Part shown: in pieces, positions 1 to 64,000 of the stretch
How the letters are laid out: each line of letters opens with the position of its first letter
How positions within the stretch are numbered: position 1 is the stretch's first letter
Source of the DNA: Tepidimonas sediminis
GTDB taxonomy: Bacteria > Pseudomonadota > Gammaproteobacteria > Burkholderiales > Burkholderiaceae_C
Direction: 5' to 3'
Assembly: GCF_007556605.1 (NCBI RefSeq)
Contig: NZ_VJND01000001.1
Location: forward strand, 248,001-312,000
Length of the DNA stretch: 64,000 bases
The notes under the pieces: generated by a model
The model's input: only the letters and a program-made list of their open reading frames with translations
What the model was told of the DNA's origin: nothing
Databases searched by the model: none
Position numbers and translations under genes: made by a program

Positions 1-308
1 CGGGCGGGCTCGACCACCCCCAGGCCATGGCAGGGGGTGCACCTTTCGCGCAACAGACGCTCTTCGGCCGGACGCGCCGCCAGCCAGGCCTGCAAGGCCA
101 GCTGCCGCTGCCGCTCCAGCGTCTCCTGCCTGGACCGCCTCTGCGCGGCTTCGGCCTGCTCCTGTTCCAGCCGGCGCTGCAGCTCGGCGCGCTCGACCGC
201 CGACAGCGGGCGTGCCTGACTCTGGTACTCCTCTTCCCCCATCTCGGCGCCGGCCCCCGCCGCCACCGTCAGCATGGCGAACGCCGAAACCGCGGTGCGG
301 GTGACCAA
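1..308 (-). CDS. c-type cytochrome, partial (C-terminus outside window)
   Basis: Leftward reading frame open to the window edge. It encodes a signal peptide (hydrophobic AVSAFAMLTVAAGAGA), a charged helical stretch rich in Glu, Arg and Gln, and then the haem c attachment motif CTPCH near residue 90. It is the last visible gene of the putative arsenite-oxidase operon, just downstream of the nitroreductase-like gene, so a role as periplasmic electron carrier is plausible. The start is unsure: the frame has no ATG ahead of the signal peptide, and a TTG at 306-308 gives the best leader. An internal ATG would truncate the signal. Only one haem motif is visible; more may follow outside. Confidence 0.6.
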   Translation of the reverse strand, partial: MVTRTAVSAFAMLTVAAGAGAEMGEEEYQSQARPLSAVERAELQRRLEQEQAEAAQRRSRQETLERQRQLALQAWLAARPAEERLLRERCTPCHGLGVVEPA

Positions 309-342
309 GCGTCGACGCGGCCGCGACCCTGCTTCGACGGGA

Positions 343-1020
343 TCAGTTGGGCGTGTGGACGCCGGGTGGCGCGCCAGGCTGCCAAGGACCGAGGAAATTT
401 TCGATGGTGTCATGACCACGCGGGCGGGATGCCCGGGTCGGCGTGCCGACGGTGACGAAGGCCACCAGGTGTTCCTGCGGACCGCAGAACGCCTGCTGCA
501 GCAGCGGATGGCGGCACTTCCGACCGGACAGCGTCTTGGCACCGTAGCCCATCGCGTGCAGGGCCGTCAGGAACAACGTCAGGGCACCGCCGGCCGACAT
601 CCATTGCTCATGCATCGGCACGTCGTCGATGTCGGCCTGGATGCGGGCGATCCACGCCAGCAGCACGGGACCGCGCTGGGCCCGCTCCACCTCCGCGGCC
701 GCATCCTCGGCGTCACGCCCCTGGTCAAGCGCGATGCGGACGAACAGGTCGCCAAGCTGCGCCCGCTGGGATCGTCCGATCAGCACGGCCCGCCACGGTC
801 GCAGCAGACCATGATCCGGAGCCCGGAGGGCACAGGCGATCGCGGTGGCCAGTTCGCGCTCGCTCGGACCCGGGTCGGTGAGCCAGCGCGGGCCCACCGA
901 GTGGCGTTGCAGCAGGGTCTCGATGATCGTGGAACGCGGGATCCCGGGATCGATCCACCCGCCCGGCTCCGCCGAGGAGGCGGTGAAAGGCTCGTTCATC
1001 ATGGAGGGTGAGGTCTTCAT
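343..1020 (-). CDS. nitroreductase-family flavoprotein
   Basis: 225 residues. It matches the YdjA-like nitroreductase type: an N-terminal basic FMN-binding stretch (LLQRHSVGP), the conserved ALRAPDHGLLRPWRAVL segment around residues 60-75, and the helix with MSAGGALTLFLTALHAMGYGAK followed by a C-terminal TVGTP strand. Such proteins bind FMN and reduce nitro- or quinone-type substrates with NAD(P)H. The start ATG overlaps the stop of the TorD-like gene by 4 bp (ATGA), so it is translationally coupled to the molybdoenzyme operon. Its role there is unknown; a maturation or redox-balancing function is only a guess. An alternative Met lies five residues downstream. Confidence 0.72.
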   Translation of the reverse strand: MKTSPSMMNEPFTASSAEPGGWIDPGIPRSTIIETLLQRHSVGPRWLTDPGPSERELATAIACALRAPDHGLLRPWRAVLIGRSQRAQLGDLFVRIALDQGRDAEDAAAEVERAQRGPVLLAWIARIQADIDDVPMHEQWMSAGGALTLFLTALHAMGYGAKTLSGRKCRHPLLQQAFCGPQEHLVAFVTVGTPTRASRPRGHDTIENFLGPWQPGAPPGVHTPN

Positions 1021-1715
1021 GCCGGACTCCCATGCGCGCGAGGCTCGTTGGCGGTACGCAGCACTTGGGGAATCAGTCCTGCCAAGGCCGCGTAAACGTG
1101 ACCGGCCGGCTCCCGGGGGGCGGCGCGCTGGCACGCCTGCTGCAGCAGCGGCGCCCATGCAGCCGGAAAGTGGTGCGAGAACGATTCGACCAAGGCCCGC
1201 GCCTCGATATCGAGCGCAGCGCGATCCAGCAAGCGCGCCATGAACTCCAGCTGCATCGCCACGTGGTCGGGCAGATCGTGAAAATCCTCGCACGGCTCGA
1301 AACCGGCCGTCTGGTAGCAGGCCTTGGCCTGTTGCGCCACCCAACCCGCCAGCGACCCCTCCAGCAGCAGCCCCGTGTTCAGGGGAGCCAGCACCGGCGG
1401 GGTCAGGAACAGCGCGGCGTAGGCCACGAGCCAGTCCGCCCCCGGGCCGCCACCGTCCTCGGTGTCGCGGCGCAGCTCGGCCACCTGCCTTGCCGCCGCC
1501 TGCACGGCCGCGAGATCGAGTTGCAGCGGCGCGGCCAGATCCTCCAGATCCGCCAGCAGGGGTTCGAACCAGTCACGGAAGCGCCAGCCGTGCGGAGGCG
1601 GCATGAAGGCCCGTGCGAGCAACCAGCAGGCGTCGGCGCGGGCCCTCCAACTGGCCTCACCCTCCGGCTCCCACGCCGGCTCCCATTCGGGCGCGGACAG
1701 CGTCACGCCGCTCAT
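1017..1715 (-). CDS. arxD: TorD/DmsD-type molybdoenzyme chaperone (ArxD-like)
   Basis: 232 residues, all-helical and acidic. It is built like TorD-family chaperones, which bind the Tat leader of a molybdoenzyme and hold it for cofactor insertion. The diagnostic features are the segment DWLVAYAALFLTPP around residues 85-100 (family pattern YxxLFxxP) and the FHDLPDHVAMQLEFMARLL segment (pattern PDHxxxELEFM). It overlaps the upstream membrane-subunit gene by 4 bp and the downstream nitroreductase-like gene by 4 bp. The likely client is the RR-leader catalytic subunit encoded at 3683-6172. The arx symbol rests on operon order rather than on chaperone-specific motifs. Confidence 0.75.
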   Translation of the reverse strand: MSGVTLSAPEWEPAWEPEGEASWRARADACWLLARAFMPPPHGWRFRDWFEPLLADLEDLAAPLQLDLAAVQAAARQVAELRRDTEDGGGPGADWLVAYAALFLTPPVLAPLNTGLLLEGSLAGWVAQQAKACYQTAGFEPCEDFHDLPDHVAMQLEFMARLLDRAALDIEARALVESFSHHFPAAWAPLLQQACQRAAPREPAGHVYAALAGLIPQVLRTANEPRAHGSPA

Positions 1716-2866
1716 CGCTGTTCGTCCAGCTGCAGCCACTTTTCCCCCGCGGCGTTGAGGACGTTGGACAGGAAGACCGCCAGCGCCAGCACCGCCCATT
1801 CCGTCGCCGACGGCCGGTAGTCCAGCAGGCCATGCACCCAGCTGCCCTTGAACAGCGGCACGAGCTGGCCGCCGATGACGAAGTCGTAACGGGCGGCGAA
1901 GAGCGCCACGATGGCCACCACCGCGGCCAGCAGCAGCAGCTGGGGGTTGCGCCGCCACGCTGGCACGACCGTCAGCGCCAGGGGAAGGCCGATGCCGACC
2001 CAGAGCTCGAGCTGGAACAGCGGCCGGCTCCACAGGTGGTGCCACACCTGCATGCCCTCGGCATTGCTGTAGAGACCTGCCACCAGGCGCGAGACGACGA
2101 AGAAGGCGTGCGCCACCATCAGGATGGCGAACAGCCCGCCCAGACGCCCGGCGAACAGGGCACGCGTCGGCTCGTCGAGCCGTTCAGACCGCCCGCCGTG
2201 GGCCAGCCAGGTGAAGATGATGACGAACGTGACGGCCCCCAGCAGCGACTCCACCAGGAAGGCCAGCGACATCTCGCCGCCGAACCAGAACGGACGCATC
2301 GACATCCAGCCGTACACCCCGCCGGCGACGAAGGTGATGTAAACGGCGGCGACCAGGGACAGCACGGCCGCGGCGCGCGGTGGGATCGGGGCGCGGGGCA
2401 GCAGCCACGTCATGAGCAGCCACAGCAGGGCGACGACGTAGACGATCACGCCCCAGACTTTCCAGAACAGCGGCGCGCCGGTGGCACCGGAGAACGGAAT
2501 CAGCAGCACCGCACGCAACGGATAGCCGAGCTCCAGGAACAGCGCCGCCACACCGCCGGCCAGTGCGGCCACCGCCAGCCAGGTGGCGCGGCGCGCGATC
2601 GGGCGGTAGTCCTCGACGCCGAACACCGTCCAGACCGAGGCCAGCATGGTCAGCCCCGTCGAGGACAGCAGAAAGAAGTCGTACGTCACGATCGGCAGGC
2701 CCCAGAACAGGCCGCGACTGTCGCCGTGGTAAGCGGCGTGGCCATGCGTCATCAGCTGGCTGGCGACGTAGGCGCCGCTGGCGACCAGGCCCACGAGCGC
2801 GACGATGAGGATCATGCCCATCGGGCTGGTGGGGGCGGAGGGTCGGGGAGTGGCGAGGGTGGACAT
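1712..2866 (-). CDS. arxC: NrfD/PsrC-type membrane subunit of the molybdoenzyme (ArxC-like)
   Basis: 384 residues with about nine to ten hydrophobic segments, beginning with MILIVALVGLVASGAYVAS. It belongs to the NrfD/PsrC family, the integral membrane subunit that exchanges electrons between the quinone pool and the periplasmic Fe-S subunit. Family hallmarks are an early His-rich loop (LMTHGHAAYHGDS), a conserved acidic/aromatic patch (WGLPIVTYDFFLL) and late helices with RPLFQLELWVGIGLPL. It follows the Fe-S subunit by 21 bp and overlaps the chaperone gene. In an arsenite oxidase the electrons would flow to quinone; in a reductase the flow would be reversed. The sequence alone does not fix direction. 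Confidence 0.8.
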   Translation of the reverse strand: MSTLATPRPSAPTSPMGMILIVALVGLVASGAYVASQLMTHGHAAYHGDSRGLFWGLPIVTYDFFLLSSTGLTMLASVWTVFGVEDYRPIARRATWLAVAALAGGVAALFLELGYPLRAVLLIPFSGATGAPLFWKVWGVIVYVVALLWLLMTWLLPRAPIPPRAAAVLSLVAAVYITFVAGGVYGWMSMRPFWFGGEMSLAFLVESLLGAVTFVIIFTWLAHGGRSERLDEPTRALFAGRLGGLFAILMVAHAFFVVSRLVAGLYSNAEGMQVWHHLWSRPLFQLELWVGIGLPLALTVVPAWRRNPQLLLLAAVVAIVALFAARYDFVIGGQLVPLFKGSWVHGLLDYRPSATEWAVLALAVFLSNVLNAAGEKWLQLDEQR

Positions 2867-2887
2867 GAGCTTCTCCTTCGGGCGGCT

Positions 2888-3646
2888 TCAGGTCGTGCGT
2901 TCATGGGCGCGCGAGCTCGGCACGGCCGCGCCGGCGCCGCCGGACAGGTAGTAGACCTGCGGCTTGTTGCCGGTGTGGTCGAGCAGGCGTACGCCGCGCT
3001 TGTCGGCGATCAGCTTGTTGACCTTGCTTTGCGGGTTGTCGAGGTCGCCGAAGTAACGCGCCTTGGGCGGGCAGACCCGCACGCAGGCCGGGGTGTGCTC
3101 CTTGGTGGCGGGATCGTCCTCGTCCAGGTCGGCCACGCCCTTGGGCGCGGTGCTCGTCTTGTGGTAGCAGAACGTGCACTTGCTGACGACGCCGTGAGGC
3201 TGGATGCCCACGCCATGCGTCGGGTCGTCGTGGGGGCCCTTGTACGGCGGATCCCACTGGCGGCCGTTCTTGCCGGGGAAGACGGTGCGCAGGTCCGGCT
3301 GCACCACGGCCTTCTCGTCGGTGTAGAAGCGTACGCCGTACGGGCAGGCCACCATGCAGGCCTTGCAGCCGATGCACTTGTTCCAGTCGATGAGCACGTA
3401 GCCGCCGTCCTTCATCTTGTAGGTCGCCCCGGTGGGGCAGACGCTGACGCAGGACGGGTTTTCGCAGTGCATGCAGGGGCGCGGGAACCACTGCAGCTTC
3501 ACGTTCGGGTAGGTCCCCTCGTGATAGAAGAGGACGTCCTGCCAGTTCTCGCCGGGCAGGCGGTTGTTCTCCATCGCGCAGGCCGTCGTGCACGCCTGAC
3601 AGCCGGTGCACTTGTCCAGGTCGATGACCATGCCCCATTTGGCCAT
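2888..3646 (-). CDS. arxB: four-cluster Fe-S electron-transfer subunit (ArxB-like)
   Basis: 252 residues of the DmsB/PsrB/NrfC type. Four groups of cysteines are visible in order: CTGCQACTTAC near residue 15, CMHCENPSCVSVCP near 60, CIGCKACMVACP near 95 and CTFC...CVRVCPP around 145-190. Each can hold a [4Fe-4S] cluster, forming a wire between the molybdenum subunit and the membrane subunit. There is no Tat leader of its own, so it probably rides through the Tat pore with the catalytic subunit. It lies 36 bp downstream of the catalytic gene, with a purine-rich ribosome site (CGAGGAGAAC). Confidence 0.82.
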   Translation of the reverse strand: MAKWGMVIDLDKCTGCQACTTACAMENNRLPGENWQDVLFYHEGTYPNVKLQWFPRPCMHCENPSCVSVCPTGATYKMKDGGYVLIDWNKCIGCKACMVACPYGVRFYTDEKAVVQPDLRTVFPGKNGRQWDPPYKGPHDDPTHGVGIQPHGVVSKCTFCYHKTSTAPKGVADLDEDDPATKEHTPACVRVCPPKARYFGDLDNPQSKVNKLIADKRGVRLLDHTGNKPQVYYLSGGAGAAVPSSRAHERTT

Positions 3647-3682
3647 GTCGTTCTCCTCGCGGCGTTCGGGTTGTCTTCAGGG

Positions 3683-6172
3683 TCAGGCGATGCGCTCGAT
3701 CGTGACCTTGGTGGAGTAGTAGTTGCACTGGCCGGAGATGCGGTCGCTCTGGTTGACCGTGACCTCCCCGCTGTGGCCGGGCGCTCGTCCCTTGGCCCAG
3801 CGTCCCATGGCCCAGTGGCCGTGCTCCATCGGAAACACCAGGGTGTCGGGCCGCACCCCTTCGAAGTAGCGCACCCGCCCGGTGATGGTTCCCACCTCGG
3901 ACTTGATGCGGCACAGGTCGCCGTCGCGGATGCCGCGCTTGCGCGCCGTCTCGGGATGGATCTCGATGTAGACCTGGTCCCGCCCGCCCATGACCGGCTG
4001 CAACAGGGAGATCGCCATCGGGATGTTGCCGCCGCGGCCTTCGGCGTGCAGGGCGACCTTCGGGGTCACCATGTAGAGATCACCGCCGCCCGGGTGCTTG
4101 GGTTCCTCCCAGTGCGGGAACATCAGCTTGGCCTTGTCGCGCCCGGTCTTGCTGGCGATCCAGTCGGCGTGCGCCTCCAGCCAGCCGCTGCGGAACTCGA
4201 ACTTGCCCGAAGGCGTCTTCAGCAGCTTGGCCTTGACCTCCTCGGGGGTCATGCGGCGGTTGTAGTCGCGGCCGTCCCACTCGTAGAACTCGCCGTCGCG
4301 CTGCTGCCAGAGATAGGGCTTCTTGTACCAGACGCCCTTTTCCTTCCAGGACTCGAAATCCTTGACGCCGTTGTCACCCGGATTGGCCTCGAAGCCCTTG
4401 GCGAGATGACGCAGCACGTTCTCGCTGTCCTTCAGGGCCTTGTAGTAGTCGCCCATCGGCCCCTTGATCCGCTTGCCGATCTCGATGATGACGTCGCCGA
4501 AGTACTTGGTGTCGTACAGCGGCCTGATGGCCGGCACCCGCAGCTGCGTCATCGGCCAGCCCTCGAACGGATAGGTCGGTGCGTCCTGCAGACGTTCGAG
4601 ATAGGTGTGATCCGGCAGGATCAGGTCGGCCATCATGGCCGTCTCGCCCGGGAAAGGGCTGGTGTCGATGACGAACAGCTCCTTGAGGGCCTCCTCCCAC
4701 TGCTGGCCGTTGGGCGCCGTCCACACCGCGTTGTTCTGGTAGAACATGATGGTGTCGAGCTTGTACGGCTTGCCCGCCAGCGAGTTGGGCCCGACCTCCT
4801 GCAGCATGTTGTTGGCCAGCAGGTAGCCGTCCGGGTGGCCCTTGAGGTCGATGCGCGGGTACTGCTTCCACGGGCCGCTCTTGGCGTAATCGTCAAGGTA
4901 CTCGTCGGCGTTGGCCGGCATCGGGCCGTACGGCACGCCCATCTGGTACATCATGCCGCCCTTGGCGAACAGCGAGCCGACCAGCGCGTTGAGCGAGTGG
5001 ATCGCCATGCCATTGAGGATGCCGTTGCTGTGGGCGTGGGCACCGCGCTCGAAGATGGCCATAGCCGGCCTGGTGGTGCCGAACTCGTGGGCCGTGGCCA
5101 CGATGTCGCGCTCCAGGATCGTGGTCACCTCGCTGGCCCACTTCGGCGTGCGGTCCTTCAGCTCGATGTTCCACCACTCGACCAGGCCCTTGACCCACCT
5201 TTCTTCGAAGCTGTCGGGCTCCACCGTCTGGCCGGCCTTGAAGCGGTTGACGCCATCCTTGAAGTCGCCGACGAACTTGCGATCCCACAGGCCGTTGACG
5301 AGGATGTAGTGGGCGATGGCCAGCGCCAGCGCCCCATCGGTGCCCGGCTTGATCAGCAGCGCGCGGTCGCTGGCCGCCAGCGTGGTGTTCATGTGCACGT
5401 CGACGGCGGTCACGCGCGTCTTGGGGCTCTTGGTGCGCATGTAGCCCCACATCTGCATGACGTTGTTGTACGGGCGGAAGGCCTCGAGGAAGCCGCAGCC
5501 GAACAGCAGCAGGTAGTTGCAGTTGCGGTAGTCGTGCGCGTTGTAACTGCCGTTGCCATCGGTGGCCTGCCTGGCCTTGATCGAGCCGTCGGAGCACATC
5601 GAGCTGTGGCCGATCGGCACGTTGGGGCTGCCGTAGAGCTTGCCGAAGGTGCCCAGCAGACCGGCGCAGCTCGCCCCCCACCCGCGGCCGTAGATGAGTG
5701 CGAAGCGGTGGCTTTCCCCGCGGTCGCGCAGCGCGTTGAGGCGGTCCGCGACGGTCTGCAGGGCCTCGTCCCAGCTGATGGGCACGAACTTGGGGTCTTC
5801 GTTGCGGCCTTTCTTGGGGTTGGTGCGCTTCATGGGCCCCTTGAAGCGGTCGGGGTCGTACAGGATGTAGGTCCCCAGCGGCCCCTTCGGACACAGTTTG
5901 CCGTTGGCGATCGGATGGTCGGTGTTGCCGTAGATCGCGTGCACCCGCCCGTCGGTGGTGTAGACATCGATGCCGCAGCGCGCCGGGCACTGGTGGCAGA
6001 TGTTCTTGGTGATGACGGTCTTGCCACCGCCTGCGGCGGTGGCCGGCTGCGCCTGTGAGGCCGGCTGCGACCGCTCGCTCAGCAGGGTGGCGGCGGCACC
6101 GGTGGCGGCGGTGGCTTGCAGGAAGCGCCGCCGCGACACCGCAGGTGGCACGAACCTTTCCATGATGCCCAT
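3683..6172 (-). CDS. arxA: molybdopterin catalytic subunit, ArxA-type arsenite oxidase
   Basis: 829 residues. A Tat leader (SRRRFLQATAATG) leads into a [4Fe-4S] motif with spacing C-X2-C-X3-C-X27-C (CHQC...C...KLCPKG), then DMSO-reductase family domains. The motif GRGWG (in IYGRGWGASC) near residue 170 is, to my recollection, the signature used to tell ArxA from respiratory arsenate reductase ArrA. SSMCSDG about 30 residues later supplies the likely Cys ligand to Mo. The predicted reaction is arsenite to arsenate, anaerobic, with electrons to quinone. Length and operon order (polyferredoxin, A, B, C, D with divergent X, S, R) agree. Alternatives are thiosulfate, polysulfide or tetrathionate reductase catalytic subunits. 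Start at MGIMERF is supported by an upstream GGAGAAC. Confidence 0.7.
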   Translation of the reverse strand: MGIMERFVPPAVSRRRFLQATAATGAAATLLSERSQPASQAQPATAAGGGKTVITKNICHQCPARCGIDVYTTDGRVHAIYGNTDHPIANGKLCPKGPLGTYILYDPDRFKGPMKRTNPKKGRNEDPKFVPISWDEALQTVADRLNALRDRGESHRFALIYGRGWGASCAGLLGTFGKLYGSPNVPIGHSSMCSDGSIKARQATDGNGSYNAHDYRNCNYLLLFGCGFLEAFRPYNNVMQMWGYMRTKSPKTRVTAVDVHMNTTLAASDRALLIKPGTDGALALAIAHYILVNGLWDRKFVGDFKDGVNRFKAGQTVEPDSFEERWVKGLVEWWNIELKDRTPKWASEVTTILERDIVATAHEFGTTRPAMAIFERGAHAHSNGILNGMAIHSLNALVGSLFAKGGMMYQMGVPYGPMPANADEYLDDYAKSGPWKQYPRIDLKGHPDGYLLANNMLQEVGPNSLAGKPYKLDTIMFYQNNAVWTAPNGQQWEEALKELFVIDTSPFPGETAMMADLILPDHTYLERLQDAPTYPFEGWPMTQLRVPAIRPLYDTKYFGDVIIEIGKRIKGPMGDYYKALKDSENVLRHLAKGFEANPGDNGVKDFESWKEKGVWYKKPYLWQQRDGEFYEWDGRDYNRRMTPEEVKAKLLKTPSGKFEFRSGWLEAHADWIASKTGRDKAKLMFPHWEEPKHPGGGDLYMVTPKVALHAEGRGGNIPMAISLLQPVMGGRDQVYIEIHPETARKRGIRDGDLCRIKSEVGTITGRVRYFEGVRPDTLVFPMEHGHWAMGRWAKGRAPGHSGEVTVNQSDRISGQCNYYSTKVTIERIA

Positions 6173-6204
6173 CTTCGGTTCTCCTCGGGTGGTTGAGCTG
6201 AAAG

Positions 6205-7401
6205 TCACGGCATGGCGCCGAACAGTTGACGGCGAGCGTCGTCGATGAAACGCTGGGTCTTCTGGCAGCCGGGGCACAAGCCCGGCTCACCGGACGTCGG
6301 GGTGTAGGTCTCGCCACACGACGGGCAGAGGGCTCGCCGGTGCTCGAACAGCACCTGCACCTCCGACGAACCGCCGTGCGGCTGCAGCGTCAGCGCCCCC
6401 TGCGGACAGGCGCGCACGCACGCACCGCAGGCGATGCAGGCCGCCGGGTCGAAACGCAGCCAGGCCTGCTGGCCACCGTCCACCGCGGTCAGCGCGCGCG
6501 TGGGGCAGAGCGCCTCGCACATGCGCGCGTCGCAGCACTCGCCACCCGGACGCAACGCCGGGAAAAACTCCGTCGGTACCGGGGTGCCGCTGCGCTCGGC
6601 CAGCGCCACGAGCGCGCGGTGCTGGCGCGCGCGCTCGGCCGAGGGACGCCGGCTCGAGGCCGGATGGGCGGCCCGACCATGGCTGCCCATCGGTTGGGGC
6701 GACGCATGTCGTCCGGCGGGACGCTCGATGGCGTGTTGGAAGAAGCGGCGCCGGTCGAGTACCGGGCCGGGGTCCTCGGCGGGGGGCAGGCGCGCGGGTC
6801 GCAGGCTGGGATCCAGCGGTTCATGCCGCAGCCGGATGCGCGTGGCCCCTTCCAGCGCCTCCATCCATGCCGACGCGGTTTCCACCACGGCCCGGGCGGG
6901 GTGGGGCAGGGTGGCCGCCCCTTCGGACGCATCCGGCGCGGCCTCGGCCGCCGGGGCGCCTGCCGGGCAGTCGCGGCACCAGCCGCGGTCGACGATGTCC
7001 ACTGCGGCGTGCCGCACGCTCAGCTCCAGCAAAAAGCCGACGCGCGCCGCTGCCGTGCAGGGCAGGACGATGGTGCCGGCGCGACGGTGCCGCGGCGGCA
7101 CCATGCGGCACTCGAGCCGGACGACGTCCTGATCCCTGACGGGCGCACCGGACGTGGAGCCTTGCAGCAATGGCTGCAGCTCGGGCAGCATCAACGCCTC
7201 GGTCGGGCAGGCTGCGACGCAGCGTCCGCAACCGGTGCAACGATCCTCCAGGGTCACGCCTTCCGGCCGGACGTGCAACGCCTGATGCGGGCAAGCGTCT
7301 TCGCAGGCACGGCACTGCCCGATGCGGCTGCGCAGGGGCAGGCAGGCGCTTTCGTCGTGCAGCAACGCGCGGTCGCTGCGCAGCGCGATCCGTTCGATGA
7401 T
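6205..7401 (-). CDS. arxB': polyferredoxin-like protein heading the operon (ArxB'-like)
   Basis: About 398 residues if started at 7401. It has two pairs of [4Fe-4S] motifs: an N-terminal pair (CRACEDACP and CTGCGRCVAACP) and a C-terminal pair (CDARMCEALCP and CIACGACVRACP). A C-terminal zinc-ribbon-like CPSC...CPGC follows. A cytoplasmic electron-transfer or maturation role is inferred; the arx clusters I know of start with such a gene (arxB'). The start is odd. An in-frame TGA lies four codons before tandem ATC codons at 7396-7401, a good AGGAG lies about 8 bp ahead of them, and no ATG or GTG exists before the first cluster. A TTG at 7363-7365 is the only common alternative and lacks a ribosome site. 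Confidence 0.65.
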   Translation of the reverse strand: MIERIALRSDRALLHDESACLPLRSRIGQCRACEDACPHQALHVRPEGVTLEDRCTGCGRCVAACPTEALMLPELQPLLQGSTSGAPVRDQDVVRLECRMVPPRHRRAGTIVLPCTAAARVGFLLELSVRHAAVDIVDRGWCRDCPAGAPAAEAAPDASEGAATLPHPARAVVETASAWMEALEGATRIRLRHEPLDPSLRPARLPPAEDPGPVLDRRRFFQHAIERPAGRHASPQPMGSHGRAAHPASSRRPSAERARQHRALVALAERSGTPVPTEFFPALRPGGECCDARMCEALCPTRALTAVDGGQQAWLRFDPAACIACGACVRACPQGALTLQPHGGSSEVQVLFEHRRALCPSCGETYTPTSGEPGLCPGCQKTQRFIDDARRQLFGAMP

Positions 7402-7463
7402 GGTTGTCTCCTCTCAGTTTCACTTCTGCGGCGGGCGGTTCGCCTGCGGCCGCCATGAGGTAC

Positions 7464-7479
7464 GCAAGAGCCGTGCCAA
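7464..7479 (-). promoter_or_regulatory. sigma54 (-24/-12) promoter of the arx-like operon
   Basis: The minus strand reads TTGGCACGGCTCTTGC, a near-perfect match to the sigma54 consensus TGGCACG-N4-TTGC with exactly 10 bases between the invariant GG and GC. It points at the polyferredoxin gene, with the expected transcript start about 50 bp before the coding region. The divergent regulator at 9995-11371 carries the sigma54-contacting GAFTGA loop, which makes a functional pair likely. Confidence 0.85.
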
Positions 7480-7545
7480 TCACCCGTCGGCGTTGGGGTT
7501 TTCCATGGTGGAGAGCGGCGACACGCGGATCGGAGGGGCAGGAGG

Positions 7546-7561
7546 GTTACCGTGGGGTAAC
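7546..7561. promoter_or_regulatory. palindromic operator, copy 1 (candidate ArxR enhancer site)
   Basis: Perfect inverted repeat GTTACC-GTGG-GGTAAC. It lies about 70 bp upstream of the -24 element of the leftward sigma54 promoter, a typical distance for an NtrC-type activator site. A second copy is centred 43 bp away. Confidence 0.65.
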
Positions 7562-7588
7562 ACCCTATGGGGGCTGGGGCGCGGGCAT

Positions 7589-7604
7589 GTTACGGTTCGG
7601 TAAC
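7589..7604. promoter_or_regulatory. palindromic operator, copy 2 (candidate ArxR enhancer site)
   Basis: GTTACG-GTTC-GGTAAC, one mismatch from the first copy and with the same 4-bp spacer. Centre-to-centre spacing of 43 bp is about four helical turns, so both copies face the same side of the DNA. It ends immediately before the first possible start codons of the divergent regulatory operon, so bound regulator could also repress its own genes. Confidence 0.62.
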
Positions 7605-7629
7605 CATGATGTGCTGCCCGCTGTCTGCC

Positions 7630-8499
7630 ATGCGCCAGCCGACTTCCGATCCGGCGGGGGTCGGACGCCGCCTGTGGCTGCGATCCGTTGCGGCGCTGGC
7701 GCTCGGAGCCGGTGGTCGCGGGGTCGGCGCCGCGACGGTGTTGTCGATCGGGATCACGCCCGTGGTGGTGGAGGATCGCCTCGGACTGTGGCGGCGCTGG
7801 GCGGCCTATCTGGAGCGGGCCTCGGGACTGACGGTCACGGTGCGCCCGTTTTCGGCCTATGGGCGGGTGGTCGACGGGCTGCGCCAAGGCGGACTCGACG
7901 CCGCGTGGCTTTGCGGCTACCCCTATGTGCTGCACCGACGCGAACTCGATCTGGTGGCGACCCCCCTCTGGCGCGGCGAGCCGCGCTATCAAGGCTACGT
8001 GATCGTGCGCGAGGGCGCGGCGCGCCATGACTGGGCGGCGCTGCGCGGTTGTACCTTCGCCTACGCTGACCCGTTGTCGAACTCCGGCCACCTGGTGGTG
8101 CGCCACTGGTTGCGCCAGCTCGGGCACGACCCCGAGACCTACTTCGGGCGCAGCTTCTTCACGTACGCGCACCGTCATGTCATCGAGGCGGTGTCGGTCG
8201 GACTGGCCGATGCCGGCGCCGTCGATGGCTATGTCTGGGAGTGGCTGCGGCAGCGCCACCCGCGGCGTGTGCAGGGTACGAGGGTGATGTGGCGCTCGCC
8301 GTCTTTCGCTTTCCCGCCCCTGGTGGCCAGGCGCGGGCTGCCCGCCGGGGTGCGCCGGTCGCTCGCGCAGGCGTTGATCGGCATGCGGCACGACGAGGAG
8401 GGGGCCGCCGTGTTGGCGGAGCTCCAGCTCGACGGCTTCACCACGGCCGAGCCGGCATGGTACGAGCCGATCGAGCGCATGGCGCGCGAGGCCGGTTGA
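7630..8499 (+). CDS. arxX: PhnD-like periplasmic binding protein of the regulatory trio (ArxX-like)
   Basis: About 289 residues. A twin-arginine-looking leader (GVGRRLWLRSVAALALG) is followed by a phosphonate-binding-like fold: LSIGITPVVVEDRLGLWRRWAAYLERASGLTVTVRPF, then the hinge region with YADPLSNSGHLV and the SVGLADAGAVDGYVW strand. No transporter genes accompany it. It precedes a histidine kinase by 15 bp, so it probably binds the inducing oxyanion and presents it to the kinase. Starts at 7606 or 7609 (MMCCPLSA...) are also possible; I prefer 7630 because it gives a conventional leader, though no clear ribosome site supports any choice. Confidence 0.68.
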   Translation: MRQPTSDPAGVGRRLWLRSVAALALGAGGRGVGAATVLSIGITPVVVEDRLGLWRRWAAYLERASGLTVTVRPFSAYGRVVDGLRQGGLDAAWLCGYPYVLHRRELDLVATPLWRGEPRYQGYVIVREGAARHDWAALRGCTFAYADPLSNSGHLVVRHWLRQLGHDPETYFGRSFFTYAHRHVIEAVSVGLADAGAVDGYVWEWLRQRHPRRVQGTRVMWRSPSFAFPPLVARRGLPAGVRRSLAQALIGMRHDEEGAAVLAELQLDGFTTAEPAWYEPIERMAREAG

Positions 8500-8514
8500 G
8501 GTCGGGGGGCGGAC

Positions 8515-10020
8515 ATGGGGCGGCTGCCTCTGCGTTGGCTGGTGCCGTTGGCGATGCTGGGGGTCGCGTTCGTGGGCGGCGCGGCGGTGGTCCTGGTGAC
8601 CCTGCTGCTGCTGGACCAGACCGTCCGCGGCAATGCCCAGGAGGAGACGCGGCGTCTTGCCCGCACGCTGGCGCGGGCCTTGGTGGAGCCGGTCGTGCGC
8701 GGTGATGTCTGGCAGGCTTATCAGTTGGTGCGCGCAGCGGGGGAATCCTTTCCGGACGAACCGCGCGAGGTCGTGGTGCTCGGAGATGACGAGCGTGTGC
8801 TGGCCGCTTCGCAGCCGATGCGCTTCCCGCTTGGTCAGCACCTGGGGGCGTTTCCCGACGACCTGGTGCAGGCGGTGCGGGCGGCGCGGTACGCACAGCG
8901 CGACGTGATGCTGGCGCCATGGCTGCGTGAGGCCGGCGGGGAAACGGTGCTGGTCATGGCCGAGCCCATCGTCGGCGACGACGGGCTGCACCTGGGCACC
9001 GTGCTGGCGGTGCATCCCACCGGCCTGACGGAACGCCAGCGACGTGCGCTGGTGCAGCGCCTCGGTCTACTCGGGCTGGTCACGCTGGCGCTGGTCGGCA
9101 TCGGCGGGGCGGTGCTGGGCTGGCGTCTGGCACGGCCGATCGGGGCTCTGCGCGATTCCATGGCGCGCGTCGGTGGGCAGGAGACGTGGTCGCGCGCGCT
9201 GGACGACCGCGCCTTGCAGCCCTTGTTGTCACGTCGCGACGAGGTGGGCGAGCTGGCACGGACCTACCGCACCATGTTGCGCCAGCTCGACAGTCAGCGG
9301 GTGCTGGAGCGGCAAGTGCTGGAGGCCGAGCGCCTGGCCCGAGTGGGCCAGATGGCGGCCTCCATCGCTCACGAGGTGAACAATCCCATCGGCGGCATGC
9401 TGGCTGCCCTGGACAACCGGCGTCTGCGTGGAGGACTCGACGAGGCCTCCGCGCACACGCTCGACCTGATCGAACGCGGGCTGCGCCACATTCACGGCAC
9501 CGTGCAGGCGCTGCTCAACGAGTCGCGCGCCGAACAGCACCCCCTGCAGCCGCAGGATCTCGACGATCTGCGCACCTTGCTGCAGCCCGTCCTCGAGCGT
9601 TCCCGTGTGGAGCTGATCTGGGCGCTGCAGCATCCGCCCGTCCCGTTGCCGGCCCTGACGGTGCGACAGGTCCTGCTCAACCTGTGCCTGAATGCGGCGG
9701 CGGCCGCCGGTCCCGGGGGGCGGGTGGCGGTGCAAGGTGAAACGTCGGCCGACGGGTGGCGTGTTCGGGTGGCCAACACCGGTCGAGAGCTCGACGGCGA
9801 AACCTTTGACGAGTTGGTCAGCGGGCGGCGCTGGGATGAAGGGCGCCGCGTCGGCCTCGGGCTTTGGGTCTGCGCGCGGCTGCTGGCCGACACCCGCGGC
9901 AGCCTGCGGTGGATGGGACGGCAGGGGCAATGGGCCACCGTTCTGGAGGCCGCCTTCGAGGCCGGCGCCGGCGCTGCGGACCGGGAGGAGCGAGATGCTG
10001 GTCGACTTGATCGAGGATGA
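8515..10020 (+). CDS. arxS: membrane sensor histidine kinase (ArxS-like)
   Basis: 501 residues. A first membrane segment lies at about residues 9-34 (VPLAMLGVAFVGGAAVVLVTLLLL), then a periplasmic sensor domain to about 180 and a second membrane segment LGLLGLVTLALVGIGGAVLGW. A HAMP-like linker, the phospho-acceptor box SIAHEVNNPIGG near residue 285, and an ATPase domain follow (LLNLCLNAAAAAG as N-box, GLGLWVCARLL as G-box). It probably phosphorylates the response regulator whose gene overlaps its last 26 bp, after the upstream binding protein reports ligand. In a cell oxidising arsenite the ligand would be arsenite or arsenate, but nothing in the sequence names it. Confidence 0.8.
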   Translation: MGRLPLRWLVPLAMLGVAFVGGAAVVLVTLLLLDQTVRGNAQEETRRLARTLARALVEPVVRGDVWQAYQLVRAAGESFPDEPREVVVLGDDERVLAASQPMRFPLGQHLGAFPDDLVQAVRAARYAQRDVMLAPWLREAGGETVLVMAEPIVGDDGLHLGTVLAVHPTGLTERQRRALVQRLGLLGLVTLALVGIGGAVLGWRLARPIGALRDSMARVGGQETWSRALDDRALQPLLSRRDEVGELARTYRTMLRQLDSQRVLERQVLEAERLARVGQMAASIAHEVNNPIGGMLAALDNRRLRGGLDEASAHTLDLIERGLRHIHGTVQALLNESRAEQHPLQPQDLDDLRTLLQPVLERSRVELIWALQHPPVPLPALTVRQVLLNLCLNAAAAAGPGGRVAVQGETSADGWRVRVANTGRELDGETFDELVSGRRWDEGRRVGLGLWVCARLLADTRGSLRWMGRQGQWATVLEAAFEAGAGAADREERDAGRLDRG

Positions 10021-11371
10021 CGTCTTCATGGGCGAGGCGCTCACCGAGCGCCTGCAGCTGGAGGGCATGCGCTGCCGCTGGTGGCGCGGGGCGCAATCGG
10101 CCTTGCAGGCGGCGCAGGAGGCGGGCGCCCCCGACGTCGTGATCTGCGACGTGCGCCTCGGCGACGGGGACGGAACCGAACTGCCGCAGCGCCTGCCCGC
10201 GGGTTGGCGCCAGGTGCCGTGGATCTACATCACCGGCTTTGGATCGCACGCCCTGCGCGAGGCGTTGCTGGCGCGCGGCGCCCTGGACTTTCTGACCAAG
10301 CCGCTGGACATGGATCGGCTGCTGCGCCACCTGCGCGCGCTGGCGGGCCAGCGGCGCCAGGATCCCGCGACGCTCAAGGAGGGTGCCATGCCAGGCATCA
10401 GCTGCCCCCTGGGTGTCTCCAGCGAGATGCGGCGCATCCACTCGCTGATCCAGCGTCTGGGGGGGCACTGGCAGACCGTCCTGATCACGGGGGAGTCGGG
10501 CGCCGGGAAGGAGGAACTGGCGCGCTGTCTGCACCGAGAGACGGTCGGTCCGGATCGCCCGTTCGTCGCCGTCAACACCGCCTCGCTGCCCGACAGCCTC
10601 GTCGAAGCCGAGCTGTTCGGCTACGAGCGCGGTGCCTTTACCGGGGCCAACCGAACCCACCGAGGGCTTTTCGAGCAGGCCGATGGGGGCACCCTCTTCC
10701 TCGACGAGATCGGCGACATGCCGCTGGCCTTGCAGGCGCGTCTTCTGCGCGTGTTGCAGGATCGGCGCATCGCCCGCCTGGGTGGGGAGCGCGAGCTGCA
10801 GATCGACGTTCGCCTGATCTTCGCCACCCACCGCCGTCTGCACGAGGAAGTCCGTGCCGGGCGTTTCCGCGAGGATCTGTACTACCGCATCAACGTCGTG
10901 CACCTGCATGTGCCCCCGCTGCGCGAGCGACCGGAGGATATCGGCTGGCTGGCGCAGCGCTTCCTGGCGCAGTGGAACCAGGCCCATCCGGGGCGGCCGC
11001 GCCGCCTGGGGCCCTTGACCGAGGCGTGGCTGTCCAGCCAGCGATGGCCCGGCAATGTGCGCGAGCTGCGCAACGCGATCGAGCGGGCCTGCCTGCTGGC
11101 GCCGGAGGAGGAGCTGGTGCCGGCGCATTTCATCGATGCGATGGCGCCGGCGCCCGAGACGCCGTGGGGTGGCGAGCCGCCCCAGCGGCCCCCAACGGAG
11201 CCGCCGCAGGGCGAGGTCGAGCGGCTGGAGGACTACCTGCGCCGGCAGGAGCGTCTCTACATCGAGCAGATGCTGGCTCGCCACGGCTGGCAGATCGGCG
11301 TCACCGCCGAGTCGCTGGGCATCAGCCGCAAGAATCTGTGGGAGCGCATGAAGCGGCTGGGTATCCAGTGA
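9995..11371 (+). CDS. arxR: sigma54-dependent response regulator (ArxR-like)
   Basis: 458 residues of the NtrC type. A receiver domain (LIEDDVF acidic pocket, phospho-Asp in VVICDVRLGDGDG, Lys in LTKPLD) leads to an AAA+ domain with Walker A GESGAGKEE, the sigma54-contact loop GAFTGA (in YERGAFTGANR) and Walker B LFLDEIGDM. It ends with a Fis-type helix-turn-helix (WQIGVTAESLGISRKNLWERMKRLG). GGAGGAG precedes the start, and the first 26 bp overlap the kinase gene. The likely targets are the twin palindromes at 7546-7604 and the sigma54 promoter at 7464-7479. Confidence 0.82.
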   Translation: MLVDLIEDDVFMGEALTERLQLEGMRCRWWRGAQSALQAAQEAGAPDVVICDVRLGDGDGTELPQRLPAGWRQVPWIYITGFGSHALREALLARGALDFLTKPLDMDRLLRHLRALAGQRRQDPATLKEGAMPGISCPLGVSSEMRRIHSLIQRLGGHWQTVLITGESGAGKEELARCLHRETVGPDRPFVAVNTASLPDSLVEAELFGYERGAFTGANRTHRGLFEQADGGTLFLDEIGDMPLALQARLLRVLQDRRIARLGGERELQIDVRLIFATHRRLHEEVRAGRFREDLYYRINVVHLHVPPLRERPEDIGWLAQRFLAQWNQAHPGRPRRLGPLTEAWLSSQRWPGNVRELRNAIERACLLAPEEELVPAHFIDAMAPAPETPWGGEPPQRPPTEPPQGEVERLEDYLRRQERLYIEQMLARHGWQIGVTAESLGISRKNLWERMKRLGIQ

Positions 11372-11404
11372 CCGGTCCGGATCCGCGGCGGTGGCGACGG
11401 CACA

Positions 11405-12307
11405 TCAGCCCGCGCGCCGCCACAGCGCCTGCCCGGCGCGGATCGTGCGGCCCGGCTCGATGCCGTCGGCCAGCCGCCAGTGCGCCGGCACGAACAGGAT
11501 CATGGTCGAGCCGTGCTCGAACCAGCCCATCTCCTGCCCGCGGCTTAAGCTCGCGTCGCACGGCAGCTCGTGCGGGCCGCGCCAGCGCAGGTGCAGCGTG
11601 ACGTCGAGGAAGTGCAGCCGGATGCTGGCCACCAGGATCGCCGCCACCGGCACCAGCGCGATCGGGCTGCCGTCCGGCAGCGTCGCCTCGATCAGCGCGC
11701 GCTCGTTGCGGCAGAACAGCGCCGGGATGCGCCGCAGCGCCGGGGGGTTGACGTTGAAGACGTCGCCGCTGACGTAGCGCACGCGCCGCACGTGCAGGTC
11801 GGACGGGGCGTGGAAGCGGTGGTACATCGTCGAGGTCAGCCGCAGCGTGACGAAGCGCCCGTTGGCGTGCACCGCGGCGGCCTCGGGGCCGATCAGGTCC
11901 TCCAGCGGATAGGGCATGCCCTTGGCCTGCCAGACGGTGGCGCCATGCACGTCGCCGCAGGCGCCGACGATGGCGTCGCACGGGCTGCACAGCACGTCCG
12001 GGTCGGGGTCGAAGGGGCGCGCGCCGTCGCGCAGCGCGCGCGTGAAGACGTCGCGCAGGCTGCGGTAGTCGGCCGGGGCGGCCTCGCTCAGATCCAGGTC
12101 CGCAAACAGTCGCCACACTGCCAGCGCCAGGCGCGTGAAGGTTCGGTTCTCGATGCGGCTCAGCCGCCCCATCAGCAGGGTCAGCGCCACGCGTGGCACG
12201 TGGTTGGTCAGCGCGAAGTTGAGCGATTCGTGCTGCAGCACGCGGTCGCGCCAGGCGCGCCAGCCGGCCGGCGCGGGCTGCGATTTCACAGGCGTGTCAA
12301 AGGGCAT
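11405..12307 (-). CDS. psd: phosphatidylserine decarboxylase
   Basis: 300 residues. Features of the pyruvoyl-dependent decarboxylase are present: CSPCDAIVGACGDV, the segment STMYHRFHAPSDLHVRRVRYVSGDVFNVNP near residues 160-190, and the processing site GST in FEHGSTMILF near 265, where self-cleavage would make the pyruvoyl group. It converts phosphatidylserine to phosphatidylethanolamine at the inner membrane. It diverges from the aminotransferase gene with only 43 bp between the coding regions. Its setting in a lipid-renovation cluster raises the possibility of a specialised second Psd with another acidic headgroup as substrate; this is inference. Confidence 0.82.
   Translation of the reverse strand: MPFDTPVKSQPAPAGWRAWRDRVLQHESLNFALTNHVPRVALTLLMGRLSRIENRTFTRLALAVWRLFADLDLSEAAPADYRSLRDVFTRALRDGARPFDPDPDVLCSPCDAIVGACGDVHGATVWQAKGMPYPLEDLIGPEAAAVHANGRFVTLRLTSTMYHRFHAPSDLHVRRVRYVSGDVFNVNPPALRRIPALFCRNERALIEATLPDGSPIALVPVAAILVASIRLHFLDVTLHLRWRGPHELPCDASLSRGQEMGWFEHGSTMILFVPAHWRLADGIEPGRTIRAGQALWRRAG
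12283..12300 (+). promoter_or_regulatory. weak Pho-box-like 7-4-7 element before the aminotransferase
   Basis: ATTTCAC-AGGC-GTGTCAA, five of seven matches in each half to CTGTCAC, with the correct 4-bp spacer. TAGAAC at 12311-12316 sits at the expected -10 distance. It lies inside the 5' end of psd on the opposite strand. On its own the match is weak; it gains weight only from the other elements in this cluster. Confidence 0.3.
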
Positions 12308-12350
12308 ACGTAGAACTATCGCGCAACGCGTTGAAGGAATGGTGACACCG

Positions 12351-14030
12351 ATGCTCGAACCGGTCTGGTGGGGGGCCGCCGCGGCGCTGGCGGCCGCGCC
12401 GTGGGGCTGGCGGCGGCTGCGTCTGTCGCGCGCCAAGGCGCCGTCGCTTGCGGGGCACCCGCGCATGGCCAAGCGCGTGGCCCGCTGGCTGCCCGGCTAC
12501 GCGCTGCAGGCACCGCAGGCGTTCGCGCTGGACGGCGCGCCGGCCGACTTGGTGCAGGCGCGTCTGCAGGGCTGGCAGGCGCTGTCGCAGCGGCTGCGCA
12601 CAGCTGCGCCGCAGACGCTGGCGCTGACCGCGCAGGCGCGCGACGGCATGCCGGACCTGCGCCTGACCGGGCGCTACCGTGTGCCGTATCCGTTCGCGCA
12701 GCTCGCGCGCGAGCTGCCGGTGGGCGCCTTCTGGGCGCGCAACGACGGCCCGTGGCTGATCGATCTCGATGGCAACCGCTTCCTCGACCTGACCGGCTCC
12801 TATGGCGTCAACGTGCTGGGGCTGGACTTCTACAAGGGCACGGTGGAGGAGGGCGCGCGCCTCGGCGCGGCGCTGGGGCCGGTGCTGGGCGGCCTGCACC
12901 CGTGCGTGGCCGACAACGTCGCGCGCCTGAAGGCCCTGAGCGGCATGGACGACGTGACGTTTCACATGTCCGGCACCGAAGCGGTGATGCAGGCCGTGCG
13001 GCTGGCGCGCTACCACACCGGGCGGCGCTACGTGGTGCGCTTCGCCGGCGCCTACCACGGCTGGTGGGAGGACGTGCAGCCCGGCCCCGGCAACCCGCTG
13101 CCGCCGCGCGAGACCTACACGCTGGCGGACCTGAGCGAGGCGACGCTGGAGGTGCTGCGCACGCGGCGCGACATCGCCTGCGTGCTGGTCAACCCGCTGC
13201 AGGCGCTGCACCCCAACCGCGCCGCGCCGAGCGACTCCACACTGGTCAGCGGCGCGCGCGCGGCGGGCTTCGACCGCGACGCCTACGCGCGCTGGCTGCT
13301 GCGCCTGCGCGCGGTCTGCACCGAGGCCGGCATCGCGCTGATCTTCGACGAGGTGTTCGTCGGCTTTCGCCTGGCGCCGGGCGGCGCGCAAGCGTATTTT
13401 GGCGTGCAGGCCGACCTGGTCTGCTACGGCAAGACGCTCGGCGGCGGCCTGCCGGTCGGCGTGGTCTGCGGCAAACGGCGCTGGATGGAGCGCTTCCGCC
13501 CCGAGCGCCCGGCCGATCTGTGCTTCGCGCGCGGCACCTTCAACGCCCACCCCTACGTGATGGGGGCGATGAACGCCTTCCTGCGCGCGCTGGATCGGCC
13601 GGAGGTGCGCGCCGCCTACGACGGGCTGGACGAGCGCTGGCAAGCGCGCGAGCGGCGCTTCAACGCGGCGCTGCAGGCCGCCGGCGTGCCGGTGCGGGTG
13701 GCGGCGCTGTCGTCGATCTGGACGGTGCTCTACACCCAGCCGGGGCGCTACCACTGGCTGCTGCAGTATTACCTGCGCGACGCGGGGCTGGCGCTGAGCT
13801 GGGTCGGCACCGGGCGGCTGATCTTTCCGATTGCGCTGGAGGAATCGGTGTTCGAGGAGACGCTGCAGCGGTTTCTGTCCGCCTGCCGGCGCATGCAGGC
13901 CGACGGCTGGTGGTGGCGCGACGAGGCGCTGCCGCCCGAGGCGTGGGCCCGCCGCCTGCGCCGCGGCCTGCTGCGCGAGACGCTGCAGGCCTGGTGGCAG
14001 GCCCGACGGCGCGATCGGGCCGCCGCCTGA
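12351..14030 (+). CDS. class III (glutamate-1-semialdehyde aminotransferase-like) PLP enzyme with N-terminal extension
   Basis: 559 residues, over 100 longer than glutamate-1-semialdehyde aminomutase. The first ~110 residues are an extra segment beginning with a short hydrophobic stretch (WWGAAAALAAAPWGW) and basic residues, suggesting membrane attachment. The catalytic part shows the cofactor pocket (MSGTEAVMQAVRLAR, AYHGWW), LIFDEVFVGFR with the PLP-ring Asp, and CYGKTLGGGLPVG with the Schiff-base Lys at about residue 361. The substrate is unknown. Divergence from psd and neighbours olsB, plcP and a lipid glycosyltransferase suggest a role in making an amino headgroup or tail for a membrane lipid. 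It is not the haem-pathway HemL judging by length and context. ATG at 12339 is an alternative start. Confidence 0.7.
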   Translation: MLEPVWWGAAAALAAAPWGWRRLRLSRAKAPSLAGHPRMAKRVARWLPGYALQAPQAFALDGAPADLVQARLQGWQALSQRLRTAAPQTLALTAQARDGMPDLRLTGRYRVPYPFAQLARELPVGAFWARNDGPWLIDLDGNRFLDLTGSYGVNVLGLDFYKGTVEEGARLGAALGPVLGGLHPCVADNVARLKALSGMDDVTFHMSGTEAVMQAVRLARYHTGRRYVVRFAGAYHGWWEDVQPGPGNPLPPRETYTLADLSEATLEVLRTRRDIACVLVNPLQALHPNRAAPSDSTLVSGARAAGFDRDAYARWLLRLRAVCTEAGIALIFDEVFVGFRLAPGGAQAYFGVQADLVCYGKTLGGGLPVGVVCGKRRWMERFRPERPADLCFARGTFNAHPYVMGAMNAFLRALDRPEVRAAYDGLDERWQARERRFNAALQAAGVPVRVAALSSIWTVLYTQPGRYHWLLQYYLRDAGLALSWVGTGRLIFPIALEESVFEETLQRFLSACRRMQADGWWWRDEALPPEAWARRLRRGLLRETLQAWWQARRRDRAAA

Positions 14031-14097
14031 AGCCGGCGCGCCGCGTTCAACAATCCGGCCCGCCCGCGCGGCCCTCGGGCGGGCCGGCGCCGCGCCG

Positions 14098-14709
14098 TCA
14101 GCCGGCGCGCCGGTGGCCCGGGTCGAGCAGCTGGCCGCGCAGCAGGTACAGCGGCGCGCGGTGGTAGAGCTTGATGTCGTGGAACGGGTCGGTGAGGATC
14201 TTCGTCACCCAGACGATGCCGGTGTAGAGGTCCTTCTCGACCCACAGCTGCAGCACGCGCACCAGCAGCCCGCCGACGCCGATCACGAACCACAGCCAGC
14301 CGACGTTGTGCCAGAAGCCGCGCCAGTCCTCGTGCGGCTCGAGCCACCCGAACGCCGTCGGATCCCACACCAGCAGCAGCGGCGAGGCCGCCCACACCGT
14401 CATCAGCACCACCTTGCGCTTGAGGTTGTAGCCGACCTTGACCGCCTCCTTGTACTCGTGCGTCACCTGGTTGACGTGGTCGTAGCCCTTCGGTTCGAAG
14501 AAGAAATGTCCCGACTGGCGCGTCACCATCGAGATGCCCCAGGCGATCAGCGCGGCGGTGGCGGGGTCCTGGAACAGCCACACGTAGGCGACCACGAAGC
14601 TGATCGCGCTGATCAGGTGCAGCGTCTGGTTGATGCGGCTTTGGTGGTAGTAGCGGTGGTCGTCCCAGCGCTGCTCGCGCAGGGTGTGCAGGAAGCGTTG
14701 CAGCATCAT
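14098..14709 (-). CDS. Mpo1/DUF962-like polytopic membrane protein
   Basis: 203 residues with four or so hydrophobic segments. The N-terminus carries YYHQSRINQTLHLIS, matching the H-x-x-N-x-x-x-H pattern of the Mpo1 (DUF962) family, and later QSGHFFFEPKGYD, matching its GHxxFE motif. Yeast Mpo1 is an Fe(II)-dependent dioxygenase that shortens 2-hydroxy fatty acids. In this neighbourhood a role in trimming or recycling hydroxylated acyl chains of aminolipids is an attractive guess. The two Met codons at 14706 and 14709 are equivalent starts. It diverges from the glycosyltransferase gene, with Pho-box-like elements between them. Confidence 0.6.
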   Translation of the reverse strand: MMLQRFLHTLREQRWDDHRYYHQSRINQTLHLISAISFVVAYVWLFQDPATAALIAWGISMVTRQSGHFFFEPKGYDHVNQVTHEYKEAVKVGYNLKRKVVLMTVWAASPLLLVWDPTAFGWLEPHEDWRGFWHNVGWLWFVIGVGGLLVRVLQLWVEKDLYTGIVWVTKILTDPFHDIKLYHRAPLYLLRGQLLDPGHRRAG

Positions 14710-14809
14710 CGGGTGTCCTCGTCGAGGGGGGGAAAGGGGCAGGGGAAACGCGGCCGCGTGCGCCGCGGTGGGGCGGCGGCTGCGGCGCTCGTCATGGTTG
14801 CGACATCGT

Positions 14810-14827
14810 GTGACGCCACGGTGACGT
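14810..14827 (-). promoter_or_regulatory. Pho-box-like element facing the Mpo1-like gene
   Basis: The minus strand reads ACGTCAC-CGTG-GCGTCAC, two half-sites with 7-4-7 spacing and five of seven matches each to CTGTCAC. It lies about 100 bp before the Mpo1-like start and back-to-back with the stronger element that faces the glycosyltransferase. Confidence 0.35.
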
Positions 14828-14845
14828 CCGCGTCCGCGCCGGGGT

Positions 14846-14863
14846 CTGTCACACCGCTGTCGC
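14846..14863 (+). promoter_or_regulatory. Pho box before the lipid glycosyltransferase
   Basis: CTGTCAC-ACCG-CTGTCGC: the first half is a perfect match and the second six of seven, with the canonical 4-bp spacer. It ends 24 bp before the annotated start, so either the leader is very short or translation starts at a later codon such as the Met at 14903. Confidence 0.65.
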
Positions 14864-14887
14864 ACGCCGCGGCCAAGCTCGCCGTCC

Positions 14888-16138
14888 ATGGATGCGCGCC
14901 TGATGATCGAGAGCTATCCGCCCCGCCGTGCGCTGCTGCGCGTCTCGGTGGTCACCGAAACCTTCCCGCCCGAGGTCAACGGCGTGGCCACCACGGTGGA
15001 GCGGCTGGTGCGCGGGCTGCAGCTGCGCGACCACCACGTGCAGGTGGTGCGGCCGCGCCAGGCGGCCGACGCCTGGGACCGCGACGGTAGCCGCTTGGGG
15101 CTGGAGCAGGTGCTGACGCGCGGCCTGCCGATCCCGCGCTACCCGCAGCTGCGCATGGGGTTGCCGGCGCAGCGCGCGCTGCAGGCGCTGTGGATGCGCC
15201 GCCGCCCCGACATCGTGCACATCGCCACCGAAGGCCCGCTGGGCTGGTCGGCGCTGCGCACCGCGCGCAAGCTGCAGCTGCCGGTCAGCACGGACTTCCG
15301 CACCAACTTCGACGCCTACAGCGAGCACTACGGCGTCGGCTGGCTGCGCCGCTCGGTGCAGGCCTACCTGCGGCGCTTTCACAACCACGCCGACTGCACG
15401 CTGGTGCCCACAGAGGGTTTGCGCCAGCAGTTGCGCGCTGCGGGGTTTGAGCGGCTCATCGTTGTGCAGCGCGGCGTGGATGTCGATCGTTTCACCCCCG
15501 CGCTGCGCAACCCGGCGTTGCGTGCGGTTTGGGGGGTGGGACCCGACGAGCGCGTGCTGCTGTATGTCGGCCGCCTGGCGCCCGAGAAGAACCTGGAGCT
15601 GCTGGCGGCGGTGTACGATGCCATGCGCGCGGTGCAGCCGGGTTGGCGGCTGGTGGTGGTGGGCGACGGGCCGCAGCGCGCCTGGCTGGCGCAGCGCTGC
15701 CCGCAGGCGGTGCTGCTCGGGGCGCTGGCCGGCGAGGCGCTGGCGCAGGCCTACGCCAACGGCGACCTGCTGGCCTTCCCGAGCTTGACGGAGACTTTTG
15801 GCAACGTGACGCTGGAGGCGCTGGCCAGTGGGCTGCCGGTGCTGGCGTTTGACTACGCGGCCGCGGCCGAAGTGGTGCGCCATGGCGAAAGCGGTCTGCT
15901 GGCCCCGGTCGGCGATGCGCAGGCTTACCTGCAATGTGCGCGCGCGGTGGCGGGTGACGATGCGTTGTTGCAGCGCTTGCAAGGTGGCGCCGTGCATGCG
16001 GTGCAGCACTTGGGCTGGGGGCGCATTGTCGAGCAGGTGGAGTCGATTTGGTTGCGGCTGCTGGCGGCGCACGCTGCTGGGCCGGCGGTGGTCAAGTCGT
16101 CGCCGTGGTGGGACGGTCTGCCTGCCACCGGCGCGTGA
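14888..16138 (+). CDS. GT4 glycosyltransferase, Agt-type lipid glycosyltransferase candidate
   Basis: 416 residues with two Rossmann halves. The N-terminal signature VSVVTETFPPEVNGVATTVERLV starts about 19 residues in, as in diacylglycerol glycosyltransferases and mannosyltransferases of family GT4. The C-terminal half has YVGRLAPEKNLELL and the E-x7-E motif in TETFGNVTLEALASGLPV. It would transfer a sugar from an NDP donor to a lipid such as the diacylglycerol released by the PlcP-type enzyme encoded at 18369. Its last 47 bp overlap the convergent lplT gene. Sugar specificity cannot be read here; an LPS or mannolipid role is the alternative. Confidence 0.7.
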   Translation: MDARLMIESYPPRRALLRVSVVTETFPPEVNGVATTVERLVRGLQLRDHHVQVVRPRQAADAWDRDGSRLGLEQVLTRGLPIPRYPQLRMGLPAQRALQALWMRRRPDIVHIATEGPLGWSALRTARKLQLPVSTDFRTNFDAYSEHYGVGWLRRSVQAYLRRFHNHADCTLVPTEGLRQQLRAAGFERLIVVQRGVDVDRFTPALRNPALRAVWGVGPDERVLLYVGRLAPEKNLELLAAVYDAMRAVQPGWRLVVVGDGPQRAWLAQRCPQAVLLGALAGEALAQAYANGDLLAFPSLTETFGNVTLEALASGLPVLAFDYAAAAEVVRHGESGLLAPVGDAQAYLQCARAVAGDDALLQRLQGGAVHAVQHLGWGRIVEQVESIWLRLLAAHAAGPAVVKSSPWWDGLPATGA

Positions 16139-17339
16139 GACCCCACAGCAGCGCCAGTCCCAGCGCCATCGTCACCCCGAGCGCCGACAGCAGCGGCACC
16201 AGCGGCCAGTCGGCGCGCATCGCCAGGGCCAGTGCCCCCAGCATCACGAGGACGCTCGCATTCTCGTTGAAGCCCTGGATGGCGATCGACTGCCCCGGCT
16301 GCAGCAGCCGGTGGCCGCGGTACTGCAGCAGCGCGTTCATCGGCACCACCAGCATCCCGCCCAGCGCGCCGATGACCAGCAGCCCCAGCACCGCGAGCTC
16401 CAGCTCCCGCGTGTGCACCGCCACCGCCAGCAGCGCGCCCAGCACGACGCCCAGCGGCAGCACGCGCCAGGCGCGGCGCAGCTCCACCCGCCGCGCCACC
16501 CACACCGCGCCGGCCACCACGCCCAGCGCCACGGTGGCCTGCAGGTAGGCCGCCTGCGACAGCGGCAGGTCTAGCCGCAGCTCGGCCCAGCGCAGCACGG
16601 CGATCTGCATCAGCGCACCGAAGCCCCAGAACCACGTCGTCACCGCCAGCGACAGCCCGCCGAGCGGGTCGCGCCACAGCCGCGCGTTGTCGCGCCAGAA
16701 GCGCGGCCACAGCGTCGGCCAGTCGCGCAGCGGCAGCGCGCGCCGCGCCGGCCGCGACGGGATGTGGCGGTTGCACCAAGCCGCAAGGCCGTAGAGCGCC
16801 AGCACCGCCGTGAACGCCGGCAGCAGCGCCGTGGCCGGCAGCCAGCCGTCCAGCCCCAGCCGGGCCAGCGCCTGCGGCGCCTGCCAGGCCGGCGACACCC
16901 ACCAGCCGCCCAGCGCCGTGCCGAGCAGCACCGACAGCACCACCGACACCTCCACCCAGCCGTTGGCGGCCACCAGGTCGCGCCCCGGTGTCGATTCGGT
17001 GATCCAGCCGTACTTGGCCGGCGCGTACAGCGCCGCCGCCAACCCCAGCAGCGCGAACGCCGCCAGCGGGTGCGCGCCGGCCACGAGCGCGGCCACCGCC
17101 AGCGCCTTCAGCGCGTTCATGCGCCCCATCAGCACGTTCTTGCGCACCGCGTCGGCCCAGGCGCCGGCCACCGGCGCCAGCAGCACGTAGCTCCACGTGA
17201 AGGCGAACTTCAGCAGCGGGGCCCACCATAGCGGGTGGCGCTGCTCCTGCAGATAGGCGATCGCGACGATCAGCACCGCGTGGTCGGCCAGCCCCGAGAG
17301 GAACTGCGCCGCCAGCAACCAGAAAAAACCCGCCGGCAT
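16092..17339 (-). CDS. lplT: lysophospholipid transporter (MFS, LplT type)
   Basis: 415 residues with about twelve membrane helices. The start MPAGFFWLLAAQFLSGLADHAVLIVAI, the loop AGAWADAVRKNVLMGRMNALK and the segment YAPAKYGWITE are characteristic of LplT. LplT flips lysophospholipids across the inner membrane for re-acylation; no Aas acyltransferase is fused or adjacent. The coding end overlaps the convergent glycosyltransferase by 47 bp. Placement between a lipid glycosyltransferase and olsB fits a membrane-remodelling unit, where lyso-lipids would need moving. Confidence 0.8.
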   Translation of the reverse strand: MPAGFFWLLAAQFLSGLADHAVLIVAIAYLQEQRHPLWWAPLLKFAFTWSYVLLAPVAGAWADAVRKNVLMGRMNALKALAVAALVAGAHPLAAFALLGLAAALYAPAKYGWITESTPGRDLVAANGWVEVSVVLSVLLGTALGGWWVSPAWQAPQALARLGLDGWLPATALLPAFTAVLALYGLAAWCNRHIPSRPARRALPLRDWPTLWPRFWRDNARLWRDPLGGLSLAVTTWFWGFGALMQIAVLRWAELRLDLPLSQAAYLQATVALGVVAGAVWVARRVELRRAWRVLPLGVVLGALLAVAVHTRELELAVLGLLVIGALGGMLVVPMNALLQYRGHRLLQPGQSIAIQGFNENASVLVMLGALALAMRADWPLVPLLSALGVTMALGLALLWGLTRRWQADRPTTATT

Positions 17340-17399
17340 GGGGTGGGCAGTCTGGCGCCGCTGCGTGACACGCGCGTGAAGCTGCGCCGGCCGCGCGCG

Positions 17400-17417
17400 A
17401 TGTCATGCCGCTGACAT
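17400..17417 (+). promoter_or_regulatory. Pho box in the lplT-olsB intergenic region
   Basis: ATGTCAT-GCCG-CTGACAT, six of seven matches in each half to CTGTCAT with the canonical 4-bp spacer. The sequence is nearly symmetric, so it also scores on the opposite strand facing lplT. It lies 95 bp before olsB. Confidence 0.6.
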
Positions 17418-17511
17418 GGAACCGCCAAGGCCGCGTCACGCCCGCCGCCCAGAATGCCCAGCCGTGGGCGGCCGCGGCGCCGCCCGCCACCCCAAGCGGA
17501 GATGACGCCCG

Positions 17512-18369
17512 ATGAAAGAGCTTCCGACGCCCACGCTGCACCTGTCCACCCTGGTTGGGGGCCAGACCCCGGGCCGCACGGCCGGGAGGTTGCTTCCAGC
17601 GCACGCGGCCGATGCTGCCGCTGCGCCCGCTGCGCGCCTGGAGGTGGCGTGGGCGCGCCACCTCGACGACGTGCGCGCCGCCCAGCGCCTGAGGTACGCG
17701 GTGTTCGCCGAGGAAATGGGCGCGCGCCTGCGCACGCCGCTGCCGGGGCACGACATCGACCTGTTCGACGACTACTGCGAGCATCTGCTGGTGCGCGAGG
17801 CCGACACCGGTGAGGCGATCGGCACCTACCGCGTGCTCACCCCCGCGCAGGCCAAGCGCGTCGGCTGCTTCTACAGCGACACCGAGTTCGACCTGACGCG
17901 CCTGCGCGCCCTGCGCGAGCAGATGGTGGAGCTGGGCCGCTCCTGCGTGCACCCGCAGCACCGCCACGGCGGCGTCATCATGGCGCTGTGGGGGGCACTG
18001 GCGGACTTCATGGTGCGCAACCGGCTGGACGTGATGATCGGCTGCGCCAGCATCCCGATGCACCACGAGGGCCCGCACGGCATGGCCGGCGGCGGCCACG
18101 CCGCGGCCAGCATCTGGCGCCAGGTGCGCGAGCGCCATCTGGCGCCGGTGGAGTTCCACGTCACGCCGCGGCTGGCGCTGCCGGTGCACGAGCTGGACGA
18201 CACGCTGCCGGTGGAGCCACCGGCGCTGGTCAAGGGCTACCTGCGGCTGGGCGCCAAGGTGCTGGGCGCACCGGCCTGGGACCCGGACTTCAACACCGCC
18301 GACCTGCCGATGATGATGCGGCTGGCGGACCTGCCGCCGCGCTACCGGCGCCACCTGCTGGGGGCCTGA
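17512..18369 (+). CDS. olsB: L-ornithine N-alpha-acyltransferase (OlsB-type, hemolysin-like GNAT)
   Basis: 285 residues. After a ~45-residue variable leader comes the family core: RLRYAVFAEEMGARL, DIDLFDDYCEHLLVRE, GTYRVLTP, the 'GRSCVHPQHRHGGVIMALWGAL' region (acyl-donor binding) and DVMIGCASIPM. OlsB attaches a 3-hydroxyacyl group from acyl carrier protein to ornithine, giving lyso-ornithine lipid. The O-acylating partner OlsA is not in the window. Its stop overlaps the start of the PlcP-type gene (TGATG), so the two are co-translated. A Pho box upstream fits induction by phosphate limitation. Confidence 0.82.
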   Translation: MKELPTPTLHLSTLVGGQTPGRTAGRLLPAHAADAAAAPAARLEVAWARHLDDVRAAQRLRYAVFAEEMGARLRTPLPGHDIDLFDDYCEHLLVREADTGEAIGTYRVLTPAQAKRVGCFYSDTEFDLTRLRALREQMVELGRSCVHPQHRHGGVIMALWGALADFMVRNRLDVMIGCASIPMHHEGPHGMAGGGHAAASIWRQVRERHLAPVEFHVTPRLALPVHELDDTLPVEPPALVKGYLRLGAKVLGAPAWDPDFNTADLPMMMRLADLPPRYRRHLLGA

Positions 18370-19283
18370 TGCTGCGCGCGTGGCTCCCGGGCGGGGTGGC
18401 GACGCGCCTGCCGGCTGCGCCGCCGCCGGCGCCGCTGCCGCCGGGGGACGACGACGACCTGGGCGCGCGCGGCGGCGAGCGGCTGCGCGCGGTGTTCATC
18501 TCCGACCTGCACCTGGGCACGCCGGGCTGCCAGGCCAAGGCGCTGCTGGCGTTCCTGAAGGCGCATCCGAGTGACCGGCTGTACCTGGTCGGCGACATCA
18601 TCGACGGCTGGCAGCTGCGCCGGCGCTGGTACTGGCCGCAGAGCCACAACGACGTCGTGCAGAAGATCCTGCGCCGCGCGCGCAAGGGCTGCCGGGTGGT
18701 GTTCATCCCCGGCAACCACGACGAGTTCGCGCGCCACTTCGTCGACCACCAGTTCGGCGGCGTCGACGTCGTGGCCGAGGCGGTGCACGTCACCGCCGAT
18801 GGGCGCCGGCTGTGGGTGACGCACGGCGACCTGTACGACGGCGTGGTGCAGTACGCGCGCTGGCTCGCCTGCCTCGGCGACACGCTGTACGAGTGGGCGC
18901 TGCGGCTGAACCGCCACCTCAACTCGCTGCGCGCGCGGCTGGGGCTGCCGTACTGGTCGCTGTCGCAGTACCTCAAGCACCGCGTCAAGTCGGCCGTCAA
19001 CTTCATCACCCGCTTCGAGGAGGCGCTGGCGCACGAGGCGCGCCGCCGCGGGCTGGACGGCGTCGTCTGCGGTCACATCCACCGGCCGGAGATCCGCGTC
19101 ATCGACGGCGTGCTGTACTGCAACGACGGCGACTGGGTGGAGAGCCTGAGCGCCCTGGTGGAGCACCGCGACGGCCGGCTGGAGCTGGTGCACTGGGCGC
19201 AGCGGCAGACCGCGCCGGCGGCGGCTCCGGCACCCGGGGTTGTCACCGAGCCGTCAGGAAAAGGCCCTTCGGGCGCGAAATAA
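18369..19283 (+). CDS. plcP: PlcP-type phospholipase C (calcineurin-like metallophosphoesterase)
   Basis: 304 residues. Metallophosphoesterase motifs appear in order: SDLHLG, GDIIDGW, GNHDE, THGD and GHIH, which together bind two metals. The long conserved stretches RRRWYWPQSHNDVVQKILRRARKG, YWSLSQYLKHRVKSAVNFI and YCNDGDWVES are typical of the rhizobial/marine PlcP group. That group is usually mislabelled UDP-2,3-diacylglucosamine hydrolase and removes phosphorylated headgroups from PE or PC to free diacylglycerol and phosphate. Coupling to olsB and a nearby GT4 enzyme is the combination expected for phosphate-starvation lipid exchange. The first ~35 residues are Pro/Asp-rich and not part of the fold. 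Confidence 0.75.
   Translation: MLRAWLPGGVATRLPAAPPPAPLPPGDDDDLGARGGERLRAVFISDLHLGTPGCQAKALLAFLKAHPSDRLYLVGDIIDGWQLRRRWYWPQSHNDVVQKILRRARKGCRVVFIPGNHDEFARHFVDHQFGGVDVVAEAVHVTADGRRLWVTHGDLYDGVVQYARWLACLGDTLYEWALRLNRHLNSLRARLGLPYWSLSQYLKHRVKSAVNFITRFEEALAHEARRRGLDGVVCGHIHRPEIRVIDGVLYCNDGDWVESLSALVEHRDGRLELVHWAQRQTAPAAAPAPGVVTEPSGKGPSGAK
19240..19257 (+). promoter_or_regulatory. Pho-box-like element before ppk
   Basis: TTGTCAC-CGAG-CCGTCAG: six and five matches out of seven with correct spacing. It lies inside the 3' end of plcP, 81 bp before the ppk start. There is no convincing -10 at the canonical distance, though an A/T-rich AAATAAT follows at 19278-19284. Confidence 0.35.
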
Positions 19284-19337
19284 TGTCACTCTGGCCGCCG
19301 CCCGCCGGGTGACGGCGCATCCTCTCGTGCCCCGACC

Positions 19338-21413
19338 ATGACCGCCACGCCGATCTTCCGTCACGCCTTCCTCGACCGCGATCAGAGCATCCTGGCCTTC
19401 AACGAGCGGGTGCTCGACTGGGCTTGCCGGCGTGACGTGCCGCTGTTGGAGCGGCTGCGCTACCTGGCCATCGTCTCCTCCAATCTGGATGAATTCTTCG
19501 AGGTGCGCTTTGCGCCGCACCACGCCGCGCGGCTGGCCAACGAGCAGCGCGGCGTCGCCACGGTGGAGACCTACCACGCGCTGACGCAGCGCATCCAGGC
19601 GCTGGTGGCGCGCCAGTACGCCATCTACAACGACGAGCTGCTGCCGGCGCTGGAAAAGCGCGGCATCCGCATCATCACCCACGGTGAGCGCAACCCGCGC
19701 CAGCGTCGCTGGGTGCGCGACTATTTCGTCAACGAGGTCCAGCCGCTGCTGCTGCCGGTGGCGCTCGATCCGGCGCACCCGTTCCCGCAGGTGGCCAACA
19801 AGTCGCTCAATTTCATCGTACGCCTGGGCGGGCGCGACGCGTTCGGTCGCGAGCACGAGATCGCCATCGTCAAGGTGCCGCGGGCGCTGAAGCGCTTCGT
19901 GCTGATGCCCGGCGTCAAGGGCTCGCGCCAGCAGCACTTCGTCTCCATCTCCAGCATCATCCGCGCCCACCTGCCCGATCTGTTTCCCGGCCGCACGGTG
20001 CTGGAGTTCTCGCAGTTCCGTGTCACGCGCCACTCGGACCTGGCGCTGGATGAGGAGGAGGTCAAGAACCTGCGCACCGCACTGCGGCTGGGACTGCAGC
20101 AGCGCCACTTCGGCCAGGCCCTGCGGCTGGAGGTCTCGGCCGGCTGCTCCGATTTTCTGGCCAACTTCCTGCTCGAGCAGTTCGAGCTGCCGCCGGAAAG
20201 CCTCTACCGCGTGCCGGGCCCGGTCAACCTCGTGCGGCTGAATCAGTTGATCGATCTGATCGACGCGCCGGCGCTGCGCTTCGAGCGCTTCACGCCGGGC
20301 TGGCCGGTGGGGTTGACCCCGGGGCAGTCGTTCTTCGAGCGGCTCAAGCAGGGCGATGTGCTGATCCACCAGCCGTTCGAGAGCTTCGATGCGGTGCTGG
20401 CCTTCCTGCGCGAGGCGGTCGAGGACCCCGACGTGCTGGCGATCAAGCAGACCATCTACCGCACCGGCGCGCGCGGCGAGATGACCGAGCTGCTGCGCGA
20501 GGCGGTGCGCCGCGGCAAGGAGGTCACCGCGGTGGTGGAGCTGAAGGCCCGCTTCGACGAGGAGGCCAACATCAACCACGCCGAGCGGCTCGAGTCGGTG
20601 GGGGCACAGGTGGTCTACGGCATCGTGGGCCTGAAGACCCACGCCAAGATGCTGCTGGTGACGCGGCGCGAGAACGGCCGCCTGGTGCGCTACGCGCACC
20701 TGTCCACCGGCAACTACAACCCCGGTACCGCCAAGCTCTACACCGACCTGTCCTACCTGACCGCGGATGAGGACCTGACCGCCGACGTCGACGCCGTCTT
20801 CAACCACCTGGCCAGCCAGAACCGGCTGCCGCGGCTGCGCAAGCTGCTGATGGCGCCGTTCCTGCTGCAGAAAGGGCTGCTGGAGCGCATCGAGGCCTGC
20901 ATCGAGGCCGCGCGCGCCGGCAAGCCGGCGCAGATCCTGCTGAAGATGAACGCGCTGACCGACGAGCCGCTGGCGCGCGCGCTGGTGCATGCCTCGCAGG
21001 CCGGGGTGCAGGTGGACGCGATCGTGCGCGGCGCCTGCATCCTGCCGGCCGGCGTGCCGGGCCACACCGACCACGTGCGCATCCGCTCGATCGTCGGCCG
21101 CTTCCTCGAGCACTCGCGCGTGTTCTACTTCCGCCATGGCGAGCACGAGGAGCTGTGGCTGGCCAGCGCCGACTGGATGAACCGCAACATGCTGCGCCGC
21201 GTGGAGCTGGCCTGGCCGGTGACCGACCCGCACCTGCGCGCGCGCGTGATGGAGGAGTGCCTGCGCCTGTACCTGGCCGACCAGCGCGACGCCTGGCTGC
21301 TGCAGCCGCATGGTGAGTACGTCAAGGCCTCGAGCCTGGCACCGAAGGCCGGCCGCGGCGCGCTGCCGTCGGCGCAGGCGACGCTGATGGCCCGCTACGG
21401 CAGCAAAGGGTGA
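19338..21413 (+). CDS. ppk1: polyphosphate kinase 1
   Basis: 691 residues, full length for PPK1. The N-terminal domain starts at FLDRDQSILAFNERVLDWA. The head domain is followed by the C-terminal PLD-like catalytic halves: IKQTIYRTG, GLKTHAKMLLVTR with the phosphorylated His, and HLSTGNYNPGTAKLYTD. It polymerises ATP gamma-phosphate into polyphosphate. The downstream order ppk-sixA-ppx (ppx reversed) links synthesis with degradation. Its place beside pst-pho and a Pho-box-like element suggest PhoB control. Confidence 0.93.
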   Translation: MTATPIFRHAFLDRDQSILAFNERVLDWACRRDVPLLERLRYLAIVSSNLDEFFEVRFAPHHAARLANEQRGVATVETYHALTQRIQALVARQYAIYNDELLPALEKRGIRIITHGERNPRQRRWVRDYFVNEVQPLLLPVALDPAHPFPQVANKSLNFIVRLGGRDAFGREHEIAIVKVPRALKRFVLMPGVKGSRQQHFVSISSIIRAHLPDLFPGRTVLEFSQFRVTRHSDLALDEEEVKNLRTALRLGLQQRHFGQALRLEVSAGCSDFLANFLLEQFELPPESLYRVPGPVNLVRLNQLIDLIDAPALRFERFTPGWPVGLTPGQSFFERLKQGDVLIHQPFESFDAVLAFLREAVEDPDVLAIKQTIYRTGARGEMTELLREAVRRGKEVTAVVELKARFDEEANINHAERLESVGAQVVYGIVGLKTHAKMLLVTRRENGRLVRYAHLSTGNYNPGTAKLYTDLSYLTADEDLTADVDAVFNHLASQNRLPRLRKLLMAPFLLQKGLLERIEACIEAARAGKPAQILLKMNALTDEPLARALVHASQAGVQVDAIVRGACILPAGVPGHTDHVRIRSIVGRFLEHSRVFYFRHGEHEELWLASADWMNRNMLRRVELAWPVTDPHLRARVMEECLRLYLADQRDAWLLQPHGEYVKASSLAPKAGRGALPSAQATLMARYGSKG

Positions 21414-21421
21414 GTGAAGCG

Positions 21422-21895
21422 ATGGATCTGATCCTGTGGCGGCACGCCGAGGCCGAAGACCTGGACGAGACCGACGACGGCGGTGGCGACGATCTGTCGC
21501 GGCGCCTGACCCCCAAGGGCGAGCGGCAGGCCGCGCGCATGGCCGCGTGGCTGGACCGTCAGCTGCCCGAGGGCGTTCGCATCTGGTGCAGTCCGGCGGT
21601 GCGCACCGAGCAGACGGTGCTGGCGCTGGGGCGCAAGTACCGCGTGCACGAGGATCTGGCCCCGGGCGCCACGCCGGAGCGGCTGCTGGCGCTGGCGCAG
21701 TGGCCCGAGGCGCGCCAGCCGGTGCTGGTGGTCGGACACCAGCCGACGCTGGGCCAGGTGGTGGCGCGGCTGCTGGGCATGGCCGCCGGCGAGTGCGCGG
21801 TGCGCAAGGGCGCGGTGTGGTGGCTGCGCCGGCGCGAGCGGCACGGCCAGTGGCAGACCGTGCTGCTGACGGTGCAGACGCCCGAACTGCTCTGA
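21422..21895 (+). CDS. sixA: phosphohistidine phosphatase SixA
   Basis: 157 residues of the histidine-phosphatase superfamily: catalytic RHAEAED at residues 6-12, LTPKGERQAARMAAWL, WCSPAVRTEQTV and VVGHQPTLGQ with the second His. SixA removes phosphate from His residues of phosphotransfer proteins; in nitrogen-PTS organisms it acts on PtsO/NPr. It begins 8 bp after ppk. An in-frame GTG at 21410 overlapping the ppk stop would add four residues. Confidence 0.85.
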   Translation: MDLILWRHAEAEDLDETDDGGGDDLSRRLTPKGERQAARMAAWLDRQLPEGVRIWCSPAVRTEQTVLALGRKYRVHEDLAPGATPERLLALAQWPEARQPVLVVGHQPTLGQVVARLLGMAAGECAVRKGAVWWLRRRERHGQWQTVLLTVQTPELL

Positions 21896-21905
21896 GACCG
21901 CCGGG

Positions 21906-23393
21906 TCACGGCAGCAGCAGCTGCAGCCGCCAGGGCGTGCGCTCCCAGGCGTGCGCCTCCTCCTGCAGCAGCCAGGCCGACTGAGGATAGTCACGCGCCC
22001 AGCCCGGTGCGGCCTGCAGTCGAAAGGTCGAACGCGGTACGAAGCGCAGCATCAGCGCCTCCACCGCAGGATCCTTGCGGGCGTGGCACAGCAGCACCGC
22101 CAGCCGCAGACACATCAGCTGCTTGGCGAACAGTTCGTCGGCCAGCGCGTCCTCCACCTTGCGCAGCTTGCCGCGCTGCCCCAGCACCAGCAGGCTGAGC
22201 CGATGCAGCTCCGGCAGCGAGAAGCCCGGCGCATCGACGTGGTCGAGGATGTAGGCGCCGTGCTTGTGCGCGTCGGTGTGCGAGATGTGCGCGCCGATTT
22301 CGTGCAGCCGCGCCGCCCAGGCCAGCTTCTGCGAAAAGCGGCCGTTGCGCGGGTCGGGCGTGGCCACCTGCTCGAACAGCCGCACCGCGGTGGCACGCAC
22401 CCGCTCGGCCTGCGCCGCATCCACCGCGAACTTCTGCGCCAGCCAGCGCACCGTGCGCTCGCGCACGTCGGTGGCGTCACTGGCGCGGTCGATCAGGTCC
22501 ACCAGCGCCCCTTGGCGCAGCGCGCCCTGCGCGCGGTGCACCTCGTGCCAGTCGAACAGCTCGAACAGCGCCATCATGATCGACAGGCCGCCGGCCAGCA
22601 CCGGCCGGCGGTCGTCCTTGAGGCCCTCCAGCCGCAGTTGCTCGACGTGCCCGGCGCGCACCAGCCGGTCGGCGATCCAGTCCAGCCCCTCGCGCGTGAT
22701 CATGCCGGGGGGAAAGCCCGCCAGTGTCAGCATCTCCGCCAGCGCCCCGGCCGTGCCGGAGGAGGCATAGACCGCATCCCAGCTGCCGGGCGTGAAGACC
22801 TCCAGCGCCTCATCCAGCACCGCCTTGGCCGCCACCACCGCCAGCCGCAGCTGGCGTTCGCTGACCCGCCCGCCGGGAAAGTAACGCGTCGACCACGCCA
22901 CGCTGCCCAGCGGGTACGACTCCATGCGCTGCGGGCGGTAGCCGCGGCCGAGGATCACCTCGGTGGAGCGCCCGCCGATGTCGACCACCAGGCGCCGCTC
23001 GTCAGCCTGCGGCAACAGGTGTGTCACGCCCTGGTAGATCAGTCGCGCCTCCTCGTGTCCGGCCACGACGTCGATCGGAAAGCCCAGCACCTGCTGCGCG
23101 CGGCCGAGGAAGGCGTCGCGGTTGCGCGCCTCGCGCAGCGTCTGTGTGGCCACCGCGCGCACCTGGCGCCGCTCGAAGCCGCGCAGCCGCTCGCCGAAGC
23201 GCGCCAGGCAGGCCCAGCCGCGCTCCATCGCCGCCGGGCTGAGCAGCTTGTCCTCCGACAGGCCGGCGCCCAGGCGCACGGTCTCCTTCAGATACTCGAC
23301 GCGCTCGATGTGGCCGGCCTGCAGGCGGCCGATCTCGAGGCGAAAGCTGTTGGAGCCAAGGTCCAGGGCGGCCAGCAGGGTTCCGTCTTGCAT
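21906..23393 (-). CDS. ppx: exopolyphosphatase (Ppx/GppA family)
   Basis: 495 residues. Actin-like ATPase-fold motifs: LDLGSNSFRLEIGRL at the N-terminus, ATQTLREARNRDAFL, VVDIGGRSTEVILGRG and YASSGTAGALAEML. A C-terminal HD-like helical domain follows (ARLHEIGAHISHTDAHKHGAYIL). It releases phosphate from polyphosphate ends; a guanosine pentaphosphatase activity is the family alternative. It converges with sixA, 10 bp between the stops. An extended -10-like GGTATGCT lies about 30 bp upstream on the minus strand. Confidence 0.88.
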   Translation of the reverse strand: MQDGTLLAALDLGSNSFRLEIGRLQAGHIERVEYLKETVRLGAGLSEDKLLSPAAMERGWACLARFGERLRGFERRQVRAVATQTLREARNRDAFLGRAQQVLGFPIDVVAGHEEARLIYQGVTHLLPQADERRLVVDIGGRSTEVILGRGYRPQRMESYPLGSVAWSTRYFPGGRVSERQLRLAVVAAKAVLDEALEVFTPGSWDAVYASSGTAGALAEMLTLAGFPPGMITREGLDWIADRLVRAGHVEQLRLEGLKDDRRPVLAGGLSIMMALFELFDWHEVHRAQGALRQGALVDLIDRASDATDVRERTVRWLAQKFAVDAAQAERVRATAVRLFEQVATPDPRNGRFSQKLAWAARLHEIGAHISHTDAHKHGAYILDHVDAPGFSLPELHRLSLLVLGQRGKLRKVEDALADELFAKQLMCLRLAVLLCHARKDPAVEALMLRFVPRSTFRLQAAPGWARDYPQSAWLLQEEAHAWERTPWRLQLLLP

Positions 23394-23472
23394 GCGCGGA
23401 CACGGTTGAGGCGGTGCAGCCAGCATACCAGAGCCGGGCGCCGGCCGGCTGCCCGGCCACCGCGTGACGCTC

Positions 23473-23506
23473 ATGTCACGGAAGTGTCACGAAGCGTTTC
23501 TACGAT
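23473..23506 (+). promoter_or_regulatory. Pho box and -10 of the pst operon
   Basis: ATGTCAC-GGAA-GTGTCAC at 23473-23490 matches the PhoB consensus at six of seven in each half. TACGAT at 23501-23506 starts exactly 10 bp later, the standard position for a PhoB-dependent -10. The pstS start lies about 60 bp downstream. Confidence 0.8.
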
Positions 23507-23565
23507 GCCGTGTGCGGTCGTCGGCGATCGACGAGCCGTCGAGTCCAACCTTCGGAGCGATGCAG

Positions 23566-24546
23566 ATGAAACTCAAGAAACTCATGGCGCTGATGGGCGT
23601 CGTCACACTGGGCTTCACGGCCCAGCAGGTCATGGCGCAGGCCGCGCAGGTCGACCCCGCGCTGCCCAAGTACGAGAAGGCTGCCGGTGTGTCGGGCAAC
23701 TTCACCAGCATCGGTTCGGACACGCTCAACAACCTGATGACGCTGTGGGCCGAGGAGTTCAAGCGTCTGTATCCCAACGTCAACATCCAGATCCAGGGCG
23801 CCGGCTCTTCCACCGCGCCGCCGGCGCTGACCGAGGGCACCTCCAACTTCGGTCCGATGAGCCGCCTGATGACGGCCAAGGAGGTCGAGGGCTTCGAGAA
23901 GAAGCACGGCTACAAGCCGACCCCGGTGCCGGTGGCCATCGACGCGCTGGCCGTCTACGTGCACAAGGACAACCCGATCAAGGGCCTCAGCATCGAGGAG
24001 GTCGACGCGATCTTCTCCAGCACCCGCAAGTGCGGCGGTGCGGCCGACATCACCAAGTGGGGGCAGCTGGGCCTGAGCGGCGACTGGGCCAACCGCGACA
24101 TCGCGCTGTACAGCCGCAACTCGGTGTCGGGCACCTACGGCTACTTCAAGGACGTGGCGCTGTGCAAGGGTGACTTCAAGCGCAACGTCGCCGAACAGCC
24201 CGGCTCGGCTTCGGTGGTGCAGTCGGTGGCCACGCAGCTCAACGCGATCGGCTACTCCGGCATCGGCTACAAGACCTCGGGCGTGCGCGCGCTGCCGTTG
24301 TCCAAGAAGAAGGGGCAGCCGTTCGTCGAGGCCGATGCCAAGCACGCCGTCGATGGCAGCTATCCGCTGGCGCGCATCCTGTATGTTTACGTCAACAAGA
24401 AGCCCAACCAGCCGCTGCCGCCGCTGGAACGCGAGTTCTTCAAGATGGTGCTGTCGCAGCAGGGCCAGATGGTGGTGGTCAAGGACGGTTTCGTGCCGCT
24501 GCCGGCCACGCTGGCCAAGAAGGCCCTCGACGACCTGACCAAGTGA
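23566..24546 (+). CDS. pstS: phosphate ABC transporter substrate-binding protein PstS
   Basis: 326 residues. A signal peptide ([21 protein letters not shown]) is cleaved after AQA. The binding fold shows [18 protein letters not shown], the phosphate-contacting [25 protein letters not shown], and the second lobe with [18 protein letters not shown] and GIGYKTSG. It captures periplasmic phosphate for the PstCAB transporter encoded downstream. Of two nearby Met codons (23560, 23566) the second has better distance from GGAG. Confidence 0.92.
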
Positions 24547-24562
24547 TCGGGAGCGCCCAGTC

Positions 24563-25168
24563 ATGAATCGACTGCACTGGATGGGCGCGGCCGCGGCCGC
24601 CGCCCTGCTGGCGGGCTGCGCCACGCAGCCGGCGCCGGCCCCCAAGGCCGAGCCGGCCAAGCCCGCCGCCGCGCCGGCTCCGGCGGCGGCGCCGGCCGTG
24701 GCCGCGCAGGCGCGCGAGTTCTACGTCGTGTTGCCGGAGGACGGCCGCTACTACGCGTTCGGCTCGTTCAAACTGTACCAGGACTATCTGGCGCATGGCG
24801 AGGTGCCGTTGACCCGCACCCGCATCGGCGCCGGCCCCGGCGGCCGCACCGTGGTGTTCGCCATCACCAACGACGACGTCAAGAGCGGCCAGCCGAGCCA
24901 GGCCGAGCGGGTGTTCGACGGCAAGCTCGCCGCCGCGCCGGGCTTCTACGGCGAGGTGTTCAAGGACGGCCGCTACTACGTCTTCGGCGAGCTGAAGGAC
25001 CTGCTGGACTTTGCCGCCTTCGGCGAGGTGCCGTACTCGTTCACCGACGTCGGCGCCGGCCCCGACGGGGCTACCCTTGTCTGGGTGATGAACAAGGAGT
25101 CGTTTGCCAAGGGGCGTCCGGCCGAGCGCATCGAGCGCTTCCGGCAGCTGCGCCAGCAGGGCAAGTGA
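24563..25168 (+). CDS. uncharacterised lipoprotein with two tandem repeats, within the pst operon
   Basis: 201 residues. The lipobox LLAGC gives a lipidated Cys near residue 19, followed by an Ala/Pro/Lys linker. Two copies of a ~65-residue repeat follow: (REFYVVLPEDGRYYAFGSF... to QAERVF) and (PGFYGEVFKDGRYYVFGEL... to IERFRQL). Each has a DGRYY-x-FG core and an IGAGPGG / VGAGPDG turn. I do not recognise the family. Position between pstS (16 bp) and pstC suggests a periplasmic membrane-anchored accessory to phosphate uptake or sensing. Confidence 0.75.
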   Translation: MNRLHWMGAAAAAALLAGCATQPAPAPKAEPAKPAAAPAPAAAPAVAAQAREFYVVLPEDGRYYAFGSFKLYQDYLAHGEVPLTRTRIGAGPGGRTVVFAITNDDVKSGQPSQAERVFDGKLAAAPGFYGEVFKDGRYYVFGELKDLLDFAAFGEVPYSFTDVGAGPDGATLVWVMNKESFAKGRPAERIERFRQLRQQGK

Positions 25169-25314
25169 GCCCGCTTGGCCAGGAGACGAAGCTGGCGGGT
25201 CGATATGATCCGCCAGCCGCTTTTTTCGATCGGCGATGCCCGTTGCGGTATCGTGACGGTCACCGGCCCGACGGCCCCTTTCGCGTCCGTCGCCCTCGAC
25301 GGTTGACAGATCCC

Positions 25315-27594
25315 ATGACTTCGACCCAAGCCTCCGAAGCCCCCCGCAGCCTGACCGCCACCAGCGTCGATCGCGCAATGGGGCGGCGCCTGTGGACCGA
25401 CCGCTGGTTCAAGCATTTGATGACCGCCGGCGGCCTGGGCGTCATCGTCGCCATCTCGGCCATCTTCTTCTATCTGGCCAGCGTGGTGGTGCCGCTGTTC
25501 CTGCCGCCCACCGTCGACCGCGCCACCCAGTATCCGGTGCCGGGTGCCGAGCGCCAGCCGGTCGTGGCGCTGCAGGCCGATGAACGGCTGGAGGAGCTGA
25601 TCCGCGTGCAGGCCGACGGCCAGGTCGTGTACGCCGACTTCTTCAAGGGGCAGGTGCACGCCACGCGCCGCATCGAGCTGCCCGTCGGCGTGGAGGTCAG
25701 CGCCACGGCGCAGTCCGACCGCGCCTCCAAGACGGTGGCGTTCGGGCTCGCGGACGGCCGCGTCGTCGTCGCCAAGACCGGTTTCAAGACCAGCTTCGAC
25801 GCCGAGGCGCGCCGCGTCATCGAGCCCGAGATCGAATACCCGGCCGGCGAGGCCCCGATCACGCTGGATCCGCAGGGCCGCCGGCTGGTGCGGCTGGCGG
25901 TGCAATCCGGCAGCGACGGCACCACGCTGGCCGGCGTCAGCGAAGACGGCCGCCTGCTGCTGAGCGCCATCTCGATCGAGCGCAACCCGATCACCGGTGC
26001 GGAAACCCTCGATACCCGCAGTGCCGAGGTCCAGCCGGCGCCGGCCGACATCCGCGAGGTGCTGGTGGAGTTCAAGCAGCGCGAGATGTTCGTGCTGACC
26101 GGCGAGCGCGAGCTGTGGCGTTACAACATCGCCGACAAGGCCGCCCCCGAACTGCTCGAGAAGGTGGCGCTGGTGCCGCAGGGCGAGCGTGTCACCGCGC
26201 TGACGATGCTGTCGGGCGGCTACTCGCTGATCGTCGGCACCGACAAGGGGCGGCTGGCGCAGTGGTTTCCGGTGCGCGAGGAGGGCACGCGCTTCAAGCT
26301 GACGCACATCCGCGACTTCGCGCCGATGCCGGGCGCGGTCACCGTGCTGGAGCCGGAGTTCAACCGCAAGGGCTTCATGGCCGGCGACGACAAGGGTCAC
26401 CTCGGCAGCTATTTCGCCACCTCCAGGCGGCTGCTGTTCCAGCGCCAGCTGTCGGAGCAGCCGCTGGTGCGGCTGGGCTACCCGCCGCGCGGCAACGCCT
26501 ACATGGCCGAGGACGCCGCCGGCCGCCTGCACGTGGCGCACGTCGAGAACGACTACCCCGAGGTGTCGTTCTACGCCACCTGGCAGAAGGTCTGGTACGA
26601 GAGCTACGAGGAGCCGTCGTACGTCTGGCAGTCGTCGGCGGCCAACGCCGACTTCGAGCCGAAGTTCAGCCTGGCGCCGCTGACGTTCGGCACGCTCAAG
26701 GCCGCCTTTTACGCGATGATCGTCGCGGTGCCGCTGGCCTTGCTGGGCGCGATCTACACCGCCTACTTCATGTCGCCGAAGGTGCGCGGGCTGGTCAAGC
26801 CCACCATCGAGGTGATGGAGGCGCTGCCGACGGTGATCCTGGGCTTCCTGGCCGGGCTGTGGCTGGCGCCGTTCGTCGAGAACAACCTCGCCGGCGTGCT
26901 GCTGACGATCCTTACCTTCCCGCTGACGTTCTTCGTCGCGGCGTGGCTGTTTCACCTGCTGCCCGAGGGCATCCGGCTGCGCGTGCCGTCGGGCTGGGAG
27001 GCGGCGATGCTGATCCCGGTGCTGATCGTGCAGGTGTGGCTGTGCCTGGCCATCGGCCACCCGATCGAGGCGGCGTTCTTCGGCGGCGACATGCCGAACT
27101 GGCTCAGCAACGTGGCCGGCATCAAGTTCGAGCAGCGCAACTCGCTGGTGGTGGGCATCGCGATGGGCTTTGCGGTGACGCCGACGATCTTCTCCATCGC
27201 CGAGGATGCGGTGTTCTCGGTGCCCAAGCACCTGACCACCGGCTCGCTGGCGCTGGGGGCCACGCCCTGGCAGACGCTGACGCGCGTGGTGCTGCTGACC
27301 GCCAGCCCCGGCATCTTCTCCGCCATCATGATCGGCCTGGGCCGCGCGGTGGGCGAGACGATGATCGTGCTGATGGCCACCGGCAACACCGCGGTGATGG
27401 ACTTCAGCATCTTCACGGGTTTCCGCACGCTGTCGGCCAACATCGGCGTGGAAATGCCCGAGGCGGGGGTGGGCGAGACGCACTACCGGCTGCTGTTCCT
27501 GTCGGCGCTGGTGCTGTTCGGCTTCACCTTCGTCGTCAATACCCTCGCCGAACTGGTGCGGCAGCGGCTGCGCCAGCGCTACCAGACCATCTGA
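25315..27594 (+). CDS. pstC: phosphate ABC transporter permease PstC with large periplasmic beta-propeller-like insert
   Basis: 759 residues, more than twice the length of enterobacterial PstC. One membrane helix (residues ~40-62) is followed by about 370 residues of repeating beta-strand units (GLADGRVVVAKTG, GVSEDGRLLLSAI, VGTDKGRLAQWFP, AGDDKGHLGSYFA, AEDAAGRLHVAHV) resembling a WD40-like propeller. The permease domain then begins near residue 455, with the transporter loop EAMEALPTVILGF and SIAEDAVFSVP...[13 protein letters not shown] for the ATPase contact. This long form occurs in Pseudomonas and related bacteria. The insert should face the periplasm, where it could dock PstS or the neighbouring lipoprotein. 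Confidence 0.85.
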   Translation: MTSTQASEAPRSLTATSVDRAMGRRLWTDRWFKHLMTAGGLGVIVAISAIFFYLASVVVPLFLPPTVDRATQYPVPGAERQPVVALQADERLEELIRVQADGQVVYADFFKGQVHATRRIELPVGVEVSATAQSDRASKTVAFGLADGRVVVAKTGFKTSFDAEARRVIEPEIEYPAGEAPITLDPQGRRLVRLAVQSGSDGTTLAGVSEDGRLLLSAISIERNPITGAETLDTRSAEVQPAPADIREVLVEFKQREMFVLTGERELWRYNIADKAAPELLEKVALVPQGERVTALTMLSGGYSLIVGTDKGRLAQWFPVREEGTRFKLTHIRDFAPMPGAVTVLEPEFNRKGFMAGDDKGHLGSYFATSRRLLFQRQLSEQPLVRLGYPPRGNAYMAEDAAGRLHVAHVENDYPEVSFYATWQKVWYESYEEPSYVWQSSAANADFEPKFSLAPLTFGTLKAAFYAMIVAVPLALLGAIYTAYFMSPKVRGLVKPTIEVMEALPTVILGFLAGLWLAPFVENNLAGVLLTILTFPLTFFVAAWLFHLLPEGIRLRVPSGWEAAMLIPVLIVQVWLCLAIGHPIEAAFFGGDMPNWLSNVAGIKFEQRNSLVVGIAMGFAVTPTIFSIAEDAVFSVPKHLTTGSLALGATPWQTLTRVVLLTASPGIFSAIMIGLGRAVGETMIVLMATGNTAVMDFSIFTGFRTLSANIGVEMPEAGVGETHYRLLFLSALVLFGFTFVVNTLAELVRQRLRQRYQTI

Positions 27595-27619
27595 GCGCCG
27601 ACCAAGGACACGCTGCATC

Positions 27620-29272
27620 ATGAAAGATTGGATCAAGTCCGGTTCACCGTGGATCTGGATGACCGGCGGCGCCGTGGCGCTGGCGGTGCTGTCGGTGTTC
27701 TTCGTGCTGTGGATGACCGCGGCCAAGGGCCTGACCCACTTCTGGCCGAAGGCCGTGCTGGAGACCACCTTCCGCGACGGCGACCAGCAGGTGCGCGTCA
27801 TCGGCGAGCTGCGCGAGGCCGAGGAAGTCTCGGTGCGCCGCCTGCAGGAGGCCGGCTTCAAGATCGACACCAGCGAGCCGTTCGTCGATCGCGTGCTGAT
27901 CAAGCTCGGCAACCGCGACCTGACCGGCCAGGATTTCCGCTGGTTTCCGCGTCCGCTGCTGGGCGAATTCAGCTACCCGCGCGACATCCTGACCGTGGAG
28001 CGCCACGAGTGGGGCAACTTCTACGGCCACCTCAAGGCCGTCAAGGAGGGCGACCAGGTCGTCGCCGAGGGGCCGCAGGCCTGGGGCGAGCTGCAGGCGC
28101 GCGTGCAGCGCGCGCAGCGGCTGTTCCGCGAGATCCTGCGCATCGAGAAGAACGACATCGGCGACGTCAACTACCGCATGGAGCAGCTGCGCCTGCGCGA
28201 GCGCAAGGCGCAGCTGCAGGGTCGGCTCGACGAGGCGCTCAAGGCCGAGCTGGCCCAGCAGCGCGCGGCGCTGGATGCGGAGTTCGCGCGGCTGCAGGAG
28301 CGGCTGCAGACACTGCGCGAGGATATCGGCCGCGACGCGCTGGTGGCCGAGGTGGCCGACGGCCGCGCGGTGGAGGTCAAGCTCGCGCTGGTGGCCGACG
28401 TCTACCAGGCCAACGCGATGAGCACGGCGGACAAGATCGTCCACTACGTGCGCAAGTTCTGGGAGTTCCTCACCGACGACCCGCGCGAGGCCAACACCGA
28501 GGGCGGCATCTTCCCGGCGATCTTCGGCACCGTGACGATGGTGCTGGTGATGTCGGTGATCGTGACGCCGTTCGGCATTATGGCCGCGGTCTACATGCGC
28601 GAGTACGCCAGGCAGGGCCCGCTGATCCGCATCATCCGCGTCTCCGTCAACAACCTGGCCGGCGTGCCCTCGATCGTCTACGGCGTCTTCGGCCTGGGCT
28701 TCTTCGTCTACGTGCTGGGCGGCAACATCGACCGGCTGTTCTATCCGGAGGCGCTGCCGGCGCCGACGTTCGGCACGCCGGGCCTGATGTGGGCGTCGCT
28801 GACGCTGGCGATCCTGACGCTGCCGGTGGTCATCGTCGCCACCGAGGAGGGGCTGGCGCGCGTGCCGCGCTCGGTGCGCGAGGGCAGCCTGGCGCTGGGC
28901 GCCACCAAGGCCGAGACGCTGATCCGCACCGTGCTGCCGATGGCCAGCCCGGCGATGATGACCGGGCTGATCCTGGCGGTGGCGCGCGCTGCCGGCGAGG
29001 TGGCGCCGCTGATGCTGGTCGGCGTGGTCAAGCTCGCGCCGTCGCTGCCGATCGACGGCTACCCGCCGTTCATCCACCTGGAGCGCAAGTTCATGCACCT
29101 GGGCTTCCACATCTACGACGTCGGCTTCCAGAGCCCCAACGTCGAGGCCGCCCGCCCGCTGGTGTACGCCACCGCGCTGCTGCTGGTGATCCTGATCATG
29201 GTGCTGAACCTGGCCGCCATCAAGCTGCGCAACCACCTGCGCGAGAAGTACCGCGGACTGGAAAGCGTCTGA
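27620..29272 (+). CDS. pstA: phosphate ABC transporter permease PstA with periplasmic coiled-coil insert
   Basis: 550 residues, against about 300 for short PstA. The first helix ([22 protein letters not shown]) is followed by about 260 extra residues. Roughly residues 155-240 form a strong coiled coil rich in Leu, Gln, Arg and Glu ([16 protein letters not shown]... [12 protein letters not shown]). The permease core follows: [40 protein letters not shown] and the ATPase-contact [14 protein letters not shown]. It pairs with the long PstC, and both inserts are on the same side of the membrane. Confidence 0.87.
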
Positions 29273-29330
29273 CCCCCGATCCCCGAACGGCCCGCCGGCC
29301 GGCCGCCGTCGCCGCACCCGCGGGCCTCCG

Positions 29331-30176
<846 letters not shown>

Positions 30177-30202
30177 CGGCCCCACCCTCCGAGGAGCAAC
30201 CC

Positions 30203-30897
30203 ATGGACAAGCACATCTCCAGTCAGTTCGACGCCGAACTCAACTCCATCTCCACGCGCGTGCTGGAGATGGGCGGCATCGTCGAGCGCCAGATCCAGTG
30301 GGCGGTGCAGGCGCTCGTGGAGGAGGACGGCGCGCTGGCCAAGCAGGTGCTCGACGCCGAGCGCGCGATCAACGAGCTCGAGCTCGGCATCGACGCGGAT
30401 CTGTCGACCACCATCGCCCGGCGCCAGCCCACCGCGCGCGATCTGCGCTTCCTGATCGGCATCTCCAAGACGGTGAGCAACCTCGAGCGCGCCGGCGACG
30501 AGGCCGCGCGCATCGCGCGCATGGCCGCCTCGATCGCCGAAAGCGGCCACGGGCGGCGCCTGCCGGTGGCGGAACTGCGCCTGGCCGGCGAGCTCGCGGC
30601 CACGCTGCTGCGCCGCGCGCTGGACGCGCTGGCGCGGCTGGACGTGGAGGAGGCGGTGACCATCATGCGCGAGGACGACCGCATCGACGTCGAGTTCAAC
30701 GGCTTCGTGCGCAAGCTGGTCACCTTCATGATGGAAGACCCGCGCACGATCTCGCCGAGTCTGGACCTGCTGTTCGTCGCCAAGGCGATCGAGCGCATCG
30801 GCGACCACGCCAAGAACGTCGGCGAGATCATCATTTACATCGTCAAGGGCCTGGACGTGCGCCACGCCCCGATCGAGCAGGTGGAGTCGGTGGTGCG

Positions 30898-30901
<4 letters not shown>
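30203..30901 (+). CDS. phoU: phosphate signalling protein PhoU
   Basis: 232 residues forming two three-helix bundles. The metal-cluster motifs typical of PhoU are visible, one per half: E-R-A-G-D-E-A in KTVSNLERAGDEAARIARMA and ERIGDHAKNV in LFVAKAIERIGDHAKNVGEI. It dampens PhoR when phosphate is plentiful. GAGGAG precedes the start, and the stop overlaps the phoB start by 4 bp. Confidence 0.92.
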
Positions 30902-31599
<698 letters not shown>

Positions 31600-31645
31600 C
31601 GGGCATCAGGTCGGCGCGGTCCGGACCGTCCTACGATTGCGCTCC

Positions 31646-32980
31646 ATGTGGCGACGTACGCTGGGCCTGACGGGTTGCTCGATCGGGGGTGCCGCGCTGG
31701 TGTGGCTGGTGCTGCCCGGGCGGGGCTTGGGCTGGCTCGGCGCGGTGGCCGGCGCGCTGGCCTGGCAGGCGTGGGATCAGCGCCGCTGGCGTGCGGTGCT
31801 GCAGTGGCTGCGTGAACCCAGCGCGGCCACCATGCCCGAGCTGGGTGGTGCGTGGGGCGAGCTGCTGGCGCGCGTGCGCCGCTCGCTCAAGGCCGCCAAC
31901 CGCAAGGCGCGCAAGGCGCAGGCGCGGCTGCAGGAGTTCCTCGCCGCGATCCAGGCTTCGCCCAACGGCGTCGTGCTGCTCAGCAAGCAAGGCACGATCG
32001 AGTGGTGCAACCTGATGGCCGGCGAGCACCTGGGTTTCGACGCCAAGCGCGACCTCGGCCAGCGCATCCGCAACCTGGTGCGCGATCCGGCCTTCATTCA
32101 TTACCTCAACCAGCGCGACTTCAGCCAGCCGGTGGAAATCGACGGCCGCCACGCCCGACCCGGCCATCCGCAGCGCATCGCGGTGCAGATCTTCCCCTAC
32201 GCCAAGGGCCGGCGCCTGCTGCTGACGCGTGACGTCACCTCGATCGAGCTGGCGGAGGCCATGCGGCGCGATTTCGTGGCCAACGTCTCGCACGAGATCC
32301 GCAGCCCGCTGACGGTCATCAACGGCTTCATCGAGACGCTGCAGACGCTGGAGGTCGACGAGGCGCAGCGGCGGCACTTCCTGGATCTGATGGCGCAGCA
32401 GGCGCGGCGCATGCAGGCGCTGGTGGACGACCTGCTGACGCTGTCGCGGCTGGAGGGCAGCCCGGCACCGGACGCCAGCCACTGGGTCGAGGTGCCGGAG
32501 CTGGTGGACGAGGTGGCCGCGCAGGCCCGCGCGCTGGCGCAGGTGCTGCACGGCGGACGCCAGACCCTGACGGTGCACGAGGGGCCGCCGCTGCAGGTGG
32601 CCGGCGCGCACGCCGAACTGGCCAGCGCGCTGGGCAACCTGGTTTCCAACGCGGTGCGCTACACGCCCGCCGACGGTCACATCGAGCTCGGCTGGAACCT
32701 GCTGACCGACGGTGGGCTGGAGTTTTACGTGCGCGACGACGGACCCGGCATCGCGCCGGAGCACCTGCCGCGGCTGACCGAGCGCTTCTACCGCGTCGAC
32801 CGCAGCCGCTCGCGCGACACGGGGGGGACTGGCCTCGGGCTGGCCATCGTCAAGCACGTGGCGCAGCGGCACGGCGGGCAGCTGCTGATCGACAGCAAGC
32901 CGGGCCAAGGCTCGACCTTCCGCCTGCGTCTGCCGCCGGCGCGCGTGGCGGCGGCGACATCGGCGACGCCGGCGGCCTGA
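31646..32980 (+). CDS. phoR: phosphate regulon sensor kinase PhoR
   Basis: 444 residues. One or two short N-terminal hydrophobic segments (GAALVWLVLPG, GAVAGALAWQAW) with no periplasmic sensor domain are followed by a basic helix and a PAS domain (FLAAIQASPNGVVLLSKQG). The H-box FVANVSHEIRSPLTVINGF is near residue 215, followed by an ATPase domain with N-box LGNLVSNAVRYTP and G-box GTGLGLAIVKH. This is the usual PhoR layout, sensing through PstB/PhoU rather than outside the cell. An in-frame TTG at 31637 could extend it by three residues. Confidence 0.92.
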   Translation: MWRRTLGLTGCSIGGAALVWLVLPGRGLGWLGAVAGALAWQAWDQRRWRAVLQWLREPSAATMPELGGAWGELLARVRRSLKAANRKARKAQARLQEFLAAIQASPNGVVLLSKQGTIEWCNLMAGEHLGFDAKRDLGQRIRNLVRDPAFIHYLNQRDFSQPVEIDGRHARPGHPQRIAVQIFPYAKGRRLLLTRDVTSIELAEAMRRDFVANVSHEIRSPLTVINGFIETLQTLEVDEAQRRHFLDLMAQQARRMQALVDDLLTLSRLEGSPAPDASHWVEVPELVDEVAAQARALAQVLHGGRQTLTVHEGPPLQVAGAHAELASALGNLVSNAVRYTPADGHIELGWNLLTDGGLEFYVRDDGPGIAPEHLPRLTERFYRVDRSRSRDTGGTGLGLAIVKHVAQRHGGQLLIDSKPGQGSTFRLRLPPARVAAATSATPAA

Positions 32981-33043
32981 GCGCGGTACCCGCGGCGACG
33001 GCACGGCGGTGCGCCGCTTGCGGCACCGTGCCGGCGTGCGGCG

Positions 33044-34744
33044 TCAGCCGTCGCCTGCGCGCTCGTACAGTTGCCAGCTTTCGCGTCCGGCGCGCAGCCG
33101 CGGAATGTCGGCGCGCAGACGCCAGCCTTCCAGATCGGTGAGGCGCGCGCGCGGGCCGGCCAGCAGCAGCGGGCAGCGAGGTTCGGCCGGGTCGTTCAGG
33201 CTCCGCAGCGACAGGCCGCCGTGGTGGCGCAGCGCGCCCAGGTCCCCGGCCGTCAGGCCGGTGACCGCCACGCATGCCCCGGACGGCACGAGGGCGGCGA
33301 TGCGCTCGCTGATCGGCCGCAGGCCCAGCCCCCAGTTCAGCAGCGGCAGCCACAGCGTCATCAACAGCAGCCAGTTCAGCGTCAGCCCGGCGGCCGACAG
33401 CACCAGCCCCTTCCACAGCGCCGGCGCGTGCCTGCCGACGCGCCAGACGAGCAGACCCAGCCATGCCAGCGTGGCCGCCGCCGCCAGCGCCAGCGCCAGC
33501 GGCTCCAGCGTCGGCTGAAAGCCGGGCACCAGCCGCGCCACGTTGGCGGCGGGCTTGGGCGGCACGCCGGTCATCATCGCCACCCAGATCGTCCAGACGA
33601 TGGCCGCAGCGCCTGTGTGGAACAGCAGCGCGAACCAGTCCACCGCCGCAGCCAGGCTGCCGCGCAGGGTCGGCAGCGCCCAAGCCGCCAGCGTGGCCAG
33701 CGCTGGCAGCGTCAGCAGCAGCGCACGGTCGTCGCCCTCGTCGGCGATGGCTGCCAGCAGCGTCAGCGCCGCCAGCGTCAGCGGCCAGCCGACGTGCGGC
33801 TGGCCCAGGTGGCGCCGCCAGCGCCACAGCGCCAGCAGCGCCAGCAGCGCGCTGGGCCAGACGAACCACGCCAACAGCCGGCCCAGGCTGCGCCAGGCCT
33901 CCCAGCGCAGGACGTCGAAGCCGCGCGGCCACGGCAGCGTCGCGGTGCCACCGCCCTGTGCGGCCAGGAGCGCCGCGACGCCAAGGGCGGCAGGACCGGC
34001 CAGCGCCGCCAGCGCCGCCGCGCGCGGCGCCACATCGGTGCGCCACCACCACAGCCCCAGCGCCAGCGGCAGCAGCAGCGCCAGCAGCGGTGCGCCGCTC
34101 AGCGCCAGCATCCATGCCGCCGCCCACGCCGCCAGCACCCCGGTGGCCGCAGGTGAGGCGGCGTCGGCCTCGCCGCCGATCGGCCAGCCGCGTGTGCCGC
34201 CCCAGCCGAGCAGCGCCACCGCGGCCAGCTGCACCGCCGCGGCGGTGGTCTCGTGCGCCAGCATCGCCAGTCCCAGGGTGGCCACCAGCGCCAGCAGCGC
34301 GCCGTCGGCCAGCGCCCGTGCATAGTCCACCGGGCGCACCGCCTCGCCGAAGGCCGGCGGCAGCGGCTGCGCCGCAGGTTGACGCGCCAGCCGGTAGGTG
34401 GCGTACCACGTGCACGCCAGCGTCAGGCCCAGCAACGCGATGAACGGCAGCTGCGCCGCCCAGACGGGCGGCAGCGGCAGCAGGCGCATCGCCACGGCCC
34501 CGAGCCAGTACGGCAGCCACGCCAAGGGGCGCACCGCCTCGCCCAGTACCTGCGGCTGCAGCCACGGGCCGCCGTCGCGCATGTCCAGCATCACGGCGAA
34601 GGCCGTCAGGTCGGCGCCGCGCCACGGATCGCGACCGACGAAGCCGGGCAGCACGTAAGCCACCACCAGCAGCCAGGGCACCCAGCGCGGCAGCCGGCGC
34701 ACGGCCTGCGCGGTCACGAGGGCGGGGCTGGGGCGTGGGGTCAT
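33044..34744 (-). CDS. GT-C (ArnT/PMT-like) membrane glycosyltransferase
   Basis: 566 residues, Ala/Leu/Trp-rich, with about twelve membrane helices. The first periplasmic loop has YVLPGFVGRDPWRGADLTAFAVML, the acidic motif region of polyprenyl-phosphate-sugar-dependent GT-C enzymes, and a small soluble C-terminal domain ends in RESWQLYERAGDG. It would transfer a sugar from a lipid carrier to lipid A, protein or another glycan at the periplasmic face; the acceptor is not predictable. It converges with phoR and lies downstream of the bL31 hairpin. No partner glycosylation gene is adjacent. Confidence 0.65.
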   Translation of the reverse strand: MTPRPSPALVTAQAVRRLPRWVPWLLVVAYVLPGFVGRDPWRGADLTAFAVMLDMRDGGPWLQPQVLGEAVRPLAWLPYWLGAVAMRLLPLPPVWAAQLPFIALLGLTLACTWYATYRLARQPAAQPLPPAFGEAVRPVDYARALADGALLALVATLGLAMLAHETTAAAVQLAAVALLGWGGTRGWPIGGEADAASPAATGVLAAWAAAWMLALSGAPLLALLLPLALGLWWWRTDVAPRAAALAALAGPAALGVAALLAAQGGGTATLPWPRGFDVLRWEAWRSLGRLLAWFVWPSALLALLALWRWRRHLGQPHVGWPLTLAALTLLAAIADEGDDRALLLTLPALATLAAWALPTLRGSLAAAVDWFALLFHTGAAAIVWTIWVAMMTGVPPKPAANVARLVPGFQPTLEPLALALAAAATLAWLGLLVWRVGRHAPALWKGLVLSAAGLTLNWLLLMTLWLPLLNWGLGLRPISERIAALVPSGACVAVTGLTAGDLGALRHHGGLSLRSLNDPAEPRCPLLLAGPRARLTDLEGWRLRADIPRLRAGRESWQLYERAGDG

Positions 34745-34763
34745 CGGCGGGGCCAGGAACGAC

Positions 34764-34785
34764 GACGGCCCGCAAGCGGGCCGTC
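34764..34785 (-). terminator. hairpin downstream of rpmE2
   Basis: GACGGCCCGC-AA-GCGGGCCGTC is a perfect 10-bp stem with a tiny loop, 54 bp past the rpmE2 stop and just before the GT-C gene start. On the minus strand it is followed by GTCGTTCCT rather than a long T-run, so termination is likely but not certain. Confidence 0.5.
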
Positions 34786-34839
34786 CGGGTCAGGGGGTGT
34801 GGCGCACGGTCCGACGCGGCGGCCGTGTCAGGCGGCGCA

Positions 34840-35097
34840 TCACTTGGCCGCGGCGCGCGCGTAGCGGCTGCGGAACTTCTCGACGCGGCCGCCCATGGTG
34901 TCCACCGTCTTCTGCGTGCCGGTGTAGAACGGGTGCGACTCGCTGGAGGTCTCCAGCTTGAACAGCGGCAGCTCGCGGCCGTCGTCCAGCTTGATCGTCT
35001 CCTTGGTCGGGGCGCACGAGCGGATGATGAACTGGGCGCCGTTGGACAGGTCGACGAAGCAGACCTCGCGGTAGTTCGGGTGGATGCCTTCTTTCAT
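34840..35097 (-). CDS. rpmE2: 50S ribosomal protein bL31, type B
   Basis: 85 residues, start [20 protein letters not shown] and end [10 protein letters not shown]. It has the [11 protein letters not shown]...GRVEKF pattern of bL31 and is of the longer type B lacking the zinc-binding CxxC pair, so it is not zinc-dependent. It sits at the intersubunit bridge of the ribosome. The paralogue with the zinc motif is not in the window. It has its own promoter with a perfect TATAAT. Confidence 0.92.
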
Positions 35098-35164
35098 GAT
35101 GCTGATCCTCGAGGCGGCAGCCACAGGCCCGGCCCATCCGGGTGCACTTGCCGCAAATCCCTGG

Positions 35165-35170
35165 ATTATA
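35165..35170 (-). promoter_or_regulatory. -10 element of rpmE2
   Basis: The minus strand reads TATAAT, a perfect -10 hexamer, 67 bp upstream of rpmE2 and 5 bp after the rho stop. No good -35 is seen at 17-18 bp. Confidence 0.6.
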
Positions 35171-35175
35171 GATGC

Positions 35176-36441
35176 TCAGCCCCCGCGGCGCATCAGCTCG
35201 AAGAACTCCTGGTTGTTCTTCGTCTGCTTCATGCTCTTGAGCACCATCTCCATCGCCTCGATCTCGTCCATGTTGTAGAAGAACTGGCGCAGGATGCGGG
35301 TCTTCTGCAGGATCTCCGGCGGCAGCAGCAGCTCCTCGCGCCGCGTGCCGCTGCGGCTGAGCTGGATCGAGGGGAACACGCGCTTTTCATAGAGCCGGCG
35401 GTCGAGGTGGATCTCGCAGTTGCCGGTACCCTTGAATTCCTCGAAGATCACCTCGTCCATGCGGCTGCCGGTGTCCACCAGCGCGGTGGCGATGATGGTG
35501 AGGCTGCCGCCTTCCTCGACGTTGCGCGCGGCGCCGAAGAAGCGCTTGGGCCGCTGCAGCGCGTTGGCGTCCACGCCGCCGGTCAGCACCTTGCCGCTGG
35601 AAGGCAGCACGTTGTTGTAGGCGCGCGCCAGCCGGGTGATCGAGTCCAGCAGGATCACCACGTCCTTCTTGAGCTCGACCAGCCGCTTGGCGCGCTCGAT
35701 CACCATCTCGGCCACGTGCACGTGGCGCGCCGCCGGCTCGTCGAAGGTGGAGGCGATGACCTCGCCGCGCACGGTGCGCTGCATCTCGGTCACCTCCTCG
35801 GGGCGCTCGTCCACCAGCAGCACCATCAGGATCACCTCCGGGTAGTTGGTGGTGATGGCGTGCGCGATGTGCTGCATCATGACCGTCTTGCCGCTCTTGG
35901 GCGGGGCCACGATCAGCGCGCGCTGGCCCTTGCCGATCGGGGCGATGATGTCGATGATGCGGCCGGTGATGTTTTCCTCGCTCTTGAGCCCCTCGCGCTC
36001 CAGCTTCATCTGTTCCTTGGGGAACAGCGGCGTGAGGTTCTCGAACATGATCTTGTGCTTGTTCTGCTCCGGCGGCAGCCCGTTGACCTTGTCGAGCTTG
36101 TTGAGCGCGAAGTAGCGCTCGCCGTCCTTCGGGATGCGCACGTCGCCCTCGACCATGTCGCCGGTGTGCAGGTTGAAGCGGCGGATCTGGCTCGGCGAGA
36201 TGTAGATGTCGTCGGTGCTGGCGGTGTAGCTGGCACTGGGATCGCGCAGGAAGCCGAAGCCGTCGGGCAGCACCTCCAGCACGCCGTCGGCGAACACCTG
36301 CTCGCCGGCCTTGGCGCGCTTCTTGATGATGGCAAACATCAGCTCCTGCTTGCGCATGCGGCCGGTGTTCTCGATCTCGAGCGACTCGGCCATCTTCAGC
36401 AGCTCGGAGACGTGCAGGGCTTTGAGTTCGTTGAGGTGCAT
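35176..36441 (-). CDS. rho: transcription termination factor Rho
   Basis: 421 residues. The N-terminal helical domain ([19 protein letters not shown]) leads into the RNA-binding cold-shock fold ([23 protein letters not shown]) and the ATPase with Walker A APPKSGKT, Walker [18 protein letters not shown], the Q-loop and the R-loop [28 protein letters not shown]. It is a full-length standard Rho. The start is set by homology of MHLNELK; it is preceded by a GC-rich leader of over 200 bases, a common site of Rho autoregulation. Confidence 0.95.
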
Positions 36442-36640
36442 GGGAAGGGGCCTCCGTGCAGGGGGCGCGGCAACGTATGGGAAAGGGGGCTGCGGTCCGC
36501 GGCCGTCCGCGGCGCGGCGCAAGGGCGTCGGGGGAAGCGGGGCCACCAGACGCCGCGCGGTGCGGAGCGGGCCCCATCGCCTCGGGCGGGCGGCTGGCAG
36601 CGGGTGGCGGCGAGCCGGCAGCTTGCGCAGCCCGTATTAT

Positions 36641-36664
36641 GGCACCGGCGCCCGCGTCGGTGCC
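36641..36664. other. hairpin in the rho-trxA gap
   Basis: GGCACCG and CGGTGCC form a 7-bp stem around a 10-base loop, just past the trxA stop on the minus strand. No T-run follows, so it may be a weak terminator or part of the rho leader. The rest of 36442-36640 is a GC-rich rho leader with a CATAAT-like -10 on the minus strand near 36637-36642; I see nothing else in it. Confidence 0.35.
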
Positions 36665-36675
36665 ACGGCGGCGGC

Positions 36676-37008
36676 TCAGGCCAGGTGGGGATCGATGAAC
36701 GCGGTCAACTGCGCCTTGGTCAGCGCACCGACCTTGGTGGCGGCCAGCTGGCCGTCCTTGAACAGCATCAGCGTCGGAATGCCGCGGATGCCGTAGCGCG
36801 CCGGGATGTCGCGGTTCTCGTCGACGTTGACCTTGGCCACGACGAGCCTGCCCTGGTAGGCCTGCGCCACCTCATCCAGGATCGGCGCGATCATGCGGCA
36901 CGGCCCGCACCATTCGGCCCAGAAGTCCACCAGCACCGGCGTGCCGCTCTGCAGCACGTCGCGGTCGAAGGTGGCGTCGGTCACATGTTGGATCAGGTCG
37001 CTGGCCAT
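36676..37008 (-). CDS. trxA: thioredoxin
   Basis: 110 residues. Active site WCGPC in [18 protein letters not shown] near residues 33-37, cis-Pro in RGIPTLMLF, and the usual fold length. It reduces protein disulfides in the cytoplasm. The position upstream of rho, transcribed in the same direction, is a conserved pair in proteobacteria. The start is set by MASDLIQHV with CACCAC ahead of it, no strong ribosome site. Confidence 0.94.
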
Positions 37009-37059
37009 GGTGGTGTTGCGTCGTGGTGGACGGAAGTCGACGAGGATGGAAGGTTGGGT

Positions 37060-37153
37060 GACGAGCCTTGACCCCGGCACTGGCTGCACGGTTAGGGCTG
37101 CTTGGTTCCCCACCTGACCCGGTTGGCCGCTTCACCATGCGGGAAGGCCCGTC
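37060..37153 (-). ncRNA. ffs: signal recognition particle 4.5S RNA
   Basis: The minus strand carries the universal SRP core GGTCAGG-TGGGGAA-CCAAGCAGCC at about 37096-37120. The ends pair as GACGGGCCTT with AAGGCTCGTC (one G-U), closing a hairpin of about 94 bases. A TACAAT -10 hexamer lies 7 bp before the 5' end. The RNA binds Ffh to target nascent membrane proteins. It is divergent from dnaX, its usual neighbour in this order. Confidence 0.85.
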
Positions 37154-37210
37154 GACAAGCATTGTATGTCAGGTGGATCGGGTGCGGGGCCGTGCGCCTA
37201 GAATGCCGCC

Positions 37211-38899
37211 ATGACCTACGTCGTGCTGGCCCGCAAGTACCGTCCCCGCACCTTCGCCGAGATGGTGGGGCAGGAGCACGTGGTGCAGGCCCTGTCCAAC
37301 GCGCTGCGCAGCGGGCGGCTGCACCACGCCTATCTGTTCACCGGCACGCGCGGCATCGGCAAGACCACCGTCTCGCGCATCCTGGCCAAGTCGCTCAACT
37401 GCACCGGGCCGGACGGGCTGGGGGGCATCACCGACCAGCCGTGCGGGGCCTGTGACGCCTGCCGCGCCATCGACGCCGGCCGTTTCGTCGACTACACCGA
37501 GCTCGACGCGGCCTCCAACCGCGGCGTGGACGAGGTGCAGACGCTGCTGGAGCAGGCGGTCTACAAGCCGGTGCAGGGGCGCTTCAAGGTCTTCATGATC
37601 GACGAAGTGCACATGCTGACCAACACCGCCTTCAACGCCATGTTGAAGACGCTGGAGGAGCCGCCGGCGTACCTGAAGTTCGTGCTGGCCACCACCGACC
37701 CGCAGAAGGTGCCGGTGACGGTGCTGAGCCGCTGCCTGCAGTTCAATCTGCGGCCGATGGCGCCGGCCACCGTGGCCGAGCACCTGCAGCGCGTGCTGGC
37801 GGCCGAGGGCATCGAGGCCGAGGCGGGGGCGCTGCGTCTGCTCGGGCGCGCCGCGCGCGGCTCGATGCGCGATGCGCTGAGCCTGACCGACCAGGCCATC
37901 GCCTACGGCGGCGGACGCCTCAGCGAGGCATCGGTGCGCGCGATGCTGGGGACGGTGGAGCGCGACCACGTGCTCGCGCTGCTGGAGGCGCTGGCCGAGC
38001 GCGATGCCGCGCGGCTGGTGGCGCTGGTGGAGGCGATGCGCCGCGAGGGCGTGGCGCCCGCGGCCACGCTGGAGGAGCTGGCCGCGCTGCTGCAGCAGAT
38101 CGCGGTGCTGCAGTGGACGGGGGCGCCGCCGCCGACGGACGACGAGGTGTCACCGCGCACGCTGGCGCTGGCGCAGCGTCTGGCCGCCGACCACGTGCAG
38201 CTTCTCTACAGCCTGGCGCTGCACGGCCGCGGCGAGCTGGGCCTGGCGCCGGACGAGTACGCCGCGCTGACGATGGTGCTGCTGCGTGCGCTGACGTTTG
38301 CACCGCCGGGCGGGGAGGGAGCGGGTGGGTTGCGGGCTGCCCCGGGGGCGCCAGCGGGGGCGGGGGAAGCGCCGGCCGCAGCGGCCGCGCCGGCCGGCGC
38401 CGTCGCCGAGCCGGCCGTCTCCATCGACCGCGCCGAGGTGCCGCCTGCGTCCGTTCCGCCTGTGGACGCCGCGGCGGATGGCGCGGGCGCCGCGCTGGCC
38501 GACGACTGGGCAGCGCTGGTCGAGCGGCTGGACGCCGCAGGGCGGCTGCAGGCGCTGCCGCGCGAGCTGGCGCTGCAGGCGCAGCTGGTGCAGCGCCACG
38601 CGGGCGGCTGGCGGCTGCGCTGCGCCAGCGCCATGCTGGCGCAGGACGGCCCGCGCCAGCGGCTGCAGGCCGTGCTGGCGCAGCACCTGGGCGTCGGCGA
38701 GGCCTGGCGGCTCGAGGTGGAGGTGGGCCCGGCCGAGGACACGCCGGCGCAGCGGCGCGCGCAGCGTGCCCGCGCCCGTTTGGCCGCCGCCGAGCAGGCC
38801 ATCGCCGCTGACGCGGTGGTGCAGGCGCTGCAGCGCGACTGGGGCGCGCGCCTCGTCGCTGGTAGCATCGAGCCCGTGGATCCGGCGCCGTCGGCCTGA
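37211..38899 (+). CDS. dnaX: DNA polymerase III tau/gamma subunit
   Basis: 562 residues. The AAA+ clamp-loader part (1-~370) has Walker [10 protein letters not shown], the zinc module CTGPDGLGG...[11 protein letters not shown], Walker [11 protein letters not shown], and sensor 1 [10 protein letters not shown]. An Ala/Pro/Gly-rich linker (~380-430) leads to the tau C-terminal domain that contacts the polymerase. No A-rich slippery sequence for a gamma frameshift is evident. It is followed by ybaB and recR, the standard order. Confidence 0.94.
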
Positions 38900-38948
38900 A
38901 GGTCGCCGCGCTGCGTCATGCTTTTTCGCCTTTTCCGAGGATTACCGC

Positions 38949-39281
38949 ATGTTCAACAAGGGTCAACTCGCCGGCCTGATGAAGCAGGCCCAGGCCATGC
39001 AGGACAACCTCAAGCGCGCGCAGGAGGAGATCGCGGCGCTGGAGGTGACCGGCGAGGCCGGCGCCGGCATGGTCAAGGTCGTCATGACCGGCAAGCACGA
39101 CGTGCGGCGCGTCACCATCGACCCCAGCCTGCTGACGGATGACAAGGAAATGCTGGAAGATCTGGTGGCCGCCGCCTTCAATGCAGCCGTGCGCAAGGTC
39201 GAGGAGGCCACGCAGGAGCGCATGGCGCGCGTCACCGCCGGCATGCCGGGCCTGCCCGGCGGGCTGAAATTCCCGTTCTGA
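38949..39281 (+). CDS. ybaB: YbaB/EbfC nucleoid-associated protein
   Basis: 110 residues. [33 protein letters not shown] is the characteristic amphipathic first helix, followed by the [26 protein letters not shown] beta-sheet and a C-terminal helix. It binds DNA as a tweezer-like dimer. Spacing to dnaX (49 bp) and recR (17 bp) indicates one operon. Confidence 0.93.
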
Positions 39282-39298
39282 GTCCACCCGCGTCCGCG

Positions 39299-39898
39299 AT
39301 GGTCGCCGCCAGTCGCCTGGAGCGCCTGCTGGCCGCCCTGCAGCGGCTGCCGGGCGTGGGGGCGCGTTCGGCGGCGCGCATGGCCTACCACCTGCTGCAG
39401 CACGACCGCGACGGGGCTCTGGCGCTGGCGCAGGCGCTGCGCGAGGCCGTCGAGGGCGTGCGGCACTGCGCGTCGTGCCACACCCTGTGCGAGCAGGAGG
39501 TGTGCGCCACTTGCGCGGATCCGGCGCGCGATGCCAGCCAGCTGTGCGTCGTGGAGACGCCGGCCGATCAGGCGGCGCTGGAGCGCACCGGCACCTACCG
39601 CGGCCGCTACTTCGTGCTGATGGGGCGCCTGCGCCCGCTCGACGGCCTCGGGCCCGAGGCAAGCGGCGTGCGTGCGCTGCTGCAGCGGCTGCAGACCGAT
39701 GCGGCCGTGCAGGAGCTGATCCTGGCCACCAGCTTCACCGCCGAGGGCGAGGCCACCGCCCACGTGCTGGCCCAGCTGGGCCGATCGCTGGGGCTGCGCG
39801 TGACGCGGCTGGCGCGCGGGGTGCCGCTGGGCAGCGAACTGGAATTCGTCGACCTGGGCACCATCGCGCATGCGCTGGCCGACCGCCGACCGACCTGA
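39299..39898 (+). CDS. recR: recombination mediator RecR
   Basis: 199 residues. Helix-hairpin-helix [20 protein letters not shown] at the N-terminus, zinc finger [18 protein letters not shown] near residues 57-72, and the Toprim domain with [36 protein letters not shown]. It loads RecA with RecO (and RecF) at gaps. It is the last gene of the dnaX operon. Confidence 0.94.
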
Positions 39899-39998
39899 GG
39901 GGGCGCACTAGGGACATCCCGCTTCGGACAAGCCCCGATGGCCGCCCACCGGCCGGCGGGGTAACCTGTCCGTCCAAGGGCGGCGCGGTGCCGCCCGA

Positions 39999-40018
39999 GC
40001 GCGGCACCGGTGCCGCGC
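39999..40018. repeat. 20-bp perfect palindrome upstream of the orphan binding protein
   Basis: GCGCGGCACC followed by its exact reverse complement. GGTGCCGC at 39987-39994 can also pair with GCGGCACC at 40001-40008, giving two mutually exclusive hairpins. It ends 17 bp before the start of the next gene and could be an operator or a translational switch; no T-run supports a terminator. Confidence 0.5.
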
Positions 40019-40035
40019 CGGCCCAGGGGGTAGGG

Positions 40036-41019
40036 ATGGATCGCAGGCGCTGCTGCGCGGGGATGGCGACGCTGGGGCTGCTGGCGGCGTGGCCGTGGCC
40101 GGCGGTGCGCGCCGCCGGGCGCGTCGTGGTCCACGTCCAGGACAACTTCGGGCTGCGCGCGCTGCCGCTGCGGCTGGCCGAGCGGTTGGGGTACTGCGCA
40201 CAGGAGGGGGTGGTGCTGCGCTGGACGCCGGAGCCGACGGAGGAGGGCACGGCGCAGGAGGGTGGCAGCGCCGCGGTGTACCTGCTGTCGCTGGACAGGC
40301 TGGCGCGGCGCGTGCTGGCCGGGGCCGATCTGCGCGTGGCGGCGGCGCTGGTGCGCGCACCCCAGTTCGCCATCGGGGTGTCGGCGCAGACCGGCGAGCT
40401 GTCTGCCGATTTCTGGCGCGAGGCGCGCGTCGGCGTGCCCCTGGGGCAGGAGGTGGCGGCGCAGCTGGCGGCGCGGGTGCTGGCCCAGGGCTGGAGCTCG
40501 GCGCCGGTGCACTGGTGGCCGCTGGAGACGCCCGACGCCGCCGTGCAGGCGCTGCAACGCGGCACCGTGCAGGCGCTGGTCTGGGGCGATCCGCTGCTGA
40601 CGCGGCTGGAGCGGGCGGGGGCGCTGCGGCTGCTGGCCGACCTGCGCCATCCGCAGCAGGCGCAGCGCTGGCTCGGGGGGCCGCTGCTGTGCGCGGTGCT
40701 GGCGGCCGAGGCTGCCCAGTTCGACGCGCATGGCGAGGTCCTGCGCCGTCTGGTCGCGGCGCTGCAGCGCGCGCTCGCCTGGCTGCACGCGGCCAGCTCG
40801 GTCGATCTGGCGGTGCACGCCGACGTGGCCGGGCTGGCGCAGGACCGCGCCACCTTCCTCGGGGTGGTCGAGCGCCTGCGCCCCACCTACAGCGTGGAGG
40901 CGGCGGTGCCGCTCGGGGCGCTGCGCCATTCGTTGCGGCTGCTGGCCTCGCTGCCCGGGGGGCTGGCCTACCAGACGCTGGATCCGCTGCGGCTGCTGCC
41001 GTCGCGCGGCTGGACCTGA
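40036..41019 (+). CDS. orphan periplasmic substrate-binding protein (SsuA/NMT1-like)
   Basis: 327 residues. A signal peptide (MATLGLLAAWPWPAVRA) leads into a two-lobe binding fold like nitrate/sulfonate/taurine-binding proteins: VHVQDNFGLRALPLRLAERLGYCAQEGV, GVSAQTGELSADFWREARVGVPLGQEVAAQLAARVLAQ and VQALVWGDPLLTRLERAGALRLLADLR. No ABC permease or ATPase is adjacent; ligA follows and recR precedes. It may serve a transporter elsewhere or act as a sensor. The ligand is unknown. GGTAGGG precedes the start. Confidence 0.65.
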   Translation: MDRRRCCAGMATLGLLAAWPWPAVRAAGRVVVHVQDNFGLRALPLRLAERLGYCAQEGVVLRWTPEPTEEGTAQEGGSAAVYLLSLDRLARRVLAGADLRVAAALVRAPQFAIGVSAQTGELSADFWREARVGVPLGQEVAAQLAARVLAQGWSSAPVHWWPLETPDAAVQALQRGTVQALVWGDPLLTRLERAGALRLLADLRHPQQAQRWLGGPLLCAVLAAEAAQFDAHGEVLRRLVAALQRALAWLHAASSVDLAVHADVAGLAQDRATFLGVVERLRPTYSVEAAVPLGALRHSLRLLASLPGGLAYQTLDPLRLLPSRGWT

Positions 41020-41020
41020 A

Positions 41021-41050
41021 GCGGCGCCACCGGGGGCGGCGCCACCGGGG
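41021..41050. repeat. tandem 15-bp repeat, two copies
   Basis: Two exact copies of a 15-bp GC-rich unit (GCGGCGCCACCGGGG) directly after the binding-protein stop, followed by a partial third. It lies 17 bp before ligA. It is probably a small replication-slippage duplication. Confidence 0.6.
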
Positions 41051-41057
41051 GCGATAA

Positions 41058-43551
<2,494 letters not shown>

Positions 43552-43620
43552 CGCAGATCTCCTCGCGTTGGAGGCGCCAGCGCCTGGCACCGGTCGGTGC
43601 GTCCATTCTGACGCACCACG

Positions 43621-46281
43621 TCAATCTTCGTCCAGTACCTGCAGGAGATCCTGCGTGAGCTGGGCTTGTTCCCGCAGCGCGTGCAGCGTCGGCCCGGTGA
43701 TGACGAAGGTGTCCTCCACGCGCTCACCCAGCGTCGTCACCTTGGCCAGCTGCAGCTGCACGCGGTGCTGCGCGAACACGCAGGCTATGCGGTACAGCAG
43801 GCCCTTGCGGTCGCTGGCGGAGATCGACAGCAGCCAGCGCTGGCCGCGCTCGTCGGGCTGCAGCGAGACGCGCGGCACCACGGGGAAGCTGCGCACCCGC
43901 CGCGAGACGCGTGCGCGCGCCGGTGGCGGCAGCGGCGTGGCCGGGTCGAGCGCGCGGGGCAGGCCGCTTTCCACCAGCGTGACCAGCTCGCGGTAGTGTT
44001 CCGCCAGCGACTCGGCGGTGATCTGGAAGGTATCGAGCGCGCAGCCGTCGGCGGTGGTGTGGACCTTGGCGTCCAGGATCGAGAAGCCCGCCTGGTCGAA
44101 ATAACCACAGATGCGCGCGAACAGTTCGGGCTGGTCGGCGGTGTAGACCAGCACCTGCAGCCCTTCGCCCACGGGCGACAGGCGTGCCCGCACCACCGTC
44201 GGGGTTGTCCCCCCCGCCGTGCTGTGCGCCAAGGGGCGCGACAGCTGCCGCGTGTGCCAGGCGATTTCGTCGGCGCTGTGGCGCATGAAATAACCCACGT
44301 CGAGCCGGTTCCACAGCGCCGCGTGCGCCTGGTGCGGCAGGGCGTGCAGCGCCAGCAGGGCCAGCGCCTCGCGCTTGCGCGCCTCCACCTCGGCGTGCGG
44401 GTCGGGCGCACCGCCGCCCAGCGCGCGCAGCGTGGCGCGGTAGAGGTCCTCCAGCAGGCGCGCCTTCCAGCCATTCCACACCTTGGGGCTGGTGCCGCGG
44501 ATGTCGGCCACCGTCAGCAGGTACAGCCCGGTCAGGCGCCGTTCGTCGCCGACGCGCGCCGCAAAGGCCCGGATGACCTGGGGGTCGCTGGTGTCCTCCC
44601 GCTGGGCCACGTGGCTCATCGTCAGGTGCTCGGCCACCAGGAAGCGGATCAGTTCGGCATCCGCGCGCGCGATGCCGTGCTGGCGCGCGAACGTCATGAC
44701 GTCGCGCGCGCCCAGCTCCGAATGGTCGCCGCCGCGCCCCTTGGCGATGTCGTGGAACAGCGCCGCCACGTAGAGAATCCAGGGCTTGTCCCAGCCGGCG
44801 GCCAGCTGCGAGCAGAACGGATATTCGTGCGCATGCTCCGGGATGAAGAAACGCCGGATGTTGCGCAGCACCATCAGGATGTGCTGGTCGACCGTGTAGA
44901 CGTGGAACAGGTCGTGCTGCATCTGCCCGACCGTGTTGCGGAACGGCCACAGGTAGCGCCCCAGCACCGAGGTCTGGTTCATCAGCCGGAAGGCGTGCGT
45001 GATGCCCTGCGGCTGCTGCAGGATCTGCATGAACGTGCGGCGGTTGACCGGATCGCGCCGGAACGCCGCGTTCATCACCGGCCGCGCGTTGTAGAGCGCG
45101 CGCAGCGTGCGCGCCGACAGGCCCTTGATGCCCGGGATCTGCTGGTACAGCAGGAAGGTCTCCAGGATCGCGTGCGGCTCGCGCCAGTACAGGTCGTCGC
45201 TGGTGACCTCGAGCATGCCGTCGCGATCGGCGAAGCGCGCGTTGATCGGCCGCGGTGCCGCCGGACTGTGCAGGTCGTGCTCCAGCCGCTCGCGGATGTT
45301 GAGCAGCAGGATCTGGTTGAGCTGCGTCACCGCCTTGGCGGCCCAGTAATAGCGGCGCATCAGCCGCTCGCTGGCGCGGCGCGCGCGCCGCGCGGTCTGC
45401 TCGCGGCCCTGCGCCGGCGGCAGCTGGGCATCCAGCCCGAAGGCCGCCGCCAGCGCCGACTGCAGGTCGAAGACCAGCCGGTCCTCGCGCCGCCGCGCCA
45501 GCACGTGCAGCCGCGCGCGGATCAGGCTGAGCAGCGCCTCGTTGGCGCGCAGCTGGCGCGCCTCGTGCGGCGTGGCCAAGCCCCGGCGCGCGAGTTCCGC
45601 CCACGTCTGCCCGAAGCCGGCCGCCTTGGCCACCCACAGGATGACGTGCAGGTCGCGCAGCCCGCCGGGCGACTCTTTGCAGTTGGGCTCCAGCGCATAG
45701 GGGGTGTTCTCGTAGCGCTGGTGGCGCTGCTGCATCTCGAACTGCTTGGCGCGGCAGAAGGCCAGCGGATCGAGCGCTTCGTGCACCCGCTGCAGCAGCC
45801 GGCGCGCCGCCGCGCGCGGGCCGGCCAGCCAGCGCGCCTCCAGCAGCGCCGTCTGCACCGTGATGTCGCCGGCGGCTTCCTGCAGGCACTCCCCCACGGT
45901 GCGGGCGCTGGAGCCGACCTCCAGCCCGACGTCCCAGCAGGCGCCGACGAAGCGCTCCACCGCGGCGCGCCGGGCTTCGTCGGCCGCGTCGGGCAGCAGC
46001 ACCAGCACGTCGATGTCGGAGTAGGGAAACAGCTCGCCGCGCCCGTAGCCGCCCACCGCGAGCAGGGCCAGCCCGGGAGGCATCGCCAAGCCGTGCCACA
46101 GCGCGCGCAGGGTCTGGTCGGTGAGGCGTGCCAGCCGGCGCAGCAGCGGTCGCACCCCGGCGCTGCGCCCGCCCAACGCCTCGATCGCGGCCAGGATCTC
46201 GGCCTTGCCTTGCCGGTGGCGCTCGCGCAACGCGACCAGCGCGGCCGCGGGATCGGTGGGGACGGCGGGATTCGGGTTCAT
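43621..46281 (-). CDS. glnD: bifunctional uridylyltransferase/uridylyl-removing enzyme GlnD
   Basis: 886 residues. Nucleotidyltransferase motif [21 protein letters not shown] near residue 75, HD domain ([14 protein letters not shown] and [18 protein letters not shown]), and two C-terminal ACT domains ([58 protein letters not shown]). It adds or removes UMP on PII proteins according to glutamine. The order map-glnD on one strand, 37 bp apart, is conserved in proteobacteria. A TTG six codons upstream is less likely as start. Confidence 0.95.
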
Positions 46282-46318
46282 GGCCGGCCGTGATAGCAAG
46301 GGCCGTGCCGCCGGACCG

Positions 46319-47143
46319 TCAAGCGGGTGCGGACGCGCCGGCGGCGCGCACGAACGCCGGCGGCGGCGGCGCGCCGGGCGACAGGGTCAGCACCTCATAG
46401 CCGTCCTCGGTGCACAGCACGGTGTGCTCCCACTGCGCCGACAGCATGCGATCCTTGGTGACGATGGTCCAGCCATCGCCGAGCTCGCGGATCTCGCGCC
46501 GGCCCTGGTTGATCATCGGCTCGATCGTGAACGTCATGCCCGGGCGCAACTCCAGACCCGTGCCGGGCTGGCCGTAGTGCAGCACCTGCGGGTCCTCGTG
46601 GAACTTGCGCCCGATGCCGTGGCCGCAGAATTCGCGCACCACGCTGTAGCCGGCCGCCTCGGCGAAGCGCTGGATGGCGTGTCCGATGTCGCCCAGCCGT
46701 GCCCCCGGGCGCACCAGCTCGATGCCTTTCCACATCGCCTGATAGGTGATCTCGCACAGGCGGCGGGCGTGCGGCGCCACCTCGCCGACCAGGAACATGC
46801 GGCTGGTGTCGCCGTGCCAGCCGTCCTTGATGACGGTGACGTCGATGTTGACGATGTCGCCCTTCTTCAGCGGCTTGTCGTTCGGGATGCCGTGGCAGAC
46901 GACGTGGTTGACCGAGGTGCAGATGCTCTTCGGATAGGGCTGGTAGCCGTTGGGCGCGTAGTTCAGCGGCGCCGGGATGGCGCCCTGGACGTTGACGATG
47001 TAGTCGTGCGCCAGGCGATCCAGCTCGTTGGTGGTGACGCCGGGCCGCACGAAGGGGGTCAGGTAGTCGAGCACCTCCGCGGCCAGCCGCCCGGCCACGC
47101 GCATGCCCTCGATGCCGGCGGCATCCTTGATCGTGACGGTCAT
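46319..47143 (-). CDS. map: methionine aminopeptidase type I
   Basis: 274 residues. Metal ligands are all present: two Asp in [19 protein letters not shown], His in [13 protein letters not shown], Glu in [10 protein letters not shown] and Glu in [12 protein letters not shown]. It removes initiator Met from new proteins. A short Ala/Pro-rich C-terminal tail is extra. It heads the map-glnD pair, directly downstream of two tRNA genes. Confidence 0.95.
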
Positions 47144-47174
47144 GGGGCGCGATGGTAGCAAAGGCGACGAAACC

Positions 47175-47251
<77 letters not shown>

Positions 47252-47273
47252 CGGGGGCGTGGCGGCCGCGCGG

Positions 47274-47350
47274 TGGTCGGAGCGAAAGGATTCGAACCTT
47301 CGACCCTCTGCTCCCAAAGCAGATGCGCTACCAGGCTGCGCTACGCTCCG
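47274..47350 (-). tRNA. tRNA-Pro (TGG)
   Basis: 77 bases including an encoded CCA. The acceptor stem CGGAGCG/CGCTCCG is perfect, the anticodon stem is TCTGC/GCAGA with loop TTTGGGA, and the T-loop reads TTCGAAT. It is 22 bp upstream of tRNA-Arg and probably co-transcribed. Confidence 0.95.
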
Positions 47351-47353
47351 ACG

Positions 47354-48013
47354 TCAGCGGGATTGTACCTGCGCCCGTGCGTCGGCCAGCACCTGCAGCG
47401 CGCGGCGCACCGCCGGACGGGCGTCGATGCGCTCGAACCAGGCGCGCACCGCCGGGTAGTCGTCCAGGTCCACGCCCTGGTTGCCCCAGGGCCGCACCCA
47501 GGGGAAGGTGGCGACGTCGGCCACGCTGTAGCTGCGCCCGCCGAGCCAGGGGCTCGCCTGCAGGCGCCGCTCCAGCACGCCGTACAGCCGCCGGGCCTCG
47601 TTCGTGTAGCGCTCGATGGCGTAGTCGATTTTCTGCGGGGCGTAGAGCCGGAAATGGTGCGCCTGTCCGAGCATCGGGCCGAAGCCGGCCATCTGGAACA
47701 TCAGCCACTGCAGCACCTCCCAGCGCTGACGCTCGCCTCTGGGCAGCAGCTTGCCGGTCTTGGCCGCCAGGTACAGCAGGATGGCGCCGGATTCGAACAG
47801 CGCGATCGGTTTGCCGTCCGGGCCGTGCGGATCGACGATGGCCGGAATCTTGTTGTTGGGGCTGATGCGCAGGAAAGCCGGGGCGAACTGTTCGCCCTTG
47901 CCGATGTCGACCGGGTGCACGCGCCAGTCACGCCCCAGGCGCAGGCCGCATTCCTCCAGCGCGATGTGCACCTTGTGGCCGTTGGGCGTGGGCCACGAGT
48001 AGACGTCGATCAT
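47354..48013 (-). CDS. glutathione S-transferase family protein (YfcG-like)
   Basis: 219 residues. The thioredoxin-like N-domain starts MIDVYSWPTPNGHKVHIALEECGL, typical of the YfcG/YghU disulfide-bond oxidoreductases in which a Thr/Asn pair (TPNG) binds glutathione. The specificity motif is ISPNNKIPAIVDP, then GPDGKPIALFESGAILLYLA. The C-terminal helical domain has YSVADVATFPWVRPW. The activity is probably GSH-dependent disulfide or peroxide reduction. It precedes the tRNA-Pro gene by 3 bp. Confidence 0.85.
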   Translation of the reverse strand: MIDVYSWPTPNGHKVHIALEECGLRLGRDWRVHPVDIGKGEQFAPAFLRISPNNKIPAIVDPHGPDGKPIALFESGAILLYLAAKTGKLLPRGERQRWEVLQWLMFQMAGFGPMLGQAHHFRLYAPQKIDYAIERYTNEARRLYGVLERRLQASPWLGGRSYSVADVATFPWVRPWGNQGVDLDDYPAVRAWFERIDARPAVRRALQVLADARAQVQSR

Positions 48014-48083
48014 GGGCGGGCTCCGGGTCGGCTGGCGGGAGGCGGTGCGAGAGGCAGGCGGTGCGCAAACGGACCTTCGGTGC

Positions 48084-48089
48084 TAGAAT
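48084..48089 (+). promoter_or_regulatory. -10 element of the rimP-nusA-infB operon
   Basis: TAGAAT, five of six matches to TATAAT, about 105 bp upstream of rimP and 18 bp before the attenuator hairpin. No strong -35 is seen. Confidence 0.45.
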
Positions 48090-48106
48090 AACAGGGTCGC
48101 GACCAG

Positions 48107-48139
48107 ATGGGCGGGTACACCTACCGGCCCATTTTTTTT
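48107..48139 (+). terminator. intrinsic terminator in the rimP leader (attenuator candidate)
   Basis: ATGGGCGGGTA-CACC-TACCGGCCCAT is an 11-bp stem with one mismatch, followed by eight T residues: a strong Rho-independent terminator. It lies between the only visible promoter and rimP, with the upstream gene reading the other way, so it should act on the operon leader. CGCGACC at 48098-48104 can pair with GGTCGCG at 48140-48146, an enclosing stem across the T-tract. Confidence 0.75.
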
Positions 48140-48193
48140 GGTCGCGCCCGAATTGGATCCGATCGAGACGAGCGAAGGACGGCGGCGGCGCGC

Positions 48194-48802
48194 ATGACGA
48201 TGACGTGGCAGCAGGTGGTGGCCCGCACGGTGAGCGGGCTGGGGTACGAGCTGGTGGACCTGGAGCGCTCCGCCGGCGGGCTGCTGCGCGTGACGATCGA
48301 CTGGCCGTGGGTGCCGGGACAGGACGAGCGCGCCATCACGGTGGACGACTGTGAGCGCGTGACGCGCCAGCTGCAGGTCGTGCTGGAGGTGGAAGGCGTC
48401 GACTACCGGCGGCTGGAAGTCGGCTCGCCCGGCATCGACCGGCCGCTGCGCCAGCCGCATGACTACGAGCGCTTCGAGGGCGAGGTGGTGGAAGTGACGC
48501 TGCGCGCGCCGATCGGTGCGGCCGGAGCCGGCGTGGCGGCCCCGGCGCGGCGCCGGTTCCGCGGCGTGCTGCGCCGCGGCGCCGTCGAGGGGGCCTGGCA
48601 GCTGGAGCTGCTGCCCGAGGAGCCGCCGGTCCGGTCGGGGGCGCGACGTGCGCCGGCGGCGCGTGCCCGCGCCGCGGCGGCGCAGGACGGCGCGACGGTG
48701 CCGGTGCTGGGCTTCACGCTGGAGGAAGTGCGCGAGGCGCGCCTGGCGCCGCTGGTGGATTTCTCGGGGCGCCGTCCGGCTGGCCGCGCCCCGCGGGCAT
48801 GA
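48194..48802 (+). CDS. rimP: ribosome maturation factor RimP
   Basis: 202 residues. The N-domain [29 protein letters not shown] and central [34 protein letters not shown] are diagnostic. The C-domain (SH3-like) carries an Ala/Arg-rich insert (~residues 140-175) that enlarges it compared with about 150 residues in E. coli. It assists late 30S assembly. A second Met two codons later (48200) is possible. Confidence 0.92.
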
Positions 48803-48842
48803 CGTGACGAACCAACGAGCAGGCAACGAAAGGCCGACTGCG

Positions 48843-50342
48843 ATGAACCGTGAAATGTTGATGTTGATCGATGCCATCTCGCGCGAGAAGAACGTCGAGC
48901 CGCGCGTGGTGCTGGGGGCCGTGGAGGCGGCACTGGCGTCGGCGACCAAGAAGCTGCTCGGCGGTGAGGCCGACGTGCGCGTGCAGATCGACCCGGACAC
49001 CGGCGCGTACGAGACGTTCCGGCGCTGGAAGGTGGTGCCCGACGAGGCCGGCCTGCAGAACCCGGAGGCCGAGGAGCTGTATTCCGACGTCGTCGACGAG
49101 TACCCCGGCATCCAGGTGGGTGACTTCATCGAGAAGCCGATCGAGAGCGTGCCGCTGGGCCGCATCGGTGCGCAGACGGCCAAGCAGATCATCCTGCAGA
49201 AGATCCGCGACGCCGAGCGCGAGATGCTGCTCAACGATTTCCTGTCGCGTGGCGACCGCATCTTCGTCGGCACCGTCAAGCGCCTGGACAAGGGTGACGT
49301 GATTGCCGAGAGCGGTCGCGTGGAGGGGCGTCTGAAGCGCAGCGAGATGATCCCGAAGGAAAATTTCCGCACCGGGGACCGTATCCGCGCGCTCATCGTC
49401 GAGGTCGACCCGACGCTGCGTGGCGCGCCGATCCTGCTGTCGCGCGCCAGTCCCGAGTTCATGATCGAGCTGTTCCGCCAGGAGGTGCCGGAGATCGAGC
49501 AGGGCCTGCTGGAGATCAAGGCGTGCGCGCGCGACCCCGGCAGCCGCGCCAAGATCGCGGTGCTGTCGCACGACCGCCGCATCGACCCGATCGGCACCTG
49601 CATCGGTGTGCGCGGCTCGCGCGTCAACGCCGTCACCAACGAGCTCTCCGGCGAGCGCGTCGACATCGTGCTGTGGAGCGACGATCCGGCGCAGTTCGTC
49701 ATCGCGGCGCTGGCTCCGGCGGCGGTGCAGTCGATCGTGGTCGACGAGGAGCGCCATGCGATGGACGTGGTGGTCGACGAGGAGAACCTGGCCATCGCGA
49801 TCGGCCGCGGCGGCCAGAACGTGCGCCTGGCCTCCGAGCTGACCGGCTGGAAGATCAACATCATGACCGCCGAGGAGTCCGCGGCCAAGCAGGCGCAGGA
49901 GCGCCAGGCGCTGCGCGAGCTGTTCATGAGCAAGCTCGACGTGGACGAGGAGATCGCCGACATCCTCATCGAGGAGGGCTTCACCAGCCTGGAGGAGGTG
50001 GCCTACGTGCCGCTGCAGGAGATGCTGGAGATCGAGGCCTTCGACGAGGACACCGTCAACGAGCTGCGCGCGCGCGCCAAGGACGCGCTGCTGACGATGG
50101 AGATCGCCAAGGAGGAAAGCGTCGAGGAGGTCTCGCAGGACCTGCGTTCGCTGGAAGGGTTGACCACCGACCTGATCGCCAAGCTGGCCGAAGCCGGCGT
50201 GCACACGCTCGACGACCTGGCCGACCTGTCGGTGGACGAGCTGGTCGAGATCACGGGGCAGGAGCGCGAGGAAGCCACCGCCCTGATCATGAAGGCGCGC
50301 GCGCACTGGTTCAGCGGTGAGGACACCGCCAAGCGCAGCTGA
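48843..50342 (+). CDS. nusA: transcription termination/antitermination factor NusA
   Basis: 499 residues. RNA polymerase-binding N-domain ([33 protein letters not shown]), S1 domain, two KH domains ([42 protein letters not shown]) and two C-terminal acidic AR-type repeats ([32 protein letters not shown]). Full length for proteobacterial NusA. It is 40 bp after rimP in the conserved operon, and its protein could act on the leader terminator. Confidence 0.95.
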
Positions 50343-50376
50343 TGCGGCTGAGCCTGCTGGAGAACGAAGGAACCCT

Positions 50377-53259
50377 ATGTCGAGCAACACCGTCGCCGAA
50401 TTCGCCGCCGAGCTGAACAAGCCCGTCTCGCTGCTGCTGGAGCAGTTCGCCGCCGCCGGCGTGCGCAAGCAGGCCGGCAGCGACCCCGTCACCGAGGTGG
50501 ACAAACAGCGCCTGTTGGCCTATCTGAAGGCGGCGCACGGCACGCTCGGGCAGGAGCGGCGCAAGATCACGCTGACCAAGCGGTCGACCACCGAGATCAA
50601 GCAGGCCGACGCCACCGGTCGCGCCCGCACGATCCAGGTGGAGGTGCGCAAGAAGCGCACCTTCATCAAGCGCGACGACGAACCGCAGGTGCCGGTGGCG
50701 ACGCCGGGCGCCGAGGCCGCCGCCCAGCAGGAGCAGGCCGCCGCCGAGGCCGAGGAGGCCGCGCGCGCCGCCGAGCTGGCGCGCCGCGAGGAGGAGGCGC
50801 GGCTGCAGGCCGAGCGCCTGCGCCAGGAGGAAGAGGAGCTGGCACGGCGCCGGCGCGAGCGCGAGGAAGCCGAGGCGCGTGCCGCCGAGGAGGCGCGGCT
50901 GGCGCGCGAGGCGGCCGAGCGCGCCCGAGCCGAGCGCGAGGCCGCGCGCGCCGCGCAGGACGCAGCCTGCGGTGACGGCGGCCCGGCCGCGGCCGCGCCG
51001 GCGGCCTCCGACGCGGCGGCGAGCGCGGCCGAGCAGCGCGCCGCCGCCGAGGCCGCCGAGCGCGAGCGGCTGCAGGCCGAGCGCGCCGCCGAGGAGGCGC
51101 GCGCCCGCGAGCTGGAGGAGCGGCGGCGCAAGGCGCTGGCGGAGGCCGAGGCGATCCGCGCGATGATGGCGCAGCCTCGCAAGGTGCTGGTGGCCAAGAA
51201 ACCCGAGGAGCCCAAGCCCGCGGCGGCGGAAGCCAAGCCGGGCCTCAAGGGCACGCTGCACAAGCCCGCGGGCACGCCGGCGCGCGGCGCCACGCCGGCG
51301 CCTGCCCCGGCCAAGAAGGAGATCAAGTCCGAGGCGCTGTCGTCCTCGTGGAAGGACGAGGCCGGCAAGAAGAAGGAGGTCAAGGGGCGCAGCGACGCCG
51401 CGGTGCGCAGCAGCGGCAACGCCTGGCGCGCCGGCCCCAAGGGCAAGCCGGGCAAGGGTGGCCGCGACGAACGCGGTGCCGCGGCCCCGGCCACCGAGCA
51501 GCGCGTGCTGGAGGTGCACGTGCCCGAGACGATCACCGTCGCGGATCTGGCGCACAAGATGGCGGTCAAGGCCTCGGAGGTCATCAAGGTCCTGATGAAG
51601 CTCGGCCAGATGGTGACCATCAACCAGTCGCTGGACCAGGACACGGCGATGATCGTGGTCGAGGAGCTGGGCCACAAGGCGGTGGCCGCGGCGCTGGACG
51701 ATCCGGAGGCGTTTTCGGAGGAGGAAGCGGGGCTGTATCGAGGCGAGCCCAAGCCCCGTCCGCCGGTGGTCACCGTCATGGGTCACGTCGACCACGGCAA
51801 GACCTCGTTGCTGGACTACATCCGCCGCTCCAAGGTGGCCGCGGGCGAGGCCGGCGGCATCACCCAGCACATCGGCGCCTATCACGTCGAGACCCCGCGC
51901 GGTGTCATCACCTTCCTCGACACGCCGGGCCACGAGGCGTTCACGGCGATGCGCGCGCGCGGTGCGCAGGCCACCGACATCGTCATCCTGGTGGTGGCCG
52001 CCGACGACGGCGTCATGCCGCAGACACGCGAGGCCATCAAGCACGCCAAGGCGGCCGGGGTGCCGATCGTGGTGGCGCTGACCAAAATCGACAAGCCCGA
52101 CGCCAATCCCGAAAAGGTCAAGCAGGAGCTGGTGGCCGAGGAGGTGGTGCCCGAGGAGTACGGCGGCGATTCGCCCTTCATCGGCGTGTCGTCCAAGACC
52201 GGCCAGGGCATCGACGAGCTGCTGGAAAACGTGCTGCTGCAGGCCGAAATCCTGGAGCTGAAGGCGCCGGTGGACGCCAAGGCCAAGGGCCTGGTGATCG
52301 AGGCGCGGCTGGACAAGGGCCGCGGTCCGGTGGCCACGGCGCTGGTGCAGTCCGGCACGCTGCGCGTCGGCGACGTGGTGCTGGCCGGCCAGACCTACGG
52401 CCGCGTGCGCGCCATGCAGGACGAGAACGGCCGCCAGGTCAAGGAGGCCGGTCCCTCGATCCCGGTGGAGATCCAGGGTCTGGCGGAAGTGCCGCAGGCC
52501 GGCGACGAGTTCATGGTGATGGTCGACGAGCGCCGCGCGCGCGAGATCGCCACCTACCGCGCCGGCAAGTATCGCAGCACCAAGCTGGCCAAGCAGCAGG
52601 CAGCCAAGCTGGAAAACCTCTTTGCCGAGATGAATGCCGGCGAGGTCAAGACGCTGCCGATCATCATCAAGGCCGACGTGCAGGGTTCGCAGGAGGCGCT
52701 GTCGGCGGCCCTGCTGAAGCTTTCCACCGACGAGGTGCGCGTGCAGCTGGTCTACGCCGGGGTCGGTGGCATCAGCGAGTCGGACGTCAACCTGGCCATC
52801 GCCTCCAAGGCGATCATCATCGGCTTCAACGTGCGGGCGGACGCCAACGCGCGCAAGGTGGCCGAGGCGGCCGACGTCGAGATCCGCTACTACAACATCA
52901 TCTACGACGCGGTGGACGACCTCAAGGCCGCGATGGCGGGCCTGCTGGCGCCGGAGAAGCGCGAGGAGGTCATCGGCATGGCCGAGATCCGCAACGTCTT
53001 CGTCGCCTCCAAGATCGGCACGGTGGCCGGCTGCATGGTCACGCAGGGCATGGTCACGCGCAGCGCCCACTTCCGCCTCATCCGCGACAACGTGGTCGTC
53101 TACACGGGCGAGATCGAGTCGCTCAAGCGCTTCAAGGACGACGTGCGCGAGGTCAAGGAAGGCTTCGAGTGCGGCATCAAGCTCAAGAACTACAGCGACA
53201 TCAAGGAAGGCGACGTGCTGGAGTTCTTCGAGATCAAGGAAGTGGCGCGTACGCTCTGA
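50377..53259 (+). CDS. infB: translation initiation factor IF-2
   Basis: 960 residues. An N-terminal helical domain ([24 protein letters not shown]) is followed by a long charged coiled-coil/linker of Glu, Arg and Ala (~120-290) and a Lys/Gly-rich stretch. The G domain has [17 protein letters not shown] and TKIDKP, then three C-terminal domains. It places initiator tRNA on the 30S subunit. GAAGGAA precedes MSSN. Internal starts for shorter isoforms are plausible but not identifiable here. Confidence 0.96.
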
Positions 53260-53272
53260 CGAGGTCAGCACG

Positions 53273-53647
53273 ATGCCCAGCCGCAAGGGACCGCACCGCG
53301 GCCACAAGGTGGCCGACCAGATTCAACGCGACTTGAGCGAGCTCATCCCGCGCGAGCTCAAGGATCCGCGCCTCGGGATGGTGACCATCCAGTCGGTGGA
53401 GGTCACCCCTGACTACGCGCACGCCCGGGTCTACTTCAGCGTGCTGGTCGGCGATCCGCAGCAGACCGAGGAGGCGTTGAACCAGAGCGCCGGCTTTCTG
53501 CGCAACGCACTGTTCAAGCGTCTGCACATCCATACCGTGCCGACGCTGCATTTCATCTACGACCGCTCGATCGAGCGCGCCGCCGACCTCAACGCCCTGA
53601 TCGCCAAGGCCGTGGCCTCGCGCGGCAAGGACGCGGAGGAGGCATGA
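53273..53647 (+). CDS. rbfA: ribosome-binding factor A
   Basis: 124 residues. The KH-like fold shows [46 protein letters not shown] and [32 protein letters not shown], both family signatures. It assists 16S 5'-end maturation. It is 13 bp after infB and overlaps truB by 4 bp. Confidence 0.95.
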
Positions 53648-54602
53648 CCGCGGCCCCCTCGGCACGGGCGCCGCGGCGCCCCGTGCATGGGGTGCTGCTG
53701 CTGGACAAGCCGCTGGGCCTGTCGGCCCAGGCGGCGGTGGCGCGCGTCAAGGCACTGCTGGGGGCGGAGAAGGCCGGCCACACCGGCACGCTCGATCCGT
53801 TGGCCAGCGGGCTGCTGCCGGTGTGCCTGGGCGCGGCGACCAAGTTCGCCCAGGTGCAGTTGGAGGCTGACAAGGCCTACGACGCGCTGCTGCGCCTGGG
53901 GGCGCGCACCACCACCGGCGACGCCGAAGGCGAAGTGATCGCCACCGCCCCGGTGGACGCCGACCGGCTGACCCCGGCGCGGCTGGCCGACCTGGCGTGC
54001 CGCTTCACCGGCGTGATCGAGCAGATTCCGCCGATGTACAGCGCCCTGAAAAAGGACGGCAAGGCGCTGTACGAGTACGCGCGCGCCGGGGTCGAGGTCG
54101 AGCGCGCGCCGCGGCGCGTGACGATCCACGCACTGCAGCTCGAGCCGGTGCCGCACGACCCCGCCGCGCTGCGGCTGCGCGTGCGCTGCAGCAAGGGCAC
54201 CTACGTGCGCACGCTGGCCGAAGACCTCGGCGCGGCGCTGGGCTGCGGCGCCCACCTGATCGCGCTGCGGCGCACCGCCACCGGGCCGTTCGAGCTCGCC
54301 CAGGCCGTCACGCTGGAGCAATTGCAGCACGCCACGATGGAAGAGCGGCTGCAGCGGCTGCTGCCGCCGGAGGCGCTGCTGCACGGCTGGCCGCAGGTGA
54401 CCCTGGAGGAGGACGAGGCGGGCCGCTTTCTGGCCGGCCTGCGCCGCCGCGGCCGCTGGCCCGACGCCGAGGCGGTGGCCGTTTTCGGTGCGCGGCCGCG
54501 CGCGCTGCTCGGCATCGGCCGCTGCCGTGGCGGCGAGCTGATCCCCGTGCGGCTGCTCGCCCCTGCCGAAATCGCCCAATGGCTGACCCAGACCCACGCA
54601 TC

Positions 54603-54606
<4 letters not shown>
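53644..54606 (+). CDS. truB: tRNA pseudouridine-55 synthase
   Basis: 320 residues. [48 protein letters not shown] contains the catalytic Asp in the TGTLDP motif; [18 protein letters not shown] and [15 protein letters not shown] follow. A C-terminal PUA-like segment ends it. It makes pseudouridine 55 in the T-loop. It overlaps rbfA and typA by 4 bp each. Confidence 0.95.
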
Positions 54607-56428
<1,822 letters not shown>

Positions 56429-56432
<4 letters not shown>

Positions 56433-56524
56433 CGCTGCGCCACGGCCAGGCCGTCGCGCTGATGGTGCTGGCGGCGCTGCTGCTGTATCTGGGCTGGACC
56501 CATCGCAAGGAGACACGACCATGA
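56429..56524 (+). CDS. 31-residue single-pass membrane micro-protein
   Basis: The ATG overlaps the typA stop (ATGA) and its own stop overlaps the next gene's ATG (ATGA), so it is coupled on both sides. The product is a short basic head (MTLRHGQ), a hydrophobic helix AVALMVLAALLLYLGW and a charged tail (THRKETRP). The AAGGAG for the next gene lies inside its 3' end. Preserved frame and double overlap argue that it is translated; function unknown. Confidence 0.6.
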
Positions 56525-57663
56525 CGACCCTGCCTTCCCCGTGGAGTGAACATGTGCTCATTGAGCGCACGCCCAGCGGCGTGGGCCGGCTCACGCTGGC
56601 GCGGCCGCGCGCGCTGAATGCGCTGGACCTCGGCATGGTGCGGGCGCTGACCGAGGCGCTGCTGGCGTGGCGCGACGACGACGGCATCGTGGCGGTGGCG
56701 ATCCGCGGCATGGGCCGCGACGGGCCGTTCGGTGCCTTCTGCGCCGGCGGCGACATCCGCTTCTTCCACCAGGCCGCGCTGGCCGGCGATCCGCGCCTGG
56801 AAGATTTCTTCACCGAGGAATACACGCTCAACCACCTCATCTTCACCTATCCGAAGCCGTACGTCGCCTTCATGGACGGGGTCGTGATGGGCGGCGGCAT
56901 GGGCATCAGCCAGGGCGCTGCGGTGCGCGTCGTCACCGAGCGCACGCGCATGGCGATGCCCGAGACCGCGATCGGCCTGTTCCCCGACGTCGGCGGCGGC
57001 TGGTTCCTCGGACGCTGCCCGGGGCACGTCGGCGAGTACCTGGGTCTGACCGGCGTGACGGTCGGCGCCGGAGAGGCGCTCGCCTGGGGACTGGCGGACG
57101 TGGCCGCCCCGGCCGACGACCTGCCACGCGCCTGGGAGGCGCTGGGAACGCTGGCGGCACCCGACCCGCAGGCATGGCTGGCCGCCTGGCAGGGCTGGGT
57201 CGATGCGCAGCCGGACTGGCGGCGGGCCGGCGCCCGCACCGTGGCGCCGCTGGCCCCGGAGGTGGAGCAGGCATTCGGCGCCGGGACGGTGACGGCAGTC
57301 GCGGCAGGGCTGCAGGCCGCCGGCACCGAGGCGGCGGCGCAGGCGCTGGCCACGCTGCGCCAGCGCAGCCCGCTGATGCTGCACGTGGTGCGCGAGCAGA
57401 TCCGCCGCGCCCGCGCCATGACACTGGCCGACGCGCTGCGGCTGGAGCGCGACCTCGTGCGCCACTGCTTCCATCCGCGCCACCTGGGCCGCAGTCCGGC
57501 GCAGAGCGAGACGGTGGAGGGCATCCGCGCGCTGGCGGTCGACAAGGGTCACCAGCCGCGCTGGAACCCGGCCCGTCTGGAGGATGTCACCCCGGAGATG
57601 GTGACGCCATTCTTCGCGAGCCCATGGCCGGCGCACGCGCATCCGCTGCGTGGGCTGGCCTGA
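56521..57663 (+). CDS. 3-hydroxyisobutyryl-CoA hydrolase / enoyl-CoA hydratase family
   Basis: 380 residues, the length of the HIBCH type rather than the ~260 of classic crotonases. GRLTLARPRALNALDLGMVRAL, FCAGGDIRFFH, MDGVVMGGGMGISQGA and PETAIGLFPDVGGGWFLGRCPG supply the oxyanion hole and the family's acidic residue pair. It probably hydrolyses 3-hydroxyisobutyryl-CoA in valine breakdown, or acts on a related acyl-CoA. No other valine-pathway gene is adjacent. It is translationally coupled to the micro-ORF. Confidence 0.8.
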   Translation: MTTLPSPWSEHVLIERTPSGVGRLTLARPRALNALDLGMVRALTEALLAWRDDDGIVAVAIRGMGRDGPFGAFCAGGDIRFFHQAALAGDPRLEDFFTEEYTLNHLIFTYPKPYVAFMDGVVMGGGMGISQGAAVRVVTERTRMAMPETAIGLFPDVGGGWFLGRCPGHVGEYLGLTGVTVGAGEALAWGLADVAAPADDLPRAWEALGTLAAPDPQAWLAAWQGWVDAQPDWRRAGARTVAPLAPEVEQAFGAGTVTAVAAGLQAAGTEAAAQALATLRQRSPLMLHVVREQIRRARAMTLADALRLERDLVRHCFHPRHLGRSPAQSETVEGIRALAVDKGHQPRWNPARLEDVTPEMVTPFFASPWPAHAHPLRGLA

Positions 57664-57684
57664 CGCGCGACGGCGGCGCGGCGG

Positions 57685-58164
57685 TCAACGCGTGGCGTGC
57701 TTGAGCGCCCGCTCGACCTCGCGCTTGCCCTCGCGCTCCTTGATGGTCGCGCGCTTGTCGTGCTGGGCCTTGCCGCGCGCCAGGGCGATCTCGCACTTCA
57801 CGCGTCCGTTCTTCCAGTGCAGGTTCAGCGGCACGAGGGTGTAGCCCTTTTGTTCCACCTTGCCGATCAGGCGGCGGATCTCGGCCTTGTGCATCAGCAG
57901 CTTGCGCGTGCGCGCGCTGTCGGCCCGGACGTGCGTCGAGGCGGTGCGCAGCGGATGGATCAGGCAGCCGATCAGGAACAGCTCGCCGTCGCGCACCACG
58001 ACGTAGCCTTCGGTGATCTGCGCCTTGCCATCGCGGATGGCCTTGACCTCCCATCCCTGCAGCACGACGCCCGCCTCGAAGCGCTCCTCGATGTGGTAGT
58101 TGAAATGCGCCTTCTTGTTGTCGGCGATCAGGGCCGGCAGGGGCTTGCGTTTCGGGGCGTTCAT
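57685..58164 (-). CDS. smpB: SsrA-binding protein SmpB
   Basis: 159 residues. [52 protein letters not shown] and [39 protein letters not shown] are diagnostic; the basic tail folds in the ribosomal channel during trans-translation. It diverges from ratA with 33 bp between, the conserved smpB-ratA arrangement. Confidence 0.96.
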
Positions 58165-58171
58165 GGGGGCC

Positions 58172-58177
58172 TACAAT
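58172..58177 (+). promoter_or_regulatory. -10 element of ratA
   Basis: TACAAT, five of six to consensus, 20 bp before the ratA start; the -35 region would lie inside the smpB 5' end. Confidence 0.45.
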
Positions 58178-58197
58178 CGGGCAAAGCCCTTCATTCT

Positions 58198-58650
58198 ATG
58201 AAACCGAAGACGGTCCGCAAATCGGTGCTCGTCTGGCACGCCGCGCAGGAGATGTTCGCGCTGGTGGCCGACGTGGAGCGCTACCCGGCGTTCCTGCCGT
58301 GGTGCGAATACGGGCGTGTGCTGCAGCGCACCCCCGACGGCATGGTGGCCTCCATCGGCATGGCCTTCGGTGGCGTGCACAAGAGCTTCACGACCCGCAA
58401 CGTGCACGAGGAGGGGCGGCGCATTCACATCGAACTGGTGGATGGGCCGTTCTCGCAGCTGCAGGGCGACTGGACCTTCACGCCGCTGGGCGAGGGCGAC
58501 CAGCGCGCCTGCCGCATCGATTTCGTGATGACCTATGGTTTCGCCAGCAGCGTGCTGGCCGCGCTGGTCGGGCCGGTGTTCGACCGCATCGCCGACACGC
58601 TGGTCGACGCTTTCGTCAAGCGGGCCGACCAGGTCTATGGCGCGGGTTAG
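58198..58650 (+). CDS. ratA: RatA/PasT-type START-like protein (coenzyme Q-binding COQ10 family)
   Basis: 150 residues. VRKSVLVWHAAQEMFALVADVERYPAFLPWCEYGRVLQR and the C-terminal SSVLAALVGPVFDRIADTLVDAFVKRADQVYG define the family. E. coli RatA was described as blocking ribosome subunit association; relatives bind ubiquinone. It is next to rnfH, matching the ratAB pair in E. coli. Confidence 0.9.
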   Translation: MKPKTVRKSVLVWHAAQEMFALVADVERYPAFLPWCEYGRVLQRTPDGMVASIGMAFGGVHKSFTTRNVHEEGRRIHIELVDGPFSQLQGDWTFTPLGEGDQRACRIDFVMTYGFASSVLAALVGPVFDRIADTLVDAFVKRADQVYGAG

Positions 58651-58657
58651 GGCGGCG

Positions 58658-60522
<1,865 letters not shown>

Positions 60523-60604
60523 TCGGGCCGCCCGCCTGTCGCGCGATCCATGTGCGGCGTTTCGGTCTTACGATTCAGACTCGCGACGAACAGGGGTTGT
60601 GGCC

Positions 60605-60883
60605 ATGCAGACCGTTTCCGTACACGAGGCCAGAGAGCGGCTCTCGGCGTTGTTGCAGGCTGTCGAGGCGGGCGAGGAGATCGTGATCACGCGCCGAGGG
60701 CACCGGGTGGCCCGTCTGGTACGCGATCCCTCCTGCTCCGAGGGTAGCGAGGCCGGCACTCGCGACCTCCTGCGGCGACGGGCCCTGGATCGGCTGCGTG
60801 CCTACCGGCGGCTGGCGGCGGGTGCCCCGGCCATCCAGGGGGTGACGGATTGGAAAACCCTGCGCGACGAGGGACGGACTTAG
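60605..60883 (+). CDS. Phd/YefM-type antitoxin
   Basis: 92 residues. SVHEARERLSALLQAVEAGEEIVITRRGHRVARLV is the Phd/YefM DNA-binding fold; the C-terminal half (LDRLRAYRRLAAGAP) would wrap the toxin. Its stop overlaps the toxin start (TAGTG), the usual coupling. A GTG six bases upstream is an alternative start. Confidence 0.82.
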   Translation: MQTVSVHEARERLSALLQAVEAGEEIVITRRGHRVARLVRDPSCSEGSEAGTRDLLRRRALDRLRAYRRLAAGAPAIQGVTDWKTLRDEGRT

Positions 60884-61311
60884 TGACGGCGGTCCCGGTG
60901 GTCGTCGATGCGTCGGTTGCGGCAGCGTGGTTGTTGCCGGACGAATGCAGCGAGACGGCGGAGGATTGGTTCGCCCAGGCCTGTGCCGACGAAGGGCGTT
61001 TCTGGGCACCAGCCTTGTGGTGCTGGGAGGTCGGCAACTTGCTGCTGATGGCCGCCCGGCGCGGGCGCATTGCCCCCGGGGCTGTGGAGGCCGGCTTGGA
61101 TCTGCTGCTGTCCACGCGTGTCGCGATCGAAGATGCGCCGACGCCCGAGCAACGACGGGAAACGCTGCGGCTCGCGCGAGAAAGCGGCTTGACGTTCTAC
61201 GACGCGGCCTACCTCGAACTCGCGAAGCGCCGCAGTGCGCAGCTCGCCTCCCGCGACCGGCAGCTCATCGCCGCGGCGCGCGCCCGTGGCGTGGAATGCC
61301 TTGAACTTTGA
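60883..61311 (+). CDS. VapC-type PIN-domain toxin
   Basis: 142 residues from a GTG start. PIN-domain acidic residues appear in [16 protein letters not shown] (Asp), LWCWEVGN (Glu) and [12 protein letters not shown] (Asp), with SRDRQL near the end, the layout of a Mg-dependent RNase. VapC toxins cut tRNA or rRNA. It lies 7 bp before guaA, so guaA may depend on its transcription. A TTG at 60850 opens the frame earlier inside the antitoxin. Confidence 0.85.
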
Positions 61312-61318
61312 CCTCACG

Positions 61319-62935
<1,617 letters not shown>

Positions 62936-62952
62936 ACGGATACGCGCCCGCC

Positions 62953-64000
62953 ATGGAGCCGACGTCGACCATCCCGGACGACGCGCGCTGGATGGCCGAG
63001 GCGCTGGCGCTGGCGCGGCAGGCCGCCGATGCCGGCGAGGTGCCGGTGGGGGCGGTGGTGGTGCACGCCGGGCGCATCGTCGGCCGTGGGCACAACCAGC
63101 CGGTGGGCAGCGGCGATCCCACGGCGCACGCCGAGATCGTCGCGCTGCGCGAGGCGGCGCGCGCGTTGGGCAACTACCGACTGGACGGTTGCACGCTGTA
63201 CGTGACGTTGGAGCCGTGCGCGATGTGCGCGCAGGCGGCGCTGCACGCACGGCTGGCGCGGGTGGTCTACGGGGCGGCGGAGCCGCGCAGCGGCGCGGCC
63301 GGATCGGTGCTGGACCTGTTCGCGTTGCCAGCGCTCAACGCCCACACGCAGGTGCTCGGCGGGGTGCTGGCCGATCAGGCGGCAGCCCTGTTGCAGTCCT
63401 TCTTTCGCCAGCGCCGCGCGCAGCAGCGCGCGCAGGCGGTGCCGCTGCGTGACGACGCGCTGCGCACGCCCGAGGATGCGTTCGACGCCGCCTGGGCCAT
63501 GGCGGCGTCGGCCGGGCTGCGGCGTGAGGAGGTCTCGCATCACTGGCAACGCGAGGCGGCGGCACTGGAAGGCCTGCGCCTGCACGCGCTGGATGTCGGC
63601 GACGGTGCGGCCGCGGAGGTCGAACTCTGCCTGCACGGGCCGGACGGCTGGTGGCCGCAGTGGCTGCCGTGGCTGGCGGGGCGGGGCGGGGCAGGCGGCC
63701 GCTGCCTGGTGCCGGACCTGATCGGCTTCGGCCAGAGCGACAAGCCGAAGAAGGAGCGCTGGCACACCCCTGCGCGGCACGCCGCGGTGCTGACCGGCTG
63801 GCTGGAGGCGCTGCAGGTGCCGGCGGTGCGTCTGTGGCTGGCGCCGGGGGCCGAGGCGCTGCTGCCGGCGCTGCGGGCGGCGCTCGGCCCGCGGCTGTTG
63901 CGGGCGATCCCGGTGGACGCCTCGCGGCTGCTTGCGCCCGGCCCGTGGCAGCAGGCGCCGTACCCGGATCGTGGCCACCGGGCGGGGGCGCGCGCCTGGG
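62953..64000 (+). CDS. tadA: tRNA adenosine deaminase TadA fused to a degenerate alpha/beta-hydrolase-like domain, partial
   Basis: Open to the window end, at least 349 residues. Residues 1-~150 are TadA: zinc ligands in THAEI and PCAMC, catalytic Glu in HAE, plus SGAAGSVLDLF and the C-terminal FFRQRR; it converts A34 to inosine in tRNA-Arg(ACG). Instead of ending, the frame continues through a linker into LCLHGPDGWWPQWLPWLAG and LVPDLIGFGQSDKPKK...HAAVLTGWLEAL, which resemble haloalkane-dehalogenase-type hydrolases. Where the nucleophile elbow (GxSxG or DWGG) should be, the sequence is LWLAPGAEALLPAL, so the catalytic residue seems lost. A GTG at 62932 overlapping guaA is an alternative start. 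Confidence 0.8.
   Translation, partial: MEPTSTIPDDARWMAEALALARQAADAGEVPVGAVVVHAGRIVGRGHNQPVGSGDPTAHAEIVALREAARALGNYRLDGCTLYVTLEPCAMCAQAALHARLARVVYGAAEPRSGAAGSVLDLFALPALNAHTQVLGGVLADQAAALLQSFFRQRRAQQRAQAVPLRDDALRTPEDAFDAAWAMAASAGLRREEVSHHWQREAAALEGLRLHALDVGDGAAAEVELCLHGPDGWWPQWLPWLAGRGGAGGRCLVPDLIGFGQSDKPKKERWHTPARHAAVLTGWLEALQVPAVRLWLAPGAEALLPALRAALGPRLLRAIPVDASRLLAPGPWQQAPYPDRGHRAGARAW

What the first reader, a model, noticed from the sequence alone, without database searches (positions are those of the whole stretch)
11405..19283. Phosphate-starvation lipid-renovation cluster: PlcP, GT4, OlsB, LplT, Psd, aminotransferase and Mpo1-like
A PlcP-type phospholipase C co-translated with OlsB, near a GT4 lipid glycosyltransferase, is the set needed to swap phospholipids for ornithine lipids and glycolipids. 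Here it sits beside ppk-ppx-pst-phoBR. The extra Psd, LplT, PLP enzyme and Mpo1-like protein are not part of the described PlcP-Agt system, so this may be an extended version.
Basis: partly seen in the sequence, partly recalled or inferred. Interest (0 to 1): 0.85.

Follow-up and report, generated by a model that had tools for sequence, protein, structure and literature searches.

The report
Phosphate-starvation lipid island with unknown trio
A Tepidimonas genome carries a gene island that should swap phospholipids for phosphorus-free lipids when phosphate is scarce, and three of its genes, nearly always inherited together in the relatives examined, may make a lipid not yet described.

Summary
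The seven genes are present at the stated places in a Tepidimonas-like genome. The metallophosphoesterase is PlcP-like, not LpxH: 58% identical to a P. aeruginosa PlcP-type protein, with a separate LpxH elsewhere. The phosphate link is well supported in Burkholderiales: a motif built from relatives' GT4 promoters, scanned over this 64-kb window, ranks the pstS, lplT|olsB and mpo1|GT4 promoters first to third.

The "extended seven-gene system" needs redrawing. The fixed core is Psd + class-III aminotransferase + Mpo1-like protein. In Burkholderiales, 24 of 24 aminotransferase-bearing genomes have the Mpo1-like protein (1 of 176 others) and this Psd type (1 of 56 others tested). The trio also occurs in Sphingomonas. 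GT4 is its usual neighbour; PlcP, LplT and OlsB are variable additions. The Psd is a second, divergent copy. Of six trio genomes without PlcP, the five fetched have a GT4 fused to a putative metallohydrolase domain.

I conclude: a PhoB-controlled lipid-renovation island (well supported) with an uncharacterised trio that probably makes an amine-bearing, phosphorus-free lipid (inferred, about 0.3). Rivals: supplying PlcP with PE/PC, or modifying acyl chains. No description of the trio was seen in the open-access papers searched.

The parts
11405..12307 (-). Second, divergent Psd (PS-decarboxylase family); trio member
   Evidence: PF02666, TIGR00163 163.7 bits above cut-off 111.75; the genome has another, E. 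coli-type Psd on C9; subfamily signature MYHRFHAP and [EQ]HGST; co-inherited with the aminotransferase
12339..14030 (+). Class-III PLP aminotransferase with N-terminal extension; trio member
   Evidence: PF00202; PLP lysine and aspartate motifs invariant in 17 aligned proteins; best solved relative is the mycosubtilin MycA aminotransferase domain 6kfm/6kfu by sequence and fold
14098..14709 (-). Mpo1-like membrane protein (putative Fe(II) oxygenase); trio member
   Evidence: PF06127 below cut-off: own protein 18.7 bits, relatives 20.6-23.3, cut-off 24; invariant D16 D17 H18 H22 N27 Q28 H31 Q65 G67 H68 E72 P73 D77 in 23 aligned proteins; confident helical model, no solved fold match
14846..14863 (+). 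Predicted Pho box in the mpo1|GT4 divergent promoter
   Evidence: 11 of 14 matches; third-best site in the 64-kb window with the matrix from relatives; such a site upstream of GT4 in 49 of 78 loci
14888..16138 (+). GT4 glycosyltransferase, Agt-like (putative DAG glycosyltransferase)
   Evidence: PF13439, PF13692; 38% identity to the Agt1-type protein of P. aeruginosa; within 4 kb of the aminotransferase in 78 of 80 loci
16092..17339 (-). LplT lysophospholipid transporter; optional neighbour
   Evidence: NF008397 407 bits, above cut-off 297; in 32 of 80 loci
17400..17417 (+). Predicted Pho box in the lplT|olsB divergent promoter
   Evidence: 12 of 14 matches, the best consensus hit in 64 kb; second-best with the matrix from relatives
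17512..18369 (+). OlsB-type ornithine N-acyltransferase; optional neighbour
   Evidence: PF13444; NF052554 157 bits, below cut-off 350; in 13 of 80 loci
18369..19283 (+). PlcP-type phospholipase C
   Evidence: 58% identity over 242 aa to the P. aeruginosa PlcP-type protein; LpxH model 46 bits against cut-off 190.35 while a separate LpxH exists at C6:55774
19240..19257 (+). Candidate Pho box 98 nt upstream of ppk1, inside the 3' end of plcP
   Evidence: Fourth-best site with the matrix from relatives, within the range of shuffled tops; ppk upstream sites in 6 of 9 loci
19338..21413 (+). ppk1, polyphosphate kinase (phosphate context)
   Evidence: NF003918 1019 bits, above cut-off 691
23473..23490 (+). 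Predicted Pho box upstream of pstS; internal positive control
   Evidence: Best site in the window with a matrix built only from relatives' GT4 promoters

Best explanation
This is a PhoB-controlled membrane-lipid renovation island. Under phosphate starvation PlcP cuts the head group from phospholipids to give diacylglycerol, the Agt-like GT4 glycosylates it, and in this genus an OlsB-type enzyme contributes to ornithine lipid. Inside the island sits a co-inherited three-gene module: a divergent second Psd, a class-III aminotransferase that is probably membrane-associated, and an Mpo1-like putative Fe(II) oxygenase. My best guess is that the module makes an amine-bearing, phosphorus-free polar lipid. 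Shown here: gene identities at family level, co-inheritance, conserved predicted Pho boxes, a separate LpxH and a separate second Psd. Inferred: every enzymatic step of the trio, its substrate and its product.
For: Gene families. PlcP not LpxH. Pho boxes: 49 of 78 GT4 upstream regions against a shuffled mean of 2.4, and 3 of 390 random windows from the same loci. A matrix from 46 relatives' GT4 sites ranks the pstS, olsB and GT4 promoters first, second and third in this window. In genomes of family f239, sites with 12-13 of 14 matches lie at psd|aminotransferase in 4 of 5 loci. Co-inheritance in Burkholderiales: Mpo1-like in 24 of 24 aminotransferase carriers and 1 of 176 others; trio-type Psd in 24 of 24 and 1 of 56 others tested. 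The trio in Sphingomonas: Mpo1-like 58%, Psd 55% identical. PlcP in 15 of 15 carriers against 44 of 105 others in the first 120 order genomes (p = 8e-6) and 22 of 28 against 155 of 369 in the phylum sample (p = 2e-4). PmtA-like methyltransferase by the trio in L106, L108, L111 and L146; PF11899 (BtaA family, recalled) by the aminotransferase in L121. Conserved catalytic motifs.
Against: No enzymatic or lipid data. The Mpo1-like assignment is below Pfam's cut-off in all four proteins that hit it. The aminotransferase's nearest solved relative is a synthase aminotransferase domain, which suits a rival. A hydrophobic N-terminus reaches my threshold in 66 of 106 homologues and is weak in L007, the closest Tepidimonas. 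The Pho site at psd|aminotransferase in the window itself is weak (rank 8, within the shuffled range), and PlcP upstream regions have a site in only 4 of 33 loci. Outside family f239, of the other 18 class and phylum loci L106-L128 only L127 and L128 have a site of 12 or more near a cluster gene. In those 23 loci 9 lack a detectable GT4 or Psd, some on short contigs, GT4s are distant, and PlcP is near in 4. L121 and L122 have aminotransferase and Mpo1-like but no Psd. The trio is not associated with OlsB either way.
Confidence: 0.55

Rival explanations
1. The trio feeds PlcP. The second Psd (and the PmtA-like enzyme where present) turns PS into PE or PC, the substrates PlcP can cut, so that DAG production continues during starvation; the aminotransferase disposes of a released head group or amine.
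For: Psd and PmtA-like genes lie together, with Pho sites in the f239 loci; PlcP co-occurs with the trio.
Against: Another, E. coli-type Psd exists in the same genome, and the trio Psd carries its own signature (105 of 111 with both motifs). No phosphoethanolamine phospho-lyase is named among the 60 shown of 62 solved relatives of the aminotransferase at E<=1e-10. It leaves the Mpo1-like protein unexplained.
Confidence: 0.2
2. The trio modifies acyl chains rather than head groups: the Mpo1-like protein oxidises or shortens 2-hydroxy acyl chains and the aminotransferase makes an amino fatty acid, as the MycA domain does in mycosubtilin synthesis (MycA chemistry recalled).
For: Closest solved relatives by sequence and fold are MycA, GSAM and beta-aminotransferases; Mpo1 is named a 2-hydroxy-palmitic acid dioxygenase in Pfam.
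Against: Identity to MycA is under 30%. Psd is then unexplained although it is as strictly co-inherited as the Mpo1-like protein. I noticed no acyl-carrier protein or thioesterase by eye in the nine neighbourhoods, but did not search for them.
Confidence: 0.15
3. The trio is a Pho-regulon member with a job outside membrane renovation, for example making a soluble amine or a secreted product; the PlcP neighbourhood is clustering of the Pho regulon.
For: ppk, ppx and pst genes are also nearby in this genus; PlcP is unlinked or absent in many trio genomes.
Against: Psd, GT4, PmtA-like, PF11899 and PlcP-type neighbours in several lineages all look like lipid enzymes.
Confidence: 0.12
4. The phosphoesterase is LpxH of lipid A synthesis and the neighbourhood is ordinary envelope housekeeping.
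For: Weak LpxH-model hits (46-55 bits); public plasmid annotation names relatives UDP-2,3-diacylglucosamine diphosphatase.
Against: A separate LpxH hit in 26 of 26 trio genomes tested, over the cut-off in 23 of 26; 58% identity to the PlcP-type protein of P. aeruginosa.
Confidence: 0.03

Closest known systems
PlcP-Agt lipid renovation pathway (P. aeruginosa PA3219-PA3218; Methylosinus; roseobacters; SAR11)
   Same: PlcP-type phosphoesterase, GT4 of the Agt kind, Pho boxes; an OlsB-type gene is present too
   Different: PlcP and GT4 are not adjacent; the GT4 belongs with the Psd-aminotransferase-Mpo1-like unit, which was not found by word search in the four texts searched
plcP neighbourhood types of Sebastian et al. 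2015 (PMC4796936; passages read)
   Same: plcP near glycosyltransferase or non-phosphorus lipid genes, some with Pho boxes
   Different: The words decarboxylase, aminotransferase, transaminase and Mpo1 do not occur in the main text; its supplement was not available
Phosphatidylserine decarboxylase (E. coli Psd, 6l06)
   Same: Family; GST site and the conserved D and YHR.H motifs
   Different: Second gene copy; compared with the C9 copy, LSPRDYHRIHMPC becomes L[TK]xxMYHRFHAP and LGST becomes [EQ]HGST
MycA aminotransferase domain / GSAM-type class-III aminotransferases
   Same: PLP-site motifs and fold
   Different: N-terminal extension of about 120 residues, hydrophobic at its start in many homologues; invariant AYHGWW and NPxQxxHPN stretches; stand-alone protein
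Mpo1 (DUF962) dioxygenases
   Same: H..N..LH and Q..GH...E pattern, hydrophobic helices
   Different: 203 residues against a 95-position Pfam model; below its cut-off; long conserved C-terminal half
BtaA/BtaB betaine-lipid and OlsBA ornithine-lipid routes
   Same: Phosphorus-free amino lipids of phosphate starvation (BtaAB recalled; OL in P. aeruginosa seen in passages of PMC9804370)
   Different: Different enzymes; a BtaA-family gene was identified beside the aminotransferase only in L121

Membership tests
PlcP | Closer to characterised PlcP than to LpxH | tested here: met
   58% over 242 aa to the P. aeruginosa PlcP-type protein (that WP_003091510 equals PA3219 is inferred from gene order); at most 33 bits to LpxH structures
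PlcP | Genome has a separate LpxH | tested here: met
   C6:55774, 190.1 bits, 190.4 with its neighbours in the frame (cut-off 190.35); the cluster gene scores 46 bits
PlcP | Predicted Pho box upstream of its gene or operon | tested here: met
   Site 17400 upstream of olsB-plcP; directly upstream of plcP only 4 of 33 loci have one; expression not shown
PlcP | Releases DAG from phospholipids | not testable with these tools
   -
LpxH | Over the curated LpxH model cut-off | tested here: not met
   46 bits against 190.35
Agt DAG glycosyltransferase | GT4 related to a characterised Agt | tested here: met
   PF13439/PF13692; 38% identity to the Agt1-type protein; GT4 homology alone does not prove a DAG acceptor
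OlsB | Over the NCBIfam OlsB cut-off | tested here: not met
   Best family, but 157 bits against 350; called OlsB-type, not OlsB proven
OlsB/OlsA pathway | OlsA partner acyltransferase in the genome | not tested
   -
Phosphatidylserine decarboxylase | Over the TIGR00163 cut-off with cleavage motif and conserved D and H | tested here: met
   163.7 against 111.75; GST, SP.D, YHR.H conserved (catalytic roles recalled)
Phosphatidylserine decarboxylase | Acts on phosphatidylserine | not testable with these tools
   Changed signature around the conserved motifs
Mpo1 dioxygenase | Over the PF06127 gathering score | tested here: not met
   Window protein 18.7, Sphingomonas 20.6, two others 23.3, cut-off 24; the works-like claim rests on conserved H and E residues
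Class-III aminotransferase | PF00202 with PLP lysine and aspartate | tested here: met
   104 bits against cut-off 30.5; DEVF.GFR and YGK invariant
Phosphoethanolamine phospho-lyase | Nearest relatives are that subfamily | tested here: inconclusive
   None named among the 60 shown of 62 solved relatives at E<=1e-10; no direct comparison made
Pho regulon | Conserved predicted Pho boxes upstream in relatives | tested here: met
   GT4 49 of 78, OlsB 8 of 13, Psd 25 of 79, aminotransferase 25 of 80, LplT 9 of 32, Ppk 6 of 9, PlcP 4 of 33; control 3 of 390; mostly absent in non-f239 loci of other classes and orders

The most novel reading that the evidence does not exclude
A previously undescribed, PhoB-controlled lipid biosynthetic module (Psd-like decarboxylase + membrane class-III aminotransferase + Mpo1-like oxygenase, with an Agt-like or hydrolase-fused GT4) is spread over Burkholderiales, other Gammaproteobacteria (in GTDB's sense) and Alphaproteobacteria. 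It makes a phosphorus-free amine-headed lipid, an analogue of PE (or of PC where the PmtA-like enzyme is present), as a third strategy beside ornithine and betaine lipids.
Probability: 0.28. Interest if true: 0.85.

Novelty: new variant of a known kind. Interest (0 to 1): 0.62.

Why it matters
Bacterial lipid renovation under phosphate limitation is understood through PlcP-Agt, OlsBA and BtaAB. A tightly co-inherited, Pho-boxed trio in many Burkholderiales and in Sphingomonas that fits none of these predicts an undiscovered lipid and names the genes to delete. It also offers a functional context for the poorly characterised bacterial Mpo1-like family, and a GT4 fused to a putative metallohydrolase that may do the work of PlcP and Agt in one protein.

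Tried and rejected
Rejected: (1) LpxH for the phosphoesterase. (2) Phosphoethanolamine phospho-lyase for the aminotransferase, a neat fit for salvaging PlcP's product: none named among the solved relatives shown; disfavoured, not excluded. (3) The trio as a substitute for ornithine lipid: no association with OlsB. (4) The NtrC-type kinase/regulator pair at 8515-11371 as part of the system: in 1 of 80 loci. (5) Seven genes as one conserved system.

Led nowhere: fold search with the Mpo1-like model (best E 1.3); scan of viral contigs for PlcP (2 loci, not pursued). Nine literature searches were made, several with only the top of the list shown; no title or abstract start described the trio. Papers: passages found by word search in PMC4796936, PMC8528852, PMC9239053 and PMC9804370; all others as listings only. 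The Pfam scan of the fusion's N-terminal 400 residues gave no PHP domain at E up to 1; NCBIfam gave CehA/McbA metallohydrolase at 5.6e-4, 19.4 bits against a cut-off of 80. Not checked: OlsA in the genome, the true start codon of plcP, orthology of GT4s outside Burkholderiales.

Rows dropped: upstream stretches under 300 nt were left out (Ppk 9 of 12); one search used 80 of the 84 genomes first intended (G062, G065-G067 left out, G063 kept knowing it had the Mpo1-like gene). Alignment rows were a spread chosen by me: 23 in A1, 17 in A2, 28 in A3, 21 in A4. One search leaves out L136, L137 and L139, fetched for other reasons.
Full report
WHAT IS THERE. The window lies in a 2.53-Mb, high-GC genome. 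Its closest named relative is Tepidimonas alkaliphilus (97% in the aminotransferase). All seven genes are at the stated places. They form three divergent pairs: psd|aminotransferase, mpo1-like|GT4 and lplT|olsB-plcP, followed by ppk1. The pst-phoU-phoB-phoR genes lie 4-14 kb further on; these and ppx were recognised by eye from translations, not by family search.

PLCP, NOT LPXH. The phosphoesterase scores 46 bits with the LpxH model (cut-off 190.35). The genome has another protein at C6:55774 that reaches the cut-off only narrowly (190.1 bits; 190.4 with its neighbours in the frame). All 26 trio-bearing genomes tested have such a separate hit, 23 of 26 over the cut-off. The window protein is 58% identical over 242 residues to a P. 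aeruginosa protein whose gene precedes a glycosyltransferase and a cyclase gene. That this is PA3219 is my inference from gene order. PA3219 (PlcP) and PA3218 (Agt1) were shown by mutants and expression to serve the DAG-based glycolipids of phosphate-starved cells (PMC8528852, passages read). The window's GT4 is 38% identical to the PA3218-type protein.

PHOSPHATE CONTROL. A plain consensus scan finds two sites with at least 11 of 14 matches in 64 kb, one in the lplT|olsB and one in the mpo1|GT4 promoter; 2.3 are expected by shuffling, so number alone proves nothing. The relatives carry the weight: 49 of 78 GT4 upstream regions hold such a site against a shuffled mean of 2.4 and 3 of 390 random windows from the same loci. 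The counts are 8 of 13 for OlsB, 25 of 79 for Psd and 25 of 80 for the aminotransferase (which share a promoter region in most loci), 9 of 32 for LplT, and only 4 of 33 for PlcP. A matrix from 46 GT4 sites, without Tepidimonas and its closest loci, puts the pstS promoter first, lplT|olsB second and mpo1|GT4 third in the window. Caveats: the training sites were preselected with the consensus; the GT4 site is homologous to them, so pstS and olsB are the independent finds; shuffled windows gave top scores of 11-18 against 19.5, 15.3 and 15.2, so the places of sites two and three are telling rather than their scores. The site at psd|aminotransferase in the window itself is weak (rank 8). In five loci of an unnamed family (f239, 6-9 Mb genomes) sites of 12-13 of 14 lie at psd|aminotransferase in four; but of the other 18 class and phylum loci (L106-L128) only L127 and L128 have a site of 12 or more near a cluster gene.

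THE REAL UNIT. Loci were collected with the aminotransferase alone. Of 80, 79 have Psd, 79 the Mpo1-like protein and 78 GT4 nearby; the three loci with gaps lie on contigs of 3-9 kb. LplT is seen in 32, PlcP in 33 and OlsB in 13 (in the 45 loci with long flanks: 19, 17 and 11). Among 200 Burkholderiales genomes, 24 have the aminotransferase at E<=1e-60. The Mpo1-like protein is in those 24 and one more, G063 (Fisher p = 4e-30). The trio-type Psd is in the same 24 and G063 out of 80 tested. G063 keeps Psd and Mpo1-like side by side; its aminotransferase was not found at that threshold. So the three genes are inherited as a unit. These counts are of genomes, not of independent events.

LINK TO PLCP. 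Among the first 120 order genomes all 15 trio carriers have strong PlcP, against 44 of the 105 others (my count of the list; p = 8e-6). Nine of the 15 have it within about 12 kb; two of these copies contain stops (G013, G094). In the phylum sample 22 of 28 carriers have PlcP against 155 of 369 others (p = 2e-4); ten carriers belong to one genus. The six without are G574, G646, G670, G673, G692 and G841, some of them fragmented assemblies. Five of these were fetched, and all five carry, next to the trio, a GT4 protein of about 900 residues whose N-terminus has the motifs HxH, TxTNHN and GG[TS]DDH, and in three of the five PHPL. I read this as a PHP-type metallohydrolase. Pfam found no PHP domain; NCBIfam gave CehA/McbA metallohydrolase for the sixth such fusion, L123, at 5.6e-4, below cut-off. 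L123 is from the class sample; its PlcP status was not tested. A hydrolase-GT fusion replacing PlcP + GT4 is a natural but unproven reading.

OTHER LINEAGES. A Sphingomonas parapaucimobilis plasmid carries the trio: aminotransferase 61%, Psd 55% with the trio signature, Mpo1-like 58%. There, and in L106, L108 and L111, the gene next to the Mpo1-like one is a methyltransferase whose best family is PmtA phospholipid N-methyltransferase, well below cut-off (134-156 bits against 390). In L121 the aminotransferase and a distant Mpo1-like protein lie next to PlcP, a methyltransferase and a PF11899 protein (the BtaA family, recalled), without Psd.

THE THREE PROTEINS. The trio Psd is a second copy. 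The other, on C9, has the usual LSPRDYHRIHMPC and LGST. Of 111 trio Psds, 106 have MYHRFHAP, 110 have [EQ]HGST and 105 both. The aminotransferase keeps the PLP-site motifs; its nearest solved relative by sequence and by predicted fold is the MycA domain, under 30% identical. A hydrophobic N-terminal segment reaches my threshold in 66 of 106 homologues and is weak in L007, the closest Tepidimonas. The Mpo1-like protein has invariant H18, H22, H31, H68, E72 and D77, a confident helical model (pLDDT 88.5) and no solved fold match.

HOW IT MOST LIKELY WORKS. Known part: PhoB switches on PlcP, GT4 and the OlsB-type enzyme, and phospholipids give way to glycolipids and ornithine lipid (inferred from homology and predicted Pho boxes). 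New part, inferred: the oxygenase makes a carbonyl, the aminotransferase an amine or amino acid, the Psd-like enzyme removes the carboxylate, and an amine lipid without phosphorus results. The order is chemical logic, not evidence. I put 0.55 on the island with a lipid-making trio and about 0.3 on this chemistry; feeding PlcP and acyl-chain change are the main rivals.

NOVELTY. Word searches of four PlcP papers found no aminotransferase and no decarboxylase (in one search the decarboxylase term was 'phosphatidylserine decarboxylase'), and no Mpo1 in the three where it was asked. Nine full-text searches listed no paper on the trio, some lists being cut. The library is open-access only, so this is not proof that nothing is in print.

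Noticed in passing
L116:2344-5025, L117:2719-5385, L118:3674-6355, L119:6375-9110, L120:6108-8984, L123:10844-13552: GT4 of about 900 aa fused to an N-terminal putative PHP-type metallohydrolase domain, beside the trio; no PlcP was found in the five of these genomes that were tested.
   Followed up: partly
L121:5960-8729 and L121:9007-13030: PlcP, a methyltransferase and a PF11899 (BtaA-family) gene beside the aminotransferase, a distant Mpo1-like protein and a GT4, without Psd.
   Followed up: partly
L152:3953-7734: P. aeruginosa plasmid pHPA0698-2 carries a block with a PlcP-type gene, GT, cyclase and an annotated Mpo1-like gene, so an Mpo1-like gene is near plcP there too.
   Followed up: no
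window 8515-11371: NtrC-type sensor kinase and sigma-54 response regulator, convergent with psd and ending 33 nt from its stop; the pair is found in only 1 of 80 related loci (L008).
   Followed up: partly
G063:C1:1496138-1497829: Psd and Mpo1-like genes side by side with no aminotransferase found at E<=1e-60, the only such genome in the order sample.
   Followed up: no
L047: A MAG labelled Bordetella parapertussis carries the Psd-aminotransferase-Mpo1-like-GT4 core; its GT4 promoter site is identical to that of L049, an unnamed Burkholderiales MAG, so the label is doubtful.
   Followed up: no
window 19240-19257: Candidate Pho box for ppk1 inside the 3' end of plcP.
   Followed up: partly
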